A DNA stretch of 33,058 bases from Rhodothermia bacterium. Lineage in GTDB: Bacteria > Bacteroidota > Rhodothermia > Rhodothermales > UBA2364. The position numbers and the translations under genes are program-made. The notes below the pieces were generated by a model. The model was not told the origin of the DNA. It saw only the letters and a list, made by a program, of their open reading frames with translations, and made no database searches. Location of the stretch: assembly GCA_017303715.1 (NCBI GenBank), contig JAFLBZ010000045.1, positions 1 to 33,058 of the forward strand, written 5' to 3'. Of the stretch, positions 1 through 33,058 are shown in pieces. Every line of letters begins with the position of its first letter. The first letter of the stretch is position 1.

Positions 1-250
1 TCTACGAAGAGGCCACCCCTACGGGGCTTTGATTTGTCACGGCTAAAGCCGAAGATCGGCCACCTGCACAAAACCCCACGCTAAAGCATGGGGTTATAAG
101 GCGTCTCGCAACGTCACGCAAGAGCGCAGAGAGAACGGCACAAAAAACACTAACGCCGTCCTTCAGGGCGGTGAGATCGGCACGCGAACACCAAAGGGCT
201 TTAGCCCTGAAAGATGGATAAAGGCGAATGCCGTTCGTCGGAAACGGGTT

Positions 251-608
251 TCTACGAAGAGGCCACCCCTACGGGGCTGGGCTGTTCGTTAGGAACGGGT
301 TTCTACGAAGATGTCACCCCGATGGGGCTGGGCTGTGCGCTTGATGACGAATTTCTACGAAGATGCCACCCCTACGGGGCTTTGCTGTGCGTCGGAAACG
401 ATTTTCTACGAAGATGCCACCCCTACGGGGCTGGGCTGTGCGTTAGGAACGGGTTTCTACGAAGATGCCACCCCTACGGGGCTGGGCTGTGCGTTAGGAA
501 CGGGTTTCTACGAAGATGCCACCCCTACGGGGCTGGGCTGTTCGTTAGGAACGGGTTTCTACGAAGAGGCCACCCCTACGGGGCTTTGATTTGTCACGGC
601 TAAAGCCG
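251..608. repeat. 51-bp tandem repeat, seven copies
   Basis: Units begin at 251, 302, 354, 405, 456, 507 and 558. The period is exactly 51 bp except for one 52-bp unit (302-353). Each unit starts TCTACGAAGA and carries a CCCC-loop-GGGG hairpin. The second unit has loop GAT instead of TAC while keeping the four-G/four-C stem, so the structure is conserved where the loop is not. Solitary copies lie at 1 and 1041. Because 51 is a multiple of three, the array creates long open frames (for example 214-603) that look like 17-residue protein repeats. The 52-bp unit shifts that frame, which argues against coding. Confidence 0.9.
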
Positions 609-702
609 AAGATCGGCCACCTGCACAAAACCCCACGCTAAAGCATGGGGTTATAAGGCGTCTCGCAACGTCACGCAAGAGCGCGGAGAGAACGGCACAA
701 AA

Positions 703-1000
703 AACACTAACGCCGTCCTTCAGGGCGGTGAGAACGGCACGCGAACACCAGAGGGCTTCAGCCCTGAACACTAACGCCGTCCTTTAGGGCGGTGGGAACA
801 GCATGCGAACACCAGAGGGCTTCAGCCCTGAACACTAACGCCGTCCTTTAGGGCGGTGAGAACAGCACGCGAACACCAAAGGGCTTCAGCCCTGAACACT
901 AACGCCGTCCTTCAGGGCGGAGAGATCGGCACAAAAAACACTAACGCCGTCCTTTAGGGCGGAGATGCGAGCACTCAAGAACAGAGGGCTTTAGCCCTGA
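703..1000. repeat. 64/42-bp two-module tandem repeat, block 1
   Basis: Units begin with AACACTAACGCCGTCCTT at 703, 767, 831, 895 and 937, with an isolated copy at 146. The spacing is 64, 64, 64, then 42 bp. The 64-bp form contains two hairpins, CCGTCCTTYAGGGCGG and AGGGCTTYAGCCCT. The 42-bp form lacks the second, 22-bp module. The array is therefore assembled from separable modules rather than one fixed unit. Confidence 0.85.
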
Positions 1001-1195
1001 AAGATGGATAAAGGCGAATGCCGTGCGTTGGGAACGGTTTTCTACGAAGATGCCACCCCTACGGGGCTTTGATTAGTCACGGCTAAAGCCGAAGATCGGC
1101 GTCTTGCACGAAACCCCACGCTAAAGCATGGGGTTAATTCCAAGCTGGATAGCGTATCACAACGCCACCCATCAGGGCGGTGAGGATAACATCAA

Positions 1196-1470
1196 AACAC
1201 TAACGCCGTCCTTTAGGGCGGTGAGATAGACACGCAAGCACCAGAGGGCTTCAGCCCTGAACACTAACGCCGTCCTTCAGGGCGGTGAGAACGGCACAAA
1301 AAACACTAACTCCGTCCTTCAGGGCGGTGAGATCGGCACAAAAAACACTAACTCCGTCCTTCAGGGCGGTGAGATCGGCACAAAAAACACTAACTCCGTC
1401 CTTTAGGGCGGAGATGCGAGCACTCAAGAACAGAGGGCTTCAGCCCTGAACACTAACGCCGTCCTTTAGA
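1196..1470. repeat. 64/42-bp two-module tandem repeat, block 2
   Basis: Units start at 1196, 1260, 1302, 1344, 1386 and 1449, with spacings 64, 42, 42, 42 and 63 bp. These are the same two hairpin modules as in block 1. Three consecutive units (1302, 1344, 1386) share the variant AACTCCGTCC instead of AACGCCGTCC, which marks them as recent tandem copies of each other. The last unit is cut off after about 20 bp at 1469, where unique sequence begins. Confidence 0.85.
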
Positions 1471-1637
1471 GATGGCATATTATTTATTGACTATCTATCC
1501 GATATAAAATACGCTTAAAGATTCCCTCCTTCTTAAAGGTATTGTCTTACTGGAAATTAGCCAAGTCTTCCCCAAAAAGCGTTCGTGCTACCGACATTGT
1601 GTGAGTTCACCAAAAAAGGGCTTCCAAAAAGGGGAGA
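1471..1637 (+). promoter_or_regulatory. Leader of the purine operon, weak promoter candidate
   Basis: This 167-bp unique leader separates the repeat island from guaD and must hold any dedicated promoter of the operon. The best sigma70-like pair is TTGACT (1487-1492) and TACGCT (1510-1515) with 17 bp between them; the -10 is poor. A TATAAAAT lies between the two boxes. No TAnnTTTG box is seen. A GGGGAG stands directly before the ATG at 1638. Confidence 0.25.
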
Positions 1638-2165
1638 ATGTTGTATATTGCGTCCCACCAATTTTCAACCCATCCTTATAGCCTCATGAGACAACCACCA
1701 GATGTTCGGTTTATGCAGGAAGCGATCCACCTATCGGTAGAGAATGTGGCGTGTGGTCATGGAGGCCCTTTTGGGGCGGTGGTGGTGAAAGACGGAAGAA
1801 TTATCGCACGAGGGGCAAATAGTGTTACCCGCCTCAACGATCCAACTGCCCACGCCGAGGTGATGGCCATTCGGGAGGCATGTGCTGTTCTGAACACGTT
1901 TCAGCTTATTGGCTGCGAGATTTACAGCAGTTGCGAGCCATGTCCCATGTGTCTCGGTGCCATTTATTGGGCGAGGCCAGATGCCCTCTATTTCGCCAAT
2001 AGCAAAGAAGACGCTGCCGCCATTCACTTTGATGACCAATTTATTTACGAAGAGTTAGCCCTGCCCTTAGAAAAAAGAAAGCTCTTTACCCGCCAAATGT
2101 TGCGCGATGACGCCCTTGAAGCGTTTAAAAAATGGGCCGAAAGTAGCGCTAAAATTGAATATTGA
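1638..2165 (+). CDS. guaD: Guanine deaminase (nucleoside/cytidine deaminase-like fold)
   Basis: The protein has 175 residues and belongs to the cytidine-deaminase-like zinc hydrolases. The zinc-site motifs are visible: HAE (catalytic Glu, about residue 74) and PCPMC (two Cys ligands, about residues 102-106). The overall pattern (GGPFGAVVVKDG, NDPTAHAEV, YSSCEPCPMC) matches the GuaD-type guanine deaminases that convert guanine to xanthine and ammonia in the cytoplasm. A tRNA adenosine deaminase has the same core, but the short downstream helical tail and the position ahead of xanthine dehydrogenase favour guanine. The ATG at 1638 has a close GGGGAG. An in-frame ATG at 1686 (residue 17) would give a length nearer the family norm of about 155-160 residues. 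It is the first gene of the operon, and xdhA starts one base after its stop. Confidence 0.85.
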   Translation: MLYIASHQFSTHPYSLMRQPPDVRFMQEAIHLSVENVACGHGGPFGAVVVKDGRIIARGANSVTRLNDPTAHAEVMAIREACAVLNTFQLIGCEIYSSCEPCPMCLGAIYWARPDALYFANSKEDAAAIHFDDQFIYEELALPLEKRKLFTRQMLRDDALEAFKKWAESSAKIEY

Positions 2166-2166
2166 C

Positions 2167-3576
2167 ATGATTTCATTCCTCCTAAACCATCAGTTGATCC
2201 ATACGGATCATCCGGCGGGTAGCACCCTTTTAGATTTTGTTCGATACCACAAACGGTTGACTGGTACAAAAATTGGATGTCGGGAAGGGGACTGCGGCGC
2301 TTGTACCCTCTTGGTTGGCGATTTTGAGGACGGCAAATTGGTGTATCGGAGCGTAACTTCTTGTATTATGCCGCTTGGCAACGTGAATGGACGCCATGTT
2401 GTCACCGTCGAGGGCATTAATGTGGAAGGGCTAAGCCCCGTACAAGCGGCAATGGTGGCGACAAATGGTACCCAATGCGGCTTTTGTACCGTTGGATTTG
2501 TGATGTCGTTAACGGGCTTTATGATGTCCGCCCACAAGCCAACCGTAGAAGAAGCCATAACCGCGATTGATGGAAATATTTGCCGTTGCACGGGTTATAA
2601 GTCCATTGAAAGAGCCGTGGCGTCAATCACCGAGACGGTTTTAACGTTAAACGAAGAGGATCGTTTGGTCGAAATGGCCGAAAAAGGGTATCTTCCGCTC
2701 TATTTTGCCCAGATCAAGACTAGGCTTATGGCCTTGCAGATGGAATTGGCGGAAAAATACAGGGGCATTCCGGAGGATCATAATGTTGTTTTGGGTGGTG
2801 GAACGGACTTGTTGGTTCAACGTCCCGAAAATGTACGGGAGAGCAAACCCCGTTTGGTGGCAAGGGAGATGGATTTGCAAGGCATTTGGATGGAAAATGG
2901 ACGTTGTTATTTGGGCGCTTCGACCACAGCTACGCAAATTGCCACATCCGAGGTCATGAAGAAGTATTTGCCCAGTCTTCCAAAAGTCATCCGTTTGGTC
3001 TCTTCCACTCAAATCAGAAACAAAGCAACCTTGGCCGGCAATATCGTAAATGCCTCTCCAATTGGTGATTTCAGCATTTTCTTCATGGGTCTTGATGCTG
3101 ATGTACACCTTTCTACCCGATCAGGACGCGCCAGAACCGTTCCGCTTCGTGATTTTTACATTGGTTATAAACAATTGGCCAAGCGGCCCGAAGAACACCT
3201 AACGGCCATCTCGTTCCGGCCTCCGTCACCTCATACCCATGTAAACTTTGAGAAAGTTTGCAAGAGAACGCATTTAGACATCGCCAGTGTCAACTCCGCC
3301 TGTTCTATCCAAACGGACGAATCCGGAAAAATCACCAAAATTCATCTTTCTGCGGGTGGTGTTGCGCCATACCCCAAATACCTTAGTGAAACTTGCCAGT
3401 TTTTGACCGGAAAAATAGTGGACGAAGCCCTTTTCGTGGCTGCAAACGAGATCTTGCAAAAGGAAATTGCGCCCATTAGCGATGTACGAGGCACTGCGGA
3501 ATACAAGCGTCTCCTTGCACGACAACTGTTTTTTGCCCATTTTCAAGCCGCTTTTCCCGAAATTCGATTTGTTTAG
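2167..3576 (+). CDS. xdhA: Xanthine dehydrogenase, FeS/FAD subunit
   Basis: The subunit has 469 residues from the ATG at 2167, one base after the guaD stop; longer upstream starts lie inside guaD. The N-terminal domain holds the plant-type 2Fe-2S cluster (C38, C43, C46, C66). The next domain holds the second 2Fe-2S cluster (C104, C107, C139, C141, in CGFC and CRC). From about residue 195 a FAD-binding domain follows, with LGGGTDLLVQ (209-218) and LAGNIVNASPIGD (289-301), then the CO-dehydrogenase flavoprotein C-terminal domain. It passes electrons from the molybdenum site on XdhB to NAD+ or another acceptor during oxidation of hypoxanthine and xanthine to urate. The size and domain order match two-subunit bacterial XdhA. 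No xdhC maturation gene is in the window. Confidence 0.93.
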   Translation: MISFLLNHQLIHTDHPAGSTLLDFVRYHKRLTGTKIGCREGDCGACTLLVGDFEDGKLVYRSVTSCIMPLGNVNGRHVVTVEGINVEGLSPVQAAMVATNGTQCGFCTVGFVMSLTGFMMSAHKPTVEEAITAIDGNICRCTGYKSIERAVASITETVLTLNEEDRLVEMAEKGYLPLYFAQIKTRLMALQMELAEKYRGIPEDHNVVLGGGTDLLVQRPENVRESKPRLVAREMDLQGIWMENGRCYLGASTTATQIATSEVMKKYLPSLPKVIRLVSSTQIRNKATLAGNIVNASPIGDFSIFFMGLDADVHLSTRSGRARTVPLRDFYIGYKQLAKRPEEHLTAISFRPPSPHTHVNFEKVCKRTHLDIASVNSACSIQTDESGKITKIHLSAGGVAPYPKYLSETCQFLTGKIVDEALFVAANEILQKEIAPISDVRGTAEYKRLLARQLFFAHFQAAFPEIRFV

Positions 3577-3586
3577 GAAGACCACC

Positions 3587-5875
3587 ATGAAGCAAGACAC
3601 GATAAACACGCCACTCCCTTTGGGCAATCCAGATGCTATCGGACACGTTACCGGTCGCTCCCTATATTTAGACGACCTTCCCGTGATGCAAGAAACCCTT
3701 TCCCTTTTGGTGATGGATTCACCGGTTGCACATGGTAAATTAACCAAGTTGGACGTCCAAAAAGCCTTGGAACTCCCCGGCATCGTGGCCATTTTCACCG
3801 CGAAAGACGTCCCCGGCGAAAACCAAATTGGTGGGATTTTGCCAGATGAACCGCTTTTTGCCGAGGATGAAGTGCATTATCAAGGCCAGCCCATTTTGCT
3901 CATTGCCGCCGAGACCGAGCATGAGGCAGAAACCGCACGAAAGGCCATCTCAGTTGAAATTACGCCTTTGCCCGTCGTTACGGATCCACGCGAGGCGTAT
4001 GCAAGCGGGCAACTTCTTTCGGCCTCCCGTACCTTCAAAATGGGAAATACTGAAGAAAGTTTTGCAACATGTGCCCATGTTTTTTCTGGACTTGCAGAAA
4101 ATGGCGGACAGGAGCACCTTTATTTAGAAACGCAAGGTGCTTATGCCTATCCTACGGAATCTGGCGGCGTCAAGGTACACTCTTCTACTCAAGGCCCTAC
4201 GGCTGTTCAACGTACCGTTGCACGGGTTTTGGGTCTATCCATGAACCGTGTAGAGGTGGATGTGACCCGTTTGGGTGGTGGATTTGGCGGCAAAGAGGAT
4301 CAAGCCTCGCTTTGGGGTGCATTGGCGGCCTTAGCCGCTTGGAAAACCGGACGAGCTGCAAAATTGGTTCCTCATCGTATGCAAGACTTGCGCATGACAG
4401 GTAAGCGACATCCCTATTCAAGCGATTACAAAATAGGTTTAGACAAAGACTTACATATTTTGGCATATGAGGCTACCTATTTTCAAAATGGTGGGGCAGC
4501 GGCGGATCTTTCCCCGGCTATTTTAGAACGCACCCTTTTCCATGCCACCAATTGTTATGCTATCCCCAACGTAACAGCAACCGCACATGCTTGCAAAACC
4601 AACCTCCCACCCAATACGGCGTTCCGAGGATTTGGCGGGCCACAAGGGATGTTTGTTATCGAGGCAGCCATTCACCATGCCGCGCGTGAACTTGGGGTCT
4701 CGGCAGCTACAATTCAAGAAAAAAACCTTGTCGAAGACGGCTATGAAATGTCGTATGGCCAAAAACTGACCGCCGCAAAAGCAAAACCCACATGGAAAAA
4801 AGCGTCAGAAAAATTCGACTTACACGGCTTGCAAGATTCGATTGCGCAGTTTAACCAAGCACAGCATTATCAAAAAAAGGGTCTTTCCATTATGCCCATT
4901 TGTTTTGGAATCTCGTTCACCAATACGATGATGAATCAAGCACGCGCATTGGTACATGTTTATTCCGATGGCAGTGTAAGTATTAGTACAGGTGCTGTTG
5001 AAATGGGTCAGGGCGTGAATGCAAAAATGATGCAAGTGGCGGCAAAGACATTCGGCATTCCATTAGAACGGATCCGTTTGGAAACCACCAATACCGGAAG
5101 GGTTGCGAATACCTCCCCTTCGGCAGCGAGTGCAACAGCGGATTTAAATGGCAAAGCCGTCTCGGATGCCTGTAAACAGATCCGAGGACGCATCATAACC
5201 GTATTGTCCGAACTTGCCGGAACCAATAATGTGGACATTGCAGAGGGAAAAATCTGGGTTAACAAGGCCATTTCAGATATTTCGTGGCCTCAATTGGTTC
5301 AAACCTGTCATGCCAAACGCATTAATCTAAGCGCAAAAGGCCACTACGCCACGCCAGAAATCCATTTTGATAAGACCACCGAAAAAGGCCATCCCTTTGC
5401 ATATCATGTCTATGGAACCGCCATTACCGTGGCAAAAGTGGATTGTATTCGGGGCACATACACTTTCGACTTGGTTAAATTGGTGCATGATGCCGGATCA
5501 AGCATGAATCCCTTGGTGGACTTAGGCCAAATTGAAGGTGGGTTGGTGCAGGGTATGGGTTGGATGACGATGGAAGAAGTGGTATATGACCGAGAAGGAA
5601 AACTGCGCTCTAATGCCCTTTCAACGTATAAAATTCCAGACATCTATGCCATCCCCTCGACTTTAGAAGTGGACTTTTTGGAAGAAGAAGGTCCTGAATT
5701 GGCCATTTTCAAATCGAAGGCCGTAGGTGAACCTCCTCTTATGTACGGCATTGGGGCTTATTTTGCGATTTATAATGCCATTGCCGCCTTTAATCCCTCT
5801 GCTCAACCCGACTACTCGGCTCCGATGACGCCCGAAAAGGTACTTATGGCCCTTTACGCCAACGAAAAAGCATGA
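3587..5875 (+). CDS. xdhB: Xanthine dehydrogenase, molybdopterin subunit
   Basis: The subunit has 762 residues and starts at the ATG at 3587, preceded by AGGAAG (3575-3580) with six bases of spacing; this also avoids a 40-residue extension lying inside xdhA. Visible Moco and active-site motifs are GGGFGGKE (230-237), FRGFGGPQG (346-354, with the substrate-orienting Arg347), the EMGQG loop in the C-terminal half, and GEPPL with the likely base Glu715, equivalent to the catalytic Glu of Rhodobacter XdhB. Length and order fit the XdhB family: an a/b-hammerhead domain followed by two Mo-binding domains. It hydroxylates hypoxanthine to xanthine and xanthine to urate. Its stop overlaps the allB start as ATGA, which suggests translational coupling. 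Confidence 0.93.
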   Translation: MKQDTINTPLPLGNPDAIGHVTGRSLYLDDLPVMQETLSLLVMDSPVAHGKLTKLDVQKALELPGIVAIFTAKDVPGENQIGGILPDEPLFAEDEVHYQGQPILLIAAETEHEAETARKAISVEITPLPVVTDPREAYASGQLLSASRTFKMGNTEESFATCAHVFSGLAENGGQEHLYLETQGAYAYPTESGGVKVHSSTQGPTAVQRTVARVLGLSMNRVEVDVTRLGGGFGGKEDQASLWGALAALAAWKTGRAAKLVPHRMQDLRMTGKRHPYSSDYKIGLDKDLHILAYEATYFQNGGAAADLSPAILERTLFHATNCYAIPNVTATAHACKTNLPPNTAFRGFGGPQGMFVIEAAIHHAARELGVSAATIQEKNLVEDGYEMSYGQKLTAAKAKPTWKKASEKFDLHGLQDSIAQFNQAQHYQKKGLSIMPICFGISFTNTMMNQARALVHVYSDGSVSISTGAVEMGQGVNAKMMQVAAKTFGIPLERIRLETTNTGRVANTSPSAASATADLNGKAVSDACKQIRGRIITVLSELAGTNNVDIAEGKIWVNKAISDISWPQLVQTCHAKRINLSAKGHYATPEIHFDKTTEKGHPFAYHVYGTAITVAKVDCIRGTYTFDLVKLVHDAGSSMNPLVDLGQIEGGLVQGMGWMTMEEVVYDREGKLRSNALSTYKIPDIYAIPSTLEVDFLEEEGPELAIFKSKAVGEPPLMYGIGAYFAIYNAIAAFNPSAQPDYSAPMTPEKVLMALYANEKA

Positions 5876-7224
5876 AAAAACGCATTGGTTTGTACAGCCG
5901 TCGCTGTTTTGTCCGTGGCAAATTGGAAGAAGCCATTGTATTTACAGCACATGGAAAAATCACAGAAGTCCGAAAAGGGCGAAAAATATTCCCCGACGAA
6001 GCCGTTCAGGACTATGGAGATGCTGTGATGATGCCGGGCGTAATTGATGCACATGTTCACATCAATGAACCGGGACGCACAAATTGGGAAGGCTTCGAGA
6101 CCGCAACCAAAGCGGCAAGTTTTGGGGGGACTACCTTTTTGGTGGACATGCCCCTAAATTCAAGTCCGGTTACAACGGATGCAAAAGCACTTGCATTAAA
6201 GCTAAAAGCCGCCTCCAACAAATCCTTGGTGCATTGTGGATTTTATGGAGGTTTGGTTCCAAGCAACCTATCCGAAATTCCAGCCCTTATAGAAGCGGGT
6301 GTTCTTGGCATTAAAACATTTTTGGTACATTCGGGAATAGATGAGTTTCCGAATGCGCGATTAGATGACCTCGACAAAATAATGCCCTTGCTTGCAAAAG
6401 CCGATCTCCCCCTTTTGGTGCATTGCGAAATTCCAGATGGGACTGGCGGTTTTTCGGACTATTCAGATCCTCACCGCTACCAGCATTACCTCAATAGCCG
6501 TCCTCCTTCTTGGGAGGTTAATGCGATTGCGGCAGTTATTGCGCTTTGTGCCAAACATAACTGTAAAACCCATATTGTACACGTCTCCGCATCGGAATCG
6601 CTGCCTCTCATCGAGGTTGCAAAAAAGGACGGATTACCCTTAACCGCCGAGACTTGTGCGCATTACCTTTATTTTTCTGCGGAAGAAATCCCAGACAGCG
6701 AACCGATTTATAAATGTGCCCCACCCATTCGGACACAAGCCAATAACCACAAATTAATAGCCGCCCTTAAGACTGGTGTTTTGGATTTTATCACATCAGA
6801 TCATTCGCCAGCACCAGCAGAAGTAAAATCACTTGAAAGTGGGAATTTTAAGACGGCTTGGGGTGGTATTTCTGGTTTACAATCGCTACTTCCCGCTAGT
6901 TGGACAGCTTTAAAAGACGAATTTTCGTTGGAAGACTTCATCCCATTACTCACTGAAAAACCAGCAAAGTTTATTGGCCTATTCCCGCAAAAGGGTGTTC
7001 TCCAAGAAGGATCAGATGCAGATTTTGTGGTCTGGCAACCTGAAATCCCCTTTATCCTAAAGCAAGAAAATTTACAATATCGTCACAAATTCTCTCCCTA
7101 TTTAGGCAAGCGTTTTTTGGGAAATATCATTGCCACTTATGTATTAGGAGAAAATGTCATTCATCACCGCCCAAACACCCTAAACAAAGGAACATGCATC
7201 CTAAGAAAATTCAAGAAATCATAA
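5872..7224 (+). CDS. allB: Allantoinase (cyclic amidohydrolase)
   Basis: The enzyme has 450 residues in the dihydroorotase/allantoinase group of metal-dependent hydrolases. The binuclear metal site is visible: H61 and H63 in DAHVH, K148 in GIKTF (the carboxylated Lys), H184 in LLVHCE, H237 in HIVHVS, and D310 in TSDHSP. It opens the hydantoin ring of S-allantoin to give allantoate. Dihydroorotase or hydantoinase would be the alternatives, but the operon (allantoin-forming enzyme and allantoicase) settles the choice. Its start overlaps the xdhB stop (ATGA). Its last 31 bases overlap the start of alc, so the C-terminal residues are encoded in shared sequence. Confidence 0.92.
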   Translation: MKKRIGLYSRRCFVRGKLEEAIVFTAHGKITEVRKGRKIFPDEAVQDYGDAVMMPGVIDAHVHINEPGRTNWEGFETATKAASFGGTTFLVDMPLNSSPVTTDAKALALKLKAASNKSLVHCGFYGGLVPSNLSEIPALIEAGVLGIKTFLVHSGIDEFPNARLDDLDKIMPLLAKADLPLLVHCEIPDGTGGFSDYSDPHRYQHYLNSRPPSWEVNAIAAVIALCAKHNCKTHIVHVSASESLPLIEVAKKDGLPLTAETCAHYLYFSAEEIPDSEPIYKCAPPIRTQANNHKLIAALKTGVLDFITSDHSPAPAEVKSLESGNFKTAWGGISGLQSLLPASWTALKDEFSLEDFIPLLTEKPAKFIGLFPQKGVLQEGSDADFVVWQPEIPFILKQENLQYRHKFSPYLGKRFLGNIIATYVLGENVIHHRPNTLNKGTCILRKFKKS

Positions 7225-8219
7225 AAGAAGCCCCCGATTTCACCAAAAAAACCTATTTGGCCGCCGAAGCAATGGGCGGAAAAGTATTGTTTGCCACCGA
7301 TGAATTTTTCGCCGAAAAAGAAAACCTAATTAAGCCCGGAAGAGGTGTTTTTATCGAGGATAAATATACCGAACGTGGCAAATGGATGGATGGATGGGAG
7401 TCTCGGAGGCGCAGAACGCCCGGCCACGATTATGCCGTGATCCAATTGGCAACCGATGGCATCGTCGCTGGTTTCGACATAGACACCAACCACTTTACAG
7501 GGAATCATCCTCCATTTGCATCGGTCGAAGGGATCCTTTTGGAGCCAGACCATAACATCAAAAACTGGGATGACCCATCCTTACGTTGGGAAGTCTTGCT
7601 CCCACGCCTTCCTCTTGATCCCGGAAGCCACAACTATTATGTATGCCACAATGCCGCTCCGGTAAATCATGTGCGCCTACACATTTTTCCAGATGGAGGA
7701 ATTGCCCGTTTTCGGGTGTATGGCGATGTTCAAAAAGACTGGTCTGTGGTATCTAAAAATGCCAAAATAGACTTGGTCGCCGCCTTAAATGGTGGACATG
7801 CACTTATGTGTAACGACATGTATTTTAGCGATATGCGTAACCTAATCTTGCCACAAAAAGGCATCAATATGGGGGATGGCTGGGAAACCAAACGTAGCCG
7901 AACCCCTAACCACCATGATTGGGTGATCTTGCGACTTGGGCATAAAGGCATTTTACAAGAAGTACTCGTGGATACTGCACATTTTAAAGGCAATTACCCC
8001 GATTATTGCACTTTAGAGGGTTGTTTTGCTGAGGACGATGAAGCCGTTTTGCGCGATGACGTGGAATGGAAGGCACTTATGCCGCCCCTCAAACTCCATG
8101 CCGATGATGAGCACAAGGTCTGCCTTTCGCCACACTTGTCGCCTGTCTCGCATGTACGATTTTCAATTTATCCAGATGGCGGTGTAAGCCGTCTTCGGTT
8201 GTTTGGCCATATTGTTTAA
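7194..8219 (+). CDS. alc: Allantoicase
   Basis: The protein has 341 residues and is built from two copies of the allantoicase jelly-roll domain, about residues 20-170 and 180-341. Paired signatures show the duplication: DGWESRRRRTPGHD with DTNHFTGNHPP in the first half, and DGWETKRSRTPNHHD with DTAHFKGNYPD in the second. Both halves end in a FRVYG or LRLFG strand. It hydrolyses allantoate to ureidoglycolate and urea. The ATG at 7194 has AAAGGAA just upstream inside allB, giving a 31-base overlap. The first domain aligns from soon after this start, which supports it. puuD follows after 14 bases. Confidence 0.93.
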   Translation: MHPKKIQEIIKEAPDFTKKTYLAAEAMGGKVLFATDEFFAEKENLIKPGRGVFIEDKYTERGKWMDGWESRRRRTPGHDYAVIQLATDGIVAGFDIDTNHFTGNHPPFASVEGILLEPDHNIKNWDDPSLRWEVLLPRLPLDPGSHNYYVCHNAAPVNHVRLHIFPDGGIARFRVYGDVQKDWSVVSKNAKIDLVAALNGGHALMCNDMYFSDMRNLILPQKGINMGDGWETKRSRTPNHHDWVILRLGHKGILQEVLVDTAHFKGNYPDYCTLEGCFAEDDEAVLRDDVEWKALMPPLKLHADDEHKVCLSPHLSPVSHVRFSIYPDGGVSRLRLFGHIV

Positions 8220-8233
8220 CTTACTTCACGCAC

Positions 8234-9616
8234 ATGGTTTTCGTGTTTATTTTTGCGGTTATTGCTTTTCTGGGCTTGTTCGGTTTAACGGTAATGTTCC
8301 ACCTTCGGAAAACAAATAACCCAGAAGCCGCACCTGACGAAAAAACGAAAGGTTGGGCTTACATTGCCTTATTAATGGCCTTGGCCGCCGTTATTTATTC
8401 GGGCTATCGTCTTGCCTTAGGAAGCCCTTGGGAAGCCCATCTTTTTGAGTGGATGAATTTAGTCCTCCGACTGATGCACTTTACCTTTGGAATTGCATGG
8501 ATTGGGGCTTCTTTCTATTTTGTTTTTTTGGAAAATGCCTTAAATAGAACCGAAAATGTACGCGAGGAATTGGCAGGAAATCTTTGGGCTGTGCATGGTG
8601 GTGGATTCTATTATTTAGAAAAATTTAAGGTTGCCCCAACCGAAATTCCAAAGAAATTACATTGGTTTAAGTATGAGGCTTATTTTACTTGGTTGTCTGG
8701 CTTTAGCCTTTTATTTGTGGTTTACTATTTCAATGCGAAATCCATGTTAATAGACCCGCAAATTATGGATATACAACCGATTACAGCCATTGCAATAGGT
8801 GTTGTCTCTCTTATTGTTGGATGGGTTGTTTATGATGGGTTATGTAGAACACCATTGGTACAAAATAATCTTTTATTTGGCCTTGTTTTTTTGGTAATAT
8901 CCGTTGTTTTTGCCTTTTTCTATACGCAAGTTTTTAGCCCACGTGCGGCATTTATTCATTTTGGTGCATTCCTCGGAACTATTATGGCTGCCAATGTTTT
9001 TTTTGTAATTATCCCGTCACAGAAAGCCTTGGTGGCCGCAGCGAAAAATGGGGAAGCCCCAGATGGTCAATTGGGTAAGAAGGCAGGATTGCGCTCCTTG
9101 CACAACAATTATTTTACGCTGCCAGTCCTTTTTGTAATGATCAGCAATCACTTCCCAACGACCTTTGGCCACGCATATCCTTGGCTCATACTCTTGGGAA
9201 TGTCGGTGGGTTTAGCAGGGGTTAAACACTACCTAAATGTCTTGGAAAAACACCAATACAATGTCTGGATTTTGCCCGCTTCGGTTGTTTTATTATTGGG
9301 CATTGCCTTCATCACAGGCCCAAAAGCATCGTCAAATTCAGCAAGTTGTACCCCTGTGCCTTACGAGCAAGTACACAGCATTGTCCAAACCCGATGCCAA
9401 ACGTGCCATTCCTCTAATCCTACCGACGACGTGTTTAAAGTTGCCCCCAATGGCGTCTTATTTGAAACCTCGGCACACCTGATAAACGCCAAAGACAAAA
9501 TTCTACAACGGGTAATCCTTACCGAATCCATGCCTTTACTCAATAAAACCAAGATGACCAAAGCCGAAAGAGAAACTCTGCGTTGCTGGATAGAACAAGG
9601 TGCAAAATCTAATTAA
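8234..9616 (+). CDS. puuD: Membrane urate oxidase with cytochrome c domain (PuuD-type)
   Basis: The protein has 460 residues. About eight hydrophobic segments (roughly residues 1-22, 42-60, 74-100, 151-167, 183-203, 212-232, 240-262 and a cluster at 292-361) are followed by a soluble C-terminal class I cytochrome c domain. Its haem-binding CQTCH is at 388-392, with M433 and M441 as candidate axial ligands (the pattern is ESMPLLNKTKMT). This is the architecture of PuuD (DUF989-type), the urate hydroxylase that makes 5-hydroxyisourate and sends electrons to a respiratory chain instead of making hydrogen peroxide like UriC. It replaces any soluble uricase here. The cytochrome domain should lie outside the cytoplasm. 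The next gene begins 13 bases later and encodes the two enzymes that process its unstable product. Confidence 0.9.
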   Translation: MVFVFIFAVIAFLGLFGLTVMFHLRKTNNPEAAPDEKTKGWAYIALLMALAAVIYSGYRLALGSPWEAHLFEWMNLVLRLMHFTFGIAWIGASFYFVFLENALNRTENVREELAGNLWAVHGGGFYYLEKFKVAPTEIPKKLHWFKYEAYFTWLSGFSLLFVVYYFNAKSMLIDPQIMDIQPITAIAIGVVSLIVGWVVYDGLCRTPLVQNNLLFGLVFLVISVVFAFFYTQVFSPRAAFIHFGAFLGTIMAANVFFVIIPSQKALVAAAKNGEAPDGQLGKKAGLRSLHNNYFTLPVLFVMISNHFPTTFGHAYPWLILLGMSVGLAGVKHYLNVLEKHQYNVWILPASVVLLLGIAFITGPKASSNSASCTPVPYEQVHSIVQTRCQTCHSSNPTDDVFKVAPNGVLFETSAHLINAKDKILQRVILTESMPLLNKTKMTKAERETLRCWIEQGAKSN

Positions 9617-9629
9617 CTATTTATTCTTT

Positions 9630-10499
9630 ATGAATCTGAATGACCTAAACACACTCCCCCATCAGGCAGCTTACGAAGGTTTTTTTGCCTGTTGTGGTTC
9701 TGAATATTGGGCACAAAACATGGTGGGCAACAGGCCTTATGCAAGCACCGATCAAATGGTAAAAGTAGCCACAAACTTGTGGTACGACGTCTGTTCTGAA
9801 AAAGATTGGCTAAGCGCCTTTAAGCAACATCCTAAAATTGGAGACTTGGGATCGTTACAGAAAAAATTTGCCTCCACAAGTCATTTGGCGGGTGCTGAAC
9901 AATCGGGTGTTTTGGCAGCAGAAACCGAAATCCTGCAAGCCTTAGCACAGGCTAATGAAGATTACGAACGTGCAAATGGCTTCATTTTTATTGTATGTGC
10001 CACCGGAAAAAGTGCAGCAGAAATGCTTGGACTTATGTGTGAGCGCCTTTCACACCAAACCACAGCAGAACTCCGCATAGCGATGGGCGAACAACACAAA
10101 ATAACCCTGATACGTTTGCAAAAATGGCTGTTTCAAGCTGATTGGTCTGGGCTAAAAGTAAGCCAGCTTACCACACATGTTTTGGATACCTCGGCGGGGG
10201 AAACAGGTAAAAACATCACCATTCGCCTGCAAGACCAACTTCAAGACGGTACTTGGCAAACATTTGCTCTGGGTCAAACGAACCACGATGGCCGTATTCC
10301 AGATTTGTTACCGCCAAACAGGATCCTTCCAGCCAAAACCTACCGACTGGTTTTTGACACCGCACATTATTTCCAAAGTCGCCAACAAGAAACCTTTTAT
10401 CCCGAAGTGGAAATTCAATTTATCATTCGTGATGATGCACATTATCACGTACCCCTATTACTAAATCCCTACGGATATTCCACATACCGTGGAAGTTGA
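9630..10499 (+). CDS. OHCU decarboxylase / 5-hydroxyisourate hydrolase fusion
   Basis: This 289-residue bifunctional enzyme starts at the ATG at 9630; an earlier in-frame start (9600) lies inside puuD. Residues 1-165 are 2-oxo-4-hydroxy-4-carboxy-5-ureidoimidazoline decarboxylase, with the catalytic His67 in HPKIGD, SHLAGAEQSG (84-93) and the FIFIVCATGKS strand (118-128). Residues about 175-289 are a transthyretin-like HIU hydrolase, with H183 in LTTHVLD, R222 in GRIPDL, H273 and the diagnostic C-terminal YRGS. HIU is hydrolysed to OHCU and then decarboxylated stereospecifically to S-allantoin. The domain order is that of plant allantoin synthase (TTL) and some bacterial fusions. Here it stands directly after puuD, so one polypeptide handles both unstable intermediates. 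Confidence 0.92.
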   Translation: MNLNDLNTLPHQAAYEGFFACCGSEYWAQNMVGNRPYASTDQMVKVATNLWYDVCSEKDWLSAFKQHPKIGDLGSLQKKFASTSHLAGAEQSGVLAAETEILQALAQANEDYERANGFIFIVCATGKSAAEMLGLMCERLSHQTTAELRIAMGEQHKITLIRLQKWLFQADWSGLKVSQLTTHVLDTSAGETGKNITIRLQDQLQDGTWQTFALGQTNHDGRIPDLLPPNRILPAKTYRLVFDTAHYFQSRQQETFYPEVEIQFIIRDDAHYHVPLLLNPYGYSTYRGS

Positions 10500-10537
10500 G
10501 TGCCCGCCCTCTTAATCCTGCTAAAACCCTAATCCAG

Positions 10538-11974
10538 ATGCTTAAATTGACTATAGCAAACGATCAAAAGGAGAAACTTTTTAGTGCGCTTAGCACCGCA
10601 AATCTTGCTTTCCAGCAAAAATATCCGGGAGATCGGCCTGACCGTCAACCCGTGCATACGGTTTATGGCGGCGCAAATTTATTCCGTAGCAACACCATTC
10701 CAGTCTTGGGCAAACGGGCTTTGGAAATCATGGAGACCTACGCGCCCGACTTTTTGACGTTTGGGCGCATTTTTGGCTTAGAAGGAATTGCGTTGATTCC
10801 CGAAAACGTCGTAGGATCGGACTTGGAAGCCCAACTTAAACCGCTTTCGGCACGCGAACGAAGGGCGCATCCAGCCGGTTTGGCGTATGAAGTCTATCAT
10901 AAGGTACACAAAAAATTAAACGGTGAAGCGATCGAGGACTTCCGCGTTGACTTTGAAGACGGTTATGGCAACCGATCAAATGAAGAAGAAGACCTAACCG
11001 CCATTTTTACCGCCAAGGAAATGGCACGCGGTATGATGGAAAACACGCTTTCGCCTTTCATTGGGATTCGGATCAAGCCTTTCACCGAAGAAATGAAAGA
11101 ACGCGGCTTGAGAACATTGGATATTTTTCTGACCACACTTGTCCAAGAAACAGAGGGAAAACTTCCCGATCATTTTGTAGTGATGTTGCCCAAAGTGACG
11201 ATCCCAGAACAAGTAAGCACCCTTGTTGGTTTCTTTGAGGCTTTAGAAACGGCACTGGGCTTGGCGCCACAAACGCTAAAAATGGAAATGATGGTCGAGA
11301 CAACCCAGTCCATTATGGATGATGAAGGTATAAACCCCCTTTTCAGGTTTATCCGCGCCAGTAAAGGTCGCTGTATTGCCACCCATTTTGGGACCTATGA
11401 TTATACGGCCTCATGTAGCATCACTGCTCGTTACCAAGAAATGGATCATCCCGTCTGTGATTTTGCACACCACATGACCAAAGTCGCACTTGCGCATACA
11501 GGTATCTGGCTTTCCGACGGCGCTACAAACACCATGCCCATTGGCCCACATCGCGGCGAAGACCTGACCGAAGCAGAACTCAACGAAAATAGGGCGGTTG
11601 TGCACCGTGCTTGGCGCAAAGGCTATAACCACATCCGGCATTCCCTTTGGAACGGATTTTATCAGGGATGGGATCTTAATCCGGCACAGTTGCCCATGCG
11701 GTATGCGGCGGTATTTGCGTTCTTTATGGAAAGCTACGATGATGCAGTGGCGCGACTCCGTACATTCGTCGAAAAAGCCGCGCGCGCTACGCTCATAGGT
11801 GATGTGTTTGATGATGCCGCAACCGGGCAAGGGCTGCTCAACTATTTCTTGCGTGCCTTGAACAGTGGCGCGATTACCGAAGAAGAGGTTTTAGAAACCG
11901 GACTCACTTTGGATGAAATTCGTGGACGCTCGTTCAAAGCGATTCTTGAAAAAAGACGCATAGAGCGGTCTTAA
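10538..11974 (+). CDS. DUF6986 protein, citrate-lyase/aldolase superfamily
   Basis: The protein has 478 residues. I recognise it as DUF6986-like, resembling the HpcH/HpaI aldolase, citrate lyase beta and malate synthase TIM-barrel superfamily. Superfamily-like elements are DFEDGYG (138-144, acidic metal site), IGIRIKPF (175-182, Arg178), KMEMMVET (248-255, with Glu254), and FGTYDYT (284-290). No biochemical reaction is known to me. It is the last gene of the purine operon, whose final recognised product is ureidoglycolate, so a step on ureidoglycolate or glyoxylate is a reasonable inference. The start is uncertain: a TTG at 10496 overlaps the previous stop, but the ATG at 10538 puts the QKYPGDRPDRQPVHTVY block about as far from the N-terminus as I recall for relatives. 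Confidence 0.75.
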   Translation: MLKLTIANDQKEKLFSALSTANLAFQQKYPGDRPDRQPVHTVYGGANLFRSNTIPVLGKRALEIMETYAPDFLTFGRIFGLEGIALIPENVVGSDLEAQLKPLSARERRAHPAGLAYEVYHKVHKKLNGEAIEDFRVDFEDGYGNRSNEEEDLTAIFTAKEMARGMMENTLSPFIGIRIKPFTEEMKERGLRTLDIFLTTLVQETEGKLPDHFVVMLPKVTIPEQVSTLVGFFEALETALGLAPQTLKMEMMVETTQSIMDDEGINPLFRFIRASKGRCIATHFGTYDYTASCSITARYQEMDHPVCDFAHHMTKVALAHTGIWLSDGATNTMPIGPHRGEDLTEAELNENRAVVHRAWRKGYNHIRHSLWNGFYQGWDLNPAQLPMRYAAVFAFFMESYDDAVARLRTFVEKAARATLIGDVFDDAATGQGLLNYFLRALNSGAITEEEVLETGLTLDEIRGRSFKAILEKRRIERS

Positions 11975-12130
11975 GGGTTTGGGTTGGGGTTACGTCAAAA
12001 AACAGGTTGCCTTTTTTTATCTTTCAAGAAAGGCTTTATCTTGGGTTTTGCGCCAAAGGTACAAATGCCAATTTTCTTCCCAAATTTATACCCAATTTGG
12101 TAACTCCATACCCCAATCCCCAAATTCTTG
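11975..12130. promoter_or_regulatory. Gap between purine operon and propeller gene
   Basis: A weak terminator-like element lies at about 11997-12020: an A-rich arm, the AGGTTGCC turn and a seven-T run. CCAAATT (12080-12086) and AATTTGG (12094-12100) form a 7-bp inverted repeat with a 7-nt loop, 30 bases before the next start. No convincing TAnnTTTG box is seen on the plus strand. Confidence 0.3.
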
Positions 12131-14662
12131 ATGAACAAGACATTGCTTTTTTGCATAGTTGCTTCTTTATTTACAGGCTGTATCAAAAACAGTAATACCG
12201 AAGAAAGCAAAGATTTTCGTCCTGCCGAACGAGCATATTTACAAAGACTCTATCCTTATGGACAAGCAGATCCAGAGGTTTATCCCAAAGCACTTAGGCA
12301 CATTGCTTTGATGCAAAGCCAAGCACTTCAAAAAAGGAGCGTCTGGTCTAATATTGATTGGACTTTTGCCGGCCCAACCAATATTGGAGGACGGGTGGTG
12401 GATTTGGAATACAATCCTTTAGACCCGAATACGGTTTATGCGGCCTCGGCAACGGGTGGGCTTTTTAAAAGCACCAATGGAGGCAATCTTTGGAGTGCCA
12501 TAACCGATCAACTTCCCATTCAAAGCATTGGAGATTTAGGTGTTGACCCGCAAAACCCCAATAACCTCTATTTGGGTACGGGAGAGGCCAATGGCGGGCA
12601 CAATAATTTTTCCGGCGGCGGCTTGTATAAATCCACCAATGGTGGTGAATCGTGGGCCTTTATGGGTCTTGGTAAAACAACGTCTATTGGCCGTGTGGTT
12701 GTGGATTACCAAAACCCACAACGGATCTTTGTTGCAGCCCTTGGCTCCTATTTTCACCCGAATCCTGACAGAGGCGTTTATCGCTCCAAAAACGGTGGCG
12801 AAACATGGGAGAAAGTTCTTTTTGTATCCGACTCTACAGGGGTGGTAGATGTATTGCAACACCCCCAAAATCCCGACATTCTCTTTGCAGCTACATGGGA
12901 ACGGGTTCGGCGACCAGATTTCAACACCCACCTCTTTGGGCCATCCAGCGGGGTTTACCGCAGTACCGATGGCGGCGATACATGGCATCTTTTGACAAAT
13001 GGCCTGCCCGATGCTAAACAGCAAAATGTAGGTAGAATTGGCTTGGCTATTTCCAAAAGTTCACCCAATATCGTGATGGCTTTGTTTAGCAATGGAAGTT
13101 CTTTGACAGGGCTTTACAAAAGTACGGATGGTGGCGATTCGTGGGCAGCAACAACGGGAATGACTTCACTTAGTGGGACAGATGGTGGATTTACGTGGTA
13201 CTTTGGCCAAATTCGTATCCACCCCACCAATCCAGACCATGTTTTTGTGCTACAAGTCCAGTGTATGCGCTCTGTGGATGGCGGGCAATCCTTCTCGAAT
13301 GTCACGGAAAATATGCATGTTGATTTTCACGCCATGACCTTTCACCCACAAGACCCTAACTATATCCTAACGGGCAATGATGGAGGAATAGACTACTCAA
13401 CCAATGCGGGTTTAAATTGGTCGCCAAGCGGTGATATACCCATTACCCAATTTTACGAAATCAACTATGACCCCACCAACCCACTAAGGCTTTATGGCGG
13501 CACGCAAGACAATGGAACCATCCGCACCCTTACAGGTGACACATCGGATTGGGGTTCTATTTACGGCGGAGATGGTTTTTATGTGATTGTACATCCCACC
13601 AATCCCAATATTATTTATGCGGAATCCCAGAATGGCGGGCTTGGGAAGTCCATTAATGGTGGTACGTCTTTCCGTAGTGCCTTAACAGGGGTCAGTAGTA
13701 ACGATAAACGGGATTGGTCTATGCCCGTGATTATGGATCCCCACCAACCCGAAACCTTGTATCTCGGCACAAATCGCATCTATCGAACAGAAAATGGGGC
13801 GACAAATTGGAGTGCGGTGTCTCCAGTTTTACCTCGTGCTGTTGCTGCTTCTCGATTGGGCGCCATTACCACCATTGCCGTCTCTCCGACCAACCCAAAC
13901 ATTGTCTATGCCGGAACAGATGACGGGCAAGTTTGGGTGACAAAAGATTATGCCCATTCATGGACAAATGTCTCAACGGGTCTGCCCAACCGCTGGGTAA
14001 CACGAATTGCGGTTGATCCAAAGGATGAAAATGCCGCCGTTGTCACCTTTTCTGGTTTAAAATTTTATGATCCCCAACCACACGTTTTTCGCACGACAAA
14101 TCTTGGTGCAACATGGCAAAACATTTCCGCGAACCTACCAGATCTACCGATCAATGCACTAATCATTGACCCAAAGAATGCGGCAAACATTTTTGTAGGG
14201 ACTGATGCAGGCGCATTTTTGACGAACAATTATGGAGGAAGTTGGGAGCCATTAGGAGGCGGTTTGCCTGCAGTTCCGGTATATGACTTTAAAATTACAC
14301 CAGATCGCTCCTTTTTGATTGCCGGAACTCACGGAAGGGGCATGTATAAATTACCACTCTCCACTCTACCAGTGTCCATGACCAATGAAGCGCTCCCCAA
14401 TGCGTTGGTTACGCTTAATATTTTCCCCAATCCCATCGGCCAAAATGGAACCATCGAAGTGAACCTTCAGATTCCGCAAATGGTACGATTAGAGGTTTTT
14501 GATCTACAAGGACGACGTATCCGGATGCTTTCAGATACCGCTTTGGGCGTGGGACAGCATAAATTTGCATTAGGAGCGCAGGATTGGGCAAATGGAACCT
14601 ATATCGTCCGGCTTGCTACCGCGCAAAAGATCATCACCCAGAAATTGACGGTTCGTCGTTAG
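12131..14662 (+). CDS. Secreted Asp-box beta-propeller protein with T9SS sorting domain
   Basis: The protein has 843 residues. A hydrophobic N-terminal signal ends in a lipobox-like LFTGC (Cys17). The body consists of some twelve BNR/Asp-box repeats such as GLYKSTNGGESW, GVYRSTDGGDTW, GLYKSTDGGDSW and VFRTTNLGATW, typical of VPS10/sialidase-like propellers (WD40/YVTN-fold secreted proteins). Blocks of the form HPTNPN.IYA lie between them. The last about 80 residues (NIFPNP, LEVFDLQGR, WANGTYIVRL, a Lys/Arg-rich end) are a type A T9SS C-terminal domain. The substrate is unknown; relatives are often called glycosyl hydrolases without proof. The ATG at 12131 is preferred over a TTG one codon upstream. 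Its last 29 bases overlap the convergent gene on the minus strand. Confidence 0.85.
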   Translation: MNKTLLFCIVASLFTGCIKNSNTEESKDFRPAERAYLQRLYPYGQADPEVYPKALRHIALMQSQALQKRSVWSNIDWTFAGPTNIGGRVVDLEYNPLDPNTVYAASATGGLFKSTNGGNLWSAITDQLPIQSIGDLGVDPQNPNNLYLGTGEANGGHNNFSGGGLYKSTNGGESWAFMGLGKTTSIGRVVVDYQNPQRIFVAALGSYFHPNPDRGVYRSKNGGETWEKVLFVSDSTGVVDVLQHPQNPDILFAATWERVRRPDFNTHLFGPSSGVYRSTDGGDTWHLLTNGLPDAKQQNVGRIGLAISKSSPNIVMALFSNGSSLTGLYKSTDGGDSWAATTGMTSLSGTDGGFTWYFGQIRIHPTNPDHVFVLQVQCMRSVDGGQSFSNVTENMHVDFHAMTFHPQDPNYILTGNDGGIDYSTNAGLNWSPSGDIPITQFYEINYDPTNPLRLYGGTQDNGTIRTLTGDTSDWGSIYGGDGFYVIVHPTNPNIIYAESQNGGLGKSINGGTSFRSALTGVSSNDKRDWSMPVIMDPHQPETLYLGTNRIYRTENGATNWSAVSPVLPRAVAASRLGAITTIAVSPTNPNIVYAGTDDGQVWVTKDYAHSWTNVSTGLPNRWVTRIAVDPKDENAAVVTFSGLKFYDPQPHVFRTTNLGATWQNISANLPDLPINALIIDPKNAANIFVGTDAGAFLTNNYGGSWEPLGGGLPAVPVYDFKITPDRSFLIAGTHGRGMYKLPLSTLPVSMTNEALPNALVTLNIFPNPIGQNGTIEVNLQIPQMVRLEVFDLQGRRIRMLSDTALGVGQHKFALGAQDWANGTYIVRLATAQKIITQKLTVRR

Positions 14663-15749
14663 GAAAGCTTTTTGCGTACATGTTGGAAACTGGAATATGT
14701 GGAAAAACCAAACTTATTGAAGCAATGGCGATCCACTCAAAAGGTTTCAACATGGCATATGCAAAATCTGCGTGCCATTTTGAACGAAGCACCCAATGGT
14801 GTACCAAGTATGGTCCAATCTTGTTGTATCTTTTGCGGATAAAACCATGTAAATCAGGACTAAATGAACGCAAACCCAACTCGGCTGCTTTAAGCACTTG
14901 AAGTTGTTTGTTCATGGCAAATGGTGTGCCATTCGTCGCAAAACGGATGTGATGTCTTACCCATTTGTGATGACCATGTGCTGCTGCCGAGGCGACATAA
15001 CAATCACCGGGCGGCTCTACTGGCAAGCTGGCGTAAAACCTTGTCGCCTCAAGCCAAGTTAAGTACCAAGAAGCACTATAAAGACCCGTCCAACCCAAAG
15101 CCCAAATTACAAGAGGGTTGTTTGGAAACCGAAACTTCCAAACTTCTTTTGCTACCCTTAGAAAACTCAAGGTGAACAACCCCGGTCCCAATATTGGTAA
15201 GAACAAAAGAGGAGCAAACAAGCTACCAATCGTGGTCATCCCACCAAAAAAATAACCCCCAACCACGACCAAACTGCCAATGACCAAATACCCAAAAACA
15301 AGCCACAACAAAATTTTGGGTGACTTGGTCAGTACATAATATATGCCGTAGGAAAGCAAATAGGTGATGACCAGACCTATCCCCCAAAAGAAGTTGGTGC
15401 TGTGGAATAGTGAAATAGACATCAAGACGTTGTAATGGATACCCAATAGAACACCTGTTACCAATCCCCAGCGAACGGACGCTAAAGCCAAATAATCCAC
15501 CCTTATCCCAACCAAAGCCATTGAAATGGACGCATACAATAAGCACGACCAAAAATACCATGACCATGTTGGGCCGATCAATAAACCAATAAAGGTATTT
15601 GCTCCGGACTGCCATTGCGGATCCAAATATACTTCCCAAAATGCAAAACAGACGATGGGCAGCAGCCAAACAACAAGATAATCCACCCACAGCGGGCCGA
15701 TGAAGGTGTCTTTTTGCACGTGTAATGGGTCTAAATTTTGATCTTCCAT
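14634..15749 (-). CDS. Multi-pass membrane protein, DUF6688-like
   Basis: The protein has 371 residues. Six or seven hydrophobic segments occupy about residues 18-40, 52-82, 92-112, 118-140, 146-168, 172-200 and 212-232. A soluble C-terminal domain follows, with the striking PPGDCYVASAAAHGHHKWV block (about residues 247-265) and further His/Trp-rich sequence. I recognise this block as resembling DUF6688 proteins; the function is unknown. The Cys and His residues could form a metal or catalytic site, but that is speculation. The gene converges on the propeller gene and overlaps it by 29 bases (14634-14662), so the two 3' ends are antisense to each other. A tentative promoter lies at 15804-15830. 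Confidence 0.65.
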   Translation of the reverse strand: MEDQNLDPLHVQKDTFIGPLWVDYLVVWLLPIVCFAFWEVYLDPQWQSGANTFIGLLIGPTWSWYFWSCLLYASISMALVGIRVDYLALASVRWGLVTGVLLGIHYNVLMSISLFHSTNFFWGIGLVITYLLSYGIYYVLTKSPKILLWLVFGYLVIGSLVVVGGYFFGGMTTIGSLFAPLLFLPILGPGLFTLSFLRVAKEVWKFRFPNNPLVIWALGWTGLYSASWYLTWLEATRFYASLPVEPPGDCYVASAAAHGHHKWVRHHIRFATNGTPFAMNKQLQVLKAAELGLRSFSPDLHGFIRKRYNKIGPYLVHHWVLRSKWHADFAYAMLKPFEWIAIASISLVFPHIPVSNMYAKSFPNDEPSISG

Positions 15750-16162
15750 ACAAACAAATTAAAAGGAGATGATCTGTTCAGATCAAAAAGCAACCCTACT
15801 AATTAAACGTATGTTATTGGTTTTGTACAATTTTTTTATAGATAAGAGCGCTTTAGTACGGACTATTTTTCCATGACAAAAACACAACACTTCTTATATC
15901 ATTCCCTAAGATTAGGGCGACAATCGAAAACTTTGCCGCCCTAATGATGACTATGTATTCGTTCGGGGATGGTTTTATAAAGAAGTCACCATAAGAGAAT
16001 AAGATTGCGACGGTTTAAAACGGTTAGAAGAAGTATTTTGGAAAAATTACCTCTACAAGATCTGACCGCTATTTTTGACGGTTTCCTGCCGAAACTTAGC
16101 CCATGTTGACAACTTAGAAAAGCGCTTTGATACAAAAAGCCTCATCAAGTCTCTTAATGGGT
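15750..16162. other. 413-bp intergenic region
   Basis: No convincing gene is seen on either strand. A perfect 9-bp inverted repeat, ATTAGGGCG (15911-15919) and CGCCCTAAT (15937-15945), encloses 17 nt; it lacks a T-run and is not an obvious terminator. On the minus strand, TACGTTTA (complement of 15804-15811) with TTG (complement of 15828-15830) is a poor candidate promoter for the DUF6688-like gene because the spacing is only 16 bp. A short palindrome AAAGCGCTTT lies near 16119-16128, downstream of the next minus-strand gene. Confidence 0.5.
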
Positions 16163-16612
16163 TTACCCCAAATCTCCCCATCCAGCAATACTGTTTGCAT
16201 ACAACAATTTTTTGTTTTTGAACAGACTAAAGCCACTTTTGGTGCTCTTAAGGGTATAACCTCCACCGCGCCATTCTGCGTTATTTTTGTTCTTTTTGAC
16301 ACGATTCAGCACAATACCTTTAGCAACAGCGGGAACAAAGACCTCAATTTTGGCATCACTTCCCGCCTTTTTGACCAAATAGGCAACCGTTGTCTTGTCT
16401 AAAGAGGTTGCTTTGGGATCTAAAGCAATACTGTTTTCAAAAATGCGGATACAAGAGTTTTTTAAAACTGACCAAGTGTATCCAGCAGAACCGATACACC
16501 CATGAGCATCGCGATCACCACCAACCACTTCAGGCTTGTCTTGGGCAAACGTTTTTGGACTAAGGATCAGGAGTAGCACAAAGCTTACGCCAACGAAAAT
16601 GTTTTTTTTCAT
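16163..16612 (-). CDS. Small secreted protein with DRDAHGC...SAGYTW motif
   Basis: The protein has 149 residues. A clear Sec signal peptide (MKKN, a hydrophobic core, then TFAQ before DKP) predicts export and a mature protein of about 125 residues. Near its N-terminus is GGDRDAHGCIGSAGYTWS followed by NSCIRIFE; its two Cys, about 15 residues apart, could form a disulfide. I have the impression that this block recurs in exported bacterial proteins but cannot name the family. The remainder is a beta-rich domain with VFVPAVAKGIVLNR and WRGGGYTLKS. It appears monocistronic, with its own promoter-like boxes (16641-16673). It lies downstream of upp but separated from it by a candidate terminator. 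Confidence 0.75.
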   Translation of the reverse strand: MKKNIFVGVSFVLLLILSPKTFAQDKPEVVGGDRDAHGCIGSAGYTWSVLKNSCIRIFENSIALDPKATSLDKTTVAYLVKKAGSDAKIEVFVPAVAKGIVLNRVKKNKNNAEWRGGGYTLKSTKSGFSLFKNKKLLYANSIAGWGDLG

Positions 16613-16640
16613 GAGTCAATCAAATATTTATGAATGAAGA

Positions 16641-16673
16641 TAAATGTACCGCCAGAAATCTGACTTGACCAAA
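16641..16673 (-). promoter_or_regulatory. Candidate Bacteroidota-type promoter
   Basis: On the minus strand, TTTG (complement of 16670-16673) is followed after 21 bases by TACATTTA (complement of 16641-16648). This approximates the TTTG/TAnnTTTG pair of Bacteroidota sigma factors, with the final G replaced by A. It lies 28 bases before the ATG of the small secreted protein. Confidence 0.4.
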
Positions 16674-16682
16674 AATACACAT

Positions 16683-16709
16683 CAAACAACCTTGATACAA
16701 GGTGTTGTA
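16683..16709 (-). terminator. Candidate terminator of the upp-ended operon
   Basis: Just after the upp stop the minus-strand transcript can fold ACCTTG-TAT-CAAGGT, extended by CAAC/GTTG across one bulge. T-rich sequence follows, but the main T-run comes about 12 bases later, so intrinsic termination is only moderately supported. Confidence 0.4.
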
Positions 16710-16713
16710 GTGT

Positions 16714-17331
16714 TTATGTGCCAAAGATGCGATCGCCGGCATCGCCCAAGCCAGGTAAAATGTACTTCTGACCATTTAATTCACGATCTAATGTAGCCAC
16801 AAAGATTTCAACATCGGGATAGGTCTCTTCGACAGCTTTGACCCCTTCCGGTGCTGCAACCAAACAAACCAGGTGAACTTTTTTGGCTCCTTTTTCCTTG
16901 AGCATATGGATGGCCCAGATGGCACTTCCACCAGTCGCCAGCATTGGATCAACAATAAATACATCGGCCTGCGGCAAATGATCTGGCAGATTTAAGTAAT
17001 ATTCCACTGGATGATGAGTCACTTCATCTCTATAAACCCCCACATGCCCGATCCTCGCCTCTGGCACAAAGCGGATAAAACCATCCACCATACCTAAACC
17101 TGCTCTTAGAATCGGAACCAAAATAATTTCTTGTGCAAATCGGTATCCTATGGTGGTTTCCAAGGGCGTTTCGACCAAATGCTCAGCAAGAGAAACCTTT
17201 CGCAAAGCCTCATACGCAAGGATTGCGGTTGCATCCGTTAACACTTTTCTGAAAGTACCATGCGGTGTTTTTTTGTCGCGCAGTATAGTGAGATCGCGTT
17301 TAAGTACTGGATGATCAACAACTTTCAACAT
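16714..17331 (-). CDS. upp: Uracil phosphoribosyltransferase
   Basis: The enzyme has 205 residues and converts uracil and PRPP to UMP (pyrimidine salvage) in the cytoplasm. The PRPP-binding loop is VDPMLATGGSA (127-137). The C-terminal uracil-binding segment PGLGDAGDRIFGT (193-205) is the family signature. ILRAGLGM (74-81) and YRDE (100-103) are also typical. Length is normal for the family. It is the last gene of the minus-strand run, 18 bases after the sulfurtransferase stop, and is probably co-transcribed with it. No functional link to its sulfur or glycan neighbours is evident. Confidence 0.95.
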   Translation of the reverse strand: MLKVVDHPVLKRDLTILRDKKTPHGTFRKVLTDATAILAYEALRKVSLAEHLVETPLETTIGYRFAQEIILVPILRAGLGMVDGFIRFVPEARIGHVGVYRDEVTHHPVEYYLNLPDHLPQADVFIVDPMLATGGSAIWAIHMLKEKGAKKVHLVCLVAAPEGVKAVEETYPDVEIFVATLDRELNGQKYILPGLGDAGDRIFGT

Positions 17332-17349
17332 ATTATTAATGATTATTTT

Positions 17350-18195
17350 TTATGGATTTGGGCCTACCTTTATTGGCCTGTTTACATCCGTTACCCATTC
17401 ACTCCACGAGCCCGGATAGACTTTGGGCATGGGCAAGCCCGCATGAACAAACGAAAGGGCTAAATGTGCTGCCGTTACCCCAGAACCACAATAACAAACT
17501 GGATTTTCGTATTGTAATAATTCTTGCCTTAAAAAGGCTACTGATTTAAAGTTTTTTATCACTGTGTTCGGTTCTAGCGCAAAACTTTCAATAAATGGGC
17601 GTGATAAAGCACCCGGAATATGGCCTGCAACGGGGTCTATGACTTCATTTTCGCCACAATAACGGTCAAAAGTGCGTGCATCCAAGAGTCTATGAGTTTG
17701 TGAAGCCTGAAAAACCTCCTGAACATCGGCAACCAATTCGGGACGCAAATAAGGCGTAAATAAGCGTTTAGGGCGATGTTCAACAACATCCGAAATGGGG
17801 TATTCCTTAGCTATCCAAGCTGGCCATCCTCCTTCTAAAACAGCTACTTTTTTATGCCCCAACCATTGTAAAAGCCACCATAGCCGAGCAGCAAAAGCCC
17901 CACCAAAACCATCATACGCAACAACCTGAACGTTTTCGTCCACACCCCATTCACCTAATTTCTGGGCAAGCAAGTTAGGGTCTGGCAATGGGTGACGTCC
18001 AGTCTTTCCTCGTAGAATTAGTCCCGATAAATCCGTTTCTAAGTCGGCAAATTGTGCGCCTAAAATATGAGCGTCTATGAACTGGGCACGCCCTTCACTT
18101 ATGTTCATCAAATTATGGCGATCATCGAGAATCACCCAATTGGGGTCACCTAAATGTTGATACAGGGCTTCAGGGGTGATTAGCGTTTGGAACAT
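17350..18195 (-). CDS. Sulfurtransferase, 3-mercaptopyruvate type (two rhodanese domains)
   Basis: The protein has 281 residues with two rhodanese domains. The N-terminal one (about 1-135) is catalytically inactive, with no Cys in its loop. The C-terminal one (about 150-281) has active-site Cys236 in CYCGSGVTAAH. The CGSGVT loop is that of 3-mercaptopyruvate sulfurtransferases (SseA/MST) rather than the CRKGVT of thiosulfate rhodaneses. It transfers sulfane sulfur to cyanide or thiols. Its start lies within the 3' end of the GH1 gene (16-base overlap, 18180-18195), so the two are transcribed together. Physiological substrate and role are not fixed by context. Confidence 0.9.
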   Translation of the reverse strand: MFQTLITPEALYQHLGDPNWVILDDRHNLMNISEGRAQFIDAHILGAQFADLETDLSGLILRGKTGRHPLPDPNLLAQKLGEWGVDENVQVVAYDGFGGAFAARLWWLLQWLGHKKVAVLEGGWPAWIAKEYPISDVVEHRPKRLFTPYLRPELVADVQEVFQASQTHRLLDARTFDRYCGENEVIDPVAGHIPGALSRPFIESFALEPNTVIKNFKSVAFLRQELLQYENPVCYCGSGVTAAHLALSFVHAGLPMPKVYPGSWSEWVTDVNRPIKVGPNP

Positions 18196-19544
18196 TTTTT
18201 ATTTTCAATAACGGTTTTATACAGCCGCCCACCTTCGGTCAAACGGCGTTCTTGTGTCTGATAATTCACCCGATATAGGCCAAAACGCGGCCCAAAACCA
18301 TGCGCCCACTCAAAATTATCCATCAGCGACCAATGAAGATAGCCTTTAACATCGGCCCCATCCCTTATAGCTTCTTGAAGCGCATATAAAGACTCCGTAA
18401 GAAAAGTAACCCTCCGTAGGTCTGGCGTTTCCGCATCACAAATCCCATTTTCTGTCACCCATATAGGCAAATTTAGTTCGCTCACCATCATCAGCGCATC
18501 ATAAAAAGACTGCGCCCACAGTTCCCAACCCATGTCATTTACCGGAAATCGCGGATCGGTGTGCAAAGAAAATGGGGGTTGTTTCATGGGGTTAAACTTG
18601 ATCAAGCTTCGCGTATAATGATTTAATCCTATAAAATCCAGTGTTTTAGCCAATTCAGGAACATGCGATTTCCGGTCGAACTGTCCGGGCATGGAAAGAT
18701 GGAAAACACCGGTCTGAAGCGACTCCAAAATCGCCGTATTGTAGAGGCGGTTCATCATTTTCGACAAATAACGATCGGCAGGATTCCATTTGGATTTCGG
18801 ATCGAAGAGCAAGACATTTTTCGCGATACTCACTTGGCACGGGATGCCATCCCCGTCTGCGTCTAATTTGTCCAACTCGTGAATCAAATGGTAGGCGCGT
18901 GCGTGGGCGAGTAAGACATTCTCCATGACCTCGGCCATAATTGCCGGATCAGTTTTGCCTGGCGGAAATTCTCCCAGCATCCAACCCATTACAGAAAAGA
19001 CCTCCGGCTCATTGACCGTAATCCAGAAATCAACCAAATCTGACAAAACAGGGACAACAAATCGGACAAATCTCTCGAAATAGGCAATGTTCTCCTTTTT
19101 CTCAAACCCACCTTTATTTGAAAACCAAATAGGCTCGGAAAAATGGTGGAGCGTAATCATGGGTTTCAGCCCAGCATCGCGCAGGTTTTTACACCATTCA
19201 CGGTAATGCAGGATCGCACTTTCATCAAAATGCTCTTCTTGCGGTTCTATCCTGCTCCATTCCAACGAAAAGCGGTAAACATCAAGACCCATTTCTTGCA
19301 TCAGCAACAAATCAGATGGAAACCGATTCCAATGGTCGGCAGCCATTCCGCATGACTCCCCCGTTCGGATGCCCGGAGTGCCGTCTGGCCGGACAAATTG
19401 CTCGAATGAAGTCCAGTTGTTGTTGGAATTGCCCCCTTCTATTTGGTGTGCCGCCGATGCAGCACCAAAAGCAAATTCAGCCGGAAACGTAAGAGATGCC
19501 GGATTTGCTTGTTTAAAGTCCAAAATTCTTCTACGCTTGATCAA
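18180..19544 (-). CDS. Glycoside hydrolase family 1 (beta-glucosidase-like)
   Basis: The enzyme has 454 residues covering a whole GH1 TIM barrel. The acid/base is Glu179 in TVNEPE and the nucleophile is Glu365 in VTENG. FAFGAASAAHQIEG near the N-terminus and WSLMDNFEWAHGF near the C-terminus are standard GH1 signatures (substrate-binding Gln, Trp and Glu). There is no signal peptide, so it is probably cytoplasmic and cleaves beta-glucosides, beta-galactosides or related oligosaccharides; the exact sugar cannot be read. The start appears to be TTG (19542-19544). The open frame extends about ten codons further upstream to a stop but contains no ATG or GTG there, apart from a GTT-AAC run. It overlaps the sulfurtransferase at its 3' end. 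Confidence 0.92.
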   Translation of the reverse strand: MIKRRRILDFKQANPASLTFPAEFAFGAASAAHQIEGGNSNNNWTSFEQFVRPDGTPGIRTGESCGMAADHWNRFPSDLLLMQEMGLDVYRFSLEWSRIEPQEEHFDESAILHYREWCKNLRDAGLKPMITLHHFSEPIWFSNKGGFEKKENIAYFERFVRFVVPVLSDLVDFWITVNEPEVFSVMGWMLGEFPPGKTDPAIMAEVMENVLLAHARAYHLIHELDKLDADGDGIPCQVSIAKNVLLFDPKSKWNPADRYLSKMMNRLYNTAILESLQTGVFHLSMPGQFDRKSHVPELAKTLDFIGLNHYTRSLIKFNPMKQPPFSLHTDPRFPVNDMGWELWAQSFYDALMMVSELNLPIWVTENGICDAETPDLRRVTFLTESLYALQEAIRDGADVKGYLHWSLMDNFEWAHGFGPRFGLYRVNYQTQERRLTEGGRLYKTVIENKKCSKR

Positions 19545-19577
19545 AGTATTGTATTTTAGAAGCTTATGGTTAACGTT

Positions 19578-20720
19578 TTATTGTGTCGAATGTAGGATTT
19601 CAGAAATGATGCGGTTAATATCCTTGGTTTCTAATTCATAGAACAAAGGCAATCGGATCAAACATTCCGTATAAAAATCTGCATTTGGCAAAGCCCGCCC
19701 ATCATGTTTTGAGGCATAAAACGGGCTTTTATGCAATGAAAGATAATGAAAAACGGCGTGGAATCCTGCTTGGTTTAAAGCACCGATGATACGCTGCCGT
19801 AGATCGCCATCTTTTGCAACAAGGTAGAACATGTGCGCATTATTGGTAGCATAGGTGGGTATTACCGGTAGCTTAACCCCATTTTCCGGCAAGAAATTCA
19901 AGCCATGGTAATAGTGCTGCCACAATGAGGTCCGCTTTTGTTGTATGGCCTCCATTTGTTCTAACTGCGCAAACAAAAAAGCTGCCACAATCTCAGAGGG
20001 CAAAAATGAAGACCCAACGTCAATCCAGCCATATTTGTCGGTTTCCCCCCTAAAAAATGCAGCGCGATTGGTTCCTTTTTCCCAGATAATTTCGGCACGG
20101 GCAATAAATTGCGGATCGTTCACCACCAACATTCCACCTTCTCCAGAGATGATATTCTTGGTTTCGTGGAAAGAAAATGCGGCCATATGCCCGATACCAC
20201 CTAAGGCCATTTTTTGTCCGTCAGAAAACGTATAAAAACTATCTATGGCTTGCGCCGCGTCTTCGACAACAAAAATCCCCTTTCGGTTTGCAAGTGACAT
20301 AACCTTTTCCATATCACATGCCACACCTGCATAATGCACCACAACGATGGCCTTGGTTCTCTGTGTAACAAGGCTTTCCAAATGGTCTTCGTCTAGGCCC
20401 GGATGGTCGGGTCTAGAATCTGCAAAAACCAATTTAGCCCCTCGAAGTACAAAAGCATTCGCCGTTGAAACAAAGGTATATGAAGGCAAAATCACTTCAT
20501 CATCAGGCTGGATGTCCAACAATAGAGCGGCCATTTCCAGCGCATCCGTACACGAAGTGGTTAATAAACACTTTTTGAAGCCGTATTTCTCTTGAAAATA
20601 TTGATGACACTTTTGCGTATATTTCCCATTTCCACTGATTTTTCCGCTATGAACCGCATCGTAAATATAGTGCGTTTCTTTTCCCGTAAGAAAAGGTTTA
20701 TTAAATGGAATTTTATCCAT
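19578..20720 (-). CDS. wecE: dTDP-4-amino-4,6-dideoxygalactose transaminase
   Basis: The enzyme has 380 residues in the DegT/DnrJ/EryC1 sugar aminotransferase family. It is closely like enterobacterial WecE/RffA over its whole length: SCTDALEMAALLLDIQPDDE, PSYTFVSTANAF (79-90), VHYAGVACDM (128-137), VVEDAAQ (151-157), and the PLP-binding Lys188 in SFHETKN. It transfers an amino group from glutamate to dTDP-4-keto-6-deoxyglucose to give dTDP-4-amino-4,6-dideoxy-D-galactose. The WecD-like acetyltransferase two genes upstream would complete dTDP-Fuc4NAc. rmlA/rmlB, which make the keto sugar, are not in the window. The ATG at 20720 follows the DUF6508 gene by 22 bases and carries a GGAGGTG-like sequence just ahead. 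Confidence 0.92.
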   Translation of the reverse strand: MDKIPFNKPFLTGKETHYIYDAVHSGKISGNGKYTQKCHQYFQEKYGFKKCLLTTSCTDALEMAALLLDIQPDDEVILPSYTFVSTANAFVLRGAKLVFADSRPDHPGLDEDHLESLVTQRTKAIVVVHYAGVACDMEKVMSLANRKGIFVVEDAAQAIDSFYTFSDGQKMALGGIGHMAAFSFHETKNIISGEGGMLVVNDPQFIARAEIIWEKGTNRAAFFRGETDKYGWIDVGSSFLPSEIVAAFLFAQLEQMEAIQQKRTSLWQHYYHGLNFLPENGVKLPVIPTYATNNAHMFYLVAKDGDLRQRIIGALNQAGFHAVFHYLSLHKSPFYASKHDGRALPNADFYTECLIRLPLFYELETKDINRIISEILHSTQ

Positions 20721-20742
20721 TACACCTCCATTCTATTTAAAT

Positions 20743-21153
20743 TTACACAAGCTTTTTTTTAATTTCTAACAACAACTTCAACACCAATCCATTGTCTATT
20801 GAGCTTTGTAACAAGCCTCCATTAAAACGGTCTGCGCGTACCAAAAGAGTTATGAGTTTGCATAGGTCAGGAATTAATAATGAAGAAAAATCACTGTTTA
20901 TATTACGAATTAAATCTTTTCCTTGTTGCCAATTCACCCAGTCAAACACTATCATAATGGGTGTTTGGTGATGGACAACCTCCAAAAACTGTCGAAGTAT
21001 TTCCGATTCATAAAACCGAGAAACTGAAATCTGTCCTTCTTCTTCAATGGTGGATCTACTTTCAAGTATTTCGACAAAATCAAGTAGTGGATTCCATATT
21101 TCCTTTGAATAGGACGCCAAAATTTCAATGTAATTTTCTTGCAAATAAGCCAT
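20743..21153 (-). CDS. DUF6508-like protein
   Basis: The protein has 136 residues and no signal peptide or membrane segment. I recognise the DUF6508 pattern: an N-terminal amphipathic stretch, then IMIVFDWVNWQQGKDLI (about 66-82), LCKLITLLVRADRFNGGLL (about 97-115), and a final LVLKLLLEIKKKL helix. In family members the DW..W and RADRF..G blocks are the conserved core. Function is unknown; relatives are small stand-alone proteins in diverse bacteria. Here it sits between the acetyltransferase (33-base gap) and the aminotransferase (22-base gap) of a sugar-nucleotide module, either as a passenger or as a local accessory. Confidence 0.7.
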   Translation of the reverse strand: MAYLQENYIEILASYSKEIWNPLLDFVEILESRSTIEEEGQISVSRFYESEILRQFLEVVHHQTPIMIVFDWVNWQQGKDLIRNINSDFSSLLIPDLCKLITLLVRADRFNGGLLQSSIDNGLVLKLLLEIKKKLV

Positions 21154-21186
21154 ATTTACTTTAGTGTAATGAGGAAGTTTTCAAAC

Positions 21187-21870
21187 TTAATTTGTATCCC
21201 TACGTTTCTTCCAAAGATGCTGAATATACGTTGTTTTTTGGAGTTTATAGCCTTTTTTTTCGTAAAAAACACAAGCCCCCAGATTCATGGCTTGGGTCGG
21301 GATATGCAGCTCATTCGCGCCATTCTCAACGCAAAATTTTTCAACAGCACAGAGGAGTTCTGTTCCAATTCCTCGGTTTTGGTATTCTGGATGCGCTGCA
21401 ACCAGTCCAACTTGTCCCTTTCCTCCTAAAAGTTTTACCGTTACGAACCCAAGAATAGCGTCATATTGATAAAAAATAAATACTTGATCTGCCAAATGCC
21501 CAGCCACAGAGGCATCAACCCACCTGCGATAAAGCCGCCTGAAATCTTCTTCCTTAAAGTATGGGTCTAACCGAAAACGGCTAAATTTTCCAGATTCAAA
21601 TGCCAATCCATACAAATATTCAGCCTTCGAATTTGTCGTATCCAACGGTAAAACGGACGGAGAAGAGCACGGTGAAGCAAGACATTCCTTAACATAAAGC
21701 CGTTTCTCTTCATGGAATGTTACAACAAAATCCGACAAATGAATGGGTGCTAAAATATCACTTTTTACCACAATTAAATCATAAGTAGCAGGGTTTTCTA
21801 ACGCCTTACTGTCCCATTCTGCAATTTCAAATCCAAAAAATTTGCTATCCCAATCCAATCTTTTCATCAT
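21187..21870 (-). CDS. GNAT acetyltransferase, WecD-like (dTDP-fucosamine N-acetyltransferase)
   Basis: The protein has 227 residues in two parts. An N-terminal region (about 1-85) has the DWDSKFFGFEIAEW start typical of WecD-type enzymes. A GNAT domain (about 95-227) has the acetyl-CoA loop QNRGIGTELL (164-173) and the late motif NLGACVFYEKKGY (196-208). GKFSRFRLDP (94-103) is also shared with WecD. It is likely to N-acetylate the 4-amino group of dTDP-4-amino-4,6-dideoxygalactose, the product of the WecE-like enzyme nearby. The first ATG (21870) overlaps the glycosyltransferase stop as ATGA; an ATG one codon later is equally possible. The substrate is inferred from context. Confidence 0.82.
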   Translation of the reverse strand: MMKRLDWDSKFFGFEIAEWDSKALENPATYDLIVVKSDILAPIHLSDFVVTFHEEKRLYVKECLASPCSSPSVLPLDTTNSKAEYLYGLAFESGKFSRFRLDPYFKEEDFRRLYRRWVDASVAGHLADQVFIFYQYDAILGFVTVKLLGGKGQVGLVAAHPEYQNRGIGTELLCAVEKFCVENGANELHIPTQAMNLGACVFYEKKGYKLQKTTYIQHLWKKRRDTN

Positions 21871-22799
21871 AACGATTCATCAATAATAAAATTTGGACGA
21901 TTTTTGGTTTGATCGAATATTTTTCCCACATATATCCCTGTAATACCAATACTTGTAATGACGATTCCAGAAAAAAACCAAATAGAAACAATGATGGAAG
22001 CATATCCGATGACTTCAATTGCTCCAGTAAGTTTTTGGTACAAATTATAAAGTCCAATTATAAAGGAAAATAAAGAAATATAAAGTCCAAATTTAACCAT
22101 TAACTTTAATGGCTTATTGGAGAAAGAAATTATGGTATTAAATGCCAATTCCAATAGTTTACCAAATGAATAAGAAGAATGACCTTCCAAACGATCTCCG
22201 TGTATAACTTCGATAGTGGTTCTGTTAAATCCAACCCAATTAATAAAAAGCGGAAAAAACTTTATAACATCGGCAAGAGACAAGACCGATAAAACTACTT
22301 TATGGTGATAAATGCCAAAGTTCGCCACCTCATGATCGTATTTTGTTTCGGTAAAATAGCCATAAACCTTTGAAAAAAGGTAGGACGATATTTTCTTAAA
22401 AATGGTATCGGTTCTGTTTTTACGTTTGGCTTGTACCACCTCGAAGCCTTCCAACGCTTTTTGGTAAAGTCGAGGAATTTCGGAAGGCCGATCTTGCAAG
22501 TCGCAATCCATCACCACAACCCATTCGCCTTTTGCCACTGTTAGCCCCGCCATAATCGCCGGATGCTGGCCAAAATTCCGGCTTAATCGAATACAACGCA
22601 CGTTTTGCCGTTCCAATGCCAAGCCCGCCATCACCTCCCAACCCTTATCAGGGCTGCGGTCATCAACCAAAACAATCTCATACGAGACGTTCATAGAACG
22701 TAAAACGCCCTCCAATTCCTGTACCAAGTTGGCCACAATGTGTTCGGCCTTATAAACCGGACTTACAACAGAAATCTTTGGGCGGCTTGCTTCAAACAT
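21867..22799 (-). CDS. GT2 glycosyltransferase, GtrB/ArnC (polyprenyl-phosphate) type
   Basis: The protein has 310 residues. The N-terminal GT-A domain (about 8-225) has SVVSPVYKAE, LVDDRSPDKG (44-53) and the metal/nucleotide motif DCDLQD (98-103). Two C-terminal membrane helices (about 233-253 and 264-286) follow. This is the dolichol-phosphate-mannose-synthase-like layout of GtrB, ArnC and PglB-independent enzymes, which load a sugar from a nucleotide onto undecaprenyl phosphate at the cytoplasmic membrane. It heads the acetyltransferase and aminotransferase genes (ATGA overlap with the former), so the transferred sugar may be the 4-amino or 4-acetamido deoxysugar, although simple hexoses are usual for this family. 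The ATG at 22799 follows an AGGATA at moderate distance. Confidence 0.88.
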   Translation of the reverse strand: MFEASRPKISVVSPVYKAEHIVANLVQELEGVLRSMNVSYEIVLVDDRSPDKGWEVMAGLALERQNVRCIRLSRNFGQHPAIMAGLTVAKGEWVVVMDCDLQDRPSEIPRLYQKALEGFEVVQAKRKNRTDTIFKKISSYLFSKVYGYFTETKYDHEVANFGIYHHKVVLSVLSLADVIKFFPLFINWVGFNRTTIEVIHGDRLEGHSSYSFGKLLELAFNTIISFSNKPLKLMVKFGLYISLFSFIIGLYNLYQKLTGAIEVIGYASIIVSIWFFSGIVITSIGITGIYVGKIFDQTKNRPNFIIDESL

Positions 22800-22812
22800 C
22801 GGTCAAGGTATC

Positions 22813-23469
22813 CTAATCCCAGTCAATGGTCAGATGGGTTAGAATGGAAAGTTGTAAAATGTGATTCATTTGGTTTCGCTCCTTGCCCGGAACGAATTGG
22901 TTAATATACGACGCTTCTAACGATAGATTTTGCCCCAACTTCCGCCCAAAACCGAAATTGGCACGGTTTTGATCTGTGCGACCCTCCGACAATCGGTATT
23001 GATACTCATTGCCCAATCCCACATACCAATCGCCCTTGGGTGTGAGTGTGCGGGTTGCACGAACGGAATAACGGGTACGCAGTTGAAATACCCCATCAAT
23101 CCAGCGTTGTTCTAAACGTACACGGTGTGCGGCATCGGCATATTTCCACGGCGCACGCCTAATCCACTGCTGATAAACCCGATGCTCGTATCGGCGCTCA
23201 TCACCGCCCAAAATCGCAAAGGCATATCCCGTACTGGCCGTTCTGTTCGACTTGACCTGCCGGTTCAAAGCGACCCGATTCTTCCACTGTTGTAAGTCGC
23301 CTGTCAAGGATTTTAGCCGGACTTGGGAATCAAAATGCAAACCCCAAAGCGGACTCAAACGATAGTTGCCCACATACGTGTACCATCCGCTGCTACCTTG
23401 TACCGTTTCTTGTCCAAGTGCCTTTTTAAAAGAAAACAGACCAACACATACCAAAACAAGGAATCTCAT
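22813..23469 (-). CDS. DUF2490 outer-membrane beta-barrel protein
   Basis: The protein has 218 residues with a Sec signal peptide (about 1-20, ending ALGQ). The mature part consists of alternating amphipathic strands rich in aromatic and Arg residues (SGWYTYVGNYRL, RYEHRVYQQWIRRAPW, VRLEQRW, RTRYSVRATRTL, DWYVGLGNEYQYRL, NRANFGFGRKLG, LSLEASYINQF), ending in ILTHLTIDWD. This is the DUF2490 pattern, predicted to be an outer-membrane barrel of roughly 10-12 strands; its function is unknown. GGAG lies five bases before the ATG. It stands 13 bases before the glycosyltransferase gene, so it may lead that operon. Confidence 0.82.
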   Translation of the reverse strand: MRFLVLVCVGLFSFKKALGQETVQGSSGWYTYVGNYRLSPLWGLHFDSQVRLKSLTGDLQQWKNRVALNRQVKSNRTASTGYAFAILGGDERRYEHRVYQQWIRRAPWKYADAAHRVRLEQRWIDGVFQLRTRYSVRATRTLTPKGDWYVGLGNEYQYRLSEGRTDQNRANFGFGRKLGQNLSLEASYINQFVPGKERNQMNHILQLSILTHLTIDWD

Positions 23470-23474
23470 ACATT

Positions 23475-23503
23475 CTCCAATTTGAATTTGATAAAATTGG
23501 GAG
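23475..23503. other. Inverted repeat between M42 and DUF2490 genes
   Basis: CTCCAATTT (23475-23483) pairs with AAATTGGGAG (23494-23503), with one extra G, across a 10-nt loop. It lies between the aminopeptidase stop and the DUF2490 start and includes the latter's GGAG. It could be a terminator without a T-run, or a structure that masks the ribosome-binding site. Confidence 0.35.
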
Positions 23504-23542
23504 ACTATACGCCGCGATGTTAAAATGGTGCTGGTCGTTGCG

Positions 23543-24607
23543 TTAGATTTTGATTACAAATTGTTCCTCCTGCTGAACCGAAGCCACAAACCCCACCATC
23601 AATTGAATGATATTTTCGACATCGCGGGTATCTATCATCTCAATAGTTGAGTGCATATAGCGCATTGGCAAGGAGATTAAGGCACTCGGAATGCCCGTCT
23701 TCGCTACAAAAATATCGTCCGTATCCGTTCCTGTATATCGAGAAACAGCCTCATGTTGGAGTATTATTCCGCTGTTTTTAGCTACTTCCATCAATTTCTC
23801 CACAACCAATGGATGATTCGCCCCGCCATGCGAGAGTGTTGGCCCAGCGCCAAGTTTTATCTCGCCGTGTTCTAAGGCATTGATGCCCGGTGTATCGGTT
23901 GCATGACAAACATCCACCACCAACGCAACAGACGGATGAAGGCGATAGGCCGCCATTTTTGCACCATTCCCACCAATTTCTTCTTGTACCGCATTCAGGG
24001 CATAAACGGTTGCGAATGGTTTTCCGGCCTCTTTTAGCCTACGCATGGCTTCTGCGATAATGTACCCACCGATGCGGTTGTCTAAGGCGCGTCCAATCAT
24101 ACGGTTGGACGTAAGTTCTAATGGCCCATCTTCATAGACCCCCACTTGTCCAATCCGTAATCCACGTGACTCGGCTTCATCTTTGGAATCCGCCCCAATA
24201 TCCACCCATAAATCGTGTATTTTAGGCATCTTTTCGCCATCACGATCGCGAATATGTATGGCAGTATTCCCGATAACACCCACTACAACCCCCAAATCTC
24301 CCGTAAAGACCACCCGTTTTCCGCGCGCAATTGCATGATCAGTTCCGCCAACCCGTCGAACATACAACAACCCCGTTGAAGTGATGTGATGAATCATAAA
24401 CCCTATTTCATCTGCATGTGCTTCCAACATTACCGTCGGCGTCTTTGCATCACCATGAAGGGTTCCCCACGTATTGCCATAGGCATCATTGCTGACCTCA
24501 TCGGCAAACGTGCGCATATAATTTGCCCAAACCCGCTGTCCTGGGGCTTCAAATCCAGAAGGGCTTGCAGTTTGGAGTAATTCCCAAAGAAAATCTTTTG
24601 CGTACAT
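23543..24607 (-). CDS. M42 family metallo-aminopeptidase
   Basis: The enzyme has 354 residues from the ATG at 24607. Binuclear metal and catalytic residues are visible: H64 in EAHADEIGF, D176 in ALDNRIGG, E209/E210 in QEEIGGNGA, D232 in VVDVCHATD, and H319 in MRYMHS. This is the M42 (TET aminopeptidase / FrvX / deblocking aminopeptidase) family, usually a large cytoplasmic oligomer that trims short peptides. Some members were misnamed endoglucanases. A longer start at 24649 adds 14 residues and has a GAGG nearby. The shorter one is chosen because family members begin close to the PSGFE motif, here residues 16-20. It is transcribed divergently from the first RND gene. Confidence 0.9.
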   Translation of the reverse strand: MYAKDFLWELLQTASPSGFEAPGQRVWANYMRTFADEVSNDAYGNTWGTLHGDAKTPTVMLEAHADEIGFMIHHITSTGLLYVRRVGGTDHAIARGKRVVFTGDLGVVVGVIGNTAIHIRDRDGEKMPKIHDLWVDIGADSKDEAESRGLRIGQVGVYEDGPLELTSNRMIGRALDNRIGGYIIAEAMRRLKEAGKPFATVYALNAVQEEIGGNGAKMAAYRLHPSVALVVDVCHATDTPGINALEHGEIKLGAGPTLSHGGANHPLVVEKLMEVAKNSGIILQHEAVSRYTGTDTDDIFVAKTGIPSALISLPMRYMHSTIEMIDTRDVENIIQLMVGFVASVQQEEQFVIKI

Positions 24608-24979
24608 TTTGTCTAATTTTTTGATTACTTCACAAGATCGTGAACTCATTGCACCTCATGCGCACTTGAACCCAAAATACAAACGGAATGGCTTATACAA
24701 TAATATCAAACCTGTTTTCTGCACCCATCACGGGAGGCAGCGGGAATGTTTATGGCTTATTGTGGTCGTACACAAAGGAGAAGTTTGGAAGTTAGAGTCT
24801 AAACACAGATTTTTGGGTGTATTTCCGCACTTCAAAACTAACATTTACCCCTTTTTATCCACGACAGACCTCCTACATCAGGAAAATCGCACTTTGTTAT
24901 GAAATAAATGAAATAAGCTTTATATTGAAATTGTATTTTTATACCAAAAGTCTCACTTTTATACCAACCTTTTATTACC
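24608..24979. other. Divergent intergenic region with a 20-bp-spaced direct repeat
   Basis: About 370 bp separate the divergent M42 and RND genes. No gene is seen. The RND-proximal 90 bp are very AT-rich. The clearest element is the direct repeat listed at 24937-24967. No complete TAnnTTTG promoter was found on either strand. If the longer M42 start is used, its first 14 codons lie here. Confidence 0.5.
24937..24967 (+). promoter_or_regulatory. Two TTTTATACCAA direct repeats, candidate operator
   Basis: Identical 11-mers TTTTATACCAA lie at 24937-24947 and 24957-24967, exactly 20 bp apart (about two helical turns). They are 13 bases before the TTG start of the first RND permease. Spacing and position fit a dimeric regulator site such as an AraC- or response-regulator-type operator. 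The binding protein is unknown. Confidence 0.45.
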
Positions 24980-27900
24980 TTGAGAAGCCTAATTGCTTGG
25001 AGTTTTCGCCGTCCTATTGCGATAAGTGCATTTTTCGTACTGCTTATCCTGATTTCTACGGTCTCTTGGTGGCGTTTGCCCGTTGCCCTATTACCCAACC
25101 TTAATTATCCAGCCCTGATGATTTGGACGGCTTATCCAGATGTGGCTCCTGAACGGGTGGAGCGTAGCATTACCGAGCCGATCGAACAAGCGGTAGCGGG
25201 TACAACGGGCCTTAAACGCATCACTTCGCGCGCTCAGTTGGGTGGTAGTATTACTCGCCTCGATTTTGGCTGGAACACCCAATTAGATTTGGCGGCGCTC
25301 GAAGTGCGAGAGCAATTAGACCGCTTAGGGGATGCCATTCCACGAGAAGCCAATCGCCCGATTGTATTGCGCATAGACCCCAGCGACCGCCCCATCATGA
25401 ATATCGCACTTATGGAAAAGGGTCGGCATGAAGGCAACTTATTGGGACTAAAGCAGATTGGCAAAGAAGTTATTGCACGTCGTTTAGAGCAATTGGAGTC
25501 CATCTCGCGGGTTCGGGTAACTGGAGGATTTGACCGCCGGATTGATGTGGTGGTGGAGCCGAATAAAATGGCAGCCTATAACTTGAGCATTGAGCAACTG
25601 GAGCAAGGTTTAATTGCCGCAAACGTAGCCTTACCCGGTGGTTTCATCCGTCGTGGCCCCTTTCAGTATGCGGTAGAAATAAGTGGTGAGTTCCAAAATC
25701 TGACGGAAATTGGCCAAACCCTCATCCCACACGTTGGTACAACACCAATTCGGCTCTCGGATGTGGCTGATGTCCGTGAAAGCATTGCAGAACGGCGCGG
25801 CATGGTTCGACTCAATGGGAAAGAGACGTTGTTGCTCTTGGTTGAAAGAACGCCCGACGCCAATACCGTTACAGCGGTCGAAGAAGTGAACCAGACTTTA
25901 CAAGAACTTGCCCAAGAAATGCCCCGTATTCGGTTGGAAGTGATAACAGACGATCGGGCATTTATCGAAAATGCCATTGGCGGCGTCACGCAGGCCCTAC
26001 TGTATGGTGGCTTATGTGCAACATTGGTGCTTCTGCTTTTTTTGCGTAAACGTAGGATTTTATTGGCTGTAGGAGTGACTATTCCGCTGTCTTTACTCCT
26101 CACCTTCTTGCTTTTTGACGTCTTTGATGTAACACTCAACCTGATTTCTCTCGGCGGATTGGCGCTGGGGGTTGGGATGATTTTAGACAATGCCATTGTT
26201 GTTATTGAGAACATTATGCGCTTGCACGATGACGGACAAACATGGCAAGAGGCAGCTTTGCAAGGAACAGCCGAGGTTGCACCATCTATTTTCTCTTCTA
26301 CCCTCACCAACTTGGTCGTCTTTATCCCCATCACCTTTGCAGAAGGCTTGGCGGGACGGCTGTTCCGCGACCAATCATTGGCTGTGATTTGCTCCCTAAG
26401 TGCTTCCCTCTTGGTAGCCCTTTTTGTGGTTCCATTGCTCATGGGTAGAAAGACCAGATCCCAAAAAGCACAACAACATTCGACTTCAAATACGATTGAT
26501 CAGAAATTAGGCAGATTTATGGACGCCTATGAAAGGCTTCTAATCTATGCTTTGAATCATAAAAAACAAGTACTTATTGGATGTGCAATCTTTTTGGCGA
26601 TTGCTGGCATCATGTCCCTCATGCTCGGTAGGGAGATTGTGCCCAAAACGGATCAAGGACGGATACGCGCACGAATTACCTTGCCCGCTGATGCAGACCT
26701 GCCACTTCTCGAAGAAAGAACCAAGACCTTAGAAGCCTTGATCAATGGCTCAAAATCGGTTGAACGTATCTTGTCCGACCTTGGCGAGCGGGACGAAACC
26801 CGTTTAGATACCGATCCCCGCCCACCCTATCAAGCAGACATGACGCTTATTCTTTCTCCCGAAAAAAAAACAAAGGATGTATCACAATATCTATATGCCT
26901 TAAAGACACCGTCAGATACGCAGTGGGAAACAGAAGCCGAACCAAGTGAATTAGATGAAATACTAACAACAACTGACGCCGATTTATATCTTGATCTTAG
27001 CACAGAAAAGCGCATGGATGCCGAGAACCTCCTTCCTAAGCTGATCGAAAACCTACGCACAGAACCCACGCTCCGAAATATCCGAAAGGCAAATGCCGTC
27101 AACATTCCGGCCTATTCCTTAACCTTTAACCGTGATGCCCTACATCGGTTTGGCGTTTCTGCTTCAACACTTAGCAATTATTTAGAAGCCGCCGCTCGTG
27201 GACGCAAAACGACCGAATTGCGCAGCGTCAATGAATCCATCCCAATCGTCTTAAAAACATCCGATATAGATGGGATTGAAAAACTTTTGGCCAAAAAAAT
27301 CCCTACTGCCACTGGCAGTCTGCTTCCAATCGGTACTTTTGTTCAGGCCAAGTATGTGGAACTTCCGGCAGCCCTCTTCAGGTATGATCAAGCAAATGTG
27401 GTAAGGATTCTCGCTGATGTTGCGCCGAACGCGGATCTTGGCAGTGCAACGGAAGCCATGCAAGCGATCATTAACAAAACCCTTCCACAGCAGATAAAAG
27501 CCGATATACATGGAGGTAACGAAGCCTTTCTATCGAGCCTGCAAGCGTTAATTTGGTCACTCTTGTTTTCTTTTTTATTGGTTTACCTAATATTGGTTGC
27601 GGAGTTTGAGAACCTTAAACAGCCGTTAATTATTATGGCCGTTGTACCTTTGGCAATTGGAGGCGTTGTTTTTACGCTCTGGGTCACAGGGATGACCATC
27701 AATTTAATGAGCCTCACGGGTTGTATTGTTTTAGTAGGCATTGTGGACAATGATGCCATCCTTAAAATTGACTTTATCAACCATGCCCGTCAACAAGGAC
27801 ACCAGATCAGAACTGCCATTTTACTCGCCGGACGATACCGCGCTCGGCCCATTGTGATCAATACCATCACAGCAGTATTGGGCATGTTGCCTTCTGCTTT

Positions 27901-28042
27901 CGACTTCGGGCAAGGTGTAGAATTGCGTATGCCGCTTGCCATCTCTATTGCGGGCGGATTGACAATCGCTACGGTTCTTACGCTCTTTGTGGTTCCGGTT
28001 CTGTATGAAAGTCTGACACGAGAAAACGAGTCAAAATCCTAA
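24980..28042 (+). CDS. RND efflux transporter permease (first)
   Basis: The permease has 1020 residues. The layout is one N-terminal membrane helix (residues about 9-30), a large periplasmic domain, helices 2-6 (about 335-490), helix 7 (about 530-552), a second periplasmic domain, and five or six C-terminal helices (about 855-1010). This is the AcrB/MdtB-type duplicated RND fold. The proton-relay region differs from AcrB: helix 4 reads GMILDNAIVVIEN (D403, N404 instead of Asp-Asp), and helix 10 reads GIVDNDAILKIDF (N924 in place of the AcrB Lys). Such replacements occur in other RND branches. The start is TTG at 24980, directly before the membrane-targeting MRSLIAWSFRRP. No adaptor (MFP) or TolC-like gene is adjacent. 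The substrate is unknown. Confidence 0.9.
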   Translation: MRSLIAWSFRRPIAISAFFVLLILISTVSWWRLPVALLPNLNYPALMIWTAYPDVAPERVERSITEPIEQAVAGTTGLKRITSRAQLGGSITRLDFGWNTQLDLAALEVREQLDRLGDAIPREANRPIVLRIDPSDRPIMNIALMEKGRHEGNLLGLKQIGKEVIARRLEQLESISRVRVTGGFDRRIDVVVEPNKMAAYNLSIEQLEQGLIAANVALPGGFIRRGPFQYAVEISGEFQNLTEIGQTLIPHVGTTPIRLSDVADVRESIAERRGMVRLNGKETLLLLVERTPDANTVTAVEEVNQTLQELAQEMPRIRLEVITDDRAFIENAIGGVTQALLYGGLCATLVLLLFLRKRRILLAVGVTIPLSLLLTFLLFDVFDVTLNLISLGGLALGVGMILDNAIVVIENIMRLHDDGQTWQEAALQGTAEVAPSIFSSTLTNLVVFIPITFAEGLAGRLFRDQSLAVICSLSASLLVALFVVPLLMGRKTRSQKAQQHSTSNTIDQKLGRFMDAYERLLIYALNHKKQVLIGCAIFLAIAGIMSLMLGREIVPKTDQGRIRARITLPADADLPLLEERTKTLEALINGSKSVERILSDLGERDETRLDTDPRPPYQADMTLILSPEKKTKDVSQYLYALKTPSDTQWETEAEPSELDEILTTTDADLYLDLSTEKRMDAENLLPKLIENLRTEPTLRNIRKANAVNIPAYSLTFNRDALHRFGVSASTLSNYLEAAARGRKTTELRSVNESIPIVLKTSDIDGIEKLLAKKIPTATGSLLPIGTFVQAKYVELPAALFRYDQANVVRILADVAPNADLGSATEAMQAIINKTLPQQIKADIHGGNEAFLSSLQALIWSLLFSFLLVYLILVAEFENLKQPLIIMAVVPLAIGGVVFTLWVTGMTINLMSLTGCIVLVGIVDNDAILKIDFINHARQQGHQIRTAILLAGRYRARPIVINTITAVLGMLPSAFDFGQGVELRMPLAISIAGGLTIATVLTLFVVPVLYESLTRENESKS

Positions 28043-28433
28043 GAACAATGTAGATAATTTTTCAAGCCCTTTTAATACAGCTTTAGATCAAAGTATTCCC
28101 CGTAAAATGCTTTACTTTTTACCTAAATACCAACAAATTTAACATTTTATTTTTTATTATTATAAAGAATTTTTTTAGCAGATATTCTAAGTTTTTTTGT
28201 TGTTTTAATCCCTAATCATTAACCATTATGACAACGATTACAGTGGCTTTATTGCGCAAGGGCGATCAAATGAGATTTTTATTCTTAATCTCGAAATAAA
28301 TAAATATATTAAACATCAATCAATAATACTTGGTTAATGATTTTTATTCTGCGAATAAACAGACAAATTATTTACCTGCTTTTTGCAATTTTAATGTTCA
28401 AATATTGCAGGTTAAAGGCAAAACATCTTGAAT
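28043..28433. other. 391-bp AT-rich region between the two RND genes
   Basis: The region is very AT-rich compared with both flanking genes and contains no supported gene. GAGATT (28272-28277) and AATCTC (28287-28292) make a 6-bp hairpin with a 9-nt loop. TGCAAT (28384-28389) and ATTGCA (28404-28409) form another inverted repeat, 19 bases before the second RND gene. AAAGG (28414-28418) may be its ribosome-binding site. A promoter for the second permease is expected here, but no clear box was found. Confidence 0.5.
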
Positions 28434-31400
28434 ATGCAATCTTTTTTGCACCACTGGTATAACCGCCCGACCGCAGTCTTGTCTTGGTCGTTGGCCATCA
28501 TTTTATGGGGATTATGGTCTATTACCCGCGTGCCCATCGAGTGGTTGCCTCAGGTAGAGCTGCCCGAATTACACATAAATGCCTCATGGCCGGGTGCCAA
28601 TCCGAGTGCTGTCGAGCGATATGTGGCAGCGCCTTTGGAACGTACCGTCCAAGACATTGCCGGTACCACTTCGGTTAAGAGCGTCTCCCAAGAAGGGTCT
28701 TCTTTTCTTACCCTTACTCTCTCGGAGAATACCGACCCCACAATCTTTGCCGCAACCGTAAACGAGCGTATCGCCTTGATTCGTTCAAATCTCCCAGACC
28801 ATGTTTATCCCTATCTATCCAAGGAAATTCCGGAAGAATTGCGCGATCAACAAGGGTTTATGACCCTGCAAGTCGTTGGCGACCTTTCCCCTGATGCACT
28901 CAGACAACTTGCGGAGGACAAAATTGCCCCCAAAATAAGATTGGTTACGGGCATCGGCAAGGTTGAGGTTACCGGTGGGACCCAGCGCGAGCTTTGCATC
29001 ACTTTAGAACCTGCTAAATTGGCCATGTATAGAATTTCAGCCAATAGTATCAAACAAGCCATTAATGAAAGTTTAAATAATGAGGTTTTTGGACGATTAC
29101 GCATAAAAGACCACGCCGTCCTATTGATGCGACCTGCCGAGCAATCGGTACAACGTATGGCAAACATTCCGATTTTGCCAGACCTCTCCTCGGCAGCATC
29201 CCGTAACCCCATCTTGTTGTCCGAGTTAGCAGCCTTCGATATACAGGATGCTCCAGTCGAAAGCATTAGCCGTATTGACGGGCAAAATGTTGTCACCCTA
29301 CGGTTAGACAGAACCCATGGTTCACACCTGATTCAAACCGCCGATTTGGTACGTCAGTCCCTCGAAGCCCAGAAAAGAAATTTCCCCGAAAGCGTTCGGG
29401 TTTTGGTCGCCGACGACCGAAGCGAAAGTGTGCGCGAAGAATTGCGCAATCTGGCTTGGCAAGGAGGTATTGGGCTGCTTCTTGTGGTTTTGGTTTTGTT
29501 GTTTCTGCTAAAAAGCGTTCGGGTGGTTACCATTGTACTTTTCAGTGTCTTTTGGGCATTTTCCGTCTCTTTCTTATTGCTTACACCCCTTGGGATTACC
29601 CTAAATTTGGTCACTCTTGGCGGATTGGTTTTGGTTTTTGGGATGTTGGCAGACAATGCGGTGGTAGTGGTGGTAGAATGGGGGCATTTACGAAAGTCCC
29701 ATGATCCCTTAGAAGTAACAGCGAAAGCGGTTCTCTCTACCGTTTGGATGCCCCTGCTTGGAGGAACACTAACGACCTGCGTGGTTTTATTACCCTTAGT
29801 TTATCTTAGTGATACGTTACAAAAGCTCTTCTTGCCAATGGGAGTCCTCATTGCGCTTACCCTTTTAGCCTCGCTGGTTTCTGCAACCCTCATTGTGCCA
29901 GTTCTCGGACGTTATTTACCCGAGGGCTTTACCCTTTCCTCGTCCCAAAAAGGTTCCATAATCCGAAAAATCAGCTTATTGCCTTACGGTTTATCGGGCA
30001 GATTCCCACGTTTCACGTTGTTACTCATTGCATTTGTGATTGGGGTTCCTACCTGGTTACTGCCCGATTCGCTTAAGATAGAAATGGATGCTTTGGCGAA
30101 TGCACCAGACACCCGTTTACGTGTATTGTATAATAAAACCTTTGGCTCTGATGAAATCGTGGACTTACGCTATAACATTGAACCTTATATTGGTGGATTG
30201 TCACGTATTTTCTTCCAAGACACTCAATTTGGCGCATCGTGGAAGTACAAAGAAAGCCCTGAAGTTCATGTTTCCCTAGAATTTCCGCCCGGAAACCCCA
30301 TTAGCCGCTCAGATTCCCTTATCCATCAATTTGAACAGATCGCTCTCGCAAGCAAATCCGTCAAACAGACTATGGTCAATGTCATGGAAAACAGTGCCCA
30401 ATTAAACGTCAAATTCCATGAAAAATCGTTCCAAACCTTCGAGCCGCTCACCATTCGCCAAGACCTCATCCAGCAGGCCATTTTACTGGGCGGAATTGGG
30501 GTTGGGGTTAGCGGATTACTTCCGGAAGGATATTATACAGACTTTAGCCAAAACGTGTCTGGATTACGCTTAGATGTTTTTGGACCTAATCTGGATGATT
30601 TAGTCGAGTTGTCCAAGCGTTTTGCCGAGCGTTTAAAACGAAATGTGCGGGTTGCCGAGGTTGATATTGACGCCGGAAACTATGGCCAAAAGGATAAACG
30701 ACAATTTATACAATACCGCTGGCCTCCAGATGCTCAGATCCAAACCAAAACGTCCGTACAGACCCTTACTGCGGCACTTTCCCCCATTTTTAATGCTCGC
30801 TACCCTATTGCTTTTGCAGACTTGAACGGAGATGTCCGCTTGCCTATCCGAATGGTTATGGGCAAACTGCCGGAAACCGACATTGCCCGCTTGTCCGAAA
30901 TCCCGCTTCCAATTTCTTCACAAAAAGCTATTGCTCTTGGTAAAACAGTAGCTTATACCTTCGAAACCGCTCCTTCAGACATCCTTCGGGAAAACCAACA
31001 ATATAAACGCACCATCGCCGTTGACTACCGTGGGCCATATGATCTTGCTTACGAGTTTTTGACGGAGGAAATTTCAACTATGCCTACACCAGCTGGCTAT
31101 CGCATCGAATTTAATAACAATGTTTTCTTTACCAAAGAGGTGACCAAGTCTTTTGGTTGGGCGATCTTTGCCACGATTTTCTTGGTCTATTTGGTGATGG
31201 TTTTTGTATTTGAATCATGGACAACTCCCCTTATGGTTTTGGCTTCAATTCCTACCGCATTTCTGGGCGTTGCAATGGCCTTTATTATTACAGAAGCAAA
31301 CTTTGCCGAAGGGGCGTTTATCGGCGCAATCCTACTCATGGGTGTTGCAGTTAACAATGGTATTTTACTCATGGCAACATATGTAACATTGTACCGAAAA

Positions 31401-31709
31401 CATCCAGCCCGTCAACGGAAAAAATTATTGTTGCTCGCAACCAGAAAAAGACTACGCCCCATGTGGGCCACAACCTTAGTAGCTGTCGTCGGAATGTTGC
31501 CCGTTTTGGTGGCCCCAGAAACCAACGACTTTTGGCTTGGTCTCTCTGCTACCATGACGGGTGGATTGCTCTCCTCAACTTTGTTGATCCCCATAACCCT
31601 TATGGCGCTTATGCGAAATGAAAAGAACACCGTAAAACAATCACGCAAAGGACAAAGGCGATTTACGGCGTGGAACCACCTGCAAAGAAGTAAAGACCAA
31701 TCCATGTAG
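28434..31709 (+). CDS. RND efflux transporter permease (second)
   Basis: The permease has 1091 residues with the same overall RND fold as the gene upstream but low similarity to it, so this is an old pair rather than a recent duplicate. Helix 4 reads FGMLADNAVVVVVEW (D407, N408) and helix 10 reads GVAVNNGILLMA (N974, N975), so again the AcrB second Asp and Lys are replaced by Asn. The C-terminal tail is basic and cytoplasmic. A TTG two codons upstream (28428) has AAAGG at better spacing and is a possible start; the ATG at 28434 is listed. Two unlike permeases side by side suggest a heteromeric pump of MdtBC type, but the 390-bp gap and missing adaptor leave this open. Confidence 0.9.
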   Translation: MQSFLHHWYNRPTAVLSWSLAIILWGLWSITRVPIEWLPQVELPELHINASWPGANPSAVERYVAAPLERTVQDIAGTTSVKSVSQEGSSFLTLTLSENTDPTIFAATVNERIALIRSNLPDHVYPYLSKEIPEELRDQQGFMTLQVVGDLSPDALRQLAEDKIAPKIRLVTGIGKVEVTGGTQRELCITLEPAKLAMYRISANSIKQAINESLNNEVFGRLRIKDHAVLLMRPAEQSVQRMANIPILPDLSSAASRNPILLSELAAFDIQDAPVESISRIDGQNVVTLRLDRTHGSHLIQTADLVRQSLEAQKRNFPESVRVLVADDRSESVREELRNLAWQGGIGLLLVVLVLLFLLKSVRVVTIVLFSVFWAFSVSFLLLTPLGITLNLVTLGGLVLVFGMLADNAVVVVVEWGHLRKSHDPLEVTAKAVLSTVWMPLLGGTLTTCVVLLPLVYLSDTLQKLFLPMGVLIALTLLASLVSATLIVPVLGRYLPEGFTLSSSQKGSIIRKISLLPYGLSGRFPRFTLLLIAFVIGVPTWLLPDSLKIEMDALANAPDTRLRVLYNKTFGSDEIVDLRYNIEPYIGGLSRIFFQDTQFGASWKYKESPEVHVSLEFPPGNPISRSDSLIHQFEQIALASKSVKQTMVNVMENSAQLNVKFHEKSFQTFEPLTIRQDLIQQAILLGGIGVGVSGLLPEGYYTDFSQNVSGLRLDVFGPNLDDLVELSKRFAERLKRNVRVAEVDIDAGNYGQKDKRQFIQYRWPPDAQIQTKTSVQTLTAALSPIFNARYPIAFADLNGDVRLPIRMVMGKLPETDIARLSEIPLPISSQKAIALGKTVAYTFETAPSDILRENQQYKRTIAVDYRGPYDLAYEFLTEEISTMPTPAGYRIEFNNNVFFTKEVTKSFGWAIFATIFLVYLVMVFVFESWTTPLMVLASIPTAFLGVAMAFIITEANFAEGAFIGAILLMGVAVNNGILLMATYVTLYRKHPARQRKKLLLLATRKRLRPMWATTLVAVVGMLPVLVAPETNDFWLGLSATMTGGLLSSTLLIPITLMALMRNEKNTVKQSRKGQRRFTAWNHLQRSKDQSM

Positions 31710-31919
31710 CTTACACAAACCAAGAACCTCACCCAATTTTCTCAAATATATATGTATCATTGATTTAACTTTACAAATACAACTAAAAAGCACTTTAGCC
31801 ACAAAAGACTTAAGCTATAGTCCTGAATAAATATAATTGTGCAAATACCTTAACAAGGCAATGCTCACTTATTGGTTTTCTTTAATTCGCTTCACATAAC
31901 CTTTTCATAAACGAACTTT
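31710..31919. other. AT-rich leader before the AraC-type gene
   Basis: These 210 bp contain no gene and no convincing terminator for the second RND gene. The sequence is AT-rich, with TATATATGTAT near 31748-31756. A TTG...TAACCTTT arrangement upstream of the AraC-type start only loosely resembles a Bacteroidota promoter. Confidence 0.35.
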
Positions 31920-32367
31920 ATGAAAACAAAAGCAAGAAATACCCACCGTACATCTGCCCGCCATTATGCAGGCTTGGATGCAATGCACCAGATTTTACAA
32001 AACCACCTGACCCATAAACTCCCCCCCCCCGAACTGCAAATATAGCCTTGAAAAACTATTGACCTATGTTCACAATCACCTTTTTGATCCAGAACTCAAC
32101 TGCACACAGGCACTTAAAACTTGTGGACTTGGTGATCACAACATCACCAGCCACTTCCGACTTATAATGGGATGCTCCCTAAAGACTTACATTGAGCAGC
32201 ATAGACTTACTGTGGCGAAAGAAGTAATGACCCATACCAATTTACCACTATACCTCATAGCTGATGCTGTAGGATACAGCAATGTATCCACATTTAGCGA
32301 TGCCTTTTCTCGTATTTTTGGTTCAAAACCATCTGCGTATAGGCATAACCTACATAAAACTCGATGA
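31920..32367 (+). pseudogene. Stand-alone AraC-type regulator, frame broken at a C10 run
   Basis: A first open frame starts at the ATG at 31920 (MKTKARNTHR...) and reads to a stop at 32045. The AraC-type part continues in another frame through 32367. The two join exactly at ten C (32021-32030): nine C would give one uninterrupted 148-residue protein (…HKLPPPNCKYSLEKLLTYVH…). The C-terminal about 100 residues form a full AraC/XylS DNA-binding domain with two helix-turn-helix units, including IADAVGYSNVSTFSDAFSRIFGSKPSAYR. There is no sensor domain. As read, only a TTG-initiated 102-residue HTH fragment (from 32059) could be made without slippage. It may be phase-variable, slippage-expressed, decayed, or the result of a base-calling error in the homopolymer. 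Confidence 0.8.
32021..32030 (+). repeat. Poly-C tract (C10)
   Basis: Ten consecutive C lie at the point where the reading frame of the AraC-type gene changes. It is the longest single-base run I noticed in the window. The codons are CCC (Pro) in either frame, so length changes in steps of one switch the frame with little other effect on the protein. Confidence 0.9.
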
Positions 32368-32416
32368 CCAGAAAGAATCGAAGAAAAAACTGGAATCATT
32401 TCTTATGGTATTAGCT

Positions 32417-32424
32417 TATCTTTG
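32417..32424 (+). promoter_or_regulatory. TATCTTTG box, possible -7 element
   Basis: TATCTTTG matches the Bacteroidota -7 consensus TAnnTTTG exactly and lies 80 bases before the lipoprotein ATG. No clear TTTG-like -33 element is found about 20 bases upstream, so support is partial. Confidence 0.35.
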
Positions 32425-32503
32425 CAACAACCTTAAATCAAAATGTTAAGCTATTTAGAGGATTAGATAATGATACTTCAAAAACTCTTAAAACCTGTAA
32501 ACT

Positions 32504-32887
32504 ATGTTATCAAGTTATAAAATAATATTTCTTATCGTAACTTTTTGCATTTTATTTGGATGCAAGATTGATGAAAGAGGTAAGTACAGAAATTGTGGCG
32601 ACCAAAAAAGTAGCATTATTTTATATTCTTCTAATTGTGATAATAATTTTTATATTTATTTGACGGAAATAAAAGACTTACTTTCTAATCATACTATCTT
32701 CTCAAATTGTAAAGTTAGTAATCAAAAATTGATTACTTTAACAAATAGCTTCATAAAAAATGAGCTTTGCCTTTCATGTAATTATGGTTTAGGAATATAT
32801 GACTGTAAAAGAAAAACCTTTGAAGCTTACCCCTACCTGCTTGAGAGGACAGATTTACAAAAACGTCTTAACATATCAAAACTATGA
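32504..32887 (+). CDS. Small Cys-rich lipoprotein, unknown
   Basis: The protein has 127 residues. The N-terminus is a lipoprotein signal: a hydrophobic core IIFLIVTFCILFGC with lipobox LFGC (Cys20). The mature part contains seven further Cys (for example NCGDQ, SNCDN, SNCKV, LCLSCNYG, YDCKR), which suggests several disulfides in an envelope location. I recognise no family. The gene is much more AT-rich than the operons before it, consistent with recent acquisition or a fast-evolving accessory gene. Its stop overlaps a following 22-codon frame (ATGA at 32884-32887). A TATCTTTG box upstream may be its promoter. Confidence 0.6.
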   Translation: MLSSYKIIFLIVTFCILFGCKIDERGKYRNCGDQKSSIILYSSNCDNNFYIYLTEIKDLLSNHTIFSNCKVSNQKLITLTNSFIKNELCLSCNYGLGIYDCKRKTFEAYPYLLERTDLQKRLNISKL

Positions 32888-32952
32888 ATAACTACATTAT
32901 ATTAATACTTTTTTTATTCCTACTTACTATAAAACTGGTTGCGAGTGAATAA
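32884..32952 (+). CDS. Possible 22-residue membrane peptide
   Basis: An ATG overlapping the lipoprotein stop (ATGA) opens a 22-codon frame, MNNYIILILFLFLLTIKLVA followed by SE and a TAA stop. It is almost wholly hydrophobic and would form one membrane helix or a bare signal peptide. The overlap suggests translational coupling. It could instead be chance in AT-rich DNA, or the remnant 5' end of a secreted-protein gene. Confidence 0.3.
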   Translation: MNNYIILILFLFLLTIKLVASE

Positions 32953-32974
32953 ATTAGTTTAAGTTAAACAAAAA

Positions 32975-33035
32975 CTGGCACATAGAAAGATTAAATTTGG
33001 TTTGAACGTTCAAACTTTCATCCTTCCAGTGCCAG
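32975..33035. repeat. Inverted-repeat element, possible MITE or IS end
   Basis: Perfect 7-bp arms CTGGCAC (32975-32981) and GTGCCAG (33029-33035) flank imperfectly complementary inner arms and a central perfect 14-bp palindrome TTTGAACGTTCAAA (33001-33014). With a few gaps the complementarity runs through most of the 61 bp. There is no T-run, so a plain terminator is unlikely. It could be a small non-autonomous element, a protein-binding palindrome, or the edge of something beyond the window. Confidence 0.55.
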
Positions 33036-33058
33036 ATTATGATTCCGACTAATTTAAG

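Follow-up and report, generated by a model that had tools for sequence, protein, structure and literature searches.

Chains that join an OHCU decarboxylase (UraD) to an HIU hydrolase (UraH) are a known kind of protein. The protein of PDB 5z5m, which we take to be the diatom allantoin synthase, has the decarboxylase first and the hydrolase second. The diatom enzyme is named in PMC10517255, which cites Oh et al. 2018; here and below, statements from cited papers are taken from extracts of those papers. For plants and bacteria, the extract of PMC2834698 (presumably Pessoa et al. 2010) names two-domain proteins in Magnetospirillum, Bradyrhizobium, Bacillus subtilis and plants, and reports that both activities of plant TTL have been demonstrated in vitro. 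PuuD, a membrane urate oxidase with a C-terminal cytochrome c motif, was described by Doniselli et al. 2015 (PMC4562309), whose extract also mentions shorter DUF989 proteins that lack the cytochrome and occur in other contexts.

The window, by which we mean the whole stretch of 33,058 nucleotides analysed here, encodes a predicted bacterial allantoin synthase of this kind. Like plant TTL (Arabidopsis; decarboxylase domain PDB 2q37), it combines an N-terminal OHCU decarboxylase with a C-terminal HIU hydrolase; one TTL isoform carries a peroxisomal signal between the domains, whereas the window protein has an 11-residue linker and is encoded in a bacterial operon. The diatom enzyme matches residues 64–289 of the window protein with 61 bits but belongs to another lineage, with 178.6 bits to the Methylobacterium fusion. 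That bacterial two-domain chain, from Methylobacterium bullatum (L036), aligns at 27% over residues 11–289 of the window protein and differs in falling in another lineage in our trees; its decarboxylase part gave no phmmer match with the window UraD domain at E 1e-5. Urate clusters of the same phylum can also encode both enzymes, in this order, as tandem uraD-uraH genes; in L049 the two genes overlap by ATGA. The window PuuD resembles the described protein in its membrane domain, cytochrome c motif and urate operon, and nothing notable sets it apart. Among the open-access papers listed by our searches, no title or abstract opening dealt with the present fusion.

The fused gene and its operon

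The fused gene is a single uninterrupted frame of 289 codons before the stop (Table 1). Pfam assigns its two parts to OHCU_decarbox (E 1.9e-34) and Transthyretin/HIUase (E 1.4e-37), both far above cut-off. With NCBIfam it scored 150 bits for UraD_2 (cut-off 139.4) and 128.8 bits for hydroxyisourate hydrolase (cut-off 87.45); a further decarboxylase model, TIGR03164, gave 43.3 bits, below its cut-off of 96.25. A sequence-only reading of this DNA had proposed a UraD-UraH fusion in one chain, with H67, H183, R222 and a YRGS end intact, in the domain order of plant TTL and 13 bases behind PuuD. Each of these points held: both domains exceed Pfam and NCBIfam cut-offs, H67 lies in an HPKIGD motif, YRGS occupies residues 286–289, UraD precedes UraH as in the plant and diatom proteins, and the measured gap to the PuuD stop is 13 bases. 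We take these residues, together with the third histidine of the hydrolase, H273, which the earlier list lacked, to be the catalytic ones. H67 is conserved in 26 of 27 rows of the UraD alignment, H183 in 34 of 35 rows of the UraH alignment, and R222 and H273 in all 35, with L005 and L022 (the genes of L043 and L055) counted as rows of these alignments.

The other two genomes of the genus also carry an intact fused chain, at 70% identity. Between the fusions of those two genomes dN is 0.075 and dS 0.542 (NG86; for pairs that include the window's fusion, dS is high or undefined), a dN/dS of about 0.14 that indicates purifying selection. Because the chain is open in both relatives, and given the dN and dS between them, the frame is very unlikely to be a product of chance or misassembly. 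The fusion is real and very probably functional. It was the sole match in a whole-genome protein search at E <= 0.001, and it is predicted to be the genome's only source of both activities. By eye the protein has no signal sequence, and a cytosolic location is expected.

Table 1 Features of the purine operon in the window
Feature	Coordinates	Strand	Evidence
Cytidine-deaminase-fold deaminase, by context probably guanine deaminase	1638..2165	+	PF00383 E 2e-25; same-place matches in L041, L042
Xanthine dehydrogenase small subunit	2107..3576	+	TIGR02963 361 bits, below cut-off 467; Fer2, Fer2_2, FAD_binding_5, CO_deh_flav_C
Xanthine dehydrogenase molybdopterin subunit	3584..5875	+	TIGR02965 807.6 bits, below cut-off 849.5
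Allantoinase	5872..7224	+	TIGR03178 476.5 bits, cut-off 357.85
Allantoicase	7194..8219	+	TIGR02961 412.2 bits, cut-off 277.9
PuuD membrane urate oxidase, C-terminal c-type cytochrome motif	8234..9616	+	PF06181 E 2.9e-124; CQTCH 9395–9409
UraD-UraH fusion, predicted bifunctional allantoin synthase, 289 aa	9630..10499	+	PF09349 7–164, PF00576 180–288; TIGR03180, TIGR02962 over cut-off
Linker between the domains, residues 166–176 (WLFQADWSGLK)	10125..10157	+	Comparison with tandem genes of the phylum
DUF6986 protein, CitE/HpcH-like	10538..11974	+	PF22484 E 2.3e-181

All genes from 1638 to 11974 share one strand, with short gaps or overlaps between them, and the other two genomes of the genus (L041, L042) have them in the same order. 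The last of them, encoding a DUF6986 protein, starts 38 bases past the stop of the fusion. The small subunit of xanthine dehydrogenase was scanned from 2107 and has a later ATG at 2167, while the start of the molybdopterin subunit at 3584 is the first base of the scanned stretch and is putative. Because both subunits fall below the NCBIfam equivalog cut-offs, the substrate of this enzyme is assigned by context. Downstream of the operon, the gene at 12128–14662 carries a T9SS sorting domain (TIGR04183, 40.5 bits, cut-off 23), which would fit an origin in Bacteroidota or a related group. Promoter and terminator scans returned counts at shuffle level (14 vs 16.4 and 17 vs 14.1, respectively). Among the open frames at 1638–11974 there is no XdhC-like gene for a maturation factor; an XdhC-like gene, below NCBIfam cut-offs, lies in or adjoins the cluster in L044, L045 and L048. 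Upstream of the operon we observed tandem arrays at 243–585, 703–932 and 1260–1411 with units of 51, 64 and 42 bases, the first of which underlies a repetitive open frame at 214–603.

Distribution and origin of the fusion

Of 394 genomes sampled across the phylum, 19 match: three have the fusion, nine have separate uraD and uraH genes and seven have uraH alone. The sample of the order (114 genomes) contains 11 matches, namely three fused, five with both genes apart, two with uraH alone and one (G036) with a weak uraD-like match alone. In both samples the fusion is thus confined to the genus, where it is found in three of three genomes. The uraD and uraH genes overlap by ATGA in five of the nine split genomes of the phylum sample (L046, L048, L049, L050 and L052) and in two plasmid records (L038, L039), overlap by GTGA in L040 and L002, form a spaced pair in L037 and are non-adjacent in seven relatives (L043, L044, L045, L047, L051, L095 and L096). 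HIU hydrolase-like genes also occur in genomes without a uraD match (seven of the 394), and in five stretches with such genes (L053–L057) nothing else matches the urate genes of the window.

Outside these samples, 486 plasmid records match the fusion query, 49 of them with one place that spans at least 80% of it. Among the 60 plasmid matches listed, 48 were joined from two or three pieces, ten were single pieces over 38–47% of the query and two (H49, H50) were single pieces over at least 93%. Five plasmid records were inspected (H1, H6, H14, H42 and H49), and all but H49 are annotated as two genes; H49 is the Methylobacterium bullatum record, with both domains in one open frame. A search of genome contigs for relatives of the fusion returned one locus, in which the genes are separate.

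The junction of the fused chain resembles the uraD-uraH gene pairs of its own phylum. After the linker, Val177-Ser-Gln stands in the place of the Met-Ser-Gln start of stand-alone uraH. In L049, uraD ends in LQKLLS and uraH starts with MSQVTTH, and the fused chains of the genus read LQKWL[FH]xADWSxLK-V-SQLTTH. The junction valine codon is GTA in the window and L041 and GTG in L042, and the AGY-CAR that follows it matches the ATG-AGY-CAR start of uraH in the five split genomes with an ATGA overlap. On our reading, the stop of uraD would have been lost, about eight codons would have been gained and the start of uraH would have become an internal valine codon. The most likely origin of the gene, from this comparison, is therefore the fusion of neighbouring uraD and uraH genes, an ancestral pair that would have overlapped as in these relatives, although the seven relatives with non-adjacent genes speak against an overlapping ancestor. 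Taking all the evidence together, the best explanation is a bifunctional allantoin synthase born of neighbouring uraD and uraH genes, to which we assign a probability of about 0.9.

The alternative is a ready-made fusion, inherited or transferred, of common descent with plant TTL or else with the fusions of alphaproteobacteria and the diatom, all of which have an identical domain order. We consider this very improbable. The sequence-only reading had pointed to the plant-like order and proposed a phylogeny of each domain against the plant and bacterial fusions, and the outcome was mixed. A single UraD clade of all six fused rows was rejected (AU p 2.4e-6), as was a single UraH clade of the five fused rows other than the plant (AU p 6.7e-6), whereas a UraD clade of the genus plus Arabidopsis was not rejected (AU p 0.29), with a long Arabidopsis branch and a sequence set without the plant HIU hydrolase domain. 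Because the trees reject one clade of all fusions, the shared domain order does not show a shared origin, and a single origin of all the fusions compared (Methylobacterium, diatom and, for UraD, plant) is rejected by these trees. The far stronger match of the Methylobacterium fusion to the diatom enzyme than of the window protein to it, and a junction like the gene pair of its own phylum, also argue against a shared origin. The fusion thus probably arose on its own in this lineage, and the junction makes its independence from the plant fusion likely.

The UraD tree places the genus in an 11-row clade (support 96/94) together with one Pseudoalteromonas row and seven rows from split genes of the phylum; measured by path, its closest unfused row is L049. 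The main UraD and UraH trees omit L005 and L022, the duplicates noted above. Support for the UraD clade fell to 84/93 in a second tree that omits seven mostly long-branched or other-lineage rows (L039, L007, L038, diatom, Methylobacterium, Agrobacterium and zebrafish). It also holds other families (f25, f29, f39), and relatives of the genus within its own order (L043, L044, L045, L058 and L059) lie outside it; gene transfer and weak signal are possible readings of this placement. In the UraH tree the genus sits on an open fork. The locus is a probable case of repeated origin in which relatives still carry the separate genes and the junction is alike.

PuuD, short-lived intermediates and the use of a fused chain

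The window PuuD combines Urate_ox_N with CQTCH at residues 388–392 and a methionine at position 433. In the proposed pathway it would oxidize urate to 5-hydroxyisourate at the membrane; the model argued in the Discussion of Doniselli et al. 2015 (PMC4562309) puts this reaction on the cytosolic side. Hydrolysis of 5-hydroxyisourate to OHCU would then fall to the C-terminal domain of the fusion and decarboxylation of OHCU to (S)-allantoin to its N-terminal domain, and the allantoinase and allantoicase of the operon would carry (S)-allantoin on to ureidoglycolate. The extract of the same paper gives half-lives of 7.2 minutes for HIU and 9.6 minutes for OHCU. The likely benefit of a fused chain is that two enzymes acting on successive, short-lived intermediates are made in equal amounts and kept in one place.

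Two other accounts of the fusion concern what it is good for. In one, a metabolon, it would be docked to PuuD from the cytosolic side and receive hydroxyisourate directly, and the adjacency of the genes would reflect this docking. The gap between PuuD and the fusion is indeed 13–16 bases in all three genomes of the genus, and the published model with urate oxidation on the cytosolic side (PMC4562309, extract) would suit such docking; direct transfer is a possible reading of this adjacency. The sequence-only reading had also suggested channelling from PuuD into the fusion, a proposal that gained no support from the present analysis. Close spacing is, however, expected of any operon, and of 15 clusters just the three of this genus have PuuD directly adjoining uraD. 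In other genomes PuuD runs divergently next to allantoinase (L046, L048, L049, L050), lies at the opposite end of the cluster next to xdhA (L044, L045, L096), is on another contig (G108, G285) or gave no match (genomes G023, G409 and G425). Docking is accordingly improbable, if somewhat less so than a common origin with the plant or diatom fusions, and plain co-location with equal dosage would explain the fusion without a metabolon.

The other account goes further and reduces the fusion to equal dosage and shared translation, with no kinetic gain over a translationally coupled pair. It is a serious contender to which we give a little under even odds. The overlapping gene pair kept in five of the nine split genomes of the phylum sample agrees with it, while the conservation of the linker perhaps hints at a role beyond dosage. 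Linker dN is 0.037 between the two genus relatives (domains 0.081 and 0.070) and 0.229 between the window and L041 (domains 0.253 and 0.185), each linker value being based on only 12 codons. Within the genus the linker is thus about as conserved as the domains, which may hint at a role for it. The preferred reading, a bifunctional synthase that brings the two activities together, could be set against dosage alone in the fused genus and its split relatives, which form a clean test of the kinetic gain from fusing enzymes of short-lived intermediates; such a gain would be of interest to uricolytic enzyme therapy.

Short PuuD-like proteins with open frames of 266–293 aa were seen in relatives, in L044 (17991–18869), L045 (18535–19356), L096 (16217–17068) and the genomes G108 and G285. 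The copies of L044, L045 and L096 have no CxxCH, a difference from the described PuuD, and the G285 frame reads through one TAG.

A DUF6986 protein and the fate of ureidoglycolate

The gene that follows the fusion encodes a DUF6986 protein (PF22484), a family that we find tied to urate and ureide clusters in two phyla (window, L041–L052, L095 and L096; L069, L071 and L072). DUF6986 is present in the urate cluster of 15 of the 16 uraD-bearing genomes examined (window, L041–L052, L095 and L096), and in five of these clusters (L043, L044, L045, L095 and L096) it sits between uraD and uraH. The sixteenth genome, G036, has a weak uraD-like gene at a contig edge and 14 kb without a further match to the window's genes. 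The five uraH-only stretches (L053–L057) contain no DUF6986. Among the 394 phylum genomes, PF22484 exceeds its cut-off in 16, twelve of which are exactly the 12 uraD genomes (Fisher p 7.4e-20, a value that ignores kinship; five families); all eight allantoicase genomes of this sample have it. The remaining four are G203, G276 and G332, with lower scores over most of the profile, and G319, with a partial match.

Allantoicase was not matched in L048, L049, L050 and L052, which have allantoate amidohydrolase and (S)-ureidoglycine aminohydrolase instead; both enzymes were called by NCBIfam in L049, and in the other three the amidohydrolase was called by TIGR01879 and the aminohydrolase by likeness seen by eye. 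The allantoicase route and the amidohydrolase/aminohydrolase route both end at ureidoglycolate. Five DUF6986 matches outside the phylum were obtained from the plasmid collection, all actinobacterial (31–35%). The Tsukamurella copy adjoins, in a purine cluster, a gene annotated as bifunctional allantoicase/(S)-ureidoglycine aminohydrolase, and the Nocardia copy adjoins an allantoicase match with uraD-uraH about 6 kb away. The Gordonia copy lies immediately 5' of a urease operon and about 9 kb from a malate synthase G gene, and the Paenarthrobacter copy adjoins a polysaccharide deacetylase and an NCS1 nucleobase symporter. In the unannotated Nonomuraea stretch none of the other urate genes of the window found a match.

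We searched 13 cluster genomes for known ureidoglycolate enzymes (the window's, G001, G002, G023, G029, G375, G088, G108, G125, G143, G212, G285 and G409; G425, G454 and G036 were left out). The AllA-type lyase family PF04115 is present in none of the 13. TIGR01879, which we take to be the family of the amidohydrolase UAH, is over cut-off in five, with weak matches in all 13, and PF02615, presumably the family of AllD, occurs in five, in no case within the cluster stretches. Seven of the 13, the window's genome included, have no over-cut-off match to any of the three families. In the phylum sample PF04115 occurs in six of 394 genomes, none with uraD, allantoicase or PF22484. The three enzymatic fates of ureidoglycolate are oxidation by AllD, the amidohydrolase (UAH) and the lyase (AllA/DAL3), and it also decays spontaneously to glyoxylate and urea (PMC3793230, extract). 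Because of this decay an enzyme is not strictly required.

A Pfam scan of the DUF6986 protein returned only PF22484 and, below cut-off, HpcH_HpaI (E 4.3e-5) and MS_TIM-barrel (E 0.0004); PF04115 was not among the matches, and membership of the AllA family was rejected. With hhalign, DUF6986 scored 95.8% over 232 columns against a CitE-like alignment, a comparison tilted by its three sequences having been chosen for weak PF22484 matches, and 20% over 78 columns against malate synthase A. Profile similarity over the barrel thus places DUF6986, as a prediction, in the CitE/HpcH superfamily. E254 and D288 are invariant in 13 sequences, and we take them to be the places of metal ligands. Against solved structures the profile gave 16 rows. 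Eleven of them, including the top ten, are TAL-effector-type repeat proteins, which we set aside as a probable artefact built up from many weak pieces. Of the remaining five rows, two are malyl-CoA lyases (E 0.0012 and 0.035) and three are malate synthase G (E 0.054–0.072). A single-sequence structure prediction, with a mean pLDDT of 39.6, was unusable. Searches of the open-access literature found no paper that names DUF6986, none that joins ureidoglycolate lyase, citrate lyase and purine, and none that combines ureidoglycolate, glyoxylate, Bacteroidetes and a missing step.

From this distribution and family likeness, DUF6986 likely acts on ureidoglycolate or on glyoxylate, which makes it a candidate enzyme for the last, missing step of the pathway. 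If confirmed, this would assign a role to the family and complete purine catabolism in genomes that gave no over-cut-off match to the three ureidoglycolate enzyme families of PMC3793230. A more specific and tentative proposal, which may well prove wrong, is that DUF6986 is a new ureidoglycolate-cleaving barrel of CitE/HpcH type, non-homologous to AllA, that releases glyoxylate with urea as the leaving group. Ureidoglycolate would be bound in much the same manner as the alpha-hydroxy acid of malyl-CoA lyases. By analogy, malyl-CoA and ureidoglycolate lyases may both release glyoxylate, bound to the metal, from an alpha-hydroxy acid. Such a lyase, if real, would close the ureide pathway of this phylum and some actinobacteria, but the three or four genomes with PF22484 and no uraD do not sit easily with it. 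DUF6986 could instead be a glyoxylate-condensing enzyme. This role is less needed in most genomes, since a canonical malate synthase is found elsewhere in ten of the 13, but it could fill a gap in the three where none was found (G029, G088 and G143). The actinobacterial DUF6986 copy near malate synthase could also point to glyoxylate, and the allantoin gene cluster of yeast holds a malate synthase, DAL7 (PMC3646786, extract).
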